NCBI GenBank assembly: GCA_027887045.1
Contig: JAPCJH010000002.1
Location: 198,723 to 262,722 of the forward strand
Source of the DNA: Nitrososphaerota archaeon
Lineage (GTDB): Archaea > Thermoproteota > Nitrososphaeria > Nitrososphaerales > Gagatemarchaeaceae
DNA: 64,000 bases
Reading direction: 5' to 3'
Part shown: positions 1-64,000 of the stretch, one piece after another
Position numbering within the stretch: the stretch's first letter is position 1
Layout of the letters: the number at the start of each line of letters is the position of its first letter
Notes under the pieces: generated by a model
Told to the model about the DNA's origin: nothing
The model's input: the letters and a program-made list of their open reading frames with translations, nothing else
The model's database searches: none
Position numbers and translations under genes: made by a program

Positions 1-1
1 A

Positions 2-703
2 GGCCCAGGTCAAGAGCTTTTGATTGGTGTGGCTTTCCTGATCGCAACTATCACGACCTTCGTCCCCGCTTTCCTTGCTGCGGCGCGCCACCTGGCGGCA
101 CTTGGAGAGGACGGCTACATGCCGCACTCCCTCGCGAAGCTGTCTTGGGTGTTCACGTTGGTGGCGGTGTTTCTCCTGGCCGTTGGAAACCAGGATTTTC
201 TTGTGAATATCACTGATTTCATGGTCCTGATAAGTTTGGGGATCATTACCTTCTCGGCAATCTGGCTCAAAAGGAGAGCGTCCATACGGGCGTCGTACGG
301 AACAGCGCTTCCGGTTGTCATTGGCATAAGCTGCTTCGCGTTCGGGGGGGCGGTCTACTTCCTGAGTCCGTCCGTCGTCGTCTTCGGCTCAATCGCCGTC
401 GTCTTCGCCTATCTGATTTTCGATATCCTGGAGCTGGGAAGCCTAGGAGTACAGCTCTTTCTTCCGGTCTTCAATCTCTCGTGCCTTACCGCGCTTGAGT
501 TCTTCCAGCACACAACCCCACCCGCAGGAGTTTTGGACCCGGTGACACGCCTTTTGGGAGTTGATTTGGGGACTCTGCTGGTCTACGCCATAATCGTCGC
601 TTCTGCCCTTCTGGTGGCAAACTTGATGGTCGACATCATCGTGCTCGAGAGAACGGCCCTAGTGCGAAGAGGGCACACCAGAAGCGCTACTAAGGGCCTT
701 TAG
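2..703 (+). CDS. APC-type amino-acid permease, 3' part
   Basis: This is the C-terminal part of a multi-pass permease; the reading frame is open to the window edge, so the start lies upstream. The first visible segment contains the loop AARHLAALGEDGYMP, typical of APC-superfamily permeases between membrane helices 8 and 9. At least five further hydrophobic segments follow, and the protein ends in a short basic tail. It probably imports amino acids or related amines. A second APC permease lies 1 kb downstream on the other strand with a Rieske oxygenase between them, which suggests a shared theme of nitrogenous substrate uptake. Substrate unknown. Confidence 0.72.
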   Translation, partial: GPGQELLIGVAFLIATITTFVPAFLAAARHLAALGEDGYMPHSLAKLSWVFTLVAVFLLAVGNQDFLVNITDFMVLISLGIITFSAIWLKRRASIRASYGTALPVVIGISCFAFGGAVYFLSPSVVVFGSIAVVFAYLIFDILELGSLGVQLFLPVFNLSCLTALEFFQHTTPPAGVLDPVTRLLGVDLGTLLVYAIIVASALLVANLMVDIIVLERTALVRRGHTRSATKGL

Positions 704-738
704 AGCAAGTCAGTCTCTTTTTGTGTTAGCCGGAGTAG

Positions 739-1707
739 TTACGCTGTGCCGAACGAAACGCCGAGTTCTCTGAGCCACTTCCTGTAAGCGATGGAAGTCC
801 TGTCGGAACGAAGGTGCAGCTCCGCTTGCAGGTCTAGCGGAAGGAGTTCGGGTCTCTGCGACTCTACTATGGGGACGTCCTGCATCGTAACCTTGTCTTG
901 GAAAGCGCGAAGCTCGTCAGCCGATTGATCATTGCCGTAATCCATCGCAATCCAAAGCCAGGCGATGCTCTTTCTCTCTTCCACTGGGCAGACGGTGAAG
1001 AAGATTGCAAAGTTTTTCGCGCCAGAGGATTTTGAAAAGTGCATCGAAAGGGGACGAAACACGCGATACGTGTAGCTGACAGAAGCACCGATTCCCGTGC
1101 CGTCTGGGTCGGGCTGCCAGACTCGGATGTCCTTTGCGACGATCCCGTTCGGCCCCGTCTCTACCTCGTAGTCCTCGATCTCAGTATGCTTTCGGTCTCC
1201 CAACAGCCCCTCGTGCACGAACGGAAAGTGAGCCACGTCCAAGGCATTTTCAATGGCCCGTGGGGCGCTCGCGCTGTAGGAATAGGGTCCGCAGAGAATC
1301 TTGCGGTACTCTCGATTGCCCCACTCAGGGAACGGGGGGACGCTCATGGCCGGGTCCCCAAGACTCGCCCACACTAGCCCGTATTCCTCCTTTGACTTGT
1401 AGACCGTCACCTGGGCCTTTTCGGGTGGTTTCTGGTCTGAGTGTGCCGGCATTCTCACGCACCTCCCTGTGCTGTCGTAGGTCCAACCGTGGTAAGCACA
1501 GACGAGAGTCTTCCCGTCGATCCATCCCAGAGACAGCCTCGTCCCCCTGTGCATGCAGAGGTCCTTCCAAACTAGAACCTCGCCACCGCACCGCCAGATC
1601 GCAAGGTCCTCCCCGAGGAGCCTGCCTCCAATTACAATGTCTTCCCGGACATCTTCCGACTTGGCGAGGGGGTGCCAATCGTTCTGAAGTACCGGATCCC
1701 GGATCAT
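739..1707 (-). CDS. Rieske non-heme iron oxygenase, terminal (alpha) subunit
   Basis: A terminal oxygenase of the aromatic-ring hydroxylating or demethylating type, using a Rieske 2Fe-2S centre and a mononuclear iron to activate O2. The Rieske ligands are C51, H53, C70 and H73 (CMH...CAYH). The mononuclear iron site is in ENALDVAHFPFVH, with D157, H160 and H165. At 322 residues it resembles the compact VanA or phenylpropionate dioxygenase-like group rather than long dioxygenases. No ferredoxin or reductase gene is visible nearby. It ends 14 bases before the permease start on the same strand, so co-transcription after the permease is likely. Substrate cannot be told from sequence. Confidence 0.87.
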   Translation of the reverse strand: MIRDPVLQNDWHPLAKSEDVREDIVIGGRLLGEDLAIWRCGGEVLVWKDLCMHRGTRLSLGWIDGKTLVCAYHGWTYDSTGRCVRMPAHSDQKPPEKAQVTVYKSKEEYGLVWASLGDPAMSVPPFPEWGNREYRKILCGPYSYSASAPRAIENALDVAHFPFVHEGLLGDRKHTEIEDYEVETGPNGIVAKDIRVWQPDPDGTGIGASVSYTYRVFRPLSMHFSKSSGAKNFAIFFTVCPVEERKSIAWLWIAMDYGNDQSADELRAFQDKVTMQDVPIVESQRPELLPLDLQAELHLRSDRTSIAYRKWLRELGVSFGTA

Positions 1708-1720
1708 ACGGAGGAAGGCG

Positions 1721-3319
1721 CTACTCTGGTGGGAGCTCTTTATAGCTCAAGGAGATGTCGATGCCTTTCGACTTGTGGTATTGCCGAGAGGCCAGATATA
1801 TCACGGCGCCGGCGACGAGGGTACCGACAAGATAAGTCTCGTTCAGGGCGTTGAAGAACGCGAAGGTTGGACTCGTCAGATACTGGTACGATATGAAGCT
1901 GAAAACCGCCGCACTCAGAATGCCTGCCAATCCGAGCAGAACCTTCGCGCCACCCCGTTCCTTGCGGAACGCGTGAGTCGCTGCGGCGAGACCGACGAAC
2001 ACGAAATAGACCATGGAAGCAAGTATGGCGCTAAAGAGGGCCGAGAAGCTCTCGAAGAAGTAGGTCGCGAGCCCAATGAGACCAACGGCTATCACGAGGT
2101 CCACCAGGTGGGCGAAGATGGGCGAGCCTAGCCTGGGGCTCACGTAGGAAAGTTTTGAAGGGAGGAACCTGTCGAATGACTGAGCTAGCAGATACCGGGA
2201 GAAGATGATGACACCGTAAGCAATCGTTCCAAATTGCATCAGGATCAGTCCTATTCCGATAGCCCAGGCAATGTAGACGTTGTTGGATACGGCCATCGCG
2301 AGAGTGAAGAAGTTGAGGCCTGCGTAGGTCCAAGCCTTATTGCTGAATGCGGCGTTAACAAAGGGCATCCCCGCCACTCCATACAGGACCGCGAGGGTAC
2401 CGGTGAGGAGCACGAACGCCGTAATAGCGGACGTCGGAACGTTCCACTTCAGGGCCCTTGACCCTTTGATCTCCGAAGCCACTGCGGGAGCCGCGTTGAG
2501 CCAGGGATACACAAACGCGAACATGACAGGCATTATGTAGATGACGTTGGAAAGGTTGACGTCGAATGGCAACCCCGAAGGATGGTAGGAATTCACTAGC
2601 GCCTGATACGTCGAGTTGGCGCCACCGTACTGAAGAAACGGCCCGGTTCCGTCGATGTAGCTCTTCACCCCCGCCTGGCCTGCTCCAAGCAAAACCCCAA
2701 CAGCGAGCAGTAGGGCAAAGACTCCGAAGACCGTCAGCACGGTGACTAGCCGATAACCGGCCTTCGGCTTCCAGATGTTTAGGAGGATAACGCCCGCAAA
2801 AGGTACGGCGCCGACGATGAACTGCCAGGTGGAGTTTGAGAAGAGGAGTCCCCAAGAGCTGGTTGCCGCCCCATACGAGAAGAACATGGTCAGACCGACA
2901 CTCCCTATCGCGAAATCGGTCAGCACCGCGACAAGGGCTAGGAACGCGAGAGTTTCCATGGTATAACCCCAGAAAGATAGGGTACTCCCGAAGAATCCGC
3001 CGAACGTCCTGGAAATCCAGACGTAGTCACCTCCGGTTCTCGGAAAGCGCCTTGACATCATCGTGTAGACCACTATCTGAGGAATTGAAAGGAGAAACGC
3101 TATTCCCGAGGCGGCGACCAGGTTCAGGCCCGTAACCGATGGCACGATAAATAAGGTCGCGGCTGTCGAACCTGCAATCGTCGTGAGTAACGGACCAATC
3201 GACATGTTGCTCAGGTTTAGAGAGATGCTGTCGAGAAATGATACGTTCTTTACGAGACCAGTGCTCTCTCTCAGGAATACCTTGGGCTTCGGCTCCTCCG
3301 TGACAGCCTGGTCAGCCAA
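1721..3319 (-). CDS. APC-superfamily amino-acid permease
   Basis: A 532-residue integral membrane protein with about 12 hydrophobic segments. The N-terminal signature SLNLSNMSIGPLL and the segment RRFPRTGGDYVWISR are characteristic of the APC amino-acid/polyamine/organocation family. The start is a TTG codon; a clear TATA box about 27 bases upstream (3343-3350) predicts a leaderless transcript beginning near it. The Rieske oxygenase follows 14 bases downstream in the same direction, so the two may form a uptake-and-oxidation operon. It is a paralogue in type of the truncated permease at the window start. Substrate unknown. Confidence 0.86.
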   Translation of the reverse strand: MADQAVTEEPKPKVFLRESTGLVKNVSFLDSISLNLSNMSIGPLLTTIAGSTAATLFIVPSVTGLNLVAASGIAFLLSIPQIVVYTMMSRRFPRTGGDYVWISRTFGGFFGSTLSFWGYTMETLAFLALVAVLTDFAIGSVGLTMFFSYGAATSSWGLLFSNSTWQFIVGAVPFAGVILLNIWKPKAGYRLVTVLTVFGVFALLLAVGVLLGAGQAGVKSYIDGTGPFLQYGGANSTYQALVNSYHPSGLPFDVNLSNVIYIMPVMFAFVYPWLNAAPAVASEIKGSRALKWNVPTSAITAFVLLTGTLAVLYGVAGMPFVNAAFSNKAWTYAGLNFFTLAMAVSNNVYIAWAIGIGLILMQFGTIAYGVIIFSRYLLAQSFDRFLPSKLSYVSPRLGSPIFAHLVDLVIAVGLIGLATYFFESFSALFSAILASMVYFVFVGLAAATHAFRKERGGAKVLLGLAGILSAAVFSFISYQYLTSPTFAFFNALNETYLVGTLVAGAVIYLASRQYHKSKGIDISLSYKELPPE

Positions 3320-3342
3320 GGAATGTGTGAAAATGGATACGG

Positions 3343-3350
3343 TATATAAT
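3343..3350 (-). promoter_or_regulatory. TATA box of the APC permease
   Basis: Reads ATTATATACC on the minus strand, centred about 27 bases before the TTG start at 3319. This is the spacing expected when transcription starts at or next to the start codon. Confidence 0.5.
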
Positions 3351-3415
3351 ATTGCATTTGCATGTTTGTGTTAAAAGACCGTTCGCCCTGCAAAATTCGG
3401 GAGCCGGGATGCAGC

Positions 3416-3583
3416 TCAATATCCTATTTCCGAACTGGGCCGGAGGTGTCGCATCGACTTGACGCGGCCGCATCTCTTGCACTTGTAGAGCCCCCTGCCT
3501 CGCGGATTGTAATCCCTGGTATCCACTACCGCCTCCTGCTCTGTCCGCATCATGCACTTCTCGCAGTATCTGTAATCTGGCAT
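3416..3583 (-). CDS. small zinc-ribbon protein, 55 aa
   Basis: A short frame starting ATG with two CxxC knuckles, C7/C10 (CEKC) and C35/C38 (CKRC), separated by a basic linker ending in a GRGLYKCKRCGR stretch. This spacing is a typical zinc ribbon. It is divergent from the DUF131 pair and lies behind the permease promoter. The family cannot be named; the role could be nucleic-acid binding or a protein-protein adapter. The regular knuckle spacing and coding-like composition are the only support. Confidence 0.55.
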   Translation of the reverse strand: MPDYRYCEKCMMRTEQEAVVDTRDYNPRGRGLYKCKRCGRVKSMRHLRPSSEIGY

Positions 3584-3677
3584 CTTTGACGTTTCACCGA
3601 AGCTTTCCAGTTGAGCTTTGTGTCACACGGGACGCTCTAGTAAAAGTCTTATCGTTGGGAGACCATATCGTCCCTTC

Positions 3678-3911
3678 ATGGTTGATTTGCTGACCGTTGG
3701 GACATATTTAGTCTTCGCTGGGATTCTGATCCTGGTTGCCGCACTGGTCGTCGAATCACGAAAGGATAGCGCGGGCTTGAAGGCAAAGGGAGGAGCGGTA
3801 TTGCTCATCGGTCCCATTCCAATAATCTTTGGGAGCGACGCGAAGTGGGCGAGCGTCGCCATTGTCCTTGCGCTGGTGTTGCTAATTGTCACGATCATTA
3901 TCGCGTCGTAA
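3678..3911 (+). CDS. DUF131 (TIGR00304-type) membrane protein
   Basis: A 77-residue protein with two membrane segments around the family signature GGAVLLIGPIPIIFGSD. ATG 3678 is chosen because it starts just before the first membrane helix; the frame upstream is not protein-like. The stop codon abuts the TTG start of a second, related protein, so the two are translated from one message. DUF131 proteins are archaeal membrane proteins of unknown role. Confidence 0.7.
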   Translation: MVDLLTVGTYLVFAGILILVAALVVESRKDSAGLKAKGGAVLLIGPIPIIFGSDAKWASVAIVLALVLLIVTIIIAS

Positions 3912-4193
3912 TTGAGGTACAATCGAGTGCGGCTTGGGATCCTCTATTTCATCGGGTTCGCCGTTATCTTGGCAGGCTCGTTACTCATATTTGCGGGTTC
4001 GATAGAAGGAGGAAACGCATCCACCGGGGGAGTCATTCTTATCGGTCCGTTCCCGATAGTGTTTGGAAGCGGCGCGAATGGGCCCCTCCTTTCTGGCCTC
4101 TCACTTTTCCTAGGGGTCTTGATGCTCGAAGTATTCCTACTCAGTTGGCTCTATTTCAGGGCCGGGGAGCCGTCTCATGAGATGCAAGAATGA
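3912..4193 (+). CDS. second DUF131-type membrane protein
   Basis: A 93-residue protein with three hydrophobic stretches and the same signature as its upstream neighbour, GGVILIGPFPIVFGSG. The TTG start directly follows the neighbour's stop codon, so this is a tandem duplication in one operon. The C-terminus is an extra membrane helix with a short polar tail absent in the first copy, suggesting the two form a heteromeric complex. Function unknown. Confidence 0.7.
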   Translation: MRYNRVRLGILYFIGFAVILAGSLLIFAGSIEGGNASTGGVILIGPFPIVFGSGANGPLLSGLSLFLGVLMLEVFLLSWLYFRAGEPSHEMQE

Positions 4194-4198
4194 CAAGG

Positions 4199-4207
4199 CA
4201 TATATAG
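4199..4207 (+). promoter_or_regulatory. TATA box of the IscA-type gene
   Basis: CATATATAG centred 27 bases ahead of the ATG at 4230, consistent with a leaderless transcript. Confidence 0.5.
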
Positions 4208-4229
4208 ACTCTGGAGGTTTTGTCAAAAT

Positions 4230-4577
4230 ATGCAGAAGCTTCAACCGCTGGTCACAATAACGCCCGCAGCAGCGACAAAGCTCAGTGAAGTTCTAAAGCA
4301 GGAGGGGGCCTCGGACTCTTACCTGCGGGTCGAGGTCTACGAGACGGGAGGGTGCGCGTGCAGTGGCGGATTCAAGTATGCTCTAAGCCTCGAGAAGGAG
4401 CCACGCTCTACAGACGTTGTAGAGGAAGTCGGCGGACTCAGAGTGATGATCGAGCAGAAGAACGAGAATATGGTGCGCGGCTCCAAGATAGACTACTACG
4501 AGACACTACAGCGCACGGGATTCAAGATAGAGAACCCGAACGTGCACGTAGAAGCCTGCGGATGCGGCGGGCACTAG
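4230..4577 (+). CDS. IscA/HesB-type iron-sulfur cluster carrier
   Basis: A 115-residue A-type carrier that receives Fe-S clusters or iron and passes them to apo-proteins in the cytosol. The C-terminal CGCG (C110, C112) and an upstream cysteine pair (C42, C44 in GGCACSGG) give the conserved cluster-binding set. An extra residue separates the first pair compared with the single cysteine of bacterial IscA. It has its own promoter. Fumarase follows after 86 bases; the fumarase here is class II and needs no cluster, so the link is only positional. Confidence 0.86.
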   Translation: MQKLQPLVTITPAAATKLSEVLKQEGASDSYLRVEVYETGGCACSGGFKYALSLEKEPRSTDVVEEVGGLRVMIEQKNENMVRGSKIDYYETLQRTGFKIENPNVHVEACGCGGH

Positions 4578-4663
4578 ACGCTCATAGACGAGTACACAAA
4601 CAATTTCCACCGAACTCTGCGCCTAAGGCTTAAGAGAAGTCCTCCCCAGCGTTACGACGACCG

Positions 4664-5995
4664 ATGAAATATGTAGAAGGGTCGAAGAAAGTGTTTCTCA
4701 AAACCGGCACTAGGTTCCCTCGGCGACTCATCTGGGCGGTCGCGCTTGTCAAGGAGGCAGCAGCGAAGACCAACGTAACGCTCGGTCTGCTCGATGCATC
4801 GACAAGTGCCGCAATAATCAAAGCGTCGAAGGAGGTCGAGACTGGGAAACACGACGACGAAGTGTCGGTCGACGTCTTCCAAACCGGGTCTGGGACCGGA
4901 ATCAACATGAACATCAATGAGCTGGTTGCTGAACTCGCTTCGCGGCTGCTAAGGAAGAAAGTCCATCCGAAAGACCAGGTCAACTTGGGACAATCTTCCA
5001 ACGACGTCGGTCCCACCGCGATCCGGATTTCGAGCTGCTACCTCGTTGTCAGGAACCTTATCCCAAGCCTGCAGGCGACGATTGATAGCCTTGATGAATT
5101 GGCCAAGAGGACCTCGCGCGTCTACAAAACCGGTAGAACTCATCTAAGGGATGCGCTACCAGTCACGATGGGACAGGAGTTCGGTGCATACGCGAGCGCT
5201 TTCGAACATGACCTCATCATTCTGAGCGAAGCCATTGTCTACGTAAGAGAACTTCCCATAGGGGGAGCCGCTGTCGGAACTGGCCTCAACACTCACCCTC
5301 GGTTCGGCCAGCTCATGTGCCGCGAGATCTCTCGCAAGACCGGAATCCGGTTCGTCGCCGCCAGAAACAAATTCAGACCGACCAAGTTTCTTACTGATCT
5401 CGTCTCGCTGAGCGGCGGCTTGAGGGTAATCGCCCTTGATCTTTACCGTCTCTGCCAGGATTTGAGGTTGATGTATTCAGGCCCCAAGACTGGGTTGTCT
5501 GAGATTGACATCCCGAGCCAGGAAGAAGTTGCGGGGAGCAGCATAATGCCCGGGAAGACCAATCCTGTTACGGTCGAAAGCGTCCTTCTGGCATGCGCGC
5601 AGGTCCTCGGGATGGATCACGCCAACCAGGTAGCCTCAATGTTGGGCGAGTTCGAATTGTCAATGGGCATACCTCTTGTGGGTTACAACCTTGCGATGCA
5701 GATTGAATTGCTATCTGAATCATTGCGAAAGATCTCGAGCGTCGTGCTTGACCGGCTCGTCCCCGACAAGGAACTGAATAGACGCTACGCGGAGAACAGC
5801 CAGGCGCTGGTTACGGTTATCTCCCCTAAGGTAGGGTACGACAGGGCGGCCGCGATCGGGAAGAAGATCGGGAAGGGCCTTAGTACTAGAGAAGCCCTAC
5901 GTCAGATGGGCTACTCAGAGAAACAAATCAATCAGATACTTGACCTGAGAAGGCTCGTCAGGCCTGGATTCCCCGCAAAAGAAGTTAAGGACTAA
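4664..5995 (+). CDS. fumC: class II fumarase / aspartase superfamily lyase
   Basis: A homotetrameric lyase, most likely fumarate hydratase of the citric acid cycle. Visible signatures are TGSGTG (74-79), GQSSND (109-114), TGRTHLRDALP (156-166) and the superfamily active-site loop GSSIMPGKTNP (291-301). The loop carries Thr where most family members have Val, Cys or Arg. Aspartate ammonia-lyase cannot be excluded, but the THL in the second region favours fumarase. The N-terminus is about 30 residues short: the usual YGAQTQRA region before the RFPR motif is missing, and an in-frame stop at 4631 prevents extension. Confidence 0.8.
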   Translation: MKYVEGSKKVFLKTGTRFPRRLIWAVALVKEAAAKTNVTLGLLDASTSAAIIKASKEVETGKHDDEVSVDVFQTGSGTGINMNINELVAELASRLLRKKVHPKDQVNLGQSSNDVGPTAIRISSCYLVVRNLIPSLQATIDSLDELAKRTSRVYKTGRTHLRDALPVTMGQEFGAYASAFEHDLIILSEAIVYVRELPIGGAAVGTGLNTHPRFGQLMCREISRKTGIRFVAARNKFRPTKFLTDLVSLSGGLRVIALDLYRLCQDLRLMYSGPKTGLSEIDIPSQEEVAGSSIMPGKTNPVTVESVLLACAQVLGMDHANQVASMLGEFELSMGIPLVGYNLAMQIELLSESLRKISSVVLDRLVPDKELNRRYAENSQALVTVISPKVGYDRAAAIGKKIGKGLSTREALRQMGYSEKQINQILDLRRLVRPGFPAKEVKD

Positions 5996-6014
5996 GACTC
6001 GGCGTGACGTGATA

Positions 6015-6512
6015 TCATAAGCGCGTCTTAACCCCGATCTTTTCCATGAGCTTGCCGAGCTCTGAGTCGTCAACCGCGTCGATCCTGAGGTATTTCAGAA
6101 TTTGTTCTTCGTTCATCCCCATTCTCCGCGCCTCCTCGATCGTGTATCTGTAAGCTTCAAGTTCGGTCGGCCTGTCGACATATTCGAACGTCTGGTCGTA
6201 GAGCTCCTTCCCCTCGAGGAATTGCTTGACGTGGACCAAAACGTGGATTACGTCGAGATACAGGAAACCTACCAGCGCGGTCTGCAGATATCTGCGACCG
6301 ACGCAAACCGTACCAGTGTCTCTGTCGAGCCACAGACCCCAGTCTGAGTCTTCCACTTTCAGTTTCAGATGCTGTGCTATCTTCAGCATGTTTGTCTTGG
6401 AACCGAAAACCCGGAGGAGGGTGGGCGAATTGTCAAGCCCCGAGAATACTCCGATGAATTTTTGTTCCCCTGTTCGAACATCCCTTCTTACCTTAAACCC
6501 GCTCAGCCGCAA
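6015..6512 (-). CDS. conserved protein with metallopeptidase-like HxxxH helix
   Basis: A 165-residue soluble protein. Its centre reads DVIHVLVHVKQFLEGKELYD, which places H90 and H94 on one helix, followed about 23 residues later by TELEAYR with E117 and E119. This resembles zincin-like metallopeptidase layouts, but the catalytic glutamate of HExxH is Val here, so catalysis is doubtful. The C-terminal third is helical and charged. It converges with fumarase, ending 20 bases from the fumarase stop. Exact family not recognised. Confidence 0.6.
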   Translation of the reverse strand: MRLSGFKVRRDVRTGEQKFIGVFSGLDNSPTLLRVFGSKTNMLKIAQHLKLKVEDSDWGLWLDRDTGTVCVGRRYLQTALVGFLYLDVIHVLVHVKQFLEGKELYDQTFEYVDRPTELEAYRYTIEEARRMGMNEEQILKYLRIDAVDDSELGKLMEKIGVKTRL

Positions 6513-6621
6513 AACAAATCAGAATCGCTTACGGGAAGTCAAAAGGCTGAAGCTCAAAAATGATTGAGCTTCCGAACAGATTACTGAATTTTAGAGAAAA
6601 TTTGTCTGATTGGGCCAAGCT

Positions 6622-6735
6622 TTCTTAGGCTGAAAGGGCTTCGCAGTTCTCTCCATGTTGATGGCAATCTTCATAGCGGCAATCGCCGTGCAGTTCATCC
6701 TGACCGGCGTTCAGTTCTTCTATCCTTCAAAGTGA
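6622..6735 (+). pseudogene. C-terminal relic of a MarC-family membrane protein
   Basis: The frame reads FLG, then an in-frame TGA at 6631, then KGFAVLSMLMAIF and AAIAVQFILTGVQFF to a stop at 6733-6735. This strongly resembles the last membrane helix of MarC-type proteins. Nothing of the rest of the gene remains upstream, where an opposing gene ends. An alternative is a 26-residue single-helix protein starting at ATG 6655. Confidence 0.35.
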
Positions 6736-6771
6736 AGCAAACAGACAAGCATGCCTGATTCGTGCAGAGAC

Positions 6772-6996
6772 TTACTGTACGCTGACCTTTCTTCCTCCAT
6801 TAACTGCCGGGTATCTTATCACGACTAAGCGGCCCCGGAACGTAGCCTTTGCGTTGCTCGGATTCACGAAATTCCGAACAATGGGCCCTGATTTGGTGCT
6901 TTGCCCGGAGAGTTCGCTGACAAACCATGTCGGCTGTCTGTCTCCAATCGAGATAAGAATGAGGCGCGGTCGACCCTCTGGGTGGAGTATCTCCAT
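6772..6996 (-). CDS. small hypothetical protein divergent from the phosphoribosyltransferase
   Basis: A 74-residue frame from ATG 6996 with protein-like composition (MEILHPEGRPRLILISIGD at its start) and a basic C-terminus. A GTG start 17 bases further upstream is also possible. Its start region lies back to back with that of the phosphoribosyltransferase gene. No family recognised; it could be a chance frame. Confidence 0.35.
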   Translation of the reverse strand: MEILHPEGRPRLILISIGDRQPTWFVSELSGQSTKSGPIVRNFVNPSNAKATFRGRLVVIRYPAVNGGRKVSVQ

Positions 6997-7011
6997 CCTT
7001 CTTTCGCCCAC

Positions 7012-7635
7012 GTGAATTCCCTCGTAGTAAATCTTTACGAGCAGCTGGTACGCTCGGAATGGAAACAAGACCTCGACCTGTACGTGAGGAGGGGCGGCCA
7101 TTTTGTAATCAGGATGCTGCAGGATTGTTATGCAACGAACGGAATCACGGTTCCCGCCCTCGGAGTCGACTCCTCGAGGTACACAGGGTTGGGTGAAACG
7201 TCGACGGAAATCCGCGTGTCCCTGCCAGCTGAATTAGTGTCCAAGGGGAAGAGAATCCTAGTGGTAGACGATGTCGCTGACGATGGTTCGACGCTCGGAG
7301 AAGTGAAGGCGAAGTTGACAGAAAAGAGTGGAGGAGATGTCGAGATAAGATTCCTGACCCTTTACAAGAAACCCTGGTCGAAGATGGTTCCGGACTATTG
7401 GGCCGAAGAAACGGACAGGTGGATAGTTTTTCCATGGGAACCTTACGAGGTGCTGGGGCAGATAGTGAAAAGGCAACTCCCGATGGACGACCTGGTTCTG
7501 GAGATTAGAAAAGCGGGTTTTGGAAGTAACGACATTGCTCAGTACCTGAGAGTGATTCAACTTCTCCCGGGCAAGAATGCTCAGTTGAGGAGCAAGACGG
7601 AGGCGATACAAGCATATTTTTCCCCCCCTGGTTAG
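7012..7635 (+). CDS. phosphoribosyltransferase (xanthine/hypoxanthine PRTase-like)
   Basis: A type I phosphoribosyltransferase, likely in purine salvage. The PRPP-binding motif RILVVDDVADDGSTL lies at about residues 81-95 from the chosen start, preceded by a RRGGHFVIRMLQD helix that matches the RGG-type substrate loop. A further conserved segment, VFPWEPYE, follows. GTG 7012 is preferred because the sequence upstream of it does not look like the family; a longer ATG-less frame reaches 6901. GMP synthase follows 88 bases downstream on the same strand, consistent with guanine nucleotide metabolism. Confidence 0.68.
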   Translation: MNSLVVNLYEQLVRSEWKQDLDLYVRRGGHFVIRMLQDCYATNGITVPALGVDSSRYTGLGETSTEIRVSLPAELVSKGKRILVVDDVADDGSTLGEVKAKLTEKSGGDVEIRFLTLYKKPWSKMVPDYWAEETDRWIVFPWEPYEVLGQIVKRQLPMDDLVLEIRKAGFGSNDIAQYLRVIQLLPGKNAQLRSKTEAIQAYFSPPG

Positions 7636-7723
7636 CGGCCAGCCGCGTGGCTTGAGTCTCACTCAAAGGCTCTCGCGAAGCTCAGCTACTCAAACCGAAA
7701 ATGAGAGTCCGGTGTACTGACGT

Positions 7724-9268
7724 TTGAATAACGACAAAGTTGGAATCGCTGTGCTGGACTTCGGAGGGCAATATTCTCATCTCATCTGTCGCAGGGTGAG
7801 GGGGTTAGGGGTGCGCGCGAGGCTCTTCCCATACGACACCTCCCTCGAACACTTGAAGGCCTCGGACGTGAAGGGGGTGATACTTTCAGGCGGTCCGGCA
7901 AGCGTGTATGATACCGACGCTCCGAGACCCGACCCTGGAATTCTTCAAGGCGAGCTTCCGGTACTAGGCATCTGCTACGGGTACCAGCTCTTGGTCCAGG
8001 ATCGTGGAGGCCAGGTGACAAGATCCAAGAGGAGGGAGTACGGAAAGGCGAGCCTCAATATTCTCAGCCACGCGGGGTTGTTCGCAGGGATAACAGAGAA
8101 AAGAGTCACGTGCTGGATGAGTCACGGGGACTCTGCGAGGCGTATTCCAACTGACTTTCGCGTACTCGCTTCGAGCGCGAATTCCCGATACGCTGCGTTA
8201 GCGTCGATGGATGGGAAATGCTACGGCGTTCAATTTCACCCCGAGGTTGCTCAGACGGAGCACGGGGCCCAAATGCTCTCGAATTTCGTCTTCGGCGCCT
8301 GCCGCGCCAAAAGAAACTGGCGAATGGATGATTTCGTCCGACGCACCGTTGATGAGCTTTCAACAACTCTCTCGGGCAGAGTTCTTTGCGCCGTCTCAGG
8401 CGGAGTCGACTCTTCGACCACGGCGCTCCTCCTCCATCGCGCGGTGGGAGAAAGACTCCAGTGCGTGTTCATCGACCACGGCCTTCTGCGCGAAGGCGAG
8501 ACGGCGGAGGTCCGGAGAGCATTCAGGGATGCGATGGGCATCGACCTCGTCATGATAGACGCCGCAGACAGGTTTCTCATCGCACTAAAGGGGATTCACG
8601 ACCCCGAGCAGAAAAGGAAGATTGTCGGCCGTGTCTTTGCGGATGTCTTCGAGGAATATGCGCGGAAAAGCGGCTCATTCAAGTTTCTAGCGCAAGGTAC
8701 CGTCTACCCCGACATTGTAGAGAGCGGCAGGACGTCGAAGCTCTCAGCGAAGATAAAGACGCATCATAATGTGGGCGGGCTCCCAAAGGACCTCTCTCTT
8801 GATGTCGTTGAGCCACTCAAGGAGTTGTACAAAGATGAGGTGAGGAAAGTCGCGGAAATACTTGGCTTGCCAGCCAGCATACGGAAAAGACATCCCTTCC
8901 CTGGGCCAGGGCTCGCGGTCAGGATTATAGGGGAGGTCACCCCGGATAAGCTCCGGGTCTGCCGCATGGCGAACAAAGTTGTGGAAGAGGTCGTTGTCAA
9001 ACATGGTCTCTATGACAAAGTGTGGCAAGCGCTCGCGTACCTGGGGGACGATCAGTTGACCGGTGTCCTTGGGGACGAAAGGAAGTCCGGGCATCAGGTC
9101 ACAGTGAAAGTCGTCGAATCCGTGGACGCGATGACCGCCGACTGGGCCAGATTACCCTATGACGCCCTGGAGGAAATGTCAAGAAGAATAACCAACGAAA
9201 TAGAAGGCGTCGTGAGCGTGTCTTACGCCGTCTCGTCCAAACCTCCTTCGACGATAGAGCCCCAATAG
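7724..9268 (+). CDS. guaA: GMP synthase (glutamine-hydrolysing), fused form
   Basis: Converts XMP to GMP using glutamine and ATP. The N-terminal class I glutamine amidotransferase domain has LSGGPASVYD, catalytic C84 in GICYGYQ and a later HPE motif. The ATP pyrophosphatase domain follows with the P-loop SGGVDSS, and the C-terminal dimerisation domain contains HPFPGPGLAVRI. At 514 residues both domains are in one chain, unlike the split two-gene form found in many Euryarchaeota. The start is a TTG codon directly before NNDKVGIAVLDFGGQYSH. Confidence 0.95.
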   Translation: MNNDKVGIAVLDFGGQYSHLICRRVRGLGVRARLFPYDTSLEHLKASDVKGVILSGGPASVYDTDAPRPDPGILQGELPVLGICYGYQLLVQDRGGQVTRSKRREYGKASLNILSHAGLFAGITEKRVTCWMSHGDSARRIPTDFRVLASSANSRYAALASMDGKCYGVQFHPEVAQTEHGAQMLSNFVFGACRAKRNWRMDDFVRRTVDELSTTLSGRVLCAVSGGVDSSTTALLLHRAVGERLQCVFIDHGLLREGETAEVRRAFRDAMGIDLVMIDAADRFLIALKGIHDPEQKRKIVGRVFADVFEEYARKSGSFKFLAQGTVYPDIVESGRTSKLSAKIKTHHNVGGLPKDLSLDVVEPLKELYKDEVRKVAEILGLPASIRKRHPFPGPGLAVRIIGEVTPDKLRVCRMANKVVEEVVVKHGLYDKVWQALAYLGDDQLTGVLGDERKSGHQVTVKVVESVDAMTADWARLPYDALEEMSRRITNEIEGVVSVSYAVSSKPPSTIEPQ

Positions 9269-9382
9269 CTCCCGGATTCTGGCCACCATAGGTAATCTCT
9301 TTTCCATCGATGCCCCGCCCGCTAGGCGGCACAAATCCTTAACCCACACTGCCCTCTCCACAACTGAGGACGGGGGAGCATA

Positions 9383-10684
9383 ATGATTGCGTCAATCAGC
9401 GGGATACGGGGGAAGCTGAACGAAGACATTAGCCTCTCCGATTTCTCACGGTTTTCAGGGAATTTTGCTTCGGGAGCCGAATCGAAGGATTTTCTACTAG
9501 GAACGGATACCAGGGGGACCGGGGATGTAATCAAGCGGGCGGTCGTCGGGGCACTTTTGGCCCAGGGTGTGCGCGTCTTTGACCTAGGCATCCTTTCGAC
9601 ACCGGCCCTGTTCAGGGAGAGCCTCGTTACGGGAAGCCCCGCGGTGATGGTGACCGCGTCGCACAACCCCCCCGATTGGAACGGTCTAAAATTCATCGTC
9701 CAGGGCAGAGGGATAAGGCAGGACGAACTTTCAAGCATTGTTTCCGACAAACCTCTCAAAGGCAAGAAATTCGATGGATCGTTCGTCTTCAAGAAAAGGG
9801 CGGAGAGCTATGAAAGGGAACTTCTGCATCGGTTCGGCAAGGGCAGGTTTGATGGGATAAGAGTCGCGTTAGATCTCGGCGGAGGTGCTGGAGCAATGCA
9901 CGCCCCGAAAGTTCTCAGAACGACCGGGTGCGAAGTAATCACGATCAACGACACGCCCGGCGTTTTCGACAGAACGATAGACCCGGTCGCGGACCCACTT
10001 ACCCTGCTGCAGAGAGTCGTTAGGTCTGACGATTGCGATGTTGGCTTCGCTTTTGACTGCGACGGCGACAGGCTCGTCCTGGTGGATGACCAGGGCAAGA
10101 AGAGGAGTGGAGACTTCATGCTGACGCTCGCGCTCTCGGAGCTGTTGAAAGGGTCTGCCGACAGACGAGTGGTGGTGTCGGTAGACACGACGGTCGCAGT
10201 GGAAGAGCTGGTAAAGAGCCTTGATGGCGAGGTGACACGGTCTAAGGTCGGCGAGGCCAACGTGATTCAGACCATGTTGGGGAAAGGTGCCACGATCGGG
10301 GGCGAGGGGAGCAGCGGGGGCCTCATCGATTCGACTTTCAACAATTGCAGAGATTCGATGGTTGCGGCTATGACGATTCTACAAGCGATAAAGAGAGACG
10401 GCAGGACCGCTTTCGACGTCGTGAAGAGCTACCACCAGACCCGGGTCGCCCTGAGGTTGCCCCCGAAGAGAGCATTGAAGGGATTGTCTAGATTGAAAAG
10501 AACATACCAAGACTCAGACTATCTCGATGGCGTGAAAATCAAGTTTTCCGCAAGATCATGGGTGTTGATCAGGCCGTCGGGGACGGAAGACATCGTGAGA
10601 GTTTCTGCTGAAGCGCCCACCCAGAAAGAATCCGAGAAGATCGCGTCCTCGTTCTCGAAGAAGCTGGTGGAGTTGAGTCGATAG
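9383..10684 (+). CDS. phosphohexomutase (phosphomannomutase/phosphoglucomutase family)
   Basis: An alpha-D-phosphohexomutase that moves phosphate between C1 and C6 of a hexose. The phosphoserine loop TASHNPP has S93, the Mg loop is DCDGDRLVLVD, the sugar-specificity loop is GEGSSGG and the phosphate-binding loop is RPSGTED. Specificity (mannose, glucose or glucosamine) cannot be read safely. The stop codon is immediately followed by the ThiL frame, so the pair is translationally linked. A second member of the family, more like GlmM, lies 950 bases away on the other strand. Confidence 0.88.
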   Translation: MIASISGIRGKLNEDISLSDFSRFSGNFASGAESKDFLLGTDTRGTGDVIKRAVVGALLAQGVRVFDLGILSTPALFRESLVTGSPAVMVTASHNPPDWNGLKFIVQGRGIRQDELSSIVSDKPLKGKKFDGSFVFKKRAESYERELLHRFGKGRFDGIRVALDLGGGAGAMHAPKVLRTTGCEVITINDTPGVFDRTIDPVADPLTLLQRVVRSDDCDVGFAFDCDGDRLVLVDDQGKKRSGDFMLTLALSELLKGSADRRVVVSVDTTVAVEELVKSLDGEVTRSKVGEANVIQTMLGKGATIGGEGSSGGLIDSTFNNCRDSMVAAMTILQAIKRDGRTAFDVVKSYHQTRVALRLPPKRALKGLSRLKRTYQDSDYLDGVKIKFSARSWVLIRPSGTEDIVRVSAEAPTQKESEKIASSFSKKLVELSR

Positions 10685-10817
10685 GACGCCGAACGAACTT
10701 GAAATCATAAAGATCATCACCGGGCTTGCGGGAAATCTTCCCCGAAGTTATTGGGCGATTGGCGACGACGTAGCGACCGTTCCCACTAAGGGCAGAAAAC
10801 TCGTAATCAAGTGCGAC

Positions 10818-11645
10818 ATGCTCGTGGACAGGACGGACGTACCTCCGGGCATGTCCTACAGGCAGGCGGCGAGGAAAGCGGTCGCGATGTGCGTAAGTGA
10901 CTTCTCTGCCAAAGGGGTCAAGCCTGATTCGTTTCTCATCTCCCTCGGTCTCAGGAGCGGGGTACGCAGAGAGGACGTTGTAGAACTGGCGGAAGGGTTC
11001 AGAGATGCATCTCGCGAATGGGGCGTGAAATTCGTTGGTGGCGACACGAACGAGTCGGCCGATCTGATAGTGGATTGCAGCATGGTAGGGTTCGCCGGAC
11101 GGGTAGTCGCGCGCAGCGGTGCGAAACCTGACCAATTAGTGGTCACCTCAGGCTACTTTGGGTATTCATCTTCGGGGCTGAAGATTCTAATCAAGGGTGC
11201 AAAGGCCCGAAGGGGCTTCAGGGCAGCAGCCGTGGCGAGCGTCTTGAATCCACATCCTCGACTCAAACTCGGCATCGCTCTCGCGAAGTACTTCAGCTCA
11301 GCCATGGACTCCAGTGACGGGTTGGCGATCACCCTGCATACCCTTGCGGAGAGAAGTGGGGTTGGAATCCGAGTGGACAAACTGCCCTGCGATGACGAAG
11401 TCAGAATGTTTGCGAAGAGAAATGGGTTCTCCGAGGAGGAGCTCGCCCTCTATGGAGGCGAGGAGTACGAAATCGTGGCGACAATCGAAAGGCGCCACCT
11501 CCCCAAAGCAAGAGATGTCGCCGCGAGGTTGGACGTGGATCTCTTAGTTATTGGAAGAACTACGAAAGAATCAGGTGTGGTATCTCTCAAGAAGGACCAG
11601 CGAGAGGAGCGAATCCTCCGTAAAGGCTGGGTTCACCTAAGCTGA
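10818..11645 (+). CDS. thiL: thiamine-monophosphate kinase
   Basis: Phosphorylates thiamine monophosphate to the diphosphate with ATP, the last step of cofactor synthesis. Recognised by VSDFSAKG, GGDTNES, AMDSSDGL and YGGEEYEIV. The first ATG is at 10818, but the family's Mg-binding IGDD motif is coded upstream, at 10758-10769, in the same open frame. No ATG, GTG or TTG exists between the in-frame stop at 10674 and 10818. Initiation at ACG 10686, two bases past the mutase stop, would give a normal N-terminus beginning PNELEIIKIITG. The 3' end overlaps the convergent glmM by 9 bases. Confidence 0.86.
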   Translation: MLVDRTDVPPGMSYRQAARKAVAMCVSDFSAKGVKPDSFLISLGLRSGVRREDVVELAEGFRDASREWGVKFVGGDTNESADLIVDCSMVGFAGRVVARSGAKPDQLVVTSGYFGYSSSGLKILIKGAKARRGFRAAAVASVLNPHPRLKLGIALAKYFSSAMDSSDGLAITLHTLAERSGVGIRVDKLPCDDEVRMFAKRNGFSEEELALYGGEEYEIVATIERRHLPKARDVAARLDVDLLVIGRTTKESGVVSLKKDQREERILRKGWVHLS

Positions 11646-13004
11646 GGCGGCCCTGACGGCCTTAACGTATTTCTTCAGTGTTGCCTCCGCTTTCTCTCTA
11701 GTGTCCGACTCTGCGAAAATCCTGACTATGGGTTCGGTGCCACTTGCTCGGACGAGCACCCAGGTATGGTCGTCAACCCACACCTTCAAACCGTCGACCT
11801 TCTCGACTTCCTTCCCCGCCTGTCGTTCGACCTTTCTCATGATCGATTCAATTTTCTTGCGGTCAATCTCGACTTTGGTCTTGGCGAGATAGTATCTGGG
11901 GACCCAATAGGACATTGCCTTCGAGAAAGCCATCCCCCTAGCCGCCAGGCATTCAAGAACTAACGCCGTGGTCATACCCCCGTCTCTGACGGCGATGTGG
12001 GCTGGATAGATGCAGCCGCCGTTCTCCTCGAATCCAAAGAGGGCCTTTCTCTCAAGCACCGTTCGTGATACATCGACGCTCCCGACACGTGTCCTGAGGA
12101 CCTTTGCGTTCCTCTTCTTCGCGACCGCCTCGACCGCCTGTGACGAGCTGACGGGGGTGACTATCGTTCCTCCCGGGGACTTCTCGAGTAGATAATCCGC
12201 GATCAGGGGGCCGGTCTGGTCCCCCCAATATATTCCCCCGACTTCGTCGCAAAAGATCGCTCTGTCGCCATCTCCGTCATACGCCACGCCCAGGTCGGCG
12301 CCGACCGATCGTACCGCGAGGGAGAGGTCTTTCAGGGTCTCGGGAGTTGGTTCGGGTCCCCTGCCGGGAAAAGCACCGTCCAGAACAGAGTTCAACGTGG
12401 TGAGCTTGCAACCCAGACTTTCCACTAGATACGGAGCGGCGACGCATTGGGCGCCGTTTCCAAGGTCCATCACGACGGAAAACCTACGTTGGGCGATCAG
12501 CTTGGTGTTCACCCTCCCTGTTACGCCGCTTATGTAATTCCTGACGACGGTTCCTTCGCTCCTCGCCGTCCCGACGCTCTTCCAGTCGGCTCTCGTCTCA
12601 GCGTCGTCGTTGAAGATTTTTTCGATCCTCTGCTCGTCGAGCCTCGGGATCTCCACTCCATCGGAACCGACGACCTTCAGGCCGTTGTACTGGGGCGGGT
12701 TGTGTGAAGCCGTCACCATGACTCCTCCCTTGAAGCCGAAGGTCTTGACAGCGAATTGTAACGCTGGAGTTGGGACGAGCCCGGCTTCGGCGACGTCCCG
12801 TCCCGCGCTCATGAGCCCGGCCGCTGTTGAATGTGCTATCGCGGGGCTGGAGTTTCTTCCGTCCTGACCGAGCAAGATCTCCCCCTCCCCAAAGTATGTG
12901 CCGATCGACTCCGCCAATTTGATCACAAAGTCGAGGTCGTGAGAGACGCCTGGGATGAATCTCACGCCATTGGTCCCGAAAAGTCTTTCTTGAGAGGAGG
13001 CCAA
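11637..13004 (-). CDS. glmM: phosphoglucosamine mutase-like phosphohexomutase
   Basis: Likely converts glucosamine-6-phosphate to glucosamine-1-phosphate for UDP-GlcNAc synthesis and protein or lipid glycosylation. It begins LFGTNGVRF, characteristic of archaeal GlmM. The active serine is S100 in TASHNPP, the Mg loop is YDGDGDRAIF, the sugar loop GFEENGGCI and the phosphate loop RASGTEPIVRI. Length 455 residues is normal. The start is TTG 13004, with an A+T-rich TATA-like TTTTAATC 28 bases upstream. Phosphomannomutase activity is also common in this group. Confidence 0.9.
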   Translation of the reverse strand: MASSQERLFGTNGVRFIPGVSHDLDFVIKLAESIGTYFGEGEILLGQDGRNSSPAIAHSTAAGLMSAGRDVAEAGLVPTPALQFAVKTFGFKGGVMVTASHNPPQYNGLKVVGSDGVEIPRLDEQRIEKIFNDDAETRADWKSVGTARSEGTVVRNYISGVTGRVNTKLIAQRRFSVVMDLGNGAQCVAAPYLVESLGCKLTTLNSVLDGAFPGRGPEPTPETLKDLSLAVRSVGADLGVAYDGDGDRAIFCDEVGGIYWGDQTGPLIADYLLEKSPGGTIVTPVSSSQAVEAVAKKRNAKVLRTRVGSVDVSRTVLERKALFGFEENGGCIYPAHIAVRDGGMTTALVLECLAARGMAFSKAMSYWVPRYYLAKTKVEIDRKKIESIMRKVERQAGKEVEKVDGLKVWVDDHTWVLVRASGTEPIVRIFAESDTREKAEATLKKYVKAVRAASA

Positions 13005-13145
13005 TGTGTTGTGGACTTAGTCAAAACCGATTAAAACCCTTCGAATTTTTGCATTTTTTGTTTTGGCTTTCCAAAATTGAAACTATCGGCACTCTAGCAT
13101 CGCTAAGGACAAACAAATTTAGCCGACTGAATGGAACCTCGGCTT

Positions 13146-13254
13146 GGGCCCGTAGCTCAGAGTGATTTCACGAGCAGTATGGATAGAGTGCCAGCCTTCT
13201 ATGTCGTATGACGATGTAAGCTGGAAGTCGCGGGTTCAAATCCTGCCGGGCCCG
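13146..13254 (+). tRNA. tRNA-Arg(UCU) with two introns
   Basis: Acceptor stem GGGCCCG pairs with CGGGCCC (13247-13253), the T-arm is GCGGG/CCTGC around TTCAAAT, and the anticodon stem is CCAGC (13191-13195) with GCTGG (13220-13224). The anticodon TCT sits at 13198-13200. A 17-base insert (13202-13218) lies at the canonical position after base 37. A second 17-base insert (about 13161-13177) enlarges the D-loop; removing it leaves the normal loop AGTATGGATA. The mature length would be 75 bases. Introns in archaeal pre-tRNA are cut at bulge-helix-bulge folds. Confidence 0.85.
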
Positions 13255-13695
13255 CCTTATTTCGGTGTGTAGGGGTTCCCCATACTCGACCGCTTAGGGG
13301 GAGGGGTTAAGAGGCAAGAACTAGGTGGTTCGGACTCTTGCGACCCTCGACGGAGAGAAGTCCCGAATGACGAACCGAAAGGTCGTGTATTATATTCAGG
13401 ATATTCAGGATATTCAGGAATTCGGACTCGGGATTCTAGACCCCAGAACAAGCGTAACACGGGGCTCGCTTCTATGAGACTTGCCGCTAACCTCCGTGAT
13501 TCTATTGATGTGTCCTACAGCGAGTTCATAATTCCTAGCCTACTCCTGGTTCGTCATTGTACTTCCCCGCCGGTTTCTTCAATATTTTCGAAGCCAGAGG
13601 TAACTTCCCACCTCTACTGAGCCTTGATGCTCTAGTGGGTTCGAGAACAAACCCTAGTATCATCTTGACCGATTTCGGACACTCGTTGCTTGACT
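13255..13695. other. intergenic region without a supported gene
   Basis: About 440 bases between the tRNA-Arg and a cysteine-rich protein gene. Open frames here have low-complexity or implausible products. The only structure seen is the short tandem repeat listed separately. Confidence 0.5.
13392..13418. repeat. three tandem copies of ATATTCAGG
   Basis: Three perfect 9-base units in an intergenic region downstream of the tRNA-Arg. It could be slippage-derived or an iterated protein-binding site. Confidence 0.8.
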
Positions 13696-13962
13696 TTACT
13701 TTCCTTCATAATAATTGCAGCAGTCCGTCTCTCTGACATGCGGATGACCGTGTATCTTCTTACACCGACCGCTCACGAGGTATTCACAGTTCGCACAACT
13801 AGTTCCACGACCTGTTCTGATGAAACCAGAGTAGGCCAGAGCTACAGTCCCATCCGCGTATCTTGGGATGAGTGTTTTCCAGGCTGAGTTCTTCCTTCCG
13901 TCCGGGTCATTGAGGGTTCCCACTGGTGTCTTGGTTCTCTGAGGAGCGAGCGGTCTTGACAT
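13696..13962 (-). CDS. cysteine-rich small protein
   Basis: An 88-residue protein from ATG 13962 whose C-terminal third holds five cysteines: C56, C59, C67, C81 and C82 (CANCEYLVSGRC and TDCCNYY). This resembles small metal- or Fe-S-binding modules such as high-potential iron-sulfur proteins, although the family is not certain. The N-terminal half is rich in Pro, Arg and Thr. No signal peptide. Neighbours give no functional hint. Confidence 0.5.
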   Translation of the reverse strand: MSRPLAPQRTKTPVGTLNDPDGRKNSAWKTLIPRYADGTVALAYSGFIRTGRGTSCANCEYLVSGRCKKIHGHPHVRETDCCNYYEGK

Positions 13963-14054
13963 GTGTTCACGTCCAGGTCCCTCATGCTTTTTGGCGCGGC
14001 GTAACAATTGTCTGAAGTTGTCAGCCGGAACTATTTATTCCTGGTGACGCCTCT

Positions 14055-14333
14055 ATGAAGCGAATCGAAGAGGCTTCCCAGTTTCATAGGGGAGGCAGCA
14101 TCAGATTCTTGCTTGCCTGTAGAGTAATCCCCCATTGCCACCTCTGCGGCGATCATTTAGATCATCTCGAGCGGCGCGCCAAAGCAAGACGAGAAACTTT
14201 CCATAATATCGTCGTCACGTTCTTAGAGCGTGCGGTCCCTTGCGCCCATGAACCGACTTGCCGCCATCGAACCGGGTTCGATATCTTCCGCGAATGTGAC
14301 GACCTCCGAGCCTCACGTCCCGGCGGCGTGTAG
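14055..14333 (+). CDS. putative small zinc-binding protein
   Basis: A 92-residue frame with a CHLCGDHLDHLERR segment and later C and H residues (PCAHEPTCRH), which could ligate zinc in an HNH-like or zinc-finger manner. A CTATTTATT box lies about 20 bases before the ATG. No family recognised; a chance frame remains possible. Confidence 0.38.
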   Translation: MKRIEEASQFHRGGSIRFLLACRVIPHCHLCGDHLDHLERRAKARRETFHNIVVTFLERAVPCAHEPTCRHRTGFDIFRECDDLRASRPGGV

Positions 14334-14338
14334 AGTCA

Positions 14339-14536
14339 TCACGTTTCAGTATCCGTCAATCCCTTTCCGAATTTTCTGGTGAACCAGCCCAGGAGAGCGT
14401 ACAAGGCGACGCTCAGAGCTATGATCAGCAACCCGGTCACGCCGTCCACGAAGAGTAGCGTGAACAAACCCAGAATAAAGAGCATCGCCACTGCGAAAAG
14501 GGAAAGCCTACTCCTCGGAATCCTAACTTCAGACAT
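14339..14536 (-). CDS. small two-helix membrane protein
   Basis: A 65-residue protein from ATG 14536 with a basic N-terminus (SEVRIPRSR), two membrane helices (starting about residues 12 and 33) and a polar C-terminus. It is convergent with the neighbouring small gene, ending six bases from it. Not assigned to a family. Confidence 0.5.
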   Translation of the reverse strand: MSEVRIPRSRLSLFAVAMLFILGLFTLLFVDGVTGLLIIALSVALYALLGWFTRKFGKGLTDTET

Positions 14537-14635
14537 CGGCTTGATGTGTGAATGCAAATTGTTCCGCTTTTGAGCTTAACGGAGTCAGGGTGAAATAGAC
14601 CTAGCTTCAAAGTGAGACGGGGGTAACGCAGGCAG

Positions 14636-15205
14636 GTGCCATTTTGCTCGGAATGCGGTCGCGAAATAACATCCGAAGCGATGTTTTGCCCATATTGCGG
14701 CAACCCGACTCGCCATTCTTCCCATGGCCCACAACAGTGGAGTGCCCCGGCCGAATTGGACCGTGTCCTGAAGGACCCTAAACTTCAGGAACTGTGGATC
14801 AGACGGGTGATTGCGTTCGTAATCGACGCAATAATCATCGGCCTAGCTGTCGGTATCCTTTATGCACTACTCTTCTTCTCCACAGCTTTCGCGTTCAATT
14901 CCTTCGGATTCCTCGAATTTGGTTTCCTGTTCCCAGGTTTGACTTCGGTGCTCTTGTTCTTCTACTTCACCCTATTGGACTTTGTGAACGGCAGGACGTT
15001 CGGCAAGATGGTGTTGGAACTCAGGGTCATTACCACCGATGGAACCAAGCTCGACTTGGCCAGGTCCTTCCTCAGGAACGTCAGCAAGTTGTACTGGTTG
15101 CTGCTTGTTCTCGACATAATCGGGGGCTTCGTAACACAAGTGGAGCCCGGTCAGAAGTACTCCGACCACCTCGCCAGGACGAATGTCACGACCGCGCGAA
15201 GCTAG
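14636..15205 (+). CDS. RDD-family membrane protein with N-terminal zinc ribbon
   Basis: A 189-residue protein. The N-terminus is a zinc ribbon (CSECG and CPYCG), followed by an RDD domain with three membrane segments: the first helix begins WIRRVIAFVIDAII, and the family motif NGRTFGKMVLELRV follows the second pair. RDD proteins are poorly characterised and have been linked to transport or ion homeostasis. The start is GTG 14636. The last codons overlap the upstream open part of the amidohydrolase frame, whose true start is 20 bases after this stop. Confidence 0.85.
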   Translation: MPFCSECGREITSEAMFCPYCGNPTRHSSHGPQQWSAPAELDRVLKDPKLQELWIRRVIAFVIDAIIIGLAVGILYALLFFSTAFAFNSFGFLEFGFLFPGLTSVLLFFYFTLLDFVNGRTFGKMVLELRVITTDGTKLDLARSFLRNVSKLYWLLLVLDIIGGFVTQVEPGQKYSDHLARTNVTTARS

Positions 15206-15224
15206 ATTACAGGGCATTCTCAAA

Positions 15225-16469
15225 ATGGACCTAATCATCAGGAGTGCGATGTTGCGAGGAAATACCTCCACGAACGATGTCGGGATCGATGACGGAAGAA
15301 TCGTCGCCATTGAGGGGAAAATACGCGAGGAAGGGACACACGAGCTGGACGCCGCGGGCAGGTTGCTCACCCCGGCATACGTGAACATCCACTGCCATCT
15401 GGACAAGTGCCTGACCGGAACCTGGGCCGAAGTCGGGACGGGATCGAACGCTGGGAGCCCAGACGTTATCCCGGCAGCGACCAACGTCAAGAAGAATTTC
15501 ACAGAGGCGGACATCGTTAGGAGAGCGGGGGAGGCGGTCAAGTCATCGATTCTGGCTGGGACCACCGCCATCAGAGCATTCGCCGATGTAGACACGGTAG
15601 GAGGACTTCTGGCGCTCAAGAGTCTGCTGAAGGTCAAGGATCAATATCGTAGTGCCGTCGACCTCCAGGTCGTGGCGTTCCCGCAGGAGGGGATAATCCG
15701 AGACCCCGGCACCGAAGAGTTGCTTCAAAAGAGCATGGAGCTGGGAGCGGACATCGTGGGCGGAATCCCCTGGTACGAGGGAGAGGCCGAGGCGTCAAAG
15801 CGCCACACCGACATAGTCTTTCACCTCGCGCGAGAGCACGGCAAGGACATTCACATGCTGGTCGACGACACTTCAGATCCTAAGGCGAAGAACATCGAAT
15901 ATCTCCTATCGAAGACCATCAAGGAGGGATTCAAGGGGAGGGTGGCGGCTTCGCACTGCAGGGGAGCGCTCGATTCGCCTGACGAAGCATACGCACGACG
16001 AATCGCCAGCTCGGTGAAAGAGGCCGGACTCACCGTCGTCGAGAACTCGCACGTCAGCCTGTTCATGTACGGGAGGAAGGATAATCACCCGATCACAAGG
16101 GGGTTGACGCGTGTGAAGGAATTCCTAGCAGAAGGGGTCAACATAGCGGTGGGCCAGGACGACATAGACGACCCATACTACCCCTTCGGGAGGGGAGACA
16201 TGGTCGAGCTTGCGTTCATGATGGCGCACGCGGCTCAGCTCAGTACCCCCAGCGAGCTGGAGAGTGGTTACGACATGGTAACCGTCAATCCCGCGAGGGC
16301 GATGAGACTCAGGGGATATGGGATCGGCGTTGGCGACGCTGCAGACTTGGTCCTGTTGGATGCGCCGAGCGTGATTGAAACTCTCAGGCTACAGCCCGAC
16401 CGACTCGCCGTCATTAAGAAAGGGAAAATCGTAGCGGAGACTAAAACCGAAAGTAAGCTGAACTTGTGA
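15225..16469 (+). CDS. metal-dependent amidohydrolase, cytosine deaminase (CodA/AtzC)-like
   Basis: A 414-residue amidohydrolase that probably deaminates or hydrolyses a cytosine-like or other cyclic amide substrate. The metal motif HCHLDK has H56 and H58, and further signatures are GTTAIRAFADVD, VAFPQEGI, HMLVDDTSDP, ASHC and GQDDIDDPYYPFGRGDM. The C-terminal strand returns to the small beta domain (GDAADLVLL). ATG 15225 is chosen since MDLIIRSA begins the usual N-terminal beta domain. The substrate-site residues differ from canonical CodA, so the exact reaction is open. Confidence 0.85.
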   Translation: MDLIIRSAMLRGNTSTNDVGIDDGRIVAIEGKIREEGTHELDAAGRLLTPAYVNIHCHLDKCLTGTWAEVGTGSNAGSPDVIPAATNVKKNFTEADIVRRAGEAVKSSILAGTTAIRAFADVDTVGGLLALKSLLKVKDQYRSAVDLQVVAFPQEGIIRDPGTEELLQKSMELGADIVGGIPWYEGEAEASKRHTDIVFHLAREHGKDIHMLVDDTSDPKAKNIEYLLSKTIKEGFKGRVAASHCRGALDSPDEAYARRIASSVKEAGLTVVENSHVSLFMYGRKDNHPITRGLTRVKEFLAEGVNIAVGQDDIDDPYYPFGRGDMVELAFMMAHAAQLSTPSELESGYDMVTVNPARAMRLRGYGIGVGDAADLVLLDAPSVIETLRLQPDRLAVIKKGKIVAETKTESKLNL

Positions 16470-16475
16470 AGCCCG

Positions 16476-16979
16476 TCAGGTGAGAAGTTCCCCGTTGAGA
16501 TAGAGGTTGGTCGTCATTTTCAGCCCGGCCTTCCTCAGGGTGTTGTGTGCGTAGCACATCTCCTCAGCTTCCCGTGAGAGAGCTTTTATCGACTCGCTCG
16601 TTGCTTTGCTCGCAATCCTCACATCATAAATCATCTCCTCAAACGATCCTCCGAGCTTTCTGTTGAAATGGCCCCGTGCCGTCATCTGTAGGTCATCCAA
16701 GGGCACCCCTTTGGCGATCGCGTCTACGGCGTACTGGTTCATCAAACACGAAGCTGCCCCCGCGATGAAATATGCGAGCGGGTTGGGTCCCTGGTCCGTG
16801 CCCCCCCTCTCAGGGGGTTCGTCCACGACGAATACAAAGTCGCGCTTGCGGACCTCGAACTTCAGGTGATTGAGTCGCTTCAGGTCGACCCTCTCAGCAC
16901 CGAAGAGGAAAGTTGCGTCTGAGGCTTCATGCCTCTTCCTAACGTGTTCCTTTATCGTCTCTATGAGTTTCTCTTCGGC
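16476..16979 (-). CDS. OsmC-family peroxiredoxin-like protein
   Basis: A 167-residue OsmC/Ohr-fold protein that may reduce organic hydroperoxides. The two redox cysteines of the family are C79 (GAASCLMNQ) and C143 (EEMCYAHN), and the conserved GGTDQGPNPL loop precedes the first. ATG 16979 gives a normal family start. It converges with the amidohydrolase, ending six bases away. The start lies just downstream of the next minus-strand membrane protein gene. Confidence 0.87.
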   Translation of the reverse strand, partial: AEEKLIETIKEHVRKRHEASDATFLFGAERVDLKRLNHLKFEVRKRDFVFVVDEPPERGGTDQGPNPLAYFIAGAASCLMNQYAVDAIAKGVPLDDLQMTARGHFNRKLGGSFEEMIYDVRIASKATSESIKALSREAEEMCYAHNTLRKAGLKMTTNLYLNGELLT

Positions 16980-17011
16980 CATGATTTCGGCAAGAGGTTT
17001 TCCGTTTCTAT

Positions 17012-17593
17012 TTATCCATTGGGTAGAGATTTCTCCTTCCGCTCTCGCCACACGCCAGTAGAGAGGATCAGGAGCCCCAGAAGGAACACAGCCAGAGCTT
17101 CGATGTACTCTCCGAACGCCAAGAACAGGAACGAAAGACTTAGGGCAATTACCCCGAGAAGGACCAGCCGCTCACGGGTGGGCACCGACAGCACGTCTCT
17201 CTCCAGTTGTCTGCGGTACTTCGTTAGGAGTGTGACGAGCAAGATGAAAGCGATAGCCGCAACGAAGAAATCATAGGTTAGGCCAGAGTTGTAATCACCG
17301 AAGGTCAAGAGGAGGCCGATCTCGTCCCCGATGAAACCCGCGCCCACTCCGTACGCGATTGCGTAGATTCTGTCGAGCCTCTCTCCTCTTGCGGTTAGGC
17401 CCAGCCACCCGGCCGTTGCAATCAGCGCCAGCCCGTACCAGAAGTGATGAAAGTGAACGCCCTGCGACACGATTACGATCTTTGGGTTTAGCAAGGCGAA
17501 CGTTCGTGCAGCGAAGAAGCTGATGAGGAACGCTCCGACTGCTAAAAAGGAAAGCCCGTGCTTGTGGGAGTTCGGCCTAACATCGGTTGGCAA
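17012..17593 (-). CDS. multi-pass membrane protein
   Basis: A 193-residue protein with five to six membrane segments. Notable conserved-looking features are QGVHFHHFWYGL and a GVGAGFIGDEIGLLL helix with acidic residues inside the membrane, followed by a basic loop and two C-terminal helices. The family is not recognised. It lies 32 bases upstream of the OsmC gene and 23 bases downstream of the VIT1-type gene, all on the minus strand, which suggests one transcription unit concerned with oxidative or metal stress. Confidence 0.6.
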   Translation of the reverse strand: MPTDVRPNSHKHGLSFLAVGAFLISFFAARTFALLNPKIVIVSQGVHFHHFWYGLALIATAGWLGLTARGERLDRIYAIAYGVGAGFIGDEIGLLLTFGDYNSGLTYDFFVAAIAFILLVTLLTKYRRQLERDVLSVPTRERLVLLGVIALSLSFLFLAFGEYIEALAVFLLGLLILSTGVWRERKEKSLPNG

Positions 17594-17616
17594 GTTTTCT
17601 CACCGACCGATTCCGA

Positions 17617-18516
17617 CTAGATGGTTATCCCAAGGGAGACCCTGATCACGTAACCCAGAAGGTAAAGAACTACTGTGGTGCCGAACATGATCGAGAGAAT
17701 TTCAATGAAATCTCTGCGGAACGGCTTACCAGAGATCACAGCACCGTAGTAGGTCGCCCACGAGACGATTATTACCGCGAGTACCAACGACGCGAACAGG
17801 GCTAGCGTCATCGTCTTCGTGAGGAAGTAAGGCGTTGCCAGTATCACGGCGGTGACGAAATATGAAACCCCCGTGTAGACCGCCGAACGACGGGCCGACC
17901 CCTTGAAGCCTTGCTTCGCCTGGGCGAATGCGGCTGACGACATTGCCAGGGAGGCGGCCGCCCCTGCAATTATTCCCGCCAGGCCTGCGATTTCGGTGGA
18001 ATTGTAGATCCCCAGCGACCCGGCGTGGATTCCCGTAATCTCGACGAGCGCGTCCGCCAGCCCGAGGACGATGAATGAAATGTACTGAATCGAAGCGCTT
18101 TCGACCTTCTGGCTGAATTCCTTCTCGTGCCCTTCCTCGTCGCTGATCATCTGGTTGAAGAACTGCTGGTCTTCGGGGGGAATCAGATGAGCTACCGATT
18201 TGTACTTCTTGATCACCGCGCCTTCATGCCTGTAGAGATATCTGACAGCGAAAGTTATGCCGAAGAGCGTCTTGAGGAAGAGCACCCAATATATCTTCGA
18301 AGTGCTTGGTTTCACCTGCAAGTCTGGAACGAACTTCTTCCAAAATTCGAAGTGTGTGCGTTCCGTCTCCGCCAGTTCTCTTAGTATGGTCGCAAATGTC
18401 TCGTTCTTGACGACACCGGGCTGGCTCAATCGTTCGTAGAGGGTGTAGTCGTTGAACTCGTCGGCGCACCCTATTCGCGCAACCTGAACTAGCTCCTTGG
18501 GTGGGGGATCGGACAC
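17617..18516 (-). CDS. ferritin-like/VIT1-CCC1 fusion (MbfA-type) iron transporter
   Basis: A 299-residue fusion. Residues 1-145 form a rubrerythrin-like four-helix bundle with iron-ligand motifs (E52 in ETERTHFEFW and a later SDEEGHEKEF). Residues 150-299 form the VIT1/CCC1 membrane domain with about five helices (begins SFIVLGLADALVEITG). Such proteins export or sequester iron and manganese, with the soluble domain sensing or oxidising the metal. The OsmC protein downstream supports a role against peroxide and iron stress. Confidence 0.87.
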   Translation of the reverse strand: MSDPPPKELVQVARIGCADEFNDYTLYERLSQPGVVKNETFATILRELAETERTHFEFWKKFVPDLQVKPSTSKIYWVLFLKTLFGITFAVRYLYRHEGAVIKKYKSVAHLIPPEDQQFFNQMISDEEGHEKEFSQKVESASIQYISFIVLGLADALVEITGIHAGSLGIYNSTEIAGLAGIIAGAAASLAMSSAAFAQAKQGFKGSARRSAVYTGVSYFVTAVILATPYFLTKTMTLALFASLVLAVIIVSWATYYGAVISGKPFRRDFIEILSIMFGTTVVLYLLGYVIRVSLGITI

Positions 18517-18612
18517 TTGAGATGCCGTTGGCTTGCCTCACCTAGATGTTATATTAATTCCGAATCTAGTGAAATTAGATGGTATCACTTGATAGAAAAT
18601 TTTGCCTTACGC

Positions 18613-18620
18613 TTTTATAC
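18613..18620 (+). promoter_or_regulatory. TATA box of the DUF5679 gene
   Basis: TTTTATAC centred about 23 bases before ATG 18640, suggesting leaderless initiation at that codon rather than at the later in-frame ATGs. Confidence 0.5.
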
Positions 18621-18639
18621 ATAAGCGGTTTCCCCTATC

Positions 18640-18795
18640 ATGGAGACAATCAACATGACAATGGCATACTGCGTCAAGTGCAAGGCGTCGCGGGAAGTGA
18701 AGAACCCACAGAACATAGTTATGAAGAACGGCCGAAAGGCTGTTTCAGGGACCTGCCCTGTCTGTGGAACGAAGCTCTTCAGAATCGGAGGCTAG
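18640..18795 (+). CDS. DUF5679 small zinc-ribbon protein
   Basis: A 51-residue protein with two CxxC knuckles (C11/C14 and C39/C42) around a basic loop ending in GRKAVSGTCPVCGTKLFRI. This matches the archaeal DUF5679 family, short single-domain zinc ribbons often found near information-processing genes. ATG 18640 is favoured over later ATGs at 18655 and 18661 by the TATA box. Role unknown; nucleic-acid binding is plausible. Confidence 0.72.
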   Translation: METINMTMAYCVKCKASREVKNPQNIVMKNGRKAVSGTCPVCGTKLFRIGG

Positions 18796-18829
18796 CAGAG
18801 CCCGCCGATCACATCGCGTGTTCACCCTT

Positions 18830-19933
18830 TCATCTTAGCCAACTCTCTATGCTGACTTGTGCTCCTTTGGTAGCTCGGAGCCCCGAGACATGCACGCCAA
18901 GTAACCGGACTTTCTTTTCACTGCTCCGAAAGTCATTGAGCAAAGCGAGCGCCTCCTTCTGGATTATGGAGTAATTCTGGGTCGGGGCGGGGAGACTCTT
19001 CTCTCGGGTGTGGGTCTCGAACCCCCTAAAGCGTATCTTGATCCCCACTTTCCGAAATTCAATCCTCATCTGTTCCGCCCTCTCGGAGAGTTCCCTGGAA
19101 AGACCCTCGATGACGTCTTCGATCAGCTTCCAATCGGATGTGTCCTCTTCCAAGGTCCGTTCAGTTCCGAGCGAGCGAATCGGTCTCTCTCGAACTCGGT
19201 CGGCGTCCAATCCGTTTGCGGCGGACCAGAGCCACGACCCGGTCCTTCCCAAGAGGGTCTTGAGGACCTTCGGGTCGGTTTGCTGGATGTCTCCGATTGA
19301 CTCGAACCCCTTCGCGCGCAAGAGTGATTCCGTCTTGTGACCGACACCAGGAATTCTGCTCATCGGGAGAGTAGCCAGAAAGCGAGCGGCACCACCCCGA
19401 GGCACGACCGTCACTTTGTTGGGCTTATTGAGGTCAGACGCAATCTTCGCCGCTGTTTTCGACTCAGCTATTCCGACTGAACTGGTTAGGCCAGTCTTCC
19501 TTTTGATCTCCTCCCTCATCTCTGAAACCAAGTTGAGGGCCTCTCTCACGTTGTGCACGCTGTCAGATAAGTCGAGAAAAGCCTCGTCGATACTGACCTG
19601 CTCAAACTTTTTTCCGTGCTCCTTGATGATGTCCATTACCTCGCCGGACAGCCTTTCGTAATACGCGAAATCGGGTTTGAGATATAGCGCGTCTCTGCAG
19701 AGTCTCCAAGCCTGTGAGATTGGCATGCCTGACCTTATTCCGAATGCCCTTGCGGGGTAATTGCACGCCACAACTACTCCTCTTCCCATCCCGTTTCGGG
19801 GGTCGGCCCCAACCACGACTGGCTTGTCCTTGAGGGACGGATCCCTCCCAACTTCTGCGGAAGCGTAATAGGAATCCATGTCAATGTGTACGATGAATTT
19901 CTCCTTGGAGGGTTCCTCGAAGAGCTCTGGCAT
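18830..19933 (-). CDS. dinB: DNA polymerase IV (Y family)
   Basis: A translesion polymerase of the Dpo4/DinB type. The first catalytic motif is HIDMDSYYASAE with D18 and the steric-gate Y23; the second is VSIDEAFLDLSD with the catalytic Asp-Glu pair. The HhH region SRIPGVGHKTESLL and the little-finger domain (about residues 250-367) follow. Full length. The C-terminus lacks an obvious PCNA-binding QxxhxxFF peptide and ends VSIESWLR. It stands between a small zinc ribbon and leuS on the minus strand. Confidence 0.93.
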   Translation of the reverse strand: MPELFEEPSKEKFIVHIDMDSYYASAEVGRDPSLKDKPVVVGADPRNGMGRGVVVACNYPARAFGIRSGMPISQAWRLCRDALYLKPDFAYYERLSGEVMDIIKEHGKKFEQVSIDEAFLDLSDSVHNVREALNLVSEMREEIKRKTGLTSSVGIAESKTAAKIASDLNKPNKVTVVPRGGAARFLATLPMSRIPGVGHKTESLLRAKGFESIGDIQQTDPKVLKTLLGRTGSWLWSAANGLDADRVRERPIRSLGTERTLEEDTSDWKLIEDVIEGLSRELSERAEQMRIEFRKVGIKIRFRGFETHTREKSLPAPTQNYSIIQKEALALLNDFRSSEKKVRLLGVHVSGLRATKGAQVSIESWLR

Positions 19934-20023
19934 GCGGTGGAGAGCAAGTCGGGTGCCTGATGTATAACGATTTCAGCGAGCTAGAAGTCGATTCTTGGGG
20001 ACAGAGGGAATCTCAGGGGCTGA

Positions 20024-22855
20024 TTATTCCAGGAAGAAGGCGGGTTTCAATGGGAGCGCGTCCTTCGCCCTGCCCTTCGGATCATACATGCCCTCGGTCG
20101 ACGCCTTCATGACCTTGACCTCTCTTCCCAGCTCCGAAGCCAAGAAGTCGGCGGCTCCAATCAGGAGTTTGTGTTCGTCGAAGTCGGGTTGGGATAGGAA
20201 TTTCCCGACGATTTCTTCTCCGAGGTCGTACTGTAGCTTGATTACTCGGTCGGGGGAAATTCCAATATCCGGGAATTCTTTCAACACAATACCAACGTTC
20301 TCTTTCTTCAGCCTCGAACGCGTCACCGCGGCGAAGAAGCGAACTGCTTGGGGGGACGGCGTGTAGATGTACAGTCGACGTGTTTCTCCCTTCACTATCC
20401 TCAGGAGATTCCTCGCGTCCTCCAGAACCCTAGCGACCACGAGCTCGGATAACTCGGCCCTCTCGTCGAGAGGGTAGTCTCTCGGCGATGGCCAATCAGC
20501 CTGCGAGGCCAGCCCCTTTCCACCGAGCGTGCGGTTGAGTTCCTCCGAGGCGAACGGGATGAAAGGAGAAAGCAGTCGCGTGAGAGCTAAGAATACGCTG
20601 AGGAGCGTGTCGCGTCGCGTCTCGACGCATCTGCGGTTGTACCACCGGAGGTCGTTCCAAATGTCCAGGAACGCAATCGAGAACGCTCTTCGAATCTTCA
20701 TCTCTTCCAACGCCGTCGTTACACTCGCGATGCGCCGGTTCGTCGTCGAAATGAGCCAGGCGTCGAGCTCGTTTGGTTCTCGGTCTACCGAATCCTCCAG
20801 GACTTTGGCAAGGGAGGGAAGGAGAGACTCCACCTTTGAGCGCATGTCTTCTGCGTTCTTCCCTGTCCAGTCAGCGTCGTCCATTCCGTCCGCAGCGAGA
20901 GCGAGGGTCGCTCGTAGGGGGTCGGCGCCGTACTTCTCCAGGGCCGCGCCCCAGGTCACGAAGTTCCCCTTGGTCTTGCTCATCTTGGTTCCATCTATCT
21001 GTATCATTCCGTTGACGCTGAAGGCCCTCGGCCAGCGAGCCTCTTCGAAGAGCGCGGCGTGGTGGAAGGCGAAGAAGGTTAGGTGGTTGGGTATTAGCTC
21101 CTTCGCGGAATTTCTCAGGTCGACCGGATACCAATACAGGAAATCCTCTCTCATCGACTTCACTATATTTTCACTTGCGTGGGCCGCCTTCGCCACGTTC
21201 CCTACTCGCCCGCGCCCTAGGAGCACGTAATCGAAAAGCTCGAGCGTCAAGTTTGCCGGCTTGATCTTCTCCGTGCTCACGAATTTGTTGATCATGTAGA
21301 AGGCCATGTATATCGTGGAGTCGCTCAGCGTCTCGACGATCCATTCCTTGTCCCACGGAAGTTTGGTCCCCATCCCGGACCTCCGAGCGCAGGGCCAATC
21401 CCGAAGCCAATCGATGGTCGCGTAATACAACTGTCTCGATTCTGGTGGGAACACCGCTGCCTTCTCGATCAATCCCTTTGTTCGCGCTTTCCACTTTTCG
21501 TTCGAGTAGTTCAGGAACCACTGATTTTCAAGGATCTTCACATAACAACGCGTCCCGCATCTGCACACCACCTTTTCGGAGAGCTCGAGCATCTTGGATA
21601 GCGTCCCCTCCTTCAGCATCGCCTCGGCGGCCTTCTCTCTCGCTTCGCCGACCTTCATCCCCGCGAGAGGACCCGTGTTCGGCTTCATGACACCCCTATG
21701 AAACTCGACCTTGTAGACCTCCGCGGTCGCGTCCAGCAACTTGGAGTCGGTTGAGTCCTTGATCCCGAATTTCTTGATGGCGTCCGCCGCGGGAAATTCG
21801 GAGTAGCCCGGGACTGCAATGATCGAGATCGGTCTTATCTTCTCGGCGACTTCCTTCACCTGTCGCGACACGGGGATCTTCCCAGATCTGATCTCCTCCA
21901 GGGCCTGCAAGTCGTAGGGAGCGTCTGCTGGTTCCCCGGGGACGATCCCCGTCGCCAGCTCGGGGTCGACGAAGGCTGAGGGAAGGACAGGCAGCATTCG
22001 GCCCGTGATAGGCGACTTTACTTCCCTGCCAACGAGATCTGTCCCCTTGAAGGAGCGCAGCGGCGTGACGGCGCGTTTTTGTTCACTAAGCCTCTTGACC
22101 GCGGATGAGCTGATTATCCACAGTTCCCCGTCCACGTTTGCCTCGGAATACTCAGCGTCGGGATTCACCCAGACGTTGACGGTGCCGTAGATGGTCTCGG
22201 TCCTCAGGGTGCCGCCGACGAGGGCAAAATCGCCCATCCCGAACTTCACCAGGTAGAACTCCTCGGGAGACGCGCCCTCGCCCTCCATCCTGTCGTGGTC
22301 CCCCGTCGGGCTTTGGTCGAGGGAGCACCATACGACGGGGTGAGTCCCCTGGACAACGTATCCGAGCTCCCTCAGCCTGGTGTATTGCCACTCCACAAAC
22401 CTCTTGAACGCGGGGTCGACGGTGGTGAACTCTCGTCTCCAGTCGATGGAGAGCCCGGTGTCCTTGACCACCTTTCGGCTAACCTTGGTGTAGTAGGACG
22501 CGAGGTATTCCGGGTCCTTGAATTTGTCGACCTCGCTTTCGGGGACTCCGTCCGCCTCGACGAGCGCTCTCCTCGCCCCTTCGTCTCCTTGCGCAAGCCT
22601 GTAGCTCATCCCCACGATTGACTCCCCGGTCCAGTGCCACGCCCAGGGAAAGAGGACGTTGTACCCCTGCATCCTCTTGAAGCGGGCGTAGATGTCGACC
22701 CGAGTCGCGGTGAAGCAGTGGCCTACGTGGACGGGCCCGTTCATGTACGGGTAAGGGAAGGTGACGAAGATCTTCTTCTTGCCCTTGACCGGGTCGGACT
22801 CGTGGACCTTTCTTTCGTTCCAGACTTTGAGCCAGTATCGTTCGCGTTCCTCCAA
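20024..22855 (-). CDS. leuS: leucyl-tRNA synthetase, archaeal type
   Basis: Charges tRNA-Leu. The class I HIGH motif appears as HVGH at residues 43-46 after PYPYMNGP, and KMSKS as KMSKTKGN. A large CP1 editing domain lies between them, and the anticodon-binding and C-terminal domains follow. At 943 residues it has archaeal/eukaryal length. The start is TTG 22855. Only six bases separate it from the alaS stop upstream on the same strand, so alaS and leuS probably form one operon. Confidence 0.95.
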   Translation of the reverse strand: MEERERYWLKVWNERKVHESDPVKGKKKIFVTFPYPYMNGPVHVGHCFTATRVDIYARFKRMQGYNVLFPWAWHWTGESIVGMSYRLAQGDEGARRALVEADGVPESEVDKFKDPEYLASYYTKVSRKVVKDTGLSIDWRREFTTVDPAFKRFVEWQYTRLRELGYVVQGTHPVVWCSLDQSPTGDHDRMEGEGASPEEFYLVKFGMGDFALVGGTLRTETIYGTVNVWVNPDAEYSEANVDGELWIISSSAVKRLSEQKRAVTPLRSFKGTDLVGREVKSPITGRMLPVLPSAFVDPELATGIVPGEPADAPYDLQALEEIRSGKIPVSRQVKEVAEKIRPISIIAVPGYSEFPAADAIKKFGIKDSTDSKLLDATAEVYKVEFHRGVMKPNTGPLAGMKVGEAREKAAEAMLKEGTLSKMLELSEKVVCRCGTRCYVKILENQWFLNYSNEKWKARTKGLIEKAAVFPPESRQLYYATIDWLRDWPCARRSGMGTKLPWDKEWIVETLSDSTIYMAFYMINKFVSTEKIKPANLTLELFDYVLLGRGRVGNVAKAAHASENIVKSMREDFLYWYPVDLRNSAKELIPNHLTFFAFHHAALFEEARWPRAFSVNGMIQIDGTKMSKTKGNFVTWGAALEKYGADPLRATLALAADGMDDADWTGKNAEDMRSKVESLLPSLAKVLEDSVDREPNELDAWLISTTNRRIASVTTALEEMKIRRAFSIAFLDIWNDLRWYNRRCVETRRDTLLSVFLALTRLLSPFIPFASEELNRTLGGKGLASQADWPSPRDYPLDERAELSELVVARVLEDARNLLRIVKGETRRLYIYTPSPQAVRFFAAVTRSRLKKENVGIVLKEFPDIGISPDRVIKLQYDLGEEIVGKFLSQPDFDEHKLLIGAADFLASELGREVKVMKASTEGMYDPKGRAKDALPLKPAFFLE

Positions 22856-22861
22856 TCGGGA

Positions 22862-25594
22862 TCAGTTCCTCAGGATCGTTGAAATCGCGGACTCAATCGA
22901 GCCCGCAGCTTCGTTGATCTTCTCAGCCATGGGCCCGCCCCCCTGGGCGAAGGTGGGCGTCCCGCCGCCCGAACCTCCAAGGATCGCAGAAACTCTCTTT
23001 ACGATCTCGGTCGCAGATGCGCCAGCGAACCGCGCCTTGGATCCGACGAAGCAGATAATCTTTGCCGAGTTGCCTTTGGTTGACAGACTGGCGTAAATCA
23101 GGGTTGGGTCGGATTGGACGCACTTCTGACCTTGAGCAATAATCAGGTCCTCTGCGAGTGGGGGGTTCACGCCGACATAAAGCCTTACGCTCCCGACGGG
23201 CTTCGCGCTTGAGAGGATCTGCGCCGTGGACATTTCGGCGAGTTGTTCTCCGAGAGCTCGTTCCCGGGCTCGGGAAGCTTCAAGCTCTTCCCGTAAGGAA
23301 TTCACAACCTTAGCCACGTTTTCGCGCTGCGTCCCGAGGGCGGCGGCGAGGGCTTCAAGGGTCGAGTCCATTTCGTGCAAATAGGCCATCGCAGGTTCTC
23401 CTGCTACGAACTCGATTCTCTCCACTCCGTCCTGAATCCTTTCGACTTTGGTTATCTTGATGAACCCCACCTCCCCCGTTCTTCTCGTGTGAGTGCCCCC
23501 GCACGCCTCGATGTCCCAGCCGCCTATGTTTACGACCCGGATCATTTTTGCGGGGACAACCCCTCCCTGATAGAGCCTGAAGCCGTACCGCTTCTCGGCC
23601 TCGGTTCTTTGCATGAAGGAGATGTCCACCTGCATATCCTTCCTCACTACCTCGTTCGCGAGATCCTCGATTTTCTGTACCTGCTCGTGAGTCAGATGCG
23701 CGTAATGCGTTATGTCCAGCCGGCCGTAGTTCTCCTCCTTGAAGGCGGAATGTTGCCAGACCCACGGCCCGAGGATTTGTCTTGAGGACCCGTTCAAAAT
23801 GTGTGTCGCAGTGTGAATCTTAGTGATCTTCGTCCTGCGGGAACCGTCCACCCTACACTTGACGAGCGCGGAGGCCTTCGGGAGTTTGCCCTCCACCTTG
23901 TGGATGACGATGTCACCATACTTCTCGACGTTGGTGACCGTTGCTCCCGCGATAGTCCCATGATCCGGCTCCTGCCCGCCTCCTCTAGGATAGAACGCCG
24001 TCTGGTTGAGGACGACATGCTTTCCGTCGAAGACTCGTAGGACTTTCGCCTTGAATTCCAACTTGTCGGGATCCTGATAATACAGGAGTTTAGTCGCCGG
24101 AAGACGGTCGATGTCGAAGGCCGGTTTCGCCTCCTCGACTTTCCTGGTGCTGTGCCTGGCGAGGACCCTTTCGTAAAAGTCTTCCGGGACGGATACTTTT
24201 GCACTCGCCTGGTGTAGCTGTTCCGGGGTCACGCCGTCTGAATCGTATAGCTTCACAAGCTCCTCCGTTGAGAGGCTCTTCCCTCCCGAAGCGACCGAAA
24301 CCACTATCTTGGCGACCCGCTCTGTAGTGGAAGTGTACCTGCTCGACTCGACGTCCAGTATCTCGGCGACGTCGTTTCTGTGTTCTTCAAGCTCGGGATA
24401 CATCTTGGAGAGGTAATCGATGTGCCAGTTCACGACGTCCTGAAGTTTCAGAGGGAAATGGTACTGATTGATGAAGTTCATAGCCCGCCTATAGAGGATC
24501 CTCAGGTTGTATCCGCCCCCGGAGTTGCTCGGGAGCATGCCGTCAGCAAGGGCGAACAGCAAGGTCTGGGCGTGGTCTGCGATCGCGTATACCGCCTCCA
24601 AGGAGCCGAATTCCTCGGTGAGCGCGGCAGGTCCGACTCCGAGTTGCTTTGCGAGAAGCCGTCTAGCTTCCGTGAGCGACTTGAACTCGTCAATGTTCAA
24701 TACCCCTGCGAGCTTTGAGTAACGGAGGAAAAGGTCGCGGTCGTACTCTAATCTGCAGACTTTCTTCATCTCCCTTAGGACGTACGGGAAATTCGAGTCG
24801 TAGGAGGTGGGGGTCCCTTGCGTCATCCATGTGAGCCTCTGAAGTCCCGCCCCCATGTCGACTACCTTCTCCTTCATCTCTACATATTTGTCCGGGGTCC
24901 CTTCGTACGCGGTGAAGACGGCGTTCCCCAGTTCAAGGCCCCTCACGAAGAATTCGAGCGAATAACCGAACGCGCCGTATCCGAGCCAGACGTCTTCATT
25001 GAAGGTTATCTCCCGTGCAGGTATCCCAAGTTCCTTGGTGATCAGCGCGAAATCAAGGTCGATGCATCGGTCCTTCCAGTAACCCTGCCGATCGGCGATG
25101 CTCGTTTGCCCGACCATACAGAAGGACGTGTTGTGTTTGCCGCTTACTCCCACGCTGGGTATGTCATTGAAACGAAGGCACATCTGTGGCACGACGAGCG
25201 GATTCGCCGGAAGCTCGAACACGACCTTCCCCCCTTCAATTCTTTGGAAATCGATAATCGAGGCCACCGTGAAGTAGAGATCGGGTCGCCATCGGGCGAC
25301 GACCGGGTAGCGCTTTACGCTAGTGTGCCCGTCCCTCTTGAAGAAGCGTTCCACGATTCTCCAAGTCTCGACGTAATCCAGCTTCTTCTTGGCAGGCGGG
25401 TCCCCGATGAATGAATACGGGGAGCAGGGCTGGTCATCGCATCGGGTCCTCTTCTCGTCCAGCGTCCAGAAGTGTCTTCCGCAATTTTCACATTTTTTTC
25501 TTACGAAACCTTCGCGCCTGAAGAGGTCGACGAAATAGTACTTTTTGAAGTCGGCCGAGAACTTGCGTCTTAATGCATCCTTCTGCTCGTTCAA
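22862..25594 (-). CDS. alaS: alanyl-tRNA synthetase, archaeal type
   Basis: Charges tRNA-Ala. It starts with the archaeal N-terminal extension ([20 protein letters not shown]...) preceding the class II catalytic domain. The editing domain has the HxxxH motif in HTATHILNG and the Cys-His motif [13 protein letters not shown]. The C-Ala domain has a Gly-rich stretch [15 protein letters not shown]. It is 910 residues, normal for archaea. The start is TTG 25594. It is first gene of the alaS-leuS unit and diverges from rpl12. Confidence 0.95.
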
Positions 25595-25735
25595 GCGATT
25601 GATACTCTACTGAAACGTGCATCTAGGCCCACACTAATTAAACTTGGAATCAGAGATCCATCGTTGAAATCGCTTAGGGCGTTTGCCAGTCGAAATCTTA
25701 AATATCTACTCCTGAGCGCCTCGGAACGAATCACG

Positions 25736-26038
25736 TTGGAATACGTCTACGCGGCGCTCTTGCTTCACAAGCTCGGAAAACCAGTGACTGAAGAGAACCT
25801 GACCAGCGTCGTAAAGGCTGCGGGGGTCACTCCGGACACGGTCAAGGTCAAGGCACTTGCGTCTGCACTAAGCGAGGTCAATATCGATGAAGCGCTGAAG
25901 AATGCCGCAACGATGGCTGTAGCCGCTGCTCCGGCCCCGCAAGCGGGTGCTCCAGCGGCGAAAGCGGAAGAGAAACCCAAAGAGGATGAGAAGAAGGACG
26001 AGGAAGCCCTCGCGGGACTCGCGTCACTCTTCGGATAG
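25736..26038 (+). CDS. rpl12: ribosomal protein L12 (P1-type stalk protein)
   Basis: The acidic stalk protein that recruits translation factors. From TTG 25736 it reads [19 protein letters not shown], the usual L12/P1 dimerisation domain. An Ala/Pro hinge ([12 protein letters not shown]) and charged tail ending [10 protein letters not shown] follow. At 100 residues it is normal. A CTTAAATAT box lies about 33 bases upstream. It faces rpl10 tail to tail instead of following it, which breaks the common L11-L1-L10-L12 order. Confidence 0.92.
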
Positions 26039-26123
26039 ATACCAGGTCCACAGACTGTCTACGTTCGTCCTCCCTCGCCATGCGTTGGCGTTGGGATTGT
26101 TAGGAAAGCTTCGACGCCGCTCT

Positions 26124-26996
26124 CTACTGGAAGCCCTTTTCCTTGGCTTTCGCTAGGAGTGCCAAAGCCTCGGCTTCAGCCCTCCCAAGGATTCTGGGCG
26201 CGCTTTCCGGAGTCAAGAAACCGGCTTCCGTGGCTAGGCCTAGTGCCTCCCGGTAAGCTCTCGCTAGGATCTCGGGCGCTGTCTCCTTCGTTAGATAGCC
26301 GATTGTAATTGCAAGGGCGCGCGAGGAGGCGAACGCGGCGAGGAGTGACTCGCGATATTTCTCGAGATCGATTGCTACGACATCTCCAGGGTAAATCAAC
26401 CCCTCCTCGTAACCCAAGGCGATTGAGAGCCCTGCCCGGATCGGCTTTATCCCGAGCTTCGCCAGCAGACTCGCCAGCTTCGGAGAAATTACTGTTCCCT
26501 TCTTTGCGGCAACTGAATCCTTGTTCACCCAAATGCTCCCCGACTCGATCTTGGTCTGGATGCCAGCTTCCCTGAATTCGCTGAGGATGGGTCCAGCGGG
26601 CAGGTTTGTGTTCCCTGCGGGGACCATGATGTTTTCCGGTGCGACGTCGCCTGCGCGCGCCGGCAGATTCACCTTGTTCTTGTCCAGGAGAAGGTAGAGC
26701 TTGAACGGATCGAATTTGGAGAAGATCAGCGCGTTCTGTCCCGTGAGATGGGCGATGAGCTCGTCGGCGTTCTTGATCCCGGCTCTCTTCAGGGCCATGA
26801 CCGCCAGCTTGTTCTTCACGACGAAGACCTCTGCGTTCCCGCGAAGCGCCTTCCGGACTGCCATCAGCTGCGTCGCCCTAACCTTGGAGAGCCCGGTCAG
26901 GACTATGACGGGATAATTCTTCGCAAGCTCGGAAGCCCGTTCGACAACGGCTTTCTTCTTGGGGTTGGGCTCGCGCACCTGGACGGTCTGGCTCAA
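26124..26996 (-). CDS. rpl10: ribosomal protein L10 (P0-type)
   Basis: The stalk base protein that binds 23S rRNA, L11 and L12 dimers. The N-terminal domain reads KNYPVIVLTGLSKVRATQL and includes the insertion domain typical of archaeal P0. At 290 residues it ends in Ala-rich helices (ILGRAEAEALALLAKAKEKG) that carry L12-binding sites, without the acidic tail seen in many archaea. The ATG overlaps the rpl1 stop by four bases, so translation is coupled. Confidence 0.94.
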   Translation of the reverse strand: MSQTVQVREPNPKKKAVVERASELAKNYPVIVLTGLSKVRATQLMAVRKALRGNAEVFVVKNKLAVMALKRAGIKNADELIAHLTGQNALIFSKFDPFKLYLLLDKNKVNLPARAGDVAPENIMVPAGNTNLPAGPILSEFREAGIQTKIESGSIWVNKDSVAAKKGTVISPKLASLLAKLGIKPIRAGLSIALGYEEGLIYPGDVVAIDLEKYRESLLAAFASSRALAITIGYLTKETAPEILARAYREALGLATEAGFLTPESAPRILGRAEAEALALLAKAKEKGFQ

Positions 26997-27649
26997 GTTT
27001 GCGCTACCGCCTGTTTGACCGGCTTCCCCATCGTGGTCTTGACAATTACGGATTTGATGTTCCTCTCGCCGGCGGGGAGCTTCTTCTGGACGGCCTGCAC
27101 GACCGCGAGGACGTTCTCTGCGAGGTCCGCGTCGGATAGATTCCTGTCGCCGACTCTAGCGGCGACCCCGAGAGAGCCCCTGCTTCGGACCCTTATGGCG
27201 GTCCTGGTTCTGTTGATCAATGCTTCAACGGGGGCGTTCGGCGGGACGGGAGTCGGGATCTTCCCCTTCGGGCCGAGTGACTGCCCGAGGACCTTTCCTA
27301 TCCTGGGCATCAACGCAGTGTCAGCGAGGAAGAAATCGTAGGAGCGCGCGAGTTTCTTCGCGTCCTTCTTTGTCCCCGCGTAGCTCTCAAGCTGGGACGG
27401 GTCTATCACCACGTCGACCTTTGCATTCTTCGCCCTGAGCGCGAGGTCTCCTCCTCCGATGAAAGCAATCTTTGCCTGCTTTGACGTAGGGTGCGGAAGG
27501 TAGACTGTTTCGTTGATGTTGAGGTCCGTCTTCTTGACGTCCACTTCTTTCAGGGTCAGAATGACCTCTACCGATTCTGCGAATTTCCTCTCTGGGGCGT
27601 TTTCCTTCCCTTTCCTGATAAGCTCAGCAAGCTGGGTTGTAGTAAGCAT
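26993..27649 (-). CDS. rpl1: ribosomal protein L1
   Basis: The L1-stalk protein, which assists release of deacylated tRNA. Family signatures are FIGGGDLALRAKNAKVDVV and LGKVLGQSLGPKGKIPTPVPPN. Length 218 is normal for archaea. A 68-base gap separates it from rpl11 upstream and holds a CTTTTAATG box on the minus strand. The rpl1-rpl10 pair may thus have its own promoter, and a leader that could carry an autoregulatory L1 site as known in other archaea. Confidence 0.94.
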   Translation of the reverse strand: MLTTTQLAELIRKGKENAPERKFAESVEVILTLKEVDVKKTDLNINETVYLPHPTSKQAKIAFIGGGDLALRAKNAKVDVVIDPSQLESYAGTKKDAKKLARSYDFFLADTALMPRIGKVLGQSLGPKGKIPTPVPPNAPVEALINRTRTAIRVRSRGSLGVAARVGDRNLSDADLAENVLAVVQAVQKKLPAGERNIKSVIVKTTMGKPVKQAVAQT

Positions 27650-27717
27650 CGTCTCTCACGGAGTCCTTGTCGAGCCCACGAATTGTCATTAAAAGACTTG
27701 CGGTAGGCTACAATATT

Positions 27718-28200
27718 CTACGCTATCTTCGCGTCCCATTTGCCTTCTTGGATCTGCTTCATGAGTTCGCGCGGGTCGGTCCCCTCAACCTTCACTCCCA
27801 TGCTGACGCAGCTTCCGACGACCTCTTTCACCGCGGACTTCAGGGATTTGGCGTAGGACCCAGCCAACTTATTCTTCGCGATGGCGACGACCTTATCGAA
27901 CGCGATGTCTCCCACAAAGTCGACGTTTGGCTTGGCCGAACCCTTCTCGACTCCGGCTTCCTTGGCTATGAGGGCTGACGAGGTCGGTAGGCCCACCGTG
28001 ACGTCGAACTGCTTGGTCTCGGGGTCAACTTCGACCTTCACTGGAACCCTCATTCCCTTGAAACCGGCGGTCGTTTCGTTGATCTTGTTGACTATGGCGA
28101 GAACATTCACCCCTAAGGGGCCCAGGGCGGGGCCAAGCGGAGGACCTGCGGATGCCTCGCCCCCAGTCACTAGGATCGAAATAATCTTCTTGTCAGCCAT
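27718..28200 (-). CDS. rpl11: ribosomal protein L11
   Basis: Binds the GTPase-associated centre of 23S rRNA. The N-terminal GGEASAGPPLGPALGPLGVN is the classic L11 signature, and the C-terminal rRNA-binding domain includes GSCVSMGVKVEGTDP. It starts seven bases after the Spt5 gene stop, in the conserved order secE-spt5-rpl11. Confidence 0.95.
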   Translation of the reverse strand: MADKKIISILVTGGEASAGPPLGPALGPLGVNVLAIVNKINETTAGFKGMRVPVKVEVDPETKQFDVTVGLPTSSALIAKEAGVEKGSAKPNVDFVGDIAFDKVVAIAKNKLAGSYAKSLKSAVKEVVGSCVSMGVKVEGTDPRELMKQIQEGKWDAKIA

Positions 28201-28206
28201 ATAGAA

Positions 28207-28707
28207 TCACTCCTTGGCTTCTGTCTTGGCTTTCTCGACTATCTTGAGATAAGCGCCGTCGACCGTGACCGGGAGCTGATAGGGGGTGTCCAGGAGCACG
28301 ACGGTGACCTCGTTCTTGGTGTGCTCGACACGGGTTATCTTCGCCCTCATGGTCTTGAACGGGCCCGCAACGATTTCAACGATGTCGTTTTCGTTGAGCT
28401 CGGCGACCATCGATTTGGTCACCAAGAACTTCTCAATGTCCTGATACTGCATCATGCCGGGTATCTTGCTCCTCACGTGCTTGAAACCCTGGATACTCTC
28501 GTCTACGACCTGGGAATTCGGAGCTTCGAAAAGAACGTAACCCTTCCACGTGTCCAGAGCCAGAATCGAGTAGATTGGCTTCTTCTTCTGGATCGCCCGA
28601 TTCGCGACGAATGTGGCGACCGTCCGCTCCTGACCTCCGGTGGTCTTAACGGGGAAGATGGAGCTGCTCCTTTCCTGGGTCGTGCTCGTCGTGCTCGTGT
28701 CTGACAT
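28207..28707 (-). CDS. spt5: transcription elongation factor Spt5 (NusG)
   Basis: Binds RNA polymerase across the cleft with Spt4 to raise processivity. An N-terminal NGN domain (about residues 24-105; TVATFVANRAIQKKKPIYSI) is followed by a KOW domain (NENDIVEIVAGPFKTMRAKI). A Ser/Thr-rich leader of about 20 residues precedes the NGN domain. Position directly after secE and before rpl11 is the ancient conserved order. Confidence 0.92.
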   Translation of the reverse strand: MSDTSTTSTTQERSSSIFPVKTTGGQERTVATFVANRAIQKKKPIYSILALDTWKGYVLFEAPNSQVVDESIQGFKHVRSKIPGMMQYQDIEKFLVTKSMVAELNENDIVEIVAGPFKTMRAKITRVEHTKNEVTVVLLDTPYQLPVTVDGAYLKIVEKAKTEAKE

Positions 28708-28760
28708 GTCTCTAAATTGGCCCTAGCGATTTGGTTCTTATAGCTTTGGCGTCGCTTTCG

Positions 28761-28937
28761 CTAACCGAAAACCGACGGAAGCGCCGCAGAAATGAATTTT
28801 ATGATGAATCCTATGAAACCTATCACGGCGACACCCAGCGCCACGAGCTTCAGATAGAGCATGAACTCGGTCCTGTCGCTCTTCTTAGAGAGCCTGAATA
28901 CCGCCATCATCGCACGAAGCATATCACGAACGCCCAT
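28761..28937 (-). CDS. secE: protein translocase subunit SecE (Sec61 gamma)
   Basis: A 58-residue single-pass subunit of the Sec translocon. The amphipathic N-terminal helix (VFRLSKKSDRTEFMLYLK) precedes one membrane helix (LVALGVAVIGFIGFIIKF). ATG 28937 gives the normal size; the frame further upstream runs into the promoter. It begins the secE-spt5-rpl11 unit. Confidence 0.83.
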   Translation of the reverse strand: MGVRDMLRAMMAVFRLSKKSDRTEFMLYLKLVALGVAVIGFIGFIIKFISAALPSVFG

Positions 28938-28973
28938 CGAAAGAACTTCTCTGTGACGAATGAGAGATGCCTT

Positions 28974-28981
28974 CTTTATAT
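28974..28981. promoter_or_regulatory. shared TATA region between secE and dtdA
   Basis: TTTATAT on the plus strand (28975-28981) and ATATAAAG on the minus strand. It lies about 50 bases before dtdA ATG 29026 and about 37 before secE ATG 28937, so one nearly symmetric box could serve both divergent genes. Confidence 0.45.
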
Positions 28982-29025
28982 GGATTCGCAATCTCAGAGG
29001 TCAAAAGGTTCGATATTCCATCGAA

Positions 29026-29853
29026 ATGATGCCCCAAGGCTCTCCAACCAAAGTGCTCGTCTCATCGCTCAAAGACCCAGCATCCAGAAACATAGCGAGG
29101 GCGCTGATCGAGAAGCATGGATTCAATTCCACAGGGGTGTCGCTCAAGGGGAATCCTGTCTATCAGAAAGATTCGTTCCTTCTGGCGAGCTTCGAGGAAG
29201 AGATTGTCCGTCCTCCTGATCTCGATGCGTACTTCAATCCCCTGGCCTACATGTTCCTTTCAAGGCACGTAGCAGACTCTGGGATCCCTTCTCTCACCGC
29301 CCACACGACAGGGAACTTCTCGAAGGAAGCGAAGTTCGGCGGGAACCCGAGAGAGATAGGAAGGGTCAATCCAGACCTGCTGAAGAACTACATGATCTCG
29401 CTTGCGAAGAGGCGAGAAATTGTGGGAGGATATCAGGTGACAATTGAAGCCACGCACCACGGTCCGACGTCCCTTTTGAGGCCTCTACTCTTCGTTGAGA
29501 TTGGTTCTTCTGAGAAGAATTGGGACGACCCCGTGGCCGGAGAAGTCGTCGCCGATGCCGTCATGGATAGTCTGACAACGGCGAGGTCTTGGGACAAAGT
29601 GGGAATCGGGTTCGGAGGTACACATTACTCAGAAAAGTTCAACGACCTTCTGATAGAAGGGGATGTGGCGCTGGCGGCTGTTGTTCCCAGATACGCGCTG
29701 GAACTCTTCGACCCTGAAATGCTCGGTCAGGTAATTCAAAAGTCCACGAAACCAGTGAGGTATGCGGTGCTCGATTGGAAGGGCCTGAGCAACCACAAGG
29801 ATAAGGTCAATAAGCTCTGCGAGCAGTTCGGTCTGGAGATGATCCGGGTTTGA
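29026..29853 (+). CDS. dtdA: D-aminoacyl-tRNA deacylase, archaeal/plant type
   Basis: Hydrolyses D-amino acids mischarged on tRNA. Recognised by TIEATHHGPTS, SSEKNWDDP and GFGGTHYSEKFNDLL, the histidine-bearing signatures of the DtdA/GEK1 family. ATG 29026 (or 29029) is chosen because it follows the TATA box at a plausible distance and precedes VLVSSLKDPASRNIA, the usual N-terminus. Its TGA overlaps the TTG start of the DNA alkyltransferase, so the two are coupled. Confidence 0.88.
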   Translation: MMPQGSPTKVLVSSLKDPASRNIARALIEKHGFNSTGVSLKGNPVYQKDSFLLASFEEEIVRPPDLDAYFNPLAYMFLSRHVADSGIPSLTAHTTGNFSKEAKFGGNPREIGRVNPDLLKNYMISLAKRREIVGGYQVTIEATHHGPTSLLRPLLFVEIGSSEKNWDDPVAGEVVADAVMDSLTTARSWDKVGIGFGGTHYSEKFNDLLIEGDVALAAVVPRYALELFDPEMLGQVIQKSTKPVRYAVLDWKGLSNHKDKVNKLCEQFGLEMIRV

Positions 29854-30164
29854 CTCGTCGAAATCTGTCCCAAGAAGTATATGATCTGATTTCGAAGGTC
29901 CCATCGGGGAAGGTGACGACCTACGGCGCCGTGGCCAGGGAGTTGAACGTCCCAAGGGCCCCGAGAGCTGTCGGGGCGATTCTCAGAGCGAACCCCCATC
30001 CGATCAAAGTGCCTTGTCACAGAGTAATCATGTCCAATGGAGAATTGGGAGGGTACGGGGGGAAGAATGGGACCGAACGAAAGGCCGAGTTATTGAAGAA
30101 GGAGGGTGTTCGGGTGAAAGACGGGAGGGTCAACCTCTCGCTTTACTTATTCGACGGCTTCTGA
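29850..30164 (+). CDS. ogt: O6-alkylguanine-DNA alkyltransferase (MGMT-type)
   Basis: Repairs O6-alkylguanine by moving the alkyl group to its own cysteine. The active-site motif VPCHRVI has C56, preceded by the helix-turn-helix RAPRAVGAILRANP with its arginine finger. At 104 residues it consists of the C-terminal domain only. The cysteine is present, so it is not an alkyltransferase-like ATL protein, which would have Trp there. It starts at TTG 29850 inside the dtdA stop region. Confidence 0.87.
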   Translation: MTRRNLSQEVYDLISKVPSGKVTTYGAVARELNVPRAPRAVGAILRANPHPIKVPCHRVIMSNGELGGYGGKNGTERKAELLKKEGVRVKDGRVNLSLYLFDGF

Positions 30165-30205
30165 GACCGAATCGGGAAAAGTAAGTCCCTCCCAACATGT
30201 AACCA

Positions 30206-31111
30206 TCAACAGAAAAGCGATGCAACGAAAGCTTTGGGGTCGAAGGGTTGCATGTCGTCATACTCCTGCCCCACCCCGAGGAACAGGACGGGCTTTCCCG
30301 TCGTGAAAACTATGGACAGAGCAGCCCCACCCTTGGCGTCTGCATCCGCCTTTGTCAAGATGACACCGTCGAATCCGGTGTACTTGCTGAAGAGCTGCGC
30401 TTGGGATACGGCGTCGTTCCCGGTGAGCGAGTCAGCGATGAATATCTTGAAGTCGGGATTCACCACCCTGACGATCTTAGCCATCTCCTCCATCAAGTTC
30501 TGATTCGTTTGCATTCTCCCGGCAGTGTCTATGAGCAGGACGTCCATGTGATGGGCTTTCGCGTATAGGAGCCCATCCCTCCCCACGGCTGCGGGGTCCG
30601 CACCGTATCGCTGGGAAATGACCTTCATAGCTACCCGATTGCCGTGCTCGGAGAGCTGTTCAATCGCACCAGGGCGATGGGTGTCCCCTGCAGCGCTGAC
30701 TACTGAGACACCAGATTTCTTGAGCATGTTTGCGAATTTAGCTATGGTCGTCGTCTTCCCGCTCCCGTTGATTCCCAAGAAGAGAATTGTGAACGGCTCG
30801 CCCGATTTGTTTTTCTCCTTGATCTTGGATAGGATGTCGACGGTTCCAGCTCTGTCGAAGATTTCTTGGAGAGCGTCTTGAAGCTTCTCGGTGACGAGGG
30901 CAGAGACGTCTTTGGACCGCTCGACGGAACTCCCGACGAGCGCGGTTTTCACCTGCTCGACCAGCTTTTCCGTGACCTCTTGAGCGACGTCACTCTCGAG
31001 CAGCGAAAGCTGCAATTCGTACAAGAGCTCATCGAGCTCCTTTGGCGATAGCTTCCTTTCGCTCGCTACTTTCGAGATAGACGAAAAGGCCTCCTTCAGC
31101 TTTTCGAACAA
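30206..31111 (-). CDS. ftsY: signal recognition particle receptor FtsY
   Basis: The GTPase that docks SRP-ribosome complexes at the membrane. The G1 motif is GINGSGKTTTIAKFA, G3 is DTAGRMQTN and G4 is TKADADAKGGAA. The N domain (residues 1-100) is present, but there is almost no acidic A domain, as is common in archaea. TTG 31111 follows the prefoldin stop by one base, so it is the last gene of the ribosomal run. Confidence 0.94.
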   Translation of the reverse strand: MFEKLKEAFSSISKVASERKLSPKELDELLYELQLSLLESDVAQEVTEKLVEQVKTALVGSSVERSKDVSALVTEKLQDALQEIFDRAGTVDILSKIKEKNKSGEPFTILFLGINGSGKTTTIAKFANMLKKSGVSVVSAAGDTHRPGAIEQLSEHGNRVAMKVISQRYGADPAAVGRDGLLYAKAHHMDVLLIDTAGRMQTNQNLMEEMAKIVRVVNPDFKIFIADSLTGNDAVSQAQLFSKYTGFDGVILTKADADAKGGAALSIVFTTGKPVLFLGVGQEYDDMQPFDPKAFVASLFC

Positions 31112-31112
31112 A

Positions 31113-31574
31113 CTAATTCTTCTGTGGCGGGCGGGTGATCATAGACTGAAGGGCTTGCCTGTCCAAATCGAGTCTCTCCGCAATCTGGTTCCTCTGAGAC
31201 AGTATCGCGACAATCGATTTTTCTATCTCTTTGACCCTTTCCTCGAGGAACGCTGTCGCCTCCTCCCTCGTCTTCTCTATCACAAGGTTCGCGCCGACGT
31301 TTACGAGAACGCGGCTTACGTCTGGCGGAGGAGACCTGACGAGGGCACCCCCTCCAACGGGGATAAGGACCTCTTCTGGTTTCGAATCTGACAGGGTCTT
31401 AATCGCCTCAAGCGCGGATCTTCCTTCGATAAGTGCTCTTTCGAGAAGGTTTTGCCTGACCGAGAGCTCGTTGTAAGTCCCTTCGAGCATCCTTATCTCA
31501 ACGACGACTGAGTTTACCCTCTCTTCCTCTGATTGTTGCGAGCTCAATTTGTTTTGTCTACCTCTCTCCGGCAA
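31113..31574 (-). CDS. pfdA: prefoldin alpha subunit
   Basis: A 153-residue chaperone subunit with two long coiled-coil helices joined by a beta-hairpin region (EEVLIPVGGGALVRSPP and DVSRVLVNVGANLVIEKT), matching prefoldin alpha. It holds unfolded proteins for transfer to the thermosome. It is 10 bases downstream of the aIF6 stop; many archaea have the LX (L18a) gene here, which is missing. Confidence 0.87.
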   Translation of the reverse strand: MPERGRQNKLSSQQSEEERVNSVVVEIRMLEGTYNELSVRQNLLERALIEGRSALEAIKTLSDSKPEEVLIPVGGGALVRSPPPDVSRVLVNVGANLVIEKTREEATAFLEERVKEIEKSIVAILSQRNQIAERLDLDRQALQSMITRPPQKN

Positions 31575-31583
31575 TCGATAACC

Positions 31584-32249
31584 TCAGACTTTCAGGGCCC
31601 GAGTAATAAATACGAGTTCGGGACCCGTCGTTTGGTTTCCAGCTATAGCGTTCCTCGAATTTGCAACTAAGCCCGAAGACACGTATGGAATCCCCCCGTT
31701 CACGGAAGTAGGGTAGGCCTCAACCCCCAGAAATGCCCCGATCTTCGAGGATTCTTCCTCGTCAAGCTTTGGATACACCGCGGCCCCAGCGTTCGTCGCC
31801 ACGATGAGGGACCCGACCTGATAATATTCCTGGATTGCCATCATCTCGACCTCCGCACCTAGGACGTCCCGCACTTGTACTGTGGATTTGGAATCCAGAA
31901 TGGGGGAGACGATGGCGCGCTTGTCGTTTGTCGCGATAAGGTTCCCGAGAGCCGTGAACTTGGAGTCAAGGCGGTCGATGCGCAAACCAGTCCCCTGCGC
32001 AATCTCTCTCATCTCCTCAGGCTCTGCGAGGTGTGACACCAGTATGCCGTTGTTGTTCATCACTGCGAGCGGTCCCAGGAGCCGAGAGCCAGCGATGGAA
32101 GCTTGGACGACAACTACCTGGAGGTCCTCCTCGAGCTTTTCGCACTTGCTCGGCGCGAGCCCCTTCGGGACGAGCAGGTTCTTGTCGTTCCCCCTCATGA
32201 AAATACCAATGTTAGGACTCCTATAGATGTCCAGCAGGTGAAGACTCAT
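31584..32249 (-). CDS. eif6: translation initiation factor aIF6
   Basis: Binds the 50S subunit and prevents premature association with 30S. It starts at ATG 32249 and has the pentein-type repeat architecture (VQASIAGSRLLGPLAVMNNNGILV; NAGAAVYPKL; GIPYVSSGLVAN). Length 221 residues is normal. Translationally close to rpl31e upstream. Confidence 0.94.
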   Translation of the reverse strand: MSLHLLDIYRSPNIGIFMRGNDKNLLVPKGLAPSKCEKLEEDLQVVVVQASIAGSRLLGPLAVMNNNGILVSHLAEPEEMREIAQGTGLRIDRLDSKFTALGNLIATNDKRAIVSPILDSKSTVQVRDVLGAEVEMMAIQEYYQVGSLIVATNAGAAVYPKLDEEESSKIGAFLGVEAYPTSVNGGIPYVSSGLVANSRNAIAGNQTTGPELVFITRALKV

Positions 32250-32267
32250 TTGAGCGGACACTATTTG

Positions 32268-32540
32268 CTAGGTTTCGGGGGGAAGTCTTATCGACACGAT
32301 GCCGTCTTCGTCGCGTTCCATCTCCAGCTTTATCCTCCGCGGAGGGTTTTTGATTCCCCTCTTCCATATCGTCTCGTTGAGTGATTCGTCGATCTTTACT
32401 TCCTTGGCCTTCATATGCCTCTCGGCGAATTCCTTCATTATCCTGACCGCGACCTTCGCCCTCCTGTACGGCGGCGCTTCGAATGCCGACCTGAGAGGGA
32501 CGGTATACGTTCGCGTCAAGGGCTCCACCTTTTCAGACAA
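32268..32540 (-). CDS. rpl31e: ribosomal protein L31e
   Basis: A 90-residue large-subunit protein near the peptide exit tunnel. Recognised by TRTYTVPLRSAF, APPYRRAKVAVRIMKEF and NETIWKRGIKNPPRRIKL. Part of the conserved rps19e-PDCD5-rpl39e-rpl31e-eif6 run on the minus strand, with only five bases to rpl39e. Confidence 0.92.
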   Translation of the reverse strand: MSEKVEPLTRTYTVPLRSAFEAPPYRRAKVAVRIMKEFAERHMKAKEVKIDESLNETIWKRGIKNPPRRIKLEMERDEDGIVSIRLPPET

Positions 32541-32545
32541 CTACA

Positions 32546-32731
32546 TCACTTGAGCCCTAGCTTCCTTCGTCTCCAGTTCCTCTGTTTGGGGTTGGACCTG
32601 ACCTGCCTGTTTGTCTTGACGATCACCCACGTAGGGACGGACTTGGCGCGTCGTGTCGCCTTCAAGAGCCTGTTCTTCTTGGAAGTGTATTTCGCGCTTC
32701 CCTGCGACGTCCCCCTTCTATAATTGCCCAA
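32546..32731 (-). CDS. rpl39e: ribosomal protein L39e
   Basis: A very basic 61-residue protein lining the exit tunnel. The core [19 protein letters not shown] and the C-terminal [15 protein letters not shown] are the family's signatures. It is slightly longer than usual because of a 12-residue Gly/Ser-rich N-terminal extension. A shorter internal start is not available as ATG. Confidence 0.9.
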
Positions 32732-32732
32732 A

Positions 32733-32933
32733 CTAGATGCGCCTTATCGTGAAGTCCCGCTTCTTTTCCTGTACTGAAGAAAGCATCTGCTTGAGCTGAT
32801 CATCGTCGATTATCTTCTTGAGCCTCCCTGCCGACGCGATCTGGATAATATACTCCTCGATTGCGTTGGCGATTTCTGGCTTGACCATGCGGACGTTCGC
32901 GAGTCTCTGCCTTGCTTCGGAAGTCAAGGTCAT
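32733..32933 (-). CDS. PDCD5/TFAR19-like DNA-binding protein
   Basis: Carries the family core [20 protein letters not shown] and ends KRDFTIRRI. From the first ATG (32933) it would have only 66 residues and lack the N-terminal helix. The frame remains open upstream and codes [12 protein letters not shown] just before that ATG, which matches the family's N-terminal helix. No ATG, GTG or TTG exists between an in-frame stop near 33077 and 32933. ACG 33005, CTG 33017 or ACG 33032 would restore a 90-99-residue protein. PDCD5-like proteins bind DNA or chaperonins; the archaeal role is unclear. Confidence 0.78.
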
Positions 32934-33024
32934 CCGCAGGACGCTTTCGCGGGCTGCCCTTTGTTCCGCTTGATCTTTCTCGGAAGCCTTTCCCTGATTG
33001 CCCGTCGATGCAGACAGTTTTCCT

Positions 33025-33477
33025 TCACCCGTACCTGGCGAGACCAGGATTCTGCTGGGTCAGGTTCTTGAAGATGTCCCTGCTCAGACCGTCCAGCAGA
33101 GCAGTCCCTTTGGGCGTGAGTACCCGCCCCTTCGGCGTCTTTGCGACGAGCTCGGCCTGCTCGAGCTGCTTCAAGATTTTCCTGATTGCTGAGCTTCCTG
33201 AGTCCCGGTGGTGCTTGTAGGAGTAACCCGTCGTCTTGGCGCCTCCGTAGGAGATCTGGAATTCGCTCAGTCCGAGCGGCCCGTGCAGGTAGAGCTTTCT
33301 CAGGATTGAAGCGGCGCGCGCGTACCACCAGCTGGCCTCGTGGGGCGGACGCTCCGCGTGCGACCCTGTCTTCACGATGCTTGCCCAGCCCGGCACCTCC
33401 ATGGTGGGGAGCGTCTTCACCTTCTCGGTGAGCGCGCTCAATAGTTCTCTTGCGGGGACATCGTATGCGTTAACCAT
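33025..33477 (-). CDS. rps19e: ribosomal protein S19e
   Basis: A 150-residue small-subunit protein with the family signatures PHEASWWYARAASILRKLY, GPLGLSEFQISYGG and GSSAIRKILKQLEQ. It is the first gene of the rps19e-to-ftsY run on the minus strand. Its 3' end overlaps the probable upstream start region of the PDCD5-like gene. Confidence 0.94.
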   Translation of the reverse strand: MVNAYDVPARELLSALTEKVKTLPTMEVPGWASIVKTGSHAERPPHEASWWYARAASILRKLYLHGPLGLSEFQISYGGAKTTGYSYKHHRDSGSSAIRKILKQLEQAELVAKTPKGRVLTPKGTALLDGLSRDIFKNLTQQNPGLARYG

Positions 33478-33618
33478 GATCAGTTGCCTTTTCTTTGATT
33501 TTTCAGACCATCAGCTCTGGATATTTAAGCTGACGGTTGTTTTTTCTGGGCTGTGTTACCTCTGCGTCGGACGAAGCCTCTGAGTGAAGTTGTTGCCCTC
33601 AGTCGGATGAGGAGGTTA

Positions 33619-33672
33619 GAGTAAGACCAATCCGAGCCGTCGCGCTTGGTTAGACCACGGCTCCTCTTACTC
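33619..33672. ncRNA. candidate structured RNA or terminator hairpin
   Basis: Two nested 7-bp perfect stems: GAGTAAG (33619-33625) with CTTACTC (33666-33672), and GAGCCGT (33634-33640) with ACGGCTC (33657-33663). The internal loop is asymmetric (8 and 2 bases) and the apex has 16 bases. It lies in a gene-poor gap; it could be a small RNA or a 3' structure of the small minus-strand frame next to it. Confidence 0.3.
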
Positions 33673-33867
33673 GGCTTCCAACCGTGGAAGCTGTTGCGCG
33701 GCCTCCTGGCCCTCCGCCTTGGTCTTTCTCGGGACGTCGACCGTTGGCGCGTCATTCTCGTAGAAAGCCTTGACGATGTGTTGCGGGTCGAAACTTAGTA
33801 CGCGTAGTATGTGCTTAAGGTAACCTAATCTTCCGCGCGACGAGTCTTGGACGAATTCCGCGCACAA
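33667..33867 (-). CDS. possible small hypothetical protein
   Basis: A 66-residue frame from TTG 33867 with mixed, protein-like composition and a Glu-rich C-terminus. A TTATATAC box lies about 45 bases upstream on this strand. No homology recognised; the gap between rps19e and the DoxX gene otherwise has no gene. Confidence 0.3.
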   Translation of the reverse strand: MCAEFVQDSSRGRLGYLKHILRVLSFDPQHIVKAFYENDAPTVDVPRKTKAEGQEAAQQLPRLEAE

Positions 33868-33989
33868 CCCTGTAGACTCGGTGATACCTAGTTGCTACAG
33901 AAATACTACTAAGTATATAACATTGACTGGCCTTCCTAATGGCCGTAATAGAAGATGCGGTCTGAAAAGCAAGCGGGAAAAGATGTTAG

Positions 33990-34415
33990 ATGTCAGGACT
34001 TTTAGGGGTCCTTAACCCGTATAGTCCAGAGCTCCTCCTCATACTGAGGCTCGGCGTCGGGGCGGGCCTGGCACTCCATGGATACCCGAAGGCAAAGGGA
34101 GGACGAGTTCAGGCTGGCCAGTGGATGAAGAGCATGGGAATTCCACCAATCACAGCTGACCTAGTCACGATCCTCGAGTTCATTGGAGGCATCTTCCTCA
34201 TCCTCGGCTTGCTGACGCCTGTCGTCGGTCTCTTCTTCGTCCTGCAGTTTGGCTCAATTATCTGGATGAAAAAGTCGAAGATGCAGGCGAGCTTCATCAG
34301 CATGGAGCAGGGCAAGCCGACGTACGAAATTGACGCGGTCTATCTTTTGCTGGCGCTGGTATTCCTGGTGCTCGGAGCCGGACCCTACTCGTTGGACAAG
34401 CTTCTGGGACTCTAG
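33990..34415 (+). CDS. DoxX-family membrane protein
   Basis: A 141-residue protein with four membrane helices. The first carries LLILRLGVGAGLALHGYPKA and the second the glutamate-bearing LEFIGGIFLILGLLTPVVGL, both typical of DoxX/DoxD-like proteins. Some members belong to thiosulfate:quinone oxidoreductase, but most are uncharacterised. A TATA-like AGTATATAAC at 33912-33921 may serve this gene and the divergent small frame. Confidence 0.82.
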   Translation: MSGLLGVLNPYSPELLLILRLGVGAGLALHGYPKAKGGRVQAGQWMKSMGIPPITADLVTILEFIGGIFLILGLLTPVVGLFFVLQFGSIIWMKKSKMQASFISMEQGKPTYEIDAVYLLLALVFLVLGAGPYSLDKLLGL

Positions 34416-34481
34416 CCCAGGGGCGGGGCATGCAGCGTCTGACTTGTTTTTCTGCCGAGCACCTGCTCTGAGCCCGCCAAT

Positions 34482-34679
34482 TCATTGGCTCTTTGAGACA
34501 GAGAACCTCTTCGCGCAATCGCCACATCCGAACTGTATCCTGGCATCGCCGTTTGAGCGATGCCAAGAGCTGACGTAACTCACTTTGCCAGAGCAGCAGA
34601 AGGCACAGACCGCGTGGGTTGAGTGCGTTCTACCGCAACTGCTATCTTTCCCAACACAGATGAAGGATACTTCCGTCAA
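34482..34679 (-). CDS. small zinc-ribbon protein
   Basis: A 65-residue frame with CxxC pairs C25/C28 (CAFC) and C52/C55 (CGDC), plus extra cysteines in the N-terminal part (SSCGRTHSTHAVC). The pair spacing fits a zinc ribbon. It sits between the DoxX gene and the RNase P gene; no family assigned. Confidence 0.42.
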   Translation of the reverse strand: MTEVSFICVGKDSSCGRTHSTHAVCAFCCSGKVSYVSSWHRSNGDARIQFGCGDCAKRFSVSKSQ

Positions 34680-34755
34680 CTCGTATTTGCCACGGGGTGC
34701 GGTTCACATAAAGGTTGCAGGAAAACGACTCCAAGTTACAAGAACCGTTTTCTGG

Positions 34756-35070
34756 TCATCCGAGGACCCGACGATTCACGTATCCGCATCTAAGACAGGT
34801 CAGACGTAGAGTCTTGTCCTTGCCACTGCCGATCCTGACCCTCGCGTTGACCCCGGGGACGATTAGCTTCTTGCAGCCATGGCAGTAGAACCGCCTGAGG
34901 TCCCAGCCGAACCTGACGTTGAACCGGAGCATGACCTTCCTCGCCAGCTCGGCCTGTTCTTCGGCCTGGCGTAGATTCTTCCCGGCTCGAGAAGTGGCAA
35001 GCGCAAGAATCCTTCGAGAAACTTCAGCGGCCTCTGCCTTCGGTTTGCGCTTCCTACGCACGCGAGGCAA
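34756..35070 (-). CDS. rnp4: RNase P protein component 4 (Rpp21/Rpr2)
   Basis: A 104-residue zinc-ribbon subunit of RNase P that helps mature tRNA 5' ends. Zinc ligands are C63, C66, C92 and C95 (CHGCKK and CLRCGY), following two helices with ATSRAGKNLRQAEEQAELAR. A very basic N-terminus fits RNA binding. It is divergent from nep1 with a short shared intergenic region. Confidence 0.88.
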   Translation of the reverse strand: MPRVRRKRKPKAEAAEVSRRILALATSRAGKNLRQAEEQAELARKVMLRFNVRFGWDLRRFYCHGCKKLIVPGVNARVRIGSGKDKTLRLTCLRCGYVNRRVLG

Positions 35071-35117
35071 GCTGACGCGAAAGGAAATAACCGTACCTGA
35101 GTGAAGAGGCTTCGTTG

Positions 35118-35783
35118 ATGCTCAACCTTGTGCTCGCCGAGTCGGCACTGGAACTTATCCCAGGAGAAATCAGATCCCATCCCGCAATCGTGAATGACTC
35201 GAAGCGTAGAGGGAAGAGTCCTTCTGAGATCCTATTGGATCGGAGCCTCCATCACGCGGCTATGTTGAAACTAAAGGACGGTCACAAGCGCGGGCGTCCG
35301 GACTTGGTGCACTCTGCCCTCCTTAGCATAACGTGCAGCCCAGTGTTTCTCGATGGGGAAGTGAAGCTTTACGTCCATACTTTCGGAGACGTGGTTCTTG
35401 ATCTGAAAGAAGGGACCCGGCTCCCGAAAAGTTACGATAGATTCAGAAACCTGATGGAGAAGAGCCTGGCCGAGAGGGCTTCGGGTGATCTGATTCGCGT
35501 CTACGGCAAGTCGGTCGTAGACCTATTCAAGTCTGTGATAAGGCCAAGTAACGTCGTTGCGCTTTCGATCGAGGGCAAGTTCATAGACCCAAGGGATCTT
35601 GCCAGAGAACTGGTGAATTCTCGCAATCCGGCTCTCGTCATCGGAGGCTTTCCGCACGGGCACTTCGACCAGTCTACAATAAAACCAGCTGACGAAATCG
35701 TGAGAATCCACGAAAGGTCGCTCGATGCCCACGTCGTCGCGTCCAGAATGATTTATGAAGTAGAAAGAGCGACGCAGACTTAG
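35118..35783 (+). CDS. nep1: rRNA pseudouridine methyltransferase Nep1 (Emg1)
   Basis: A SPOUT-class enzyme that methylates pseudouridine in helix 35 of 16S rRNA and helps 30S assembly. Recognised by RRGKSPSEILLDRSLHH, KRGRPDLVHSALL and the knotted C-terminal part with VIGGFPHGHF. ATG 35118 is used; a TTG three bases earlier is also in frame. The tRNA-Gly gene begins 37 bases after the stop. Confidence 0.9.
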   Translation: MLNLVLAESALELIPGEIRSHPAIVNDSKRRGKSPSEILLDRSLHHAAMLKLKDGHKRGRPDLVHSALLSITCSPVFLDGEVKLYVHTFGDVVLDLKEGTRLPKSYDRFRNLMEKSLAERASGDLIRVYGKSVVDLFKSVIRPSNVVALSIEGKFIDPRDLARELVNSRNPALVIGGFPHGHFDQSTIKPADEIVRIHERSLDAHVVASRMIYEVERATQT

Positions 35784-35819
35784 AACGGATAATTAGTCGG
35801 TTCAAGTCGGATTGCTAGT

Positions 35820-35927
35820 GCGGTCGTCGTCCAGTCTGGTCTAGTGACAGACACGCCAAGAGGACATCAGCCCTCCACGCATGAGCGAGGTAAGCTGGCA
35901 ACCCGGGTTCAAATCCCGGCGACCGCA
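35820..35927 (+). tRNA. tRNA-Gly(UCC) with two probable introns
   Basis: Acceptor stem GCGGTCG pairs with CGACCGC (35920-35926), with discriminator A35927. The T-arm is CCGGG/CCCGG around TTCAAAT, the D-stem GTCC (35829-35832) pairs with GGAC (35862-35865), and the anticodon stem TCAGC (35867-35871) pairs with GCTGG (35894-35898). The anticodon TCC (35874-35876) is followed by a 15-base insert (35878-35892) at the canonical intron site. The D-loop is 29 bases and must hold a second insert of about 18-21 bases. Base 33 reads C instead of the usual U. GC-rich 5' end and discriminator A suit glycine. The 3' end is the attachment site of an integrated island. Confidence 0.8.
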
Positions 35928-35930
35928 CCT
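35916..35930 (+). repeat. attachment-site copy in the tRNA-Gly 3' end
   Basis: CCGGCGACCGCACCT, identical to 41619-41633. Covers the T-stem 3' strand, acceptor stem and three bases beyond. Direct repeats of this kind bound elements integrated at tRNA 3' ends. Confidence 0.72.
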
Positions 35931-35937
35931 TCCTCAC
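35924..35937 (+). repeat. 14-bp target-site duplication, left copy
   Basis: CGCACCTTCCTCAC, identical to 37060-37073. It starts inside the last four bases of the tRNA-Gly gene and directly abuts the left terminal inverted repeat. Confidence 0.82.
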
Positions 35938-36020
35938 CTCTCTCTCTCTCTCTCTTTTTAGTAGGCAAGGAGGTCTAACTACTGCAGAATTTTCTTTGGA
36001 AAAAAGCAGCAGTTAACATG
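35938..36020 (+). repeat. left terminal inverted repeat
   Basis: Begins with a CT dinucleotide run, then TAGTAGGCAAGGAGG, ACTGCAGAATTTTC and AGCAGCAGTTAACATG. The reverse complement of 36980-37059 aligns with it over its whole length at roughly 80 percent by eye. Confidence 0.75.
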
Positions 36021-36057
36021 GATTCTGTTAACTTCGTTGCACGGAAAAGAAGGCACT

Positions 36058-36162
36058 CTAAACATTTCCCGAAAGTAACAGATAGTTGGCCAAGACTAGA
36101 AGAATAACAAGAATTGCTACAGCAGTCCCTAATATGATAAGCGCTAGGCGTAGGTCACTCAT
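36058..36162 (-). CDS. 34-residue single-helix membrane protein
   Basis: ATG 36162 overlaps the stop of the SHOCT-like gene (ATGA). A short charged N-terminus (MSDLRL) is followed by one long hydrophobic helix (ALIILGTAVAILVILLVLAN). Its coupling to the preceding frame and clean membrane profile support a real gene despite the size. Function unknown. Confidence 0.5.
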   Translation of the reverse strand: MSDLRLALIILGTAVAILVILLVLANYLLLSGNV

Positions 36163-36305
36163 CCCTTCAACCTCTTCTTGATTTCCTGTTCCCATTCCTC
36201 TTGCGTGATTACTCCCTTCTTTTCCAGCAAGTCAACTAGGGAAGTGAGCATGGTATCCAGAATGTCAATTTCTTCGTCTTTACTTTTCTTTGGCGTGTTT
36301 TCCAC
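36159..36305 (-). CDS. short SHOCT-like protein
   Basis: A 48-residue protein from GTG 36303-36305. The C-terminal half (LLEKKGVITQEEWEQEIKKR) fits the short SHOCT domain, which is often attached to membrane proteins and thought to aid oligomerisation. An ATGA overlap couples it to the 34-residue membrane protein. An alternative start is the internal ATG 36248. Confidence 0.48.
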   Translation of the reverse strand: MENTPKKSKDEEIDILDTMLTSLVDLLEKKGVITQEEWEQEIKKRLKG

Positions 36306-36388
36306 CCTTTGCCATGTATCCGTTTTCTGAAACTCAAGCGATTTGGTCTCCTCTGCCCATCATTCCCTTTGAATTAAGGGCCTCGCCT

Positions 36389-36410
36389 AGCAGTTTTGGT
36401 GGTGTTGGAC
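36389..36410. repeat. 22-bp direct repeat, copy 1
   Basis: AGCAGTTTTGGTGGTGTTGGAC, 21 of 22 bases identical to 36865-36886. It lies 84 bases upstream of the SHOCT-like gene start. Confidence 0.72.
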
Positions 36411-36421
36411 GTCAACTTTGG

Positions 36422-36517
36422 TTAGCGCGAGAAGACCAAGAGCCGAACGAGGAGAGCGACTACTAGTGCTACTATGATGGGGAGTGCCTGAATCCACCTC
36501 AAACTCGGTCGTAGCAT
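36422..36517 (-). CDS. 31-residue single-helix membrane protein
   Basis: ATG 36517 follows a purine-rich AGAAGGAGAAG stretch 13-23 bases upstream that could serve as a ribosome-binding site. The product has a basic start (MLRPSLRW) and one hydrophobic helix (ALPIIVALVVALLVRLLVF). Function unknown; similar in plan to the 34-residue protein. Confidence 0.42.
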   Translation of the reverse strand: MLRPSLRWIQALPIIVALVVALLVRLLVFSR

Positions 36518-36568
36518 CACCCAGACCTATCTTCTCCTTCTGACTTATCTCTTGAGGCGTTCTGGAGT

Positions 36569-36808
36569 TTAGGAGTCCTTTAGCGCAATGACCCAGAATA
36601 ATGCCGCGATAATCGCAGATACTACTCCTATTGTGAAAGCAAGATTCGCAGTCGACCGTGTTTGCATACAAGCGAACAGGTTATTCAATGGGCCAGTTGT
36701 GGGATTGCATAGCGCGTTTGCAACGCCTGAATCAACAAAGCCAACTGTGAACCCAGCAATCGCGAAGACTGTCGCCGCCAGTGCCGCTCCGAGAACCCCG
36801 TTTCTCAT
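36569..36808 (-). CDS. 79-residue two-helix membrane protein
   Basis: An N-terminal hydrophobic helix (GAALAATVFAIAGFTVGF) that may be a signal anchor, a central loop of about 30 residues with two cysteines (ALCNPTTGPLNNLFACMQ) and a C-terminal helix. The two cysteines could form a disulfide if the loop is extracellular. It is the first gene of the minus-strand set in the inverted-repeat element. No family recognised. Confidence 0.52.
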   Translation of the reverse strand: MRNGVLGAALAATVFAIAGFTVGFVDSGVANALCNPTTGPLNNLFACMQTRSTANLAFTIGVVSAIIAALFWVIALKDS

Positions 36809-36864
36809 GTCTCTCCAAGATTGTCAGGTTGGATTTACGTCTACTTCCTTCCAAGAACGGCCCA

Positions 36865-36886
36865 AGCAGTATTGGTGGTGTTGGAC
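36865..36886. repeat. 22-bp direct repeat, copy 2
   Basis: AGCAGTATTGGTGGTGTTGGAC, one mismatch from 36389-36410. It lies 57 bases upstream of the 79-residue membrane protein start. Confidence 0.72.
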
Positions 36887-36979
36887 TACGGCGCTGACCA
36901 CTTGATTAAGAGACGCTCAAACGAAGTAGTTCTTCTACATACACACAGTCACGCTCTCGTAAGCTGGGACTGCCTGCCT

Positions 36980-37059
36980 CATGCTAACTGCTGTTATTTT
37001 TCCTGAAAATTTCTGCAGCAGTTAATCTCTCAGCCTACAGAAGAGAGAAAGAGAGAGAG
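36980..37059 (-). repeat. right terminal inverted repeat
   Basis: Ends in a GA dinucleotide run; its reverse complement shows the same order of blocks as the left repeat: CT run, GTAGGC, CTGCAGAAATTTTC, ACAGCAGTTAGCATG. Confidence 0.75.
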
Positions 37060-37073
37060 CGCACCTTCCTCAC
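37060..37073 (+). repeat. 14-bp target-site duplication, right copy
   Basis: CGCACCTTCCTCAC directly after the right inverted repeat, identical to 35924-35937. Confidence 0.82.
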
Positions 37074-37277
37074 ATGAAACGGACGTCGACGGCCAAAGTT
37101 TAGTTCGTTATGGACAAAAGACGTTCGATCGCGCCGAACCTCTATTCACTGATGAGACAGTTTCGTCAGCCTGTTTTTTGAAGCGTCGGCGAGAATAGGT
37201 TGCGGAGGCTTTTGCAGAACTCAATCGAGAAACAAACGTGTGAGCCTAAAACCTTATGAGGTTTCAAGGCGCTGACT

Positions 37278-37475
37278 TTGATAAGTTTGAAGAAAGATAG
37301 TTTGCCTGTCTTCGTTCTTGGTATCGTGCTGACTCTGGCCATAGTTGCACCAGCCCTCTACTTGCTGTCGGTGCCCTTGATGGATATAGTGATAGTTTCT
37401 GGACTCGCTACATTCGTTTGGCTCAACGCCTTACGCACGTCCAGACACAAGGATAGCCCCACCACACGAAACTAG
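37278..37475 (+). CDS. small two-helix membrane protein of the island
   Basis: A 65-residue frame from TTG 37278 with two hydrophobic helices (about residues 11-31 and 35-50) and a basic Arg/Lys-rich tail (NALRTSRHKDSPTTRN). It lies just outside the right inverted repeat. A start at TTG 37287 would shorten it by three residues. No family recognised. Confidence 0.48.
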   Translation: MISLKKDSLPVFVLGIVLTLAIVAPALYLLSVPLMDIVIVSGLATFVWLNALRTSRHKDSPTTRN

Positions 37476-37675
37476 CCAGTCGTTTCCGCCACCCCAAATG
37501 GCTATCCCGATTATTGACAGTGCATGCCGTTCGATTGAACGCCTAACAGGATACCTCACCCCAACAAATGCTGTCTAGCAGCTTCACCTCGCCCAAGGCT
37601 TCCTCTCGTCTGTCATCCCCGGGTTGACGATGTTTTCGTTTATTTGATGGCCCGAACGACACGCAGTTAGTCAAT

Positions 37676-38272
37676 ATGAACCGGCTGGGCCCAGAAGACT
37701 ACCAGAGCAATAGGCATATCCGGAAAATACTCCAGCTCGCTCGGACCTCCAGAGGAGACATCTTCTACGACCTGGGATGCGGGAGAGGCCAGCTCTGCGT
37801 TGTTGCTGTTGCCGAGTTTGGTGTGAAAAGGGCGGTCGGAATCGAGATGCATAGGGGTCGGGCGGCCAAAGCTGCGCAGCGTATCCAAGAACTCGGGTTG
37901 GCAGATCGGATAGAGATCAGGAATGAAGACTTCATTGAGTCCGACCTGCACGACGCGACAGTCGTATACTCCGGCCTTGGCGAAATCGATGAGGACGTCA
38001 TGTTTTTCGAGAGACAAGTGAGGTCTGGCTGTAGAATTGTCAGCCTCTTCCTCCCTTTCGTCGGCGTACTGCCGGCGGCAGCAGACTACCCCTTCTACCT
38101 CATGAAGGTGCCTTTCAGGAAGACGAGAGACTTCTCTCTCTGGAGCTCGAAAGTCCTATTCAAGGAGGCCTCGGTCGACGAACTGTACCAAGAGCTGGAT
38201 ACCGATAGAGAATATCGATATGACAAGCGGACCTTCAAGCGTTTGATGAAAGAGAGGTTCCCCAAAATGTGA
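37676..38272 (+). CDS. aKMT-like (DOT1-fold) SAM-dependent methyltransferase
   Basis: A 198-residue class I methyltransferase. The SAM loop is DIFYDLGCGRGQLCVVAV (D32-G38), followed by AVGIEMHRGRA and NEDFIESDLHDATVVYSGL. This arrangement matches the small archaeal protein-lysine methyltransferase aKMT and its DOT1-related kin, rather than small-molecule enzymes. The C-terminal third is a basic extension absent from the minimal family. A TTTATTTG box lies 33-40 bases upstream. Lying in a tRNA-borne island, it could modify host chromatin or element proteins. Confidence 0.7.
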   Translation: MNRLGPEDYQSNRHIRKILQLARTSRGDIFYDLGCGRGQLCVVAVAEFGVKRAVGIEMHRGRAAKAAQRIQELGLADRIEIRNEDFIESDLHDATVVYSGLGEIDEDVMFFERQVRSGCRIVSLFLPFVGVLPAAADYPFYLMKVPFRKTRDFSLWSSKVLFKEASVDELYQELDTDREYRYDKRTFKRLMKERFPKM

Positions 38273-38378
38273 CGAGAGTGTAGGGGTTTGGTCGGAATTT
38301 TGACTTGTCCCAATCGAATCAATTCTGCGTGATGACCCTGCCCTACCCTCTGCGCCCGTTGGTTCCACTTACATGTAG

Positions 38379-38425
38379 GGGTGCGTACACAGACCGTCGA
38401 ACCCCGGCCGGGCCGCCACGCACCC
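38379..38425. other. hairpin with 8-bp perfect stem in an intergenic gap
   Basis: GGGTGCGT (38379-38386) pairs with ACGCACCC (38418-38425), enclosing a GC-rich 31-base loop with CCCCGGCCGGG. The surrounding 318-base gap between the methyltransferase and helicase genes (38273-38589) has no other visible gene. The stem resembles a tRNA acceptor but the interior cannot fold as a tRNA. Confidence 0.35.
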
Positions 38426-38589
38426 AGATTGGAAGCGATATGAACCTAAAGTCCAAGGCCCGGCGCCCGCACTTCATGTTGACTAAAGGAGTTCAGTTCG
38501 GGGTTTTCGATTTCAGCGGGTTGTTTCAGCGTTCTAGTAATTCTTTTTGGCCAAGTTGATTCTTGCGGAAAGCGAGCCTGAGGGATGTC

Positions 38590-40449
38590 TCATCGCTTGC
38601 TTTGATGACGGTGCTTTTTCGGTGAATTCAGGGCAACTACGTCGAATAACAAGCGTCTGTAGTTTATCGTCAGCGTTCTCGCAAAGAACTGACCTCCGAT
38701 ATTCATTTCGTTCAGGTCGTGCGCGTACTTTTCGTGTAGGTCGAACTTTTCAAACGACAAGCAGTCTTCGAGATAGGGCCTGAGCTTGAAAACATCAGGG
38801 TCTACCAAGACCTCCCTGGGTATGGGCTCCTTCTTCGAAGAAAGAAGCATGTCATTCAATGCTTCTCTAGCAGCCTCATAGTTTTTCCATGCTTCCTCAA
38901 CAAATGCGGTGAAGATTCCGTTTCCAACCAATCTTGACGTGAATGAGCCCTCCTTATCCTCGGAAAACCCTTTGAGAAGATGCGCTTTGATATTGAGCTC
39001 GTTCGATTTGTCGTAGGCATACAATAATTGGCGACCGACGCCTTCCATATCCGACTTGTAAGCGTGGTTCAGCGAATCTCCGAATGCCCCGCTGGCTAGG
39101 AGAAATCTGGCCATGTCATAATCACCAGAGATTAGGGCGCTGGTGATCATATGTGAAAAGTCGGGCTCGTAGGGGATTTCGCTCATCAAAAGTCCCTTCC
39201 ACGTGATTTCATGGGTGCGACGGTCGATTGCTCCAATCTCACCGAGCCAGTCCTCTGCAAAGGCAACTTCGCGATGATCTACCTTTGACATGAACTCCAA
39301 CTCTGAAAGCCTGAGGCCGTACTTTGACATGAGGAGCACCAAATCAAACGGAGTCTCGGTTTCAAGAGCCTTGCGCACCGGCGTGGGATTGATTTTCTTT
39401 GGGATCGGTGCATCAGAAATTATCACGGCCCGACCGGGTTTGAAGCGACCGATTCGACCAATCATTTGCAAGAGAGAGTTGTTGTCTATCCTCTTGTAGT
39501 GGAGCGTCTTTTGGCCTAGCTTGTCCTTGCTGTCAATCACTTCGTTGAATATCAACACGTTGTCGACGTAGATATTCACGGATGAGGCGATGACATTAGT
39601 CGCAAAGATCCTCAGATTCTTATCGAGCTCGGCTCTTTGCTGGATTTTGTTGACTTCTGAACCGTCAAGGCCGCCGTGAATGTAAATGCCGCTGTAGCTG
39701 CTGGAATACCTCTCGACCAAGCGCCTCGTGGGGAGAAAGACGAGCCAAGATTCATTGCGAGGCTGTGAGTAAAGATAGCGCGATAGGGTCTCGAACATCT
39801 CATCGAGGTCCTTTACCTGCTCAACCTCGAGCGCTACCGGGAATCTGCGACCGCTCAGCAAATAGAGCTTCGAGATTCCCAAGAATGAGAGGAACTCCTT
39901 TGGATCGATCGTGGCGCTCATGATTCGAAACAGATTTCTTGTTTTCGCTTCCTCCTTCTTGGCGAGGGACAAACACAGTTCCAGCTGGGAAGACATCTGG
40001 TGGCTTTCGTCAAAATAGATCGAAGAATCGAAAATCGAGCTCTCAGCCAGCATCCTTAGCAGGACGCCGTCTGTGACAATCTTGATCTTACCACCGACGT
40101 TGATCTTGGTGTCCTTTGTGATGACTGCTAGATCATCAATCAATTCCGGGTGTAGCGCCCGAAGTGAATAAAGTAGAGCGTTGCACGCGGCTCTTGAAGG
40201 CTCACGAATGACGATTTGCCTGTTCCTGTTGCCTAACTCAAATTCGTGAATCGGGGTTACAGTACTCTTTCCCGTCCCGACATCGCCGATAATTACGAAA
40301 TGGCCCGAAAAATCCACTGAATCAAGGATTGAGAAGATCGGGAGCCTTGGCTTTGCTCCTTTGCCAGCCGCTTCTTCGGTACTTCGCTCCTCTTCTTCCA
40401 AGGCGGCGGGCTCTAGAGAATGTCGGATTTCAGATTCGTTGCTGACCAA
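38590..40449 (-). CDS. DEAH-type superfamily 2 helicase (HrpA/NS3-like)
   Basis: A 619-residue NTPase. Walker A is GDVGTGKST (55-63), Walker B/motif II is DESH (147-150), motif III SAT (178-180), motif V ATNVIASSVNI (283-293) and motif VI QMIGRIGR (328-335). These match DEAH/RHA RNA helicases and viral NS3-like enzymes more than DEAD-box proteins. A helical region after residue 350 may equal the winged-helix and HA2 parts. The N-terminal 35 residues are Glu-rich. In the island it may process nucleic acid of the element or act in conflict with other elements. The substrate (RNA or DNA) is unknown. Confidence 0.78.
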   Translation of the reverse strand: MVSNESEIRHSLEPAALEEEERSTEEAAGKGAKPRLPIFSILDSVDFSGHFVIIGDVGTGKSTVTPIHEFELGNRNRQIVIREPSRAACNALLYSLRALHPELIDDLAVITKDTKINVGGKIKIVTDGVLLRMLAESSIFDSSIYFDESHQMSSQLELCLSLAKKEEAKTRNLFRIMSATIDPKEFLSFLGISKLYLLSGRRFPVALEVEQVKDLDEMFETLSRYLYSQPRNESWLVFLPTRRLVERYSSSYSGIYIHGGLDGSEVNKIQQRAELDKNLRIFATNVIASSVNIYVDNVLIFNEVIDSKDKLGQKTLHYKRIDNNSLLQMIGRIGRFKPGRAVIISDAPIPKKINPTPVRKALETETPFDLVLLMSKYGLRLSELEFMSKVDHREVAFAEDWLGEIGAIDRRTHEITWKGLLMSEIPYEPDFSHMITSALISGDYDMARFLLASGAFGDSLNHAYKSDMEGVGRQLLYAYDKSNELNIKAHLLKGFSEDKEGSFTSRLVGNGIFTAFVEEAWKNYEAAREALNDMLLSSKKEPIPREVLVDPDVFKLRPYLEDCLSFEKFDLHEKYAHDLNEMNIGGQFFARTLTINYRRLLFDVVALNSPKKHRHQSKR

Positions 40450-40533
40450 AAGAAGCCCTCAAGCCCTCTAAAATGACTCAATCGGAAGGAGAGAATTAAA
40501 CCAGCCTATCTCGGAGTATGTCCTGAAGTTCCT

Positions 40534-40674
40534 TTATCTCGTCTTCCGGCCCGGCCAATGCTTCAACGCCTTTTCACCCTGGGAAGCCATGAACTCCTTC
40601 CATCTCTTCTGGTCCTTCTTTAGCTCGTCCAACTCCTTGACGACATCTTCGTAGTCGTCTTTCTTCGACTTCAT
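40534..40674 (-). CDS. 46-residue charged helical protein
   Basis: A short frame from ATG 40674 with heptad-like charged helix (YEDVVKELDELKKDQKRWKEF) and a basic tail. It lies just upstream of the helicase on the same strand and may be co-transcribed, possibly as a small partner. No homology recognised. Confidence 0.45.
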   Translation of the reverse strand: MKSKKDDYEDVVKELDELKKDQKRWKEFMASQGEKALKHWPGRKTR

Positions 40675-40864
40675 CTTGTCTGGAATTGACTAGCCCTGCC
40701 TTAAACACTCTCCAATATGTCCAACCCTAACCCAGAGGGTGCGGTGAAAGTCTAGCGGGAGCTTAGAGAATCTCCGAGTCTACCCTGTCCTTTGCCTTTG
40801 GTTGGGTCAATCACATGCAAAGAAAGTTTTTCCGTGCGGTGGCAAACGTAGAGCGAGTGGAAGT

Positions 40865-41584
40865 GTGACCAAGGCCTACGTAGGAGTCTCCGGCTTCAGC
40901 TATCCCAGCTGGAAGGGAAAATTCTATCGGACCGACGCGAAGAGCGATGAATTTCTCACCCATTACTCTCAACGTCTAGAGAGTGTGGAGATTAACAGTT
41001 CATTCTACGCACAACCCAGTGCCACGATGGTGAAGAGTTGGTCTGAGAGGACCGGCGAGGGGTTCAGGTTCTCCTTCAAAGCGCCCCGGCTGATCACTCA
41101 CGTTCTGAAGCTTGGAAAGGGCTCGTCCGAAGCAGCTGAAAGACTCTCGAAGACGCTAGACTTCTTGGGTCCGAGGCGGGGTCCGGTCTTGTTTCAGTTG
41201 CCTCCATACGCGAAACAAGACCATAATGTGCTAGGCGAATTCCTGTCCAAGACTTCGGGGATCAAAAATCGAGTCTTTGAATTCAGGCATGACTCGTGGC
41301 TCCAGGAATCCACGTATCGGCTGCTGGAAGGACATGGAGCGGGGTTCTGCATCGCAGAGACGGAGGAGATGGGACCAACATTCCGGGTCACGGGAGGGAT
41401 TGCCTACTTCAGACTGAGAAGAGAGTCCTACGACACGAGGACCATCGATCAATGGGCTGAGAAGATCCGTGAAACGGCGAAGGGCTTGCGGGAAAGCTAT
41501 GCTTACCTTCGCCACGATGAAACAGGGGAAAATGCTATCCTAGCTCAAAGACTTTCCGAAAAATTGGAGAGTGCGAAAGAATAG
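40865..41584 (+). CDS. DUF72 family protein
   Basis: A TIM-barrel-like DUF72 protein of 239 residues from GTG 40865. Signatures are VGVSGFSYPSWKGKFYR, VEINSSFYAQPS, FSFKAPRLITH and GPVLFQLPP, with the C-terminal AYLRHDETGENA. The longer frame from 40802 has a Lys/Arg-rich leader that is not family-like. The role of DUF72 is not established; it is widespread in archaea and bacteria. It is the last gene before the right boundary of the island. Confidence 0.83.
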   Translation: MTKAYVGVSGFSYPSWKGKFYRTDAKSDEFLTHYSQRLESVEINSSFYAQPSATMVKSWSERTGEGFRFSFKAPRLITHVLKLGKGSSEAAERLSKTLDFLGPRRGPVLFQLPPYAKQDHNVLGEFLSKTSGIKNRVFEFRHDSWLQESTYRLLEGHGAGFCIAETEEMGPTFRVTGGIAYFRLRRESYDTRTIDQWAEKIRETAKGLRESYAYLRHDETGENAILAQRLSEKLESAKE

Positions 41585-41618
41585 GAGGGCTGTCAAATCA
41601 TGGTCGTGGTTCGGTAGT

Positions 41619-41633
41619 CCGGCGACCGCACCT
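41619..41633 (+). repeat. right attachment-site copy of the island
   Basis: CCGGCGACCGCACCT, identical to the 3' end of the tRNA-Gly at 35916-35930. A GGTTC lies 11 bases upstream, as in the T-arm, but the bases between do not match, so this is a partial tRNA copy. Confidence 0.7.
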
Positions 41634-41660
41634 GAATATGAAGATCTTCGTGATCCACAA

Positions 41661-42598
41661 TTATCTCCAATCATCAATGACGTAGGAAGTCGGTTGATTG
41701 TAGCCTGGTTCGTCTGGCTTGTGCATTGCTACTCCTTGGAGATAGGTCCTGAAGCCCTTCGCAAGCATCTTACGATACGCTTCGCTACGGCCAATATTGG
41801 TGCCAGCATCAAGGCGTGAAATGCCTCTGCTGTTTGCGAAAGCTTCGCAAGCATCCAGTAAGTAGCCAAACCTTTGTCCCGCGTCTGGTCCCGGCTGTAC
41901 CGCACCAAACTTGACATAGCAGACACCGCTGCCCGCTTCAGAACCAGGGCCGAGGTGACAGACCGCCAAGCCTCCAAGTGTGCCATCGTTTTTCCAGAGC
42001 AGGACGGTTTCCCCCAACCTTTGCTTGGCAACGGATTCGATCTCCCACTCCAAATCCAAGCCTGGGTAAACGCTATCGGTCAGCCTTCGACACATACTCA
42101 GGCATTCCTTGTGATCCGCTGCTTCGGAGTACCCTGACCATTTCAGCCGCGGGATTGTCGGGTCAACGCCCTTGGACATAATTGCCGTTAGAAATCTTGG
42201 CCAGAAACCAAACTTCTGATAAAGACCTATGTGCTTTGGGCTTTGCCCAAAAGTAAAGAGGCAGGCATGCCTGGTCCCCACTTCTCAAAAAGGGACATGG
42301 TCGGTTCTAGAAGAAGTCTGGCTATTCCTTTGTCCCACATGTCGGGACGCACTGTGAGTGGCCCGAAGAAACCCACGCTTCCCCAATTCGCTGCAAAGTT
42401 GGAGCCGACAAGGTTCCCATCCACTTCTGCAGCAAGAGCTGCATCGGGATGAGCGAACCAACGTGTTCGGACATAACTCGCATCACCCATGAATGTCGCA
42501 GGATTTGGAAGTCCGAGGAATGTACCGAAAGCAGTTCTGCAGATGCGTTCAGCGGAATCCAGATCATCTTCTCTCAAAGGACGAATGACGACGTCCAT
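41661..42598 (-). pseudogene. double GNAT acetyltransferase gene with a frameshift
   Basis: Two overlapping frames together code one two-domain protein. The 5' frame (42598 to 42227) begins MDVVIRPLREDDLDSAERICR and carries a GNAT fold up to SLFEKWG. The 3' frame (from about 42281) continues RHACLFTFGQSPKHIGLYQKFGF and holds a second GNAT-like domain with YRKMLAKGFRT. The join falls in a run of four G on the coding strand (near 42278-42282), where one more G would restore one frame of about 312 codons. It could be a true mutation or a sequencing error. Confidence 0.7.
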
Positions 42599-42676
42599 TC
42601 GTAATTCCTGAAACTGTCAAATAACAACCTCAGAATATAAGTTCTGCCCAAGAAGTCAACGTGGTGTGCTTTCCAG

Positions 42677-43099
42677 CTAGCATGGTGGCTTGTGGTCCTT
42701 GCAACCGCACGCTTTTGATCTCAAGGCGGTGCATGAGGCTGCCCTTGGCCAGTTCGCCGTGACGACAACGATGATTCCCCCAGCAATTCCTCCCAACACA
42801 AACAAGTTGTACGAGAAGTTGGCTTGGACAATTTCCGGAGAATCGAACGAAACGATGACCTGATTTGCTGCGCCTCCATTTGCGCCTCCTCAGCCATCGA
42901 ATGTGAAGATGAATGAGGAAGGACTGGCCACCAACTTGATCGTCGAACCAGCCGGCACATAGATTGTTGAAGATGTACCAGCCTGAACTTTCCCTGACGC
43001 AGATCCTTGCGAGGAAGCATATGCGACAGAGCCACTGCCAGCTACGCTGATTGTGAGGCCTGGGTAAAATAAGGCATTCTCCGTAATTGGTCCATTCAC
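42677..43099 (-). pseudogene. relic of a membrane-anchored surface protein
   Basis: The first part codes extracellular beta-type sequence (ISVAGSGSVAYASSQGSASG, AGTSSTIYVPAGSTIKLVASP). An in-frame TGA at 42890-42892 follows FTFDG, just where related repeats usually have Trp. The same frame then continues with NQVIVSFDSPEIVQANFSYN and a C-terminal membrane helix (LFVLGGIAGGIIVVV). The start is also missing or displaced, so only the tail of a larger gene is left. Confidence 0.5.
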
Positions 43100-43151
43100 T
43101 AGCCTAATGCACCGACATGCTCTCAGAACGGAAATTCTTCGAATAAATACA

Positions 43152-43161
43152 CCCTAAATAA
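43152..43161 (+). promoter_or_regulatory. TATA-like box of the UPF0182 gene
   Basis: CCTAAATAAC centred about 28 bases before ATG 43185; a second A+T box, AATAAATAC, lies 10 bases further upstream. Confidence 0.4.
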
Positions 43162-43184
43162 CCGCACTCCGTCCCGCCGAAGAA

Positions 43185-45929
43185 ATGGACTCCGACGCTG
43201 GAGAGCGACGTGCCAGGTTCTACAAGTGGCCGGCCCGGTTCATCCTTGCCCTCATCGCGGTAGCCGTCGTCCTCGCAGTCGCCTGGGTGATACTCCAGTG
43301 GTCGATCGCCGAGTCAGTCTACTCTGCCAAGGCCGGCCTCGATTGGTTCGGCATCACTTTCTACCACGAATACACCTTCGCAGCGGCCGGCCTCTTCGCG
43401 CTACTGGTCGTGTACCCCAAACCCGGGGGGAGCGACCTCTGGAGACTGGGAACCGTGCTATCCAAGCTCGTGAGGCCCTACGAGGCTGCGCAGGAAGGGT
43501 TTCGGATCAGCGAGAAGATGAACGTCTGGCTCTGGGCCCTGTGGCAGACGCTCAAGTGGGCGATAGCCTTCTACGCCTTCTCAGTATCGGGTGGCTTCCC
43601 CTTCCTCGGCCCGATAATGAACCCCATCATGATGACGACGATGGGCCTGGGGAACTGGGCAGAGGTACCGCGGGTCTTCGCACTCCCGGTGGCCCCAGCC
43701 TCCGGAGCCGGGTTCGTGGGCCTGATGCCTTCGATGTCTATCCAGTACGCCGTTCTTTCATATGCGCTCTCGGCCTTTCTCTTGGTCCTTGCGGTTCGAA
43801 CGATCCTCCGCCTCGTGGCCAACCTTGCCATTCGGAGGAGCGGCGTCTGGATCAGGAACTTCCTCACCCTGATTGCTGCCATCCTCCTTGCGGTCATACT
43901 GGGCGCCCCCTACTGGCTGATGAATGTAGCCACGCCCTACGTCTACGGGATAGTCTGGAGCGGCCTCCTTCTCACCGCGGTGGGGATCGTCTCCCTCTCA
44001 AGGAGGAACGCGCAGGCGCCGAGGCAGAAGCTCTTTAAGGCGGTCGCCGTCGTGATCGGAGTGCTGTTGCTCGTCCAGGTGAGCATCGGCGCCTTCTACT
44101 ACTTCAACTGGAACAACAACTACCTCGCGTACTCGTGGTTTCCTCAGACCCAGAAGCAGATCACAGTGACAAGATGGTCCGCTGGTTTGGACGGCATTCA
44201 AGTCAGTAACATCAACAGCCTCCCGACGAGCAACCCGACGACAACCCTCAACCTGGTCCGGCAGTGGGATCAGCAAGCCGCGGCAGTCACCAACACGAAG
44301 GAGATTGGCGCGTACAACTGGATGGGCCTGGCCAGCTCCGAGATCGTCTTCTACAACGGCACGGAATACTGGGTCTCCCCGACGACCCCCACCTTCCCAT
44401 CGACCGACTGGATCAGCGAGCACCTCATCTACACACACGCTGCGAAGGTCTTGGTAATCAACACCCACAACGGGTCTGTGATACCCACTACCAGCGGCTT
44501 CAGGATCGGCTCCGAACCCCCCATCTACTATGGCGAGGGGGACGGCTTCAACCAGAACGTGTACGTCCACATCCCGGGATATGATGAGATCCAGAACGTT
44601 TCGTACGCCGGGGCGTCGGACTACGTGTTGAGCGGCTGGCAGAAGTCGATGTGGTTCACCTTCGCCGAGGCGCAGCTCGGTTTCGCCTTCTCGGGCCAAC
44701 CCATAGACATGCTCTGGAACAGGAACATCTTCTCCAGGGTTGGAGACGTGCTAATCTCCGGTCTCACCATGGACCCCTCGGCGTACTTGGTGTCCGACGG
44801 GAAGAACCTCTACTACGCGGTGCAGATTTACATCAACTACCCCTTGCAGTCGGGCTTTTCCGCGAGCCCCTACCTGAGGTTTTTCGGCGTGGCCCTGGTC
44901 AACATCCAGGACGGCGCGATGCAGGGCTATACGGTCTCCAACCTGCTGGGGACCAACTCCTCCGACTTCATCACGAAGTTCTACCAGAACTACTACAACA
45001 CCTGGTCCGCCCCTCCCTCCTGGCTGGTCCCTCAGCTCAGGTATCCGGAGCAGCTGCTCGGTTCGCCCGCCGTCCCCGGCCAGTTGGACTACGACTTCAC
45101 CTACCACGTGAGCGACCCGTTCGTCTTCAGGTCGGGCACCCAGTTCTACGAGCGGGCCGGGGACAGCAACGTGCAGTACATCCCCTTCGCCGTCGGGAAC
45201 CGGACTTACTTCGTCGGCCTGCAGCTAGCCCAATACCAGGGCGTCGTCAGCAAGAACCTCGGGGCTCTCTACATTGCCTACGGTGGGGACAGACTGGGCC
45301 AGATCTACCTGTACCAGAACCCCTCGCAGTCGGCGCTGATTATCGGCCCTACGGCCGCAGAGAACGCCCTCACGACCAACCAGCAGGTGAGGACGCAACT
45401 CACTCTACTCCCCAACTACAGGTTCGGCTCGTACCTGCTCTACTCCGTCGGAGGACAGCTCACCTATTTTGTAGCCGTGTACACCAATCCCGGCACCTCC
45501 GGTGTAGTCACTCAGCTGCCTTTCATGACAGCGGTCAACCCATCCTCCGGTGTAGTCGGAGTGGGCTCCAACGCCGTGGCGGCCTTTGAGAACCTCGGAG
45601 CAGGCAATTCCACGACCGGCGTGACGCCAAGTAGGGACGCCCTAGTCCATCGTATCGACGCCATAGTTACTTCAAGGGGCTACAGCCTGGTCAACGCGAC
45701 GTCCGTCAATCCCACGGTCTACGTGAACGTGGGCAGCGTTTCTCTCAGCTCAGCGGGGGCGAACGCGACGATAGCTCAGGTGGTCAGCCTGCTCCAGACC
45801 TATGGACCCGGGAGCGTCGATCATACGGTCTACGCCTGGACTGACGGCTCCGGGAACCTCAACTTCGGCGTGCTCAGCGTCCCTGCCCAAGGAGTTACGT
45901 ATCTGTACTACGTCACCATCAAGTCGTAG
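43185..45929 (+). CDS. UPF0182-family large membrane protein
   Basis: A 914-residue protein. Seven or so membrane helices fill residues 15-310, followed by a large external domain of about 600 residues rich in Asn, Tyr, Trp and Ser (EIGAYNWMGLASSEIVFYNG). This fits UPF0182 (COG1615), best known from actinobacteria and of unknown function. The gene is clearly richer in G+C and uses third-position C heavily compared with the island upstream, which suggests high expression or a different origin. It has its own promoter-like box. Confidence 0.82.
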   Translation: MDSDAGERRARFYKWPARFILALIAVAVVLAVAWVILQWSIAESVYSAKAGLDWFGITFYHEYTFAAAGLFALLVVYPKPGGSDLWRLGTVLSKLVRPYEAAQEGFRISEKMNVWLWALWQTLKWAIAFYAFSVSGGFPFLGPIMNPIMMTTMGLGNWAEVPRVFALPVAPASGAGFVGLMPSMSIQYAVLSYALSAFLLVLAVRTILRLVANLAIRRSGVWIRNFLTLIAAILLAVILGAPYWLMNVATPYVYGIVWSGLLLTAVGIVSLSRRNAQAPRQKLFKAVAVVIGVLLLVQVSIGAFYYFNWNNNYLAYSWFPQTQKQITVTRWSAGLDGIQVSNINSLPTSNPTTTLNLVRQWDQQAAAVTNTKEIGAYNWMGLASSEIVFYNGTEYWVSPTTPTFPSTDWISEHLIYTHAAKVLVINTHNGSVIPTTSGFRIGSEPPIYYGEGDGFNQNVYVHIPGYDEIQNVSYAGASDYVLSGWQKSMWFTFAEAQLGFAFSGQPIDMLWNRNIFSRVGDVLISGLTMDPSAYLVSDGKNLYYAVQIYINYPLQSGFSASPYLRFFGVALVNIQDGAMQGYTVSNLLGTNSSDFITKFYQNYYNTWSAPPSWLVPQLRYPEQLLGSPAVPGQLDYDFTYHVSDPFVFRSGTQFYERAGDSNVQYIPFAVGNRTYFVGLQLAQYQGVVSKNLGALYIAYGGDRLGQIYLYQNPSQSALIIGPTAAENALTTNQQVRTQLTLLPNYRFGSYLLYSVGGQLTYFVAVYTNPGTSGVVTQLPFMTAVNPSSGVVGVGSNAVAAFENLGAGNSTTGVTPSRDALVHRIDAIVTSRGYSLVNATSVNPTVYVNVGSVSLSSAGANATIAQVVSLLQTYGPGSVDHTVYAWTDGSGNLNFGVLSVPAQGVTYLYYVTIKS

Positions 45930-45940
45930 CGAGTCGAAGA

Positions 45941-46276
45941 TTAGCGCCTGACGAGGAGGAGGACGACCACGACGACGGCCGCTATCAGCCCGATGACAAT
46001 CAGACGGAGCGCCCCGTTCCGCTCCCAAATCATGAAGGTTGCGTTCATCTGCGCAATCGGGTTCCTCGAGTTGAGCAGCTTCACCAGCTCCAAGGCCTCC
46101 TCGTAGACGAACTTCCCCCGGTCGACCGCGATGACGTTGTCGTCTTTCAGCACGAAAGTGTGTCCCTTGACCGCCAGGGGCAGGTGCGACCTCCTGTTGA
46201 CCCACTCACGGAACTGCTCTTGGCTCAAGGCTCCACCACCATCCGCCCTGTAGGAGCTTTTCTCCTTTTCCTTCAT
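45941..46276 (-). CDS. tail-anchored hypothetical protein
   Basis: A 111-residue protein from ATG 46276 with a charged N-terminus (KEKEKSSYRADGGG), a compact domain with SQEQFREWVNRRSHLPLAV and a single C-terminal membrane helix ending RLIVIGLIAAVVVVVLLLVRR. The layout suggests a cytosolic domain held at the membrane. It converges with the UPF0182 gene, 11 bases apart. No family recognised. Confidence 0.55.
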   Translation of the reverse strand: MKEKEKSSYRADGGGALSQEQFREWVNRRSHLPLAVKGHTFVLKDDNVIAVDRGKFVYEEALELVKLLNSRNPIAQMNATFMIWERNGALRLIVIGLIAAVVVVVLLLVRR

Positions 46277-46345
46277 TTGTAGTGCACGCTCGAAGCCCTC
46301 GGGTGACAAATTCGACGTGTAAGACCCTTACATCCCGACGCAAGG

Positions 46346-47755
46346 ATGATCATTCCCCGCGACAATATTCCATTACGGAATGTGCCGAAGTTCTACGCTC
46401 TTGCAATCAAATGCGCGGCGAACGCCCGCTCATGGATTGAAAGCCCAGCTTATAGCGGCCATTCCTCTGGCTCCATTGGGCGGACAACCACGGATCCGGT
46501 TTCTACTGCCAACAATTTATGGGTCGTGGTGAGCGCGCTCTTGGTCTTCGTCATGACCATAGCAGTCGGGCTCCTTGAAGTCGGCGAGCTCGGCGAAGCC
46601 TATTCAAGAAGTCTCCTGAAGACAGTCATGATAACCTGCTCAGCGTTATTCTTCATGGCCCTGGTAGGGTTCAACACGGCGTTTGCCCCCACGATCGGCG
46701 GAGTAATCGGGAACCCATTGTATAACGGGATATTCCTTGGAGGGTTCTCGACCAACACACCAGGACTGCTCACCGGGACGTGGTGGTCCATGACAGCCGC
46801 ATACTTCAACACAGGACTTACGGTCGGGCCCTACTTTCTCTTCGAAGCGGCGTTCGCTTCAGTAACCCTTGCTCTCGTGGGATTGGTCGTTTTGGACAAG
46901 GTCAAACTAAGCGGTTTCCTCCTCTATTCGATTCCGTATTTCATCCTGATTTGGAACCTTCCAGCGGCCTGGATTTGGAACCCTACGGGCTGGCTTTACC
47001 TATTGGGCATGAGGGATTTCGCCGGAGGTCTCGTGGTTCACGCTGCCGCGGGGGCCGCGGGCCTTGGAATCTTGTTCCAGGTGTGGGCCGAGGAGAAAGC
47101 CAGAGGGTTCGTGGCAAGTCCGGCGAGGGCATTGAACCCGTCGACGGGGTGGCTCACGATAGCGATACTTCTGCTCTGGGTCGGATGGTTCGGGTTCAAT
47201 CCTGGAAGCGTGCTCGCCTTCAACGAGTCCGCGCTTGTCGTGGTCCTGACCACCTTCCTTGCCGCCTCTTCTGCATGTTTGTCCCTAATGTTCTTCCAGT
47301 ATCTGACGATAAGGAAGGACCCCGGCCTCATGTACGCGGTTAATGGGATCCTGATGGGCCTGATTGTAATTACGCCTCTAGCGGGGTTCGTGAGTCCTGG
47401 AAGTGCGGTGGTCTTGGGTCTGATATCCGGCCCACTCTATCTCCAAGCGGAGACGTGGTTTTCCACTAAAAGGTGGTTCAGCGACCCCATCGGCTTGATG
47501 CCCGGCCACCTGATTGGCGGAGTGTTCGGGGTTCTAATGATCGCATTTTTCACGCAGCACGCGTTTGCGGCTGCCTCCGGAACAAGCCTTCCAGATGGGC
47601 TCCTCTTCGGAGGAGGGATCCAGGCTTTCGGCCAGCTTGGCATTGAGACCTTCGGTCTGTTGTTGACCCTCGTCGTGGTCTTCGTGCTTTCGTACGTCTT
47701 TACTCGCATTATTGCCAACGTACTTCATGGCCTGACCACCGACTACAAGGCCTGA
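46346..47755 (+). CDS. amt: ammonium transporter (Amt/MEP family)
   Basis: An 11-helix ammonium channel, usually trimeric. Conserved elements are GGFSTNT, the pore-lining RDFAGGLVVHAAAG (Asp plus first pore His) and PGHLIGGVFG (second pore His). The first 55 residues before the first membrane helix (NNLWVVVSALLVFVMT) are longer than usual, so the real start may be further in or this is an archaeal extension. No GlnK gene is seen next to it. In this lineage it may supply nitrogen for assimilation. Confidence 0.92.
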   Translation: MIIPRDNIPLRNVPKFYALAIKCAANARSWIESPAYSGHSSGSIGRTTTDPVSTANNLWVVVSALLVFVMTIAVGLLEVGELGEAYSRSLLKTVMITCSALFFMALVGFNTAFAPTIGGVIGNPLYNGIFLGGFSTNTPGLLTGTWWSMTAAYFNTGLTVGPYFLFEAAFASVTLALVGLVVLDKVKLSGFLLYSIPYFILIWNLPAAWIWNPTGWLYLLGMRDFAGGLVVHAAAGAAGLGILFQVWAEEKARGFVASPARALNPSTGWLTIAILLLWVGWFGFNPGSVLAFNESALVVVLTTFLAASSACLSLMFFQYLTIRKDPGLMYAVNGILMGLIVITPLAGFVSPGSAVVLGLISGPLYLQAETWFSTKRWFSDPIGLMPGHLIGGVFGVLMIAFFTQHAFAAASGTSLPDGLLFGGGIQAFGQLGIETFGLLLTLVVVFVLSYVFTRIIANVLHGLTTDYKA

Positions 47756-47988
47756 GCTAGCTCACGGGGTCTTTGAGAAACCCCCCAAATGGTCGTTTTT
47801 GGCCGCTGTGATGGACGCAATCGCTCTCGATTAGGAGACCGGGGCCGTGACCCCGTTGGTCGACCGTGATTGCAAGACGTGTCGTACCCGAGATCCAAGC
47901 CCGGAACCTCTTGATGCAGAGCCAGATTTCCTAGAATCGGCTCAATCAGCATCGTCTCAAGCCAGTATGAGTAAGGTACTTGGAGACC

Positions 47989-48204
47989 CTAGTTTTTCGA
48001 TCTATTACTTTCTCGCTGAACGGACTTGCGGAGTCGGTTTAGTTCGGCAATCTTCTCCTTGTACTCCTTTTTCTTTTTCTTATTTCCTTGTGCCCGGGCT
48101 TGATCGTATAGCTTCCTCAGTTTCTCTTCTTCTGACGCGTAATCGGACAACTTCGGGGATGAAGTTGTAGTGCCATAATTAGGCCTTTCAGTCACAGGTC
48201 GCAA
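47989..48204 (-). CDS. small charged coiled-coil protein
   Basis: A 71-residue frame with a long Lys/Glu/Arg-rich helix (EEEKLRKLYDQARAQGNKKK and following EKIAELNRLRKSVQ). No start-specific signal seen. Family unknown; composition is coding-like but low complexity. Confidence 0.42.
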   Translation of the reverse strand: MRPVTERPNYGTTTSSPKLSDYASEEEKLRKLYDQARAQGNKKKKKEYKEKIAELNRLRKSVQRESNRSKN

Positions 48205-48330
48205 GACGACCTGCTGGAGTAGTCCTCCTTGTTTTTACGGCTTACCTGCCACACTTTGGATATCTTTCGGAAACGCTGTCCATCATCGCGATTCTGAAGC
48301 GAGCTCGGGTCAGAGAATTGGTGGAATCTG

Positions 48331-48633
48331 CTATATTTCCAGATGGACCTGAACCACGCGGTCGATCTGCTTTCCCGCCTTTGTCATCTTGAACTCTATC
48401 AAGAAAATGGCTTTGCGCACCTGAACGGAGTGACGAGAGGTCATGCGTACTTGGCGTTCGGTCTCACCTCGATATGTCACCTTGACCCCCGACTTGGATT
48501 CGGTCTTCGACTTTATGGCTGCTAGACAGAGGTCGTAGATGGTTCCTTTCGAAAGACCTAGTCTTTGATCAATATATTCGAGGTAACCCTTTGAAGTTAG
48601 GTGTCCCCCTATTGCACCGGGACGGTAACTCAT
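48331..48633 (-). CDS. hypothetical protein divergent from tbp
   Basis: A 100-residue soluble protein from ATG 48633 (a GTG three codons upstream is possible). It has a helical N-terminal part (HLTSKGYLEYIDQRLGLSKG) that could be a small helix-turn-helix and a beta-rich C-terminal part (SGVKVTYRGETERQVR; AIFLIEFKMTKAG). No family recognised. It shares the intergenic region with tbp. Confidence 0.45.
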   Translation of the reverse strand: MSYRPGAIGGHLTSKGYLEYIDQRLGLSKGTIYDLCLAAIKSKTESKSGVKVTYRGETERQVRMTSRHSVQVRKAIFLIEFKMTKAGKQIDRVVQVHLEI

Positions 48634-48850
48634 CCTCTCCACATCTGATTTCGAAGATAATCAGTTCAGCCCTCCTTTTCTCGCTTTCCTTCTGCAATTC
48701 GAGAGACTGCACGTGTATTGTCGAACCGGTTGCCAATCTAAGCCACCTTGATTTTCAAATGTTCTCCCTCTTTGGCTCTCGCGAGGAAGGATGGCGAAAC
48801 GCAATTTCCCTCTATTGTGGTTATTGCGGGCATTACGAGCCCCGTAAGAT

Positions 48851-48860
48851 ACTATATATC
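48851..48860 (+). promoter_or_regulatory. TATA box of tbp
   Basis: ACTATATATC, centred 29 bases before the GTG at 48885; supports that GTG as start of a leaderless message. Confidence 0.6.
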
Positions 48861-48884
48861 CTGTCGAACTTTCACGCCCCTTCA

Positions 48885-49442
48885 GTGCCCCAAACGAAGG
48901 CAATCGTAAGAATCGAGAACGTTGTCGCTTCCGCTTCAATAAATCAGAGGGTCGACCTCAACCTCATAACCAAGAACTTTGTCGACGTCGAGTATCATCC
49001 CGACCAATTCCCTGGACTGGTCTTCAGACTGAAGAGCCCGAAGACGGCAACCCTGGTATTCAGCTCGGGGAAGATGGTCTGTACTGGTGCAAAATCGGAG
49101 GAGCAGTCAAGAAAGGTCGTGCAAGAGGTTGTCAGGAGGTTGAGGAAGGGGGGCATCCCCATCAAGAACGAGGCAGAAATAGTAATACAGAACATTGTGG
49201 CATCGGCGAACCTTGGTGGGAAGATCGATCTGGAACAAGCGGCTAGGCAGTTGCCAAAATCGATGTACGAGCCCGAGCAGTTCCCCGGATTGATCCACAG
49301 GATGCCGGACCCCAAGACCGTGTTACTTCTCTTCTCATCTGGGAAGCTCGTTTGCACTGGAGCGAAGAAGGAGGCCGACGTCTACAGGGCCGTGAATAAC
49401 GTGCACGTGATGCTCGAAGAAAAGGGGCTCATGATTTACTGA
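48885..49442 (+). CDS. tbp: TATA-box-binding protein
   Basis: The general transcription factor that bends promoter DNA and recruits TFB. The two direct repeats of the saddle are visible: VRIENVVASASINQRVDLN with FPGLVFRLKSPKTATLVF and SGKMVCTGAKSEEQ; then VIQNIVASANLGGKIDLE with FPGLIHRMPDPKTVLLLF and SGKLVCTGAKKEAD. The GTG start is set by the TATA box and gives 185 residues, normal for archaea. The open frame extends about 100 codons further upstream but is not TBP-like. Confidence 0.95.
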   Translation: MPQTKAIVRIENVVASASINQRVDLNLITKNFVDVEYHPDQFPGLVFRLKSPKTATLVFSSGKMVCTGAKSEEQSRKVVQEVVRRLRKGGIPIKNEAEIVIQNIVASANLGGKIDLEQAARQLPKSMYEPEQFPGLIHRMPDPKTVLLLFSSGKLVCTGAKKEADVYRAVNNVHVMLEEKGLMIY

Positions 49443-49525
49443 CCCGTTCGCTCCCTACGGAAATCAAAGTCTACCCTTAAGGCGATTTCTAAGGCTGTAT
49501 TGGAGAACCAGACGGTTGGCTTGTC

Positions 49526-50107
49526 CTACACGCTGTTTATCGAAGTGAGCCACGCGCGGCCGCCATCTGAGTGGAAGGAACTCTCGAAGCTTGCTTCTCG
49601 GATGTAGTTTATCTTCCAGCCTTCATGAAATGTCTCCCTAATCTCGTCCTCAGAGACCCTCCTGGGGCCGCCCCAGCCGGCCGGTTCTTTGTCGCTGAAG
49701 CAGAGCATGAAGTAGGTCCCGTCCGGCTCGAGAGCCGACCGAAGGCTCCTCTCGAACACTCTGCGCGCCTCGTCTGAGAAAACGTGGAATAGGCCGCAAT
49801 CCGTGATTGTGTTGAATCGTCGTTTGAGTTTCTCGAGATGGAGGGCGTCGGCCACTAAGAAGTTGACTCTTGCGCCGGACTCCTTCGCCTTGCGAGTGGC
49901 CTTCTCGATTGCCAGGGGAGCGGCATCTACGCCCCAGACTTCATGACCGTGCTTTGCAAAGAAGATGGCGTTCTCGCCGGTCCCACAGCCAACGTCAAGA
50001 ACTGTTCCGCGAATCTCGCTATGCATTGCCAACCTCGCGAACTCCCGTTGTGGTCGACCGATGTCCCAAGGAGGAGTGCCGAGGTACGATTCGTTGAAGA
50101 ACGCCAT
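49526..50107 (-). CDS. class I SAM-dependent methyltransferase
   Basis: A 193-residue methyltransferase with SAM-binding motif I GTVLDVGCGTGENAIFFA, an acidic motif II region (HEVWGVDAAPLAIEKA), NFLVADALHL and a C-terminal FMLCFSDKEPAGWGGPRRVS stretch. This is typical of small thiopurine- or TehB-like methyltransferases. The substrate is not identifiable. It converges with tbp, 83 bases apart. Confidence 0.82.
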   Translation of the reverse strand: MAFFNESYLGTPPWDIGRPQREFARLAMHSEIRGTVLDVGCGTGENAIFFAKHGHEVWGVDAAPLAIEKATRKAKESGARVNFLVADALHLEKLKRRFNTITDCGLFHVFSDEARRVFERSLRSALEPDGTYFMLCFSDKEPAGWGGPRRVSEDEIRETFHEGWKINYIREASFESSFHSDGGRAWLTSINSV

Positions 50108-50235
50108 CTGGGAGCCGGGGAGTGTTTTCTACCCTTAATCTGTTGTGGTGATAGGTTGGCTCTGATTCTTGGGGTCAGTGGTCAAGGTTAGCTTGATTCG
50201 AGCGTAATGTGGCATTATTCTTCGAATGTCGCCTC

Positions 50236-50243
50236 TTTTATAG
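50236..50243 (+). promoter_or_regulatory. TATA box of the TRAM gene
   Basis: TTTTATAG. It predicts transcription starting near 50265, downstream of ATG 50255, which argues for a later translation start. Confidence 0.45.
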
Positions 50244-50254
50244 CAGGTGATTTC

Positions 50255-50569
50255 ATGCAAGGTCAGTGTCATCCAGCACTAGGAGATGAAAGAACGAGTT
50301 ACGGACGCGGAGGAGGCGGTTACGGGCGCTCTGGTTATGGTGGAGGTTTTAGGTCGGAAGGACCCAAGCCAGTGGAAGTTGGCAAGGAGTACGACGTCAC
50401 CATTACCGAATCGAGCAGACGGGGCGATGGAGTGGCAAAAATCGACGGCTTCGTCATCTTTGTCACCGGAGGAAAGCAGGGCGAGAAGACGAGAATCAAA
50501 ATCACCCAAGTAGGCCCAAGATTCGCCAGCGCCACCATAGTAGGTACAGCTTCACAGGACACGACTTAG
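50255..50569 (+). CDS. TRAM-domain RNA-binding protein
   Basis: A small RNA-binding protein, comparable to archaeal TRAM proteins with RNA-chaperone activity. The N-terminal part is Gly/Tyr/Arg-rich (SYGRGGGGYGRSGYGGG) and the TRAM domain covers about the last 70 residues (VEVGKEYDVTITESSRRGDG, FVIFVTGGKQGEKTRI). The first ATG, 50255, lies before the likely transcription start. An in-frame ACG at 50294 is preceded by AGGAG at 50281-50285 and would give a typical Ser-Tyr-Gly start. So the coding start is uncertain while the product is clear. Confidence 0.85.
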   Translation: MQGQCHPALGDERTSYGRGGGGYGRSGYGGGFRSEGPKPVEVGKEYDVTITESSRRGDGVAKIDGFVIFVTGGKQGEKTRIKITQVGPRFASATIVGTASQDTT

Positions 50570-50640
50570 AACTCGTTCCTGGTAAGGGACGGAGGATCAC
50601 TCCGTCTACCTTTTTCATTTTGGGACTTTCCTTGCGCCTC

Positions 50641-50649
50641 TTTTTATAG
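50641..50649 (+). promoter_or_regulatory. TATA box of the 87-residue gene
   Basis: TTTTTATAG centred 31 bases ahead of ATG 50676, suggesting a nearly leaderless message. Confidence 0.5.
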
Positions 50650-50675
50650 TATTTCGCCATCTGACGAAAGATAGC

Positions 50676-50939
50676 ATGGCAAGCGAGAAAGAAGAACAGG
50701 ATACCAGGTCTAAATTCTATAACAGTCCATCGGTAGCCAAATACATCAAGACCGATGGTGTACCAAAGACTAGACGTGCGTTCAGGGACATGGTTGCTTC
50801 AGGCAGTTCCGAAGACTTAGACAGCGATAAGGGCCGAGAGTTGATAGCTAGTTTGGGTAAAGTAGTCTTCATGAAGCACCCCCAACAAATCAATATCATG
50901 GACAAGTCAAACGGTAAGATAATAGTGTCAATCGATTAG
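50676..50939 (+). CDS. conserved-looking small hypothetical protein
   Basis: An 87-residue soluble protein with a charged N-terminus, a helical middle (GVPKTRRAFRDMVASGSSED) and a beta-type C-terminus (VVFMKHPQQINIMDKSNGKI). It has a good promoter at leaderless spacing. Codon use is less G+C-rich than its neighbours. No family recognised. Confidence 0.6.
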   Translation: MASEKEEQDTRSKFYNSPSVAKYIKTDGVPKTRRAFRDMVASGSSEDLDSDKGRELIASLGKVVFMKHPQQINIMDKSNGKIIVSID

Positions 50940-51139
50940 AAAATCCGAATGTTTGGGCGCGCAGTCGAACCGCGTCTCGGTTTCGGGGGGTAACCCCGCA
51001 TCATGAAAGCCGCTTATCTTTGTTCTCTATCACAAAGTGATCTCTTTCGGGTGCTTACGACGGATTCGATTCTTGAATTCCGAAATAATCGACTTGGCCC
51101 CCTTCTTGGTTCAATAGAAACGAAGAATGCGCAAGTTCT

Positions 51140-53146
51140 TCATTGTCCCAATCCCATCTTCTTCAGCAGAGCGGCGTACCTCGGATCAGAGTGTAGCGCG
51201 TCGTAAAACCAAACCTGATTGAGATATATCAGTAGACTGTCTCGCACGTCGTAGGCCTTCTCCAGCCACTCGAAGGCCTTCTCTTTGTCAATGCCGACGT
51301 AGGCCGACCCGATTATGAACGGCGATACGTACTCGGCTCTCGAGCGCCCGACCAACTCGTCAACCACTTTTACTGCGTCCTCTCTCCTGCCGCTCATCGC
51401 AAGAGAGTAGGCCAGAAAGTTACTGAAAAAAGCGGCCGACGACAGTGCCCTAGCCTTCTGAATCTCAGCTATCGCTTCTTCGAACATCGACTTGGATGCG
51501 TAGGTCATACCCAGGAAATAATGTGCAAGAAGGAAATCCGGGTCGGTGTCAATAATCTGCTTGAATTGCTTTATGGCTTCGTCATACCGCCGCTCGTACA
51601 GGTACGTTGACCCTATGTTGAACGCCATGATTGGGGAGAGGGGGTCAAGCTCGTGCGCTTTCCTTACCTCCGCCATCGCCTCGTCAAATCGCCCCACCAC
51701 GCGGAGGTAAACACAATACCATTGGTGAGCTGATGCATAGCTCGGGTTCAGATCTATCGCACGCCTTAGCTCCCGCTCCGAACCTGCCCAGTCCCATTCT
51801 CCAGTCATAACAAGCCCTAACGTGGCGTGAGCCTCGGCGAAGTTCTCGTCTAGATCGAGCGCTCTTGTTGCCAGCGCCTTCGCCTTCGGGAGGGCTTCGC
51901 TCGGCGGTAGGATTCCCTGGTCTGCAAGGACAACATAGGAATCGGCGAGCCCGACACGAGCCATCGCATATACAGGATCGATTTCGATGGCTTTTTCGAA
52001 GTATCCGACAGCTTTCTTCAAACTTTCCATCGTTCTCTCGTTCCAGTAATAGCGACCCTTGAGATATAGAGAGTGGGCCTCGGTACTCTTTGTCGGCCTT
52101 TTCTCGAGCTGTCGAGTTTCATTTGGTAGCATGCGCACTCTGAGCGCGTCGGCCACCTGCTTCGCGACATCGCTCTGGACGGCAAAGACGTCGTCGAACT
52201 CTCTGTCGTAGCTCTGAGCCCACAGGTGCCCCTGACTCTGCACGTCTATGAGCTGGACGGTTATCCGGAGCCTATTCCCTGCCTTGCGGATGCTACCCTC
52301 CAGAACTGTTCCCACTCTCAGCTCTTTCCCGATCTCTTCGACCTTCCTGGTTGTTCCCTTGTAACCCATCACGGAGGTGCGAGCGATTAAAGTCAGACCA
52401 GTGATCGACGACGTGGTTGAGATGAGCTCCTCAGTCATCCCGTCGGCGAAGTACTCATCGTTCGGGTCCGCGCTCATGTTTGTGAGGGGTAGAATAGCGA
52501 GCCTGCGTGGGTCGAGGGAGGCCAGCTCGACAGCCGCTTGCTTTTCCCATGGCAGGGCCAGCCTGTATACTTCTATCGGGAGCTCCAGGTTCTTCAGCTC
52601 TTGTCTTCCGAGCCCAACCATCGGGAGTTCGAGATTGTCTCGAACCTTGTGGTAGACCCTTTCGGAAAGGCAGATGCCGCCCAGATTGGCTAGCGGCGCT
52701 ATTCTGGAAGCCACTGCCACAGCCTCTCCGGACACCTCGCCATCCCTTTCTGTAACGTCCCCGACGTGGATGCCTATCCTTACGTAGACATCCAAGTTGC
52801 TCGGGGCGTCACGATTGTACTCCATCAGCATCTTTTGAATCTCGACTGCACATCGAGTAGCGTCGAGCACGTTCTCGAAAAGGACAAGAGACTCATTCGG
52901 CTGTAATCTCATTTCTTGAGACTTCACACCCGATCCTGAGAGCCAGCCCTTGAGACCTGTCCCCTCATCGGCCACCAGCTCTTCTCCGAAGTACCTCCCT
53001 TGATGCGTGGTTGAACTCCGCCGAATGACCGACCTCTGCTTGTCGAGTAGGTTATTCGCAAGAGATTCATCATGCCTGAGTCCGTCTTGATAGCCTACCA
53101 TTTCCGTGAACATTACCGTCGCAATGCGACTCTCTACTCTAGGCAA
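51140..53146 (-). CDS. cyclase-like/TolB-like/TPR signalling protein 1
   Basis: A 668-residue protein in three parts: a class III nucleotide cyclase-like domain (residues 1-190, VMFTEMVGY and YVRIGIHVGDVTERDGEVSG), a TolB-like domain (about 210-335, LAILPLTNMSADPNDEYFAD) and TPR repeats (about 350-665). The first metal Asp is Glu (FTEM), the usual GDG is replaced in the region LQPNESLVLFE, and the catalytic Asn of VNVAAR is Ala (AVAVASR). So it probably does not make cAMP and may act as a sensor or scaffold. An inserted segment EGTGLKGWLSGSGVK is shared by all three paralogues here. TTG start with a GAGGAGA box before it. Confidence 0.85.
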   Translation of the reverse strand: MPRVESRIATVMFTEMVGYQDGLRHDESLANNLLDKQRSVIRRSSTTHQGRYFGEELVADEGTGLKGWLSGSGVKSQEMRLQPNESLVLFENVLDATRCAVEIQKMLMEYNRDAPSNLDVYVRIGIHVGDVTERDGEVSGEAVAVASRIAPLANLGGICLSERVYHKVRDNLELPMVGLGRQELKNLELPIEVYRLALPWEKQAAVELASLDPRRLAILPLTNMSADPNDEYFADGMTEELISTTSSITGLTLIARTSVMGYKGTTRKVEEIGKELRVGTVLEGSIRKAGNRLRITVQLIDVQSQGHLWAQSYDREFDDVFAVQSDVAKQVADALRVRMLPNETRQLEKRPTKSTEAHSLYLKGRYYWNERTMESLKKAVGYFEKAIEIDPVYAMARVGLADSYVVLADQGILPPSEALPKAKALATRALDLDENFAEAHATLGLVMTGEWDWAGSERELRRAIDLNPSYASAHQWYCVYLRVVGRFDEAMAEVRKAHELDPLSPIMAFNIGSTYLYERRYDEAIKQFKQIIDTDPDFLLAHYFLGMTYASKSMFEEAIAEIQKARALSSAAFFSNFLAYSLAMSGRREDAVKVVDELVGRSRAEYVSPFIIGSAYVGIDKEKAFEWLEKAYDVRDSLLIYLNQVWFYDALHSDPRYAALLKKMGLGQ

Positions 53147-53222
53147 CTGTCTCCTCTGATTTGGAACCTTTGAAGCCGATAAAATTGTTTTGGGAGCCTA
53201 TACCAACGTATCAAGCGGTGCA

Positions 53223-53269
53223 CGGGCCCGGTGGCGCCAGCCCCCAAACAGGTTCTGAAAGAGGATTCC
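53223..53269 (-). repeat. 47-bp conserved motif, copy A
   Basis: On the minus strand GGAATCCTCTTTCAGAACCT, then a GGGGGC and GCCACCGGGCCCG part. It ends 77 bases before the TTG of cyclase-like gene 1, with a TTTTATC box between them. Closely similar to copies at 59097, 61301 and 63492. Confidence 0.72.
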
Positions 53270-53336
53270 AACCTCTAACGACGCCGGATGGTCGATGTAG
53301 GTGCCCTGGCCGGGCCCTATCGTTCCAGGTATGCTC

Positions 53337-53762
53337 CTAGACTCTGCTGTGCTTCAACGCCTCAGACAGATGCCTCTCGCGCTCTCTCTCAGCTTGGTTG
53401 TAGGCCTGAATCCTCCTATGCTCCTTCTGTTTTTCGATTGGAATGAGCTCTTTGAGCGCATCGACTAGCTTCTTCGCTTCTGAGGGCTTGAGTCGAATCG
53501 AGATGTCTTTTCTTCCTGGGATGTCCAATTTCACGGTCCCTTTCTTGTCCGCCTCAACTGAGGTTATCAGGTACAGGGGAACGTCTAGCGGAATCATCCA
53601 CTGAAACATTGCCCCCAAGCTGTCTCGAATGAATGGTCTCGCCTCCAAGACGTCTTCCATCTCCTTCCTGAAACCCTTCTTCAGGTCGACCTCCAAGAGG
53701 TCTTTGTGCAGTTTCACGACGAAATGGGGTTTCTCAATCCGTAGAACAATCTCGTCGGGCAA
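53337..53762 (-). CDS. conserved-looking hypothetical protein
   Basis: A 141-residue soluble protein. A beta-rich first half (DEIVLRIEKPHFVVKLHKDL; VPLYLITSVEADKKGTVKL) is followed by a basic, helical C-terminal tail (EKQKEHRRIQAYNQAERERE). The tail could bind nucleic acid. No family recognised. It is downstream of the M50 protease gene set on the same strand. Confidence 0.55.
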   Translation of the reverse strand: MPDEIVLRIEKPHFVVKLHKDLLEVDLKKGFRKEMEDVLEARPFIRDSLGAMFQWMIPLDVPLYLITSVEADKKGTVKLDIPGRKDISIRLKPSEAKKLVDALKELIPIEKQKEHRRIQAYNQAERERERHLSEALKHSRV

Positions 53763-53825
53763 GCGCTTTCAGACTGGTGTTTTCTTATTTAATGATTCGC
53801 CTGAAAGACAGGCCTGTCAGTGGAG

Positions 53826-54125
53826 TTATCCCGTAACGGATATCGTGATCGCTGTTGCCACGAACAGCCACAACAGTCCGACTAGGAAAGTGATCGCTGA
53901 GACCGACCACAATCTTCTCCTGGTAGGGTAAAGCGTGTAGAAGAAAATACTTGTCGCAGTGATGAGAAACATGATCCCGCCAAGAGAGAGTGCCAGCCTT
54001 GTCAGGATTGGCGGTGAACCCAGATAAGTTACTTGGAGGCCAAAAAGCGCCAAACCTGCCAGGGTCGCAGGATAGGAGGCATTCACGATAGGCCTGATTA
54101 GCCGGCGCTCAAAGTCCTCTGTCAC
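53826..54125 (-). CDS. three-helix membrane protein
   Basis: A 99-residue protein with three membrane helices (about residues 20-35, 42-63 and 74-97) and a basic loop YPTRRRLWS between the last two. Its start overlaps the stop of the PqqD/M50 protease gene by four bases, so the two are translationally coupled and likely act together. No family recognised. Confidence 0.6.
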   Translation of the reverse strand: MTEDFERRLIRPIVNASYPATLAGLALFGLQVTYLGSPPILTRLALSLGGIMFLITATSIFFYTLYPTRRRLWSVSAITFLVGLLWLFVATAITISVTG

Positions 54126-56851
54126 AGTTGTGGAACAGCGCCCCGAGTATTTAGATTTGATGTGACTTTAGACTGCCTACTTGAGACGGCGGTTAACAGG
54201 TCGGTCGTAACAACAATAACGAAAAGCGCTTGGGAGGCAGCGAGGATGAGCGACTCGACTGCATCGAACGCGGGCGTGGATTCCGTGGGAATGCCCCTAT
54301 TCCTTCTACTGAAGAATCCATGGCTTGGGGCTGTTCCGCGGCCCCTCGATTCGACTTCGGCCTCGACGAGTTCCCTAATCCTCTTCAATTCTCTGCTAAG
54401 TTTCGTGAATTCCTCTTCGAGAGTTTCCACTCTCTTCATAACCGAGTCCAGATTCTCTAGGTTGATTTTCATAATTGAGTCTAGGAATCCCACGTCGAAA
54501 TCCTCCGTCATCGGACCCTGGATCTCCTTAATTTCTTCAAGAGATTTGACTGATTCCTCGTGCCCCACCTTAAGCTCCCCGACGGCCTTCGTTACGACGG
54601 GCTCGAGGGACGCGAAAGTTCGGAGGTTCTCCTTCAGGAGAAGAAGTTCCTTGTCGTGAAGTTTGGAGATGCTCAACTTGCTTAGAGAATAAATCGGGGC
54701 CCGTCTGACCACGAGGAGCCCCAAGACGGCTTCTTTCAGGGCGTCATCGAAATATCCGCTCCACACCTGGGCAAGAAAGAGCCGACCGAACTTGTCTTGG
54801 GCCTTTCGTAACTCTTCCGTTCTCCCCACGAGTACTAGCCTGCTTCTGATCGGTTCGACGAAAGCTGTTGCTTGATACTTTCCGAGCTTCTTGTGGACTT
54901 CCCCGACCTCCTGATCAAGCTGCGCGGCCAGGGTCGCAATCGTGTCCAAGCCCAGGATGGTACGTTTCTTGAAGTCCTCGACGTCGCCGTAGAGGTCCGT
55001 TCTGCTGAGGTCCTCCGCAAGAAGCGCCGGGAAGATGGTCGTCTGCATCCTCTTGTAGTCTTCAGGGGAAAGCTCGAGCACCCAGACGCTTGACATGGCG
55101 GAATGCATCAGGTACAGGATATTCTTCTGCTGGCGAATCAAGAACTCATGTATGGCCGTCTTTGCCTCCGACCCAGAATAACCCGAAATCTGCTCCGAAA
55201 GTCGCTTCAACAGGTTCGTGCTTTCGAGTTTGCCCGAAGCATAGATTCCCGCGCTCTCCTGAAATCCCCTTTGGTTTTTCGCCAGGAAGTCCGTGAACAT
55301 TCGTCTGAATCCTCGCTCTACTTCCTGCATATTTGCCTTCAACGCTTCAAGACTCTGCTGGGCCCTCCCCATGCTAAGGTTCGCGACGCAGAAGGGGGGA
55401 TCCCAGGAAACGGAGTTTTGGCGAGAGAACTTGTTCGCCATACCCTTAGCTCTGCTGAGCAACTGATTTCTCAATCCGAGCGAGAGGGAGGAAGGCAGGG
55501 GCATGAAGATGGAGACGCTCCTGTCGTGTATCGTCTGGAGCCTGACGCGCTTGCTCCTGAGTCTCTTTACCAGTGACCTGCCCAGAATCCCGTACCCGCT
55601 CATCAGGAGCCCAAAATACGCGATTGAAGCGACGCCCGCGCCGATCACTACTGGGTCGAACGCTCGAAGAAGAAACTGGTGTCCTATTCCTATGGCAGCC
55701 CCTGCTGCATCCTGGGCAAGATATACGGTTATTGTCGCGGTTGAATAGACGAATAGTGCTAGCCACCCCCCCGCGAACAGAGAGAAGAGGAGGTAGACCC
55801 TTCTTTGCTTCTTGGTCGTTCGCGACTCCGTCTGGCTCCGCCTTCCCAGGAGACGATATGCCAACCTCTTCAGATACGCGAAGGAGTCTTCTCTCAGGTT
55901 GGGTAGGTGGAGCAGGTCTGCCAGAGCATAGTAGCCATCGTTCTCGATAACGGGAGAGAGGTTGAAGTAAGTACCGTAGAAGCAGAAGAACGCAGAGATT
56001 TGGAGAACCGTTTTCAGATACCCGCTTGCATAGAAAAGGCTGAGCAGGGCGAGAACCGCTCCGACTATCACTGTGGAAAGGGGGCCCGCCATTGAGATCA
56101 TTATTCGGGGCCAGGTGCCCAAACGCCATGAGTCCGTCGTGTCACAGTAGAACATGGGGGATAGGTAGAACAGCCCCGTTCCTATCTCCCCAGGCTTTCC
56201 GCCGTAATGCATGCAGGCCAGCGCGTGTGAGATCTCGTGGAGTCCGTAGACAGGGAGAAGGATCAGGAGGTTGTAGAACAGGAAGCCGAGGAGCGTCGAA
56301 CCCAGTACCTGGAAGTTGGACTTGTCGGCCAAGATTCCGAAGAAGCTGTTCGCGAAGATGACGAACCCCGCGAGAGCAAAGACGAAACTTCCGACGAGGA
56401 CCGGCCTCCTGAAAAAAGGTCGGAACGCGTCGTACACGGGTAACAGGTTTCTCGAACTGTCAGCCATGACTCTGACGTCGACCTGGAATGCGGATTTCAC
56501 CTGCACCCTCGGCCTATCGAACCTTTCGGGCTCGGTTGACATCAGTGCACTCTCCTGCGCCAGGGAAAACACGACTTCGCGCACGTCTCGCAGGGTCAGA
56601 TCAGTGAAGCTTTTCGAAACCTCCTGATGGATTTCGGTCAGGGACTTGCTCCCGTCCATCAGATTCCAAATCGCTGCAGTTACGTCGTCGATTTCATAAT
56701 AATCACCCGTGACGGTGTTATTCAGAATGAATGAGGTGGTGGGACCGCTCTCTACAGTCCTGACGCTACATCGAGGACTTCTCTGCGGGAAGAAACTTGG
56801 ATTGTACAACAACTTGTACAGAGCGCTGACGCTCGCGCCGTAAGACGCCAA
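54122..56851 (-). CDS. PqqD-like/M50 membrane metalloprotease with coiled-coil region
   Basis: A 909-residue membrane protein. Residues 30-105 form a PqqD-like winged-helix region (GDYYEIDDVTAAIWNLMDG), a fold used for peptide recognition in peptide-modification systems. The M50/site-2-protease core follows with HEISH (H205, E206, H209) and a NLSPVIENDG motif carrying the third ligand D305. The C-terminal 450 residues are a long cytosolic helical region ending in a membrane-like helix. Related bacterial PqqD-M50 proteins sit with secretion or peptide-maturation genes. A TATA box lies 25-34 bases before the TTG start. The downstream membrane protein is coupled to it. Confidence 0.72.
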   Translation of the reverse strand: MASYGASVSALYKLLYNPSFFPQRSPRCSVRTVESGPTTSFILNNTVTGDYYEIDDVTAAIWNLMDGSKSLTEIHQEVSKSFTDLTLRDVREVVFSLAQESALMSTEPERFDRPRVQVKSAFQVDVRVMADSSRNLLPVYDAFRPFFRRPVLVGSFVFALAGFVIFANSFFGILADKSNFQVLGSTLLGFLFYNLLILLPVYGLHEISHALACMHYGGKPGEIGTGLFYLSPMFYCDTTDSWRLGTWPRIMISMAGPLSTVIVGAVLALLSLFYASGYLKTVLQISAFFCFYGTYFNLSPVIENDGYYALADLLHLPNLREDSFAYLKRLAYRLLGRRSQTESRTTKKQRRVYLLFSLFAGGWLALFVYSTATITVYLAQDAAGAAIGIGHQFLLRAFDPVVIGAGVASIAYFGLLMSGYGILGRSLVKRLRSKRVRLQTIHDRSVSIFMPLPSSLSLGLRNQLLSRAKGMANKFSRQNSVSWDPPFCVANLSMGRAQQSLEALKANMQEVERGFRRMFTDFLAKNQRGFQESAGIYASGKLESTNLLKRLSEQISGYSGSEAKTAIHEFLIRQQKNILYLMHSAMSSVWVLELSPEDYKRMQTTIFPALLAEDLSRTDLYGDVEDFKKRTILGLDTIATLAAQLDQEVGEVHKKLGKYQATAFVEPIRSRLVLVGRTEELRKAQDKFGRLFLAQVWSGYFDDALKEAVLGLLVVRRAPIYSLSKLSISKLHDKELLLLKENLRTFASLEPVVTKAVGELKVGHEESVKSLEEIKEIQGPMTEDFDVGFLDSIMKINLENLDSVMKRVETLEEEFTKLSRELKRIRELVEAEVESRGRGTAPSHGFFSRRNRGIPTESTPAFDAVESLILAASQALFVIVVTTDLLTAVSSRQSKVTSNLNTRGAVPQL

Positions 56852-56875
56852 TCCTACTCAGTTCCTTGGTCTGAC

Positions 56876-56885
56876 TCTATATAAC
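56876..56885 (-). promoter_or_regulatory. TATA box of the PqqD/M50 protease gene
   Basis: Reads GTTATATAGA on the minus strand, 25-34 bases before TTG 56851; leaderless spacing. Confidence 0.5.
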
Positions 56886-57087
56886 AATACGAACACGAGA
56901 AAAAGGGGAAGGGCTGTCTTTGCAGCCCACCCGCCCCCGCGAGGCTACGTCACTGACCTTGCGGAACTCTTGCTCTCGCGTGACTTCAGTTTCTTGACTC
57001 GCTTTCGGACCATACCATAACATAGTTACGAGATGCGTTATACACGTTGTTACTACTCTGCAAACCTGCAGTGGTAACAAATTGACT

Positions 57088-58251
57088 CTACCTTTTTTGG
57101 GAGCCGAGCTTTCCTTTCTTGATTGAAGCCAGAACCTCGATCGGATTCTGTCCCGCAATCAATCTGAACGTGCTGATCCGGTGTACGAGACCCGCCCGGG
57201 TCAATCTTTCGATTGCCTCCTGCGCCTCCTGAGCGACGATCCTTTTTCCCTTTACCTCCTCCAGAAGGACATTGAGAGTGTTTGCCCCTGTCTTCAAGAG
57301 GGTGGTGTACAAAGCAACCTCAGTCTTCTTGAACCCAATCTCCCTCAGCTTGCTGCTTGCCTCCTCGGCCTGTTCCAGTATCGGGGGCAGAATGTCCGCC
57401 AGGGGTTTGGCCCTTTCCCACATCGCCTCGAAGTGCTCCCTGAAGATTGACGTGACAACCTTGGAATGCATCAGAAGCGCCTGCGACCCAAAGGCCTGTG
57501 ACAGAGGTTCTCGCAGATTGAGCAGAACACTATGGCCGTCAACCATCACGAATTTCTCTGGGATGTCTTCGTCACGTTCCAGGTATCTTCTTTCGGGTTC
57601 GTCACCGACTTCCAGACCGATTATCGAAGGGATTTCGCGCGCAAGGCTCAACCAACGCATCTTCACGTGTCTCTTCAGCGCATCGTCGACGATTTTCATG
57701 TTCTCCATTCCAATTATGTAGAAGGGGTCAAAAAAGGGCTTGTTCGCGAAGTCAAGCGGCCTTGTTATCCGCACATGCTCAAGCTTCGCCTGCTGAATCA
57801 GAGAAATCATAGCATTCTCGATCTGTTCCTGTCCTTCAACTACCCAGATGGACTCGGGGACGTTGAGATCCTGGGAGGTCATGCCGGGCAACTCCTGCAT
57901 CAGGCTTGTGTAAGCCTCTTGAATGTCGGAAAGCCTTCTTTCTGCGCTCTGCTGTACTTTGATAACCATGGATTGCGCTTCCTCCTTCCTCGCTTCGTAG
58001 CTTGAATGCAGTACGGTCTGCGGTGGAACGGGGGCATATGCCTTGGGGGAGGTAGGAATAGTTAGGGCGTAACCTTTCTTCGTCAGACTCTCCAGGACGT
58101 CGTAGGTTCTGCTCTGCGGAATTCTCGCGATTTGGCCCACGTCCTTCGCGGAAGCCTGCTTCTTGGTCAGAAGCGCCAGATACGCTTTGGACTCGTATAA
58201 GTTGAGTCCAAGCTTCTGGAGGCTGGAGACCATCTCCTCGTTGCTTAGCAT
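57088..58251 (-). CDS. TrmB-family transcriptional regulator
   Basis: A 387-residue regulator. The N-terminal winged helix is LGLNLYESKAYLALL with QASAKDVGQIARIPQSRTYD and a GYALTI wing, the usual TrmB pattern, then a coiled-coil and an effector domain. A second helix-turn-helix-like region is found near the C-terminus (LREIGFKKTEVALYTTLLKT). ATG 58251 is chosen because it precedes the HTH by a normal distance. It lies upstream of the M50 protease gene and downstream of two small genes, so it may control the block. Confidence 0.8.
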   Translation of the reverse strand: MLSNEEMVSSLQKLGLNLYESKAYLALLTKKQASAKDVGQIARIPQSRTYDVLESLTKKGYALTIPTSPKAYAPVPPQTVLHSSYEARKEEAQSMVIKVQQSAERRLSDIQEAYTSLMQELPGMTSQDLNVPESIWVVEGQEQIENAMISLIQQAKLEHVRITRPLDFANKPFFDPFYIIGMENMKIVDDALKRHVKMRWLSLAREIPSIIGLEVGDEPERRYLERDEDIPEKFVMVDGHSVLLNLREPLSQAFGSQALLMHSKVVTSIFREHFEAMWERAKPLADILPPILEQAEEASSKLREIGFKKTEVALYTTLLKTGANTLNVLLEEVKGKRIVAQEAQEAIERLTRAGLVHRISTFRLIAGQNPIEVLASIKKGKLGSQKR

Positions 58252-58423
58252 CCGTGAGCCTCCTAGAGGTTGAACACCAGCCCCCGTGACTGACAATCCC
58301 CCCTCGTCGAAGCCCAGCGCGATATTAAGCGCTTGGTGCTCCGCCTGTTCAACAGAGGGCCGGTGCTCTCCAGAGGATAACCCAGGTTCCCAGGTTTTCT
58401 CCAAACGGGTTCCCGTATCTCCT

Positions 58424-58639
58424 TCACGCGCGCTTCAGTCGGAGGTACTGCTCCGCTTTCCACGAATCCATTCGTACTCTCGTCTGCTCTGCCTGTCGGA
58501 TCGCCTCCAAGTTTATCTTCTTGGAGTCTGCGCCAGACTGCGTAGCTCCGGTCTGGGTTGGAAGAGCCCCCCCGATCTTCCCGAGGAGGCCAGCCAGTAC
58601 GTTTAATTGACCTGCGGACTTCTTTCGCGAACCAAACAT
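58424..58639 (-). CDS. 71-residue hypothetical protein
   Basis: Basic start (MFGSRKKSAG), a Gly/Leu-rich stretch (LNVLAGLLGKIGGALP), a Thr/Gln/Gly linker and a charged helix (INLEAIRQAEQTRVRMDSW) to the end. ATG 58639. It lies between the small Cys-tailed gene and the regulator, all on the minus strand. No family recognised. Confidence 0.5.
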   Translation of the reverse strand: MFGSRKKSAGQLNVLAGLLGKIGGALPTQTGATQSGADSKKINLEAIRQAEQTRVRMDSWKAEQYLRLKRA

Positions 58640-58809
58640 CTTTCTTTTCTCACCTCATCAACCTGTTAGACAAGATTCGAAGATATCCGTTGCTACCACT
58701 TCAGATTTCTTTGGTGGTAACGGTGCCGTCCGGCGTTCAGCGGGAAACGATCGACAGGTCAACTCCCGCTGATAACGCTTGAACTGGGTTCTTCAGTCTC
58801 CAACCTCGC

Positions 58810-59016
58810 TTATGAAAGAACAGATGGGCAGCTAGCCAACTGGCATGGAAAGTCACTAATGCTCTTGCCCGGCGTGTGACCCCAGCCACTCTGGCTTTCG
58901 CTGAACTCACCAACCTCATCGCCATTGAATAGAAGTCTCACCTCGCGAAGAAGTCGTTTTGCCGCCTTCTGCCCGTGCAGGAAGATTTCGACTCGCAGGT
59001 TCTCTTCGACGTTCAT
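58810..59016 (-). CDS. 68-residue protein with Cys/Ser-rich C-terminus
   Basis: From ATG 59016: an acidic/basic helical first part (VEENLRVEIFLHGQKAAKRL) with beta-like LLFNGDEVGEF, then a tail SISDFPCQLASCPSVLS with two cysteines and several serines. Such a leader-plus-core shape is seen in precursors of modified peptides, but here that is only inference from the nearby PqqD/M50 protease. A copy of the 47-bp motif ends 81 bases before the start. No family recognised. Confidence 0.48.
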   Translation of the reverse strand: MNVEENLRVEIFLHGQKAAKRLLREVRLLFNGDEVGEFSESQSGWGHTPGKSISDFPCQLASCPSVLS

Positions 59017-59065
59017 TCCAACTTCACCACTTCCCCGTACCCTACTCCTCAGGTCGCCAGACAGA

Positions 59066-59090
59066 TTAAAAAGGGGGGTGTACCCCCCTT
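59066..59090 (-). terminator. hairpin plus T-run after cyclase-like gene 2
   Basis: On the minus strand AAGGGGGGTACACCCCCCTT is a near-perfect inverted repeat followed by a T-run (TTTTTAAT). It lies about 130 bases after the stop of cyclase-like gene 2 and just before the 68-residue gene, so it would separate their transcripts. Confidence 0.5.
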
Positions 59091-59096
59091 TCCAAT

Positions 59097-59142
59097 CGGG
59101 CCCGGTGGGGTCCGCCCCCAAATGGGTTCGGAGAGTGGATTC
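59097..59142 (-). repeat. 47-bp conserved motif, copy B
   Basis: On the minus strand GAATCCACTCTCCGAACCC, then GGGGGCGGACCCC and ACCGGGCCCG. It ends 81 bases before the 68-residue gene and lies between cyclase-like gene 2 and the terminator-like hairpin. Confidence 0.72.
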
Positions 59143-59218
59143 TAGCCAGTGAATCGCCTTTCAATCACGCAACCGGGGAGGCAATCAAAAGCTGTTGTGA
59201 ATAAGACAAAAGTGAGCT

Positions 59219-61228
59219 TTACGTGAACCCCATTTTCGTCCGCAAAGAAATGTATCTAACATCTGTTCTGACGCCGTCCAACTCTGGGTCAAGCTGCAAG
59301 TCCAGTAGATTGTCGTATGAGTCGAAGCCCCTATTGAGCCACTCGAACCCCTTGTCGTTTTCCCCGAGGGCGAAGTAAGTGAGGGCGATGTAGTACGAGG
59401 CGACATACTCTTTTCCAAGCCCATTTATCACTTCGGAAAGCAGCCTGCGCGATTCCTCTTTCCTTTGCGCGTGCGCGTAGACAAACGCGTGGGCCAGCTT
59501 GGTCGATCCCTCCCCGGCTATCTTTGAGTACTCGTCGACTGTCTGAAGAGCCTCATCATACTTCGAATTCCTGGCGTATGCGAACATCATTTCCCAGAGG
59601 GCTGGCTGAAAGCCTGGGGATATCATAAGTGCCTTCTTGTATTGCTCTACGGCCCTATCGTACTCCCTCGTGATTTTTCTGAAGTAGTCACCATAGTTCA
59701 CATTCACTATTGGTGAAAACGGGTCTAGCTCCAGCGCTCTCTTCAACTCTGCATAGGATTCCGAACCCCTCCCCCACCAGCCAAGATGGTTGCCATACCA
59801 CTGATGGGCGGTCGCGTAGCTGGGATTCAGCTCCAAGGCTCTCATGAACTCTTCCTCCGATTTGTTCTGATCGTATTCAAAATCGAAAGAGATTAGTCCT
59901 TGGCTTGCGTGTGCCTCTGCGAGATTGTGGTCTAATCTCAACGCAATCCCGATGTACTCCTTCAACTTCGTCATGTTGGGGCCTGGTTCTTCGAGGCCGT
60001 TGCTGGCAATCACGCCATGGCATTGGGCAAGCCCGGCATAAGCAGCTGCGTAATTCGGATCATTCTGAATCGCTTTTTTGAAGTACTCCATTGCTCTTCT
60101 CAGTCCGGACAGACTCCTCTCGTTCCAGTACTGCCTACCCTTCAGGTACAGAACGTAGGCCTCACTGTTCTTAGTAGGCACCCTCTCTATCTCCTTTTTC
60201 GCGGATGGCAACAGCCGCACTTTGAGAGCTTCCGCTACCTGCTTCGCGATATCGCTCTGGACTGCGAATACGTCGTCGAACTCCCTGTCGTAGCTCTGAG
60301 CCCACAGGTGCCCTTGACTTTGCACGTCTATGAGCTGCACTGTAATGCGTAACCTATTCCCCGCCTTGCGGACGCTGCCTTCGAGGACCGTTCCGACGCT
60401 CAGTTCTCTCCCGATTTCTCCGACTTTCTTACTTGTTCCCTTATAGCCCATCACCGACGTGCGAGCGATCAGACTCAGCCCTCCTATTGACGAGGTGGTT
60501 GAGATAAGCTCCTCAGTCATGCCGTCGGCAAAATACTCGTCGTTTGGGTCTGCGCTTATGCTCGCGAGAGGTAGTATGGCGAGCCTGTGCGGGTCAAAGA
60601 CAGGTGCTTCGGGTGACGCCTGTTCTTCCCACGGTAGCGCTATCTTGTACAACTCTATCGGGACATCCACGTTCTTCAGTTCTTGCCTTCCGAGCCTGAT
60701 CATTCGGGATTCGGACTTGTCTCGCACATTGCGATAGACCTTTTCGGAAACACAAATCCCGCCGGGCTCTGCTACCGGCGTTATCCTCGAAGCGACAGCC
60801 ACGGCCTCTCCGGAAGCCTGATCATCCCTTTCTGTGATGTCGCCGAGATCTATGCCTATCCTGACGTAGATGTCCTTGTTACTGGGGGCCTCGCGATTGT
60901 ATTCTCTTAGTGCCCTTTGAATCTCGATCGCGCATAGAGTCGCGTCCAGCGCGCTTTCGAAAAGGACGATAGACTCAGATGGCTGGAGCTTCATTTCTCG
61001 AATCTTAACAGTGCCTCCTGTAAGCCAGCCCTTGAGGCCCGTCCCTTCTGCAGCAACCAATTCCTCTCCGAAGTATCTTCCTCCGTGACCCGATGAAACC
61101 TGTCGAATGACTGACCTCTCCTTCTCAAGAAGATACCTGCCAAGAGATTCATCGTGCCGGAGTGCCTCCTCGTAACCTACCATGTCTGTGAACATTACCG
61201 CGACAAGTCGACGCTCAGCTTCGGGCAA
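59219..61228 (-). CDS. cyclase-like/TolB-like/TPR signalling protein 2
   Basis: A 669-residue paralogue of the proteins at 51.1 and 61.4 kb with the same three domains. The first metal Asp is present (VMFTDMVGY), but the second metal-binding GDG is replaced (LQPSESIVLFE) and the catalytic Asn is Ala (EAVAVASR), so cyclase activity is unlikely. The TolB-like part reads LAILPLASISADPNDEYFAD and the TPR region runs to the C-terminus. TTG start after a GAGGAGA box. It is the copy with the most intact first motif. Confidence 0.85.
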   Translation of the reverse strand: MPEAERRLVAVMFTDMVGYEEALRHDESLGRYLLEKERSVIRQVSSGHGGRYFGEELVAAEGTGLKGWLTGGTVKIREMKLQPSESIVLFESALDATLCAIEIQRALREYNREAPSNKDIYVRIGIDLGDITERDDQASGEAVAVASRITPVAEPGGICVSEKVYRNVRDKSESRMIRLGRQELKNVDVPIELYKIALPWEEQASPEAPVFDPHRLAILPLASISADPNDEYFADGMTEELISTTSSIGGLSLIARTSVMGYKGTSKKVGEIGRELSVGTVLEGSVRKAGNRLRITVQLIDVQSQGHLWAQSYDREFDDVFAVQSDIAKQVAEALKVRLLPSAKKEIERVPTKNSEAYVLYLKGRQYWNERSLSGLRRAMEYFKKAIQNDPNYAAAYAGLAQCHGVIASNGLEEPGPNMTKLKEYIGIALRLDHNLAEAHASQGLISFDFEYDQNKSEEEFMRALELNPSYATAHQWYGNHLGWWGRGSESYAELKRALELDPFSPIVNVNYGDYFRKITREYDRAVEQYKKALMISPGFQPALWEMMFAYARNSKYDEALQTVDEYSKIAGEGSTKLAHAFVYAHAQRKEESRRLLSEVINGLGKEYVASYYIALTYFALGENDKGFEWLNRGFDSYDNLLDLQLDPELDGVRTDVRYISLRTKMGFT

Positions 61229-61300
61229 ATGTCTCCTCAGATTTGGAACGTTTGAAGCAGATAAAATCGTTTTGGAGCCTCCACATGTATCCAGCGGTGA

Positions 61301-61345
61301 ACGGGCCCGGTAAGGTCCGCCCCTAAATTGGTTCGAAGAGCGGAT
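61301..61345 (-). repeat. 47-bp conserved motif, copy C
   Basis: On the minus strand AATCCGCTCTTCGAACC, then AGGGGCGGACCTT and ACCGGGCCCG. It ends 73 bases before the TTG of cyclase-like gene 2, with a TTTTATC box between. Confidence 0.72.
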
Positions 61346-61385
61346 TGTTGAAAATGTTTACAGCGACATCGCCTAACGCTCGCAA

Positions 61386-63416
61386 TCACCGAAGTCCTAG
61401 ACGTCTTTCAAAATGTGCCCACCTCGGGTCCTTTCGAGCCGCTTCGAACCACGGGAACACTCTCAAGTCCAAGAGCAACCCGCCGTGATTTGCAGTGGCC
61501 GACTTTTCTTCGTATGCTCCATCCAAGGAGGCAAACGCCTCGTCCATTCTAGCCAATACCAAGAGAATCTTGGCCACATGGATCTTGGGAAGATAGTTTG
61601 TCTTCGAGAACTCTACAAGTTCTCCGAGCAACTTGCTGGCTTCGGCGCGTTGGCCGGCGAAGGCGAGCACGCACGCAAGATCTGACTTGCTGCCAGGGTC
61701 TCCTCCTGAAAGCGTGACTGCCTTCCTCAATTCTGCGATCCCTTCATCAGTTCTTGAGTCAAGGGAATATGCTAAACCCAGACAATAGGGGACCGTCGCC
61801 CACTCTGGATATTCGTTTTCTAGCCTCTTGTATTTTTCCGCTGCATCCCTCGGCTTGCCCATGTAAACCAACGTGTTTGCCAGGTTGGCTTCCACCAACC
61901 TTGACAAAGGGTCGAGCTCGCCGGCCTTCTCGATTTGCTCGTAGGCTTCCTGGAATCTTTTCAGAGACATAAGAAGAAGACCATACCACATATGTGCTAT
62001 CGCGTAGCTCGGTTTGAGTTCAATAGCTCGCTTGAATTCTTCCTCCGACTCCTTCCACTTTGCTTCGTAGCTGTTGTAGACAACGCCTAGGGACGCGTGC
62101 GGTTCAGCGAGTCCTGGGTCTATTTCAAGCGCCCTCGATATGTATTCTTTAGCCTTGGGGAATGCTTTCCGCGGCTCAATCCATCCATAGTCTCCAGAGA
62201 TTATGTAACAATCAGCCAATCCTACGTAGGCAGGCGCGTAAGTTGGGTCAATGCTGATTGCCTTCTCGAAGTACTTTGCGGCCATAGCGTTGTTGTCTCT
62301 CGTCCTCTCATTCCAGTAGTATCTTCCTTTGAGGTAGAGCGTGTGGGCTTCCGTGCTCTTAGTCGGCTCTTTCTCGATTTGTCTGGTTTCATTCGGTAGG
62401 ATTCGCACCTTCAACGCATCGGCCACCTGCTTCGCGATATCGCTTTGGATTGCGAATACGTCGTCGAACTCCCTGTCGTAGCTCTGGGCCCATAAGTGCT
62501 TGTCGTCGACCGCGTCGATGAGCTGCACGGTAATCCGAATCCTGTTTTCTGACTTCCTCACGCTTCCCTCTAGGATGGTGCCCGCTCTCAGTTCGCGGCC
62601 TATTTCGGCCACCGTCCTGCCGCCTCCCTTGAACTTCATTGCTGAAGTCCGAGAAATGACGCTGAGCTCACCAATGTTCGATATCGTCGAGATCAACTCT
62701 TCTGTCATGCCATCTGCAAAGTATTCGTCTTCAGAGCCAGAGATCATGTTGACCAGAGGCAGTACCGCGATGCGACGTCGGTCCAAGGAAGGTTCCAGCG
62801 ATTCTTCCCTCCCCTCCCAGGGAAGGACGATCTTGTAGACCTCCATCGGCAGCTGGACGTTCTTGAGCTCCCGCGACCCGAGACTGACGAAACGAAGTTC
62901 GGGCGTGGCGCGCACCATATTGTAGACCCGCTCTGAGATGGAGATTCCTTCAGGCTCGGCCAGCAGCGCTATTCTCGAAGCGACCGCGAGTGTTTCGCCT
63001 GATATCTCGCCATCTCTTTCTGTGAATTCCCCAAGGTGTATTCCTATCCTTACGTAGATGTCTCTGTCGTTCGGTGCTGAACTATTGTACTCCCTTAAGA
63101 GACGCTGGACCTCGACTGCGCATCGGGCGGCGTTGAGGGCGCTGTCGAATAAGACTAGAGATTCATGCGATTTCAGCCTAGTCTCTCGAGTCTTCACGCC
63201 GCCTCCTGTGAGCCAGCCCTTGAGTCCCGTTTCTTCGGAAGGGGCGAGATTCCCTCCCAAGTCAAGCCCACCGTGACTGGAAGAGGTCTGCCGTATGACA
63301 GACCTTTGCTTTTCAAGCAAAGACTTCGCAAGTGGTTCGTCCTGCCGGATAATGTCTGGGTAGGATACCATCTCAGTGAACATTATCGCTCCGGGTCGAT
63401 TTGCGACCTCTGCCAA
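61386..63416 (-). CDS. cyclase-like/TolB-like/TPR signalling protein 3
   Basis: The third paralogue, 676 residues from TTG 63416. This start makes FTEMV fall at residue 13, exactly as in the other two copies; a longer frame to 63473 adds an unrelated leader. The first metal Asp is Glu (MFTEM), the GDG region reads KSHESLVLFD and the catalytic Asn is Ala (LAVASR). The GLKGWLTGGGVK insert is shared. TolB-like (VLPLVNMISGSEDEYFADGM) and TPR domains follow. It is the most divergent copy at the N-terminus. Confidence 0.84.
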   Translation of the reverse strand: MAEVANRPGAIMFTEMVSYPDIIRQDEPLAKSLLEKQRSVIRQTSSSHGGLDLGGNLAPSEETGLKGWLTGGGVKTRETRLKSHESLVLFDSALNAARCAVEVQRLLREYNSSAPNDRDIYVRIGIHLGEFTERDGEISGETLAVASRIALLAEPEGISISERVYNMVRATPELRFVSLGSRELKNVQLPMEVYKIVLPWEGREESLEPSLDRRRIAVLPLVNMISGSEDEYFADGMTEELISTISNIGELSVISRTSAMKFKGGGRTVAEIGRELRAGTILEGSVRKSENRIRITVQLIDAVDDKHLWAQSYDREFDDVFAIQSDIAKQVADALKVRILPNETRQIEKEPTKSTEAHTLYLKGRYYWNERTRDNNAMAAKYFEKAISIDPTYAPAYVGLADCYIISGDYGWIEPRKAFPKAKEYISRALEIDPGLAEPHASLGVVYNSYEAKWKESEEEFKRAIELKPSYAIAHMWYGLLLMSLKRFQEAYEQIEKAGELDPLSRLVEANLANTLVYMGKPRDAAEKYKRLENEYPEWATVPYCLGLAYSLDSRTDEGIAELRKAVTLSGGDPGSKSDLACVLAFAGQRAEASKLLGELVEFSKTNYLPKIHVAKILLVLARMDEAFASLDGAYEEKSATANHGGLLLDLRVFPWFEAARKDPRWAHFERRLGLR

Positions 63417-63491
63417 CACACTACCTTCGTTCACGTGCTCCCTAGGAGATAAAACCATTTGGCAGCCGGTCAACGTGGCTTGAAAGGCGAG

Positions 63492-63538
63492 CGGGCTCGG
63501 TGGGGTTCGCCCCTAAATGGGTTCGAAAAGCGGATTCC
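63492..63538 (-). repeat. 47-bp conserved motif, copy D
   Basis: On the minus strand GGAATCCGCTTTTCGAACCC, then AGGGGCGAACCCC and ACCGAGCCCG. It ends 76 bases before TTG 63416, with a TTTTATC box between. Confidence 0.72.
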
Positions 63539-63587
63539 TTTTTGCATCTGAAAGTGGCCTCGTATTCTGGTGATGCACCAGACGATT

Positions 63588-64000
63588 TCAGAAGATGAAA
63601 CCCCGGACTAGATATCCCACGAGCAACAGGAGTCCAGTCCAAATGGTTGCCAGGACCATGGAAGCCATTCCGGGTATCAATTCCGTTGTCTTGTCGTAAT
63701 TCCGACCGAGAATGCTTGCCGCAGCCCCAGCCTTTGGAAGCGCGACTAGGGACAGCAGTGCGAGAGGGGTGACTATGCCAACAATGACGCCCGTAATGAT
63801 GACCAAATATGCGCTCGCTACCAGAACCTTGAATCGGGTCGCGGCCTTAGCTTTCCCCCATCTCACGATCAGGTGACGACGACCTACACCCTCGTCTGCC
63901 ACGGCGTCGGGAAATTCATTGATGTAGAGGATAGCCGAAACTAGGATGCCGAGTGATATGCCGACGAGAACCGGCTCAAGGTCGATCCTCCCCCTCTGCA
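63588..64000 (-). CDS. UbiA-family prenyltransferase, C-terminal part
   Basis: A membrane prenyltransferase cut by the window end; the frame is open to the edge. The second Asp-rich motif appears as INEFPDAVADEGVGRRHLIV, followed by the basic segment and three to four further membrane helices. This second motif is typical of MenA/UbiA-like enzymes that make quinones or, in archaea, ether lipids. The chain at this end suggests a MenA-like or related quinone prenyltransferase, but the first motif is outside the window. Confidence 0.78.
   Translation of the reverse strand, partial: QRGRIDLEPVLVGISLGILVSAILYINEFPDAVADEGVGRRHLIVRWGKAKAATRFKVLVASAYLVIITGVIVGIVTPLALLSLVALPKAGAAASILGRNYDKTTELIPGMASMVLATIWTGLLLLVGYLVRGFIF

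Follow-up and report, generated by a model that had tools for sequence, protein, structure and literature searches.

A probable natural Cas1-less casposon derivative at the 3' end of a tRNA-Gly gene in a Nitrososphaerales archaeon

The tRNA-Gly locus

The window, by which we mean the whole 64,000-nucleotide stretch of DNA analysed here from a soil-type archaeon (order Nitrososphaerales), contains a tRNA-Gly(UCC) gene on the forward strand (positions 35820-35927). The gene was read from the sequence by eye. It apparently contains introns, one in the D loop and one following the anticodon, which would explain why ARAGORN missed it. The same program called the orthologue in one relative (G027) as tRNA-Gly(tcc). 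The position of the D-loop insert differs between relatives. Upstream lies a gene for an EMG1/NEP1 methyltransferase (35115-35783, forward strand; Pfam EMG1, 1e-43), which is the conserved upstream neighbour of the tRNA and has an orthologue in 37 of 46 family genomes. The conserved downstream neighbour is a gene for a DEAD/Helicase_C protein (38590-40449, reverse strand).

The tRNA and the helicase gene are separated by the unit described below and by a second stretch (37074-38458), which lies between that unit and a tRNA-Gly 3'-end fragment, CCCGGCGCCCGCA (38459-38471, forward strand). As this fragment, an ancestral tRNA flank, is shared with genome G001 (L123), the stretch at 37074-38458 represents an older insertion at the same tRNA. 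It carries a gene for a DOT1/CMAS-like methyltransferase (37676-38272). A distant homologue of this methyltransferase from the 37074-38471 insertion was also seen in the casposon island of G011.

Structure of the inserted unit

Two identical copies of the 14-mer CGCACCTTCCTCAC, both on the forward strand (35924-35937 and 37060-37073), form the left and right target site duplications (TSDs) of a unit of 1122 bp (35938-37059). The first copy begins with the three final acceptor bases and the discriminator A of the tRNA, so that its CGCA is the final four bases of tRNA-Gly(UCC). Over about 80-83 bp the ends of the unit are an imperfect inverted repeat, whose local alignment scored 94 compared to a maximum of 37 in 500 shuffles. 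When the CT run was left out, the score was 65, compared to maxima of 35 in shuffles and 36 among approximately 625 same-spaced pairs elsewhere in the window. Thus, the 1.12-kb unit with imperfect terminal inverted repeats (TIRs) of about 80 bp, and the perfect 14-bp direct repeat from the last four bases of the tRNA, were correctly described and placed at 35924-37073 in an earlier note on this DNA.

The left TIR (35938-36020, forward strand) consists of a CT run, GTAGGC, and then a hairpin-forming TAACTACTGCAG..GCAGTTA block. The right TIR (36980-37059, reverse strand) was the top-scoring copy of the TIR model, at 74.7 bits, and is accompanied by a conserved subterminal motif, CGTGACTGTGTGTATG on the reverse strand (36935-36958), that is common to the copies in G016 and G027. 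Folding of the TIR with RNAalifold gave a modest hairpin, in which 3 of 17 pairs had changes on both sides. The two TIRs of the window are about 75% identical to one another, and this copy is therefore not recent.

No Cas1, polymerase or transposase is encoded in the 1122-bp unit, again as the earlier note had it. The longest open reading frames are about 105 aa, and with no frame beyond that length the unit holds no family B DNA polymerase. Cas1 was likewise absent from the host assembly (1.2 Mb, 56% complete).

Further exact 14-mer repeats less than 5 kb apart were found at a handful of places in the 64-kb window, one of them inside the unit and another a gene duplication. A direct repeat at 60230-60300 and 62418-62488, 2188 bp apart and strongest over about 50 bp, lies within a longer stretch of approximately 60-70% identity and looks like a gene duplication.

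Related ends in other genomes

When 61 genomes were searched by BLAST with the unit, its ends recurred in at least 10 genomes of the same archaeal family (Nitrososphaerales). Left-end copies start about 14 bp past the 3' end of a whole or truncated tRNA-Gly and are typically ordered as CGCA-N10, CTCTCTC, GTAGGCTGAGAGG, and then TTAACTGCTGCAG..CAGAAAAAATAACAGCAGTTA. A sequence-only model of the ends, 68 positions long, yielded 18 matches in 10 of the 46 family genomes, with a best E value of 5e-21. The pattern tRNA T-loop-N11-CGCA-N8-11-CTCTCT occurred at 16 distinct sites in 13 of the 46 genomes, and its reversed control at none. A search of eight further loci with the TIR model returned no matches.

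Bounded relatives of the unit were located through the second copy of each 14-mer. Genome G012 contains a 2.66-kb unit flanked by CGCACCTTTGTTTC, repeated 14/14, as well as a tandem unit with a 13/14 repeat, and a 3.36-kb unit with a 13/14 repeat was found in G016. No Cas1 is present in any of these bounded units, and their cargo is unrelated, including a 564-aa protein and a 1018-aa, secreted-looking protein. None of the intact units of this outer family that we examined contains a transposase gene. Dispersed copies with TSDs and tandem re-use of the site (the G012 tandem and G016) are consistent with non-autonomous derivatives, and tandem re-use of a site is a habit of casposons (PMC4046053).

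Elements that carry Cas1

A complete element of 10,015 bp with Cas1 inside is present in G012 (L064 6340-16382). Its 120-bp TIRs begin CTCTCTCTCTC, with the CTCTCTC tip, and it is flanked by a perfect 14/14 TSD, CGCACTCGCTTCTT, the CGCA of which ends a tRNA reading ..GGTTCGAATCCCACCCCCCGCA; this target is another tRNA than that of the tRNA-Gly site. The element encodes Cas1, a C5 methylase, Vsr, a ParA ATPase and small proteins. Its Cas1 gene has one in-frame TAG, which was read through for the search, and the best solved relative was the Methanosarcina mazei casposase 6opm (E 6e-38), compared to 1e-14 for the best CRISPR Cas1. The alignment to 6opm covers residues 12-357 of 374 and extends through the C-terminal region. 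No family B polymerase lies in the element, as the PolB matches of that genome lie at 675 kb and 1647 kb, away from Cas1 at 537 kb; in the positive control, G137, a protein-primed PolB was detected 3 kb from Cas1. We found no description of a PolB-less casposon of this kind, with C5 methylase, Vsr and ParA ATPase, in the literature searched.

A link between the hairpin-bearing type of TIR and Cas1 is suggested by two decayed islands. In G011, an island begins at a tRNA-Gly fragment with the 14-mer and a hairpin TIR (E 1e-13); a Cas1 remnant (72% identity to G012 over 178 residues) lies 6 kb in, with chromosomal genes beyond. At the orthologous EMG1-tRNA-Gly site of G063 there is a related end, with CGCACGCCTCTTTC, CTCTCTCC and an inner TIR block that can still be recognised (score 45 vs at most 37 in shuffles). 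This island holds a Cas1 remnant (70%) 5.5 kb further in, beside AIPR and RelA/SpoT-domain genes, before the flank common to G065. A right end was not recognisable in either decayed island. The complete Cas1 element of G012 has only the CTCTCTC tip in common with the window TIR (score 26 vs a shuffled maximum of 23), its inner TIR sequence being dissimilar.

Other Cas1 matches, in G005, G002, G001, G029 and G062, were set aside as one was CRISPR-like and others were weak in long frames or came from a different clade lacking related ends. One contig of G031 bears both a Cas1 fragment and TIRs, but 11 kb of ordinary genes separate the two, and it was rejected as a link. An intact casposase of the clade studied here is encoded in G103 (L150 10001-11125). 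The Cas1 alignment had no matches in IMG/VR. The genome search for a Cas1-type integrase that the earlier note proposed was negative for the 56%-complete host assembly; a Cas1 element or remnants were found in the relatives G012, G011 and G063.

Considering the observed anatomy, the dispersed family, the target rule and the casposase-bearing relatives that follow the same rule, the unit is most probably a natural non-autonomous (Cas1-less) casposon derivative, or 'mini-casposon'. A non-autonomous casposon relative had been suggested before, and it gains from three results: the ends recur at the same tRNA target in other genomes, two copies of the end type border islands with casposase remnants, and a complete Cas1 element with identical target geometry is found in the same family (G012). 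By gene content, the unit is not a casposon. Having lost an integrase of its own, it probably depends on that of a larger relative, a casposase that would have mobilised it in trans.

Small reading frames and a nested mini-element

The earlier note stated that the unit carries only tiny membrane proteins. Small open reading frames are indeed present, but they seem to be part of a nested IS240-type mini-element rather than casposon cargo proper. The left end of this mini-element, GATTCTGTTAACTTCGTTGCACG, lies at 36021-36045 on the forward strand; its right end has decayed, with 8 bp still recognisable. On the reverse strand are a 45-aa frame with one membrane segment predicted by eye (36058-36195; no Pfam match), a 48-aa frame of a dispersed family (..EEIDILDTMLTSLVDLLEKKGVITQEEWEQEIKKRLKG; 36159-36305) that occurs elsewhere within IS240-type mini-elements, and a 79-aa hydrophobic frame (36569-36808), for which a scan of genome contigs found no relatives. 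We infer that the interior of the unit is mostly a decayed IS240-type passenger, of which only the left end can still be recognised. A 25-bp motif, CCTAGCAGTTTTGGTGGTGTTGGAC, occurs twice in the unit (36386-36410 and 36862-36886) and is 92-100% conserved at scattered places in other genomes (G006:C1:908187 and 1054384, G025, G029 and G014).

In other genomes, GATTCTGTTAACTTCGTTGCACG and its inverse flank mini-elements of 0.6-3.9 kb at unrelated, dispersed sites, with direct repeats of 8-9 bp, or up to 11 bp in two cases. The 3.9-kb mini-element, in G006, encodes a DDE_Tnp_IS240 transposase. Mini-elements with 23-bp TIRs were located at L042 10540-11170, L045 9572-10274, L047 8725-9402, L044 8250-12175 and L009 62-1954, and several have the 48-aa frame beside variable cargo. 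These elements resemble the nested left end of the window unit and have the 48-aa frame in common with it, but differ from the unit itself in their TIR (GATTCTGTTAAC..), their 8-9-bp TSD and their dispersed sites. At the outer ends of the unit we found no such TIR, no 8-9-bp TSD and no DDE transposase, the IS240/IS6-type match being confined to the nested left end at 36021.

Small size, TIRs and a TSD are also traits of MITEs, and the unit has an IS240-type mini-element inside it. We therefore considered whether the unit could be a MITE mobilised by an ordinary DDE transposase with 14-bp target duplications and a preference for tRNA-Gly ends. However, the nested family yields short duplications at unrelated sites, whereas the outer family is found at tRNA 3' ends with CGCA-starting repeats of 13-14 bp, has no transposase gene in its examined intact units, and adjoins Cas1 remnants in two islands. 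A MITE origin is thus improbable.

Comparison with known casposons

The casposon derivative that we favour has TIRs of about 80 bp, a 14/14 TSD, and an insertion at a tRNA 3' end with CGCA starting the TSD, and it lacks a Cas1-type casposase and a family B DNA polymerase of its own. TIRs of 25-602 nt have been reported for casposons (PMC4046053). The M. mazei casposon has a 14-bp TSD in which 5'-CGCA is the last 4 bp of tRNA-Leu, and its purified casposase integrates ends at CGCA with an offset of 14 bp, for which it requires the TSD plus about 30 bp of tRNA (PMC6977970). The window unit is similar to this MetMaz type of family 2 casposon (PMC6977970, PMC10359463) in its TIRs and in its 14-bp TSD, whose initial CGCA forms the final 4 bp of the tRNA, and family 2 is also where the casposase of the related G012 element has its closest solved structure (6opm). 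It differs in having no Cas1, PolB or HNH, in its host (Nitrososphaerales, not Methanosarcina), and in its ends, which are CTCTCTC../..GAGAGAG with a subterminal hairpin compared to GGGATATAGG in the MetMaz type.

The arrangement of the unit, TSD-TIR-cargo-TIR-TSD without Cas1, is that of an engineered M. mazei mini-casposon (pRS1520) that was mobile in vivo, in trans (PMC10359463); pRS1520 is a synthetic construct, the window unit a natural one. The family 1 casposons of thaumarchaea (PMC6563490, PMC4046053) are of the same phylum and have a Cas1-type integrase, but they carry a protein-primed PolB and mostly target EF-2, in contrast to the PolB-less, tRNA-targeting Cas1 element of G012.

By analogy with these systems, a casposase from elsewhere in the cell, encoded in the unassembled part of the genome or by a past resident, may have recognised the ends of the unit and mobilised it by excision or copying. 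It would have inserted the two 3' ends of the unit into the tRNA 3' end with a stagger of 14 bp, and repair would then have produced a second copy of the CGCA-N10 target while the tRNA stayed whole. The IS240-type mini-element would have inserted later, supplying the small reading frames.

The earlier note had offered, as its other reading, a new class of element with the same target geometry, that is, a tRNA-targeting element unrelated to Cas1 and convergent on casposons. This is now very unlikely, and less likely than a casposon derivative: the casposase link is one of neighbourhood and target, and the inner TIR sequence differs in the full-length G012 casposon, but the CGCA/14-bp rule is identical, the CTCTCTC tips are common, and in G011 and G063 this same type of end has a Cas1 remnant next to it.

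For the order as a whole, we lean slightly towards a two-tier casposon system in Nitrososphaerales. PolB-less, casposase-encoding, tRNA-targeting elements would form one tier. The other, more populous, would consist of natural mini-casposons that lack Cas1, have hairpin-bearing ends, parasitise the first tier and carry arbitrary cargo to a single tRNA-Gly hotspot.

In the literature up to 2019, casposons always came with their own polymerase and integrase, and reviews treat the polymerase as invariably present (PMC4046053, PMC6452270). Our literature search, of titles and abstracts and without the 2016 GBE casposon-mobility study of Krupovic et al., found no description of natural non-autonomous or miniature casposons, which is no proof of priority. 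If the two-tier reading is true, no natural non-autonomous casposons would have been known before these. The CRISPR adaptation module is considered to derive from casposons. Should natural Cas1-less units with the target geometry of casposons indeed exist alongside PolB-less casposase elements, casposases would act in trans on short ends in nature, and such uncoupling of integrase from cargo is of the kind needed by spacer acquisition. With the shared tRNA sites, the end sequence recognised by the casposase becomes directly testable.

Occupied and unoccupied tRNA-Gly sites

EMG1 followed by tRNA-Gly(UCC) is conserved in more than 30 family genomes, most of which have no such end past the tRNA. 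The distance from the tRNA to the helicase gene is about 110 bp in G004 compared to 2.66 kb in the window. For the comparison of empty sites proposed in the earlier note, relatives were searched with DNA flanks for the window's own site in its exact unoccupied form (tRNA-CGCACCTTCCTCACATGAAACGG, uninterrupted), which returned only weak matches. G029 (C151) has TCACATGAAACG at the same distance past the tRNA. This sequence equals the 12 bases straddling the right TSD border of the window and looks like an unoccupied flank.

Integration has occurred serially at the tRNA-Gly site, a hotspot that tyrosine-recombinase elements use as well. The near-identical genomes G061 and G065 are identical up to the tRNA and show a clean presence/absence of an insertion: 7.5 kb in G061 (L170 1014-8580), with an archaeal phage integrase and a tRNA 3'-end duplication of about 43 bp, absent from L145 of G065. 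Such duplication of the tRNA 3' end by a tyrosine-recombinase insertion explains the truncated tRNA-Gly copies, and the idea that these are split tRNA genes was dropped.

The G061 insertion uses the same tRNA, and the window has its own tRNA-Gly 3' fragment at 38459, yet it is highly improbable that the unit is the remnant of a tyrosine-recombinase element of archaeal phage or plasmid type with its direct repeat as att core: the repeat is only 14 bp, from the last four bases of the tRNA and without the T arm, compared to a three times longer att repeat in G061, no integrase is encoded, and the unit has TIRs, which are absent from such elements.

In G065 (L145 874-965), and also in G061, a unit of about 100 bp past tRNA-Gly starts CTCTCTC.. 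and ends ..CAGAGAG, and is perhaps a minimal, end-to-end casposon remnant.
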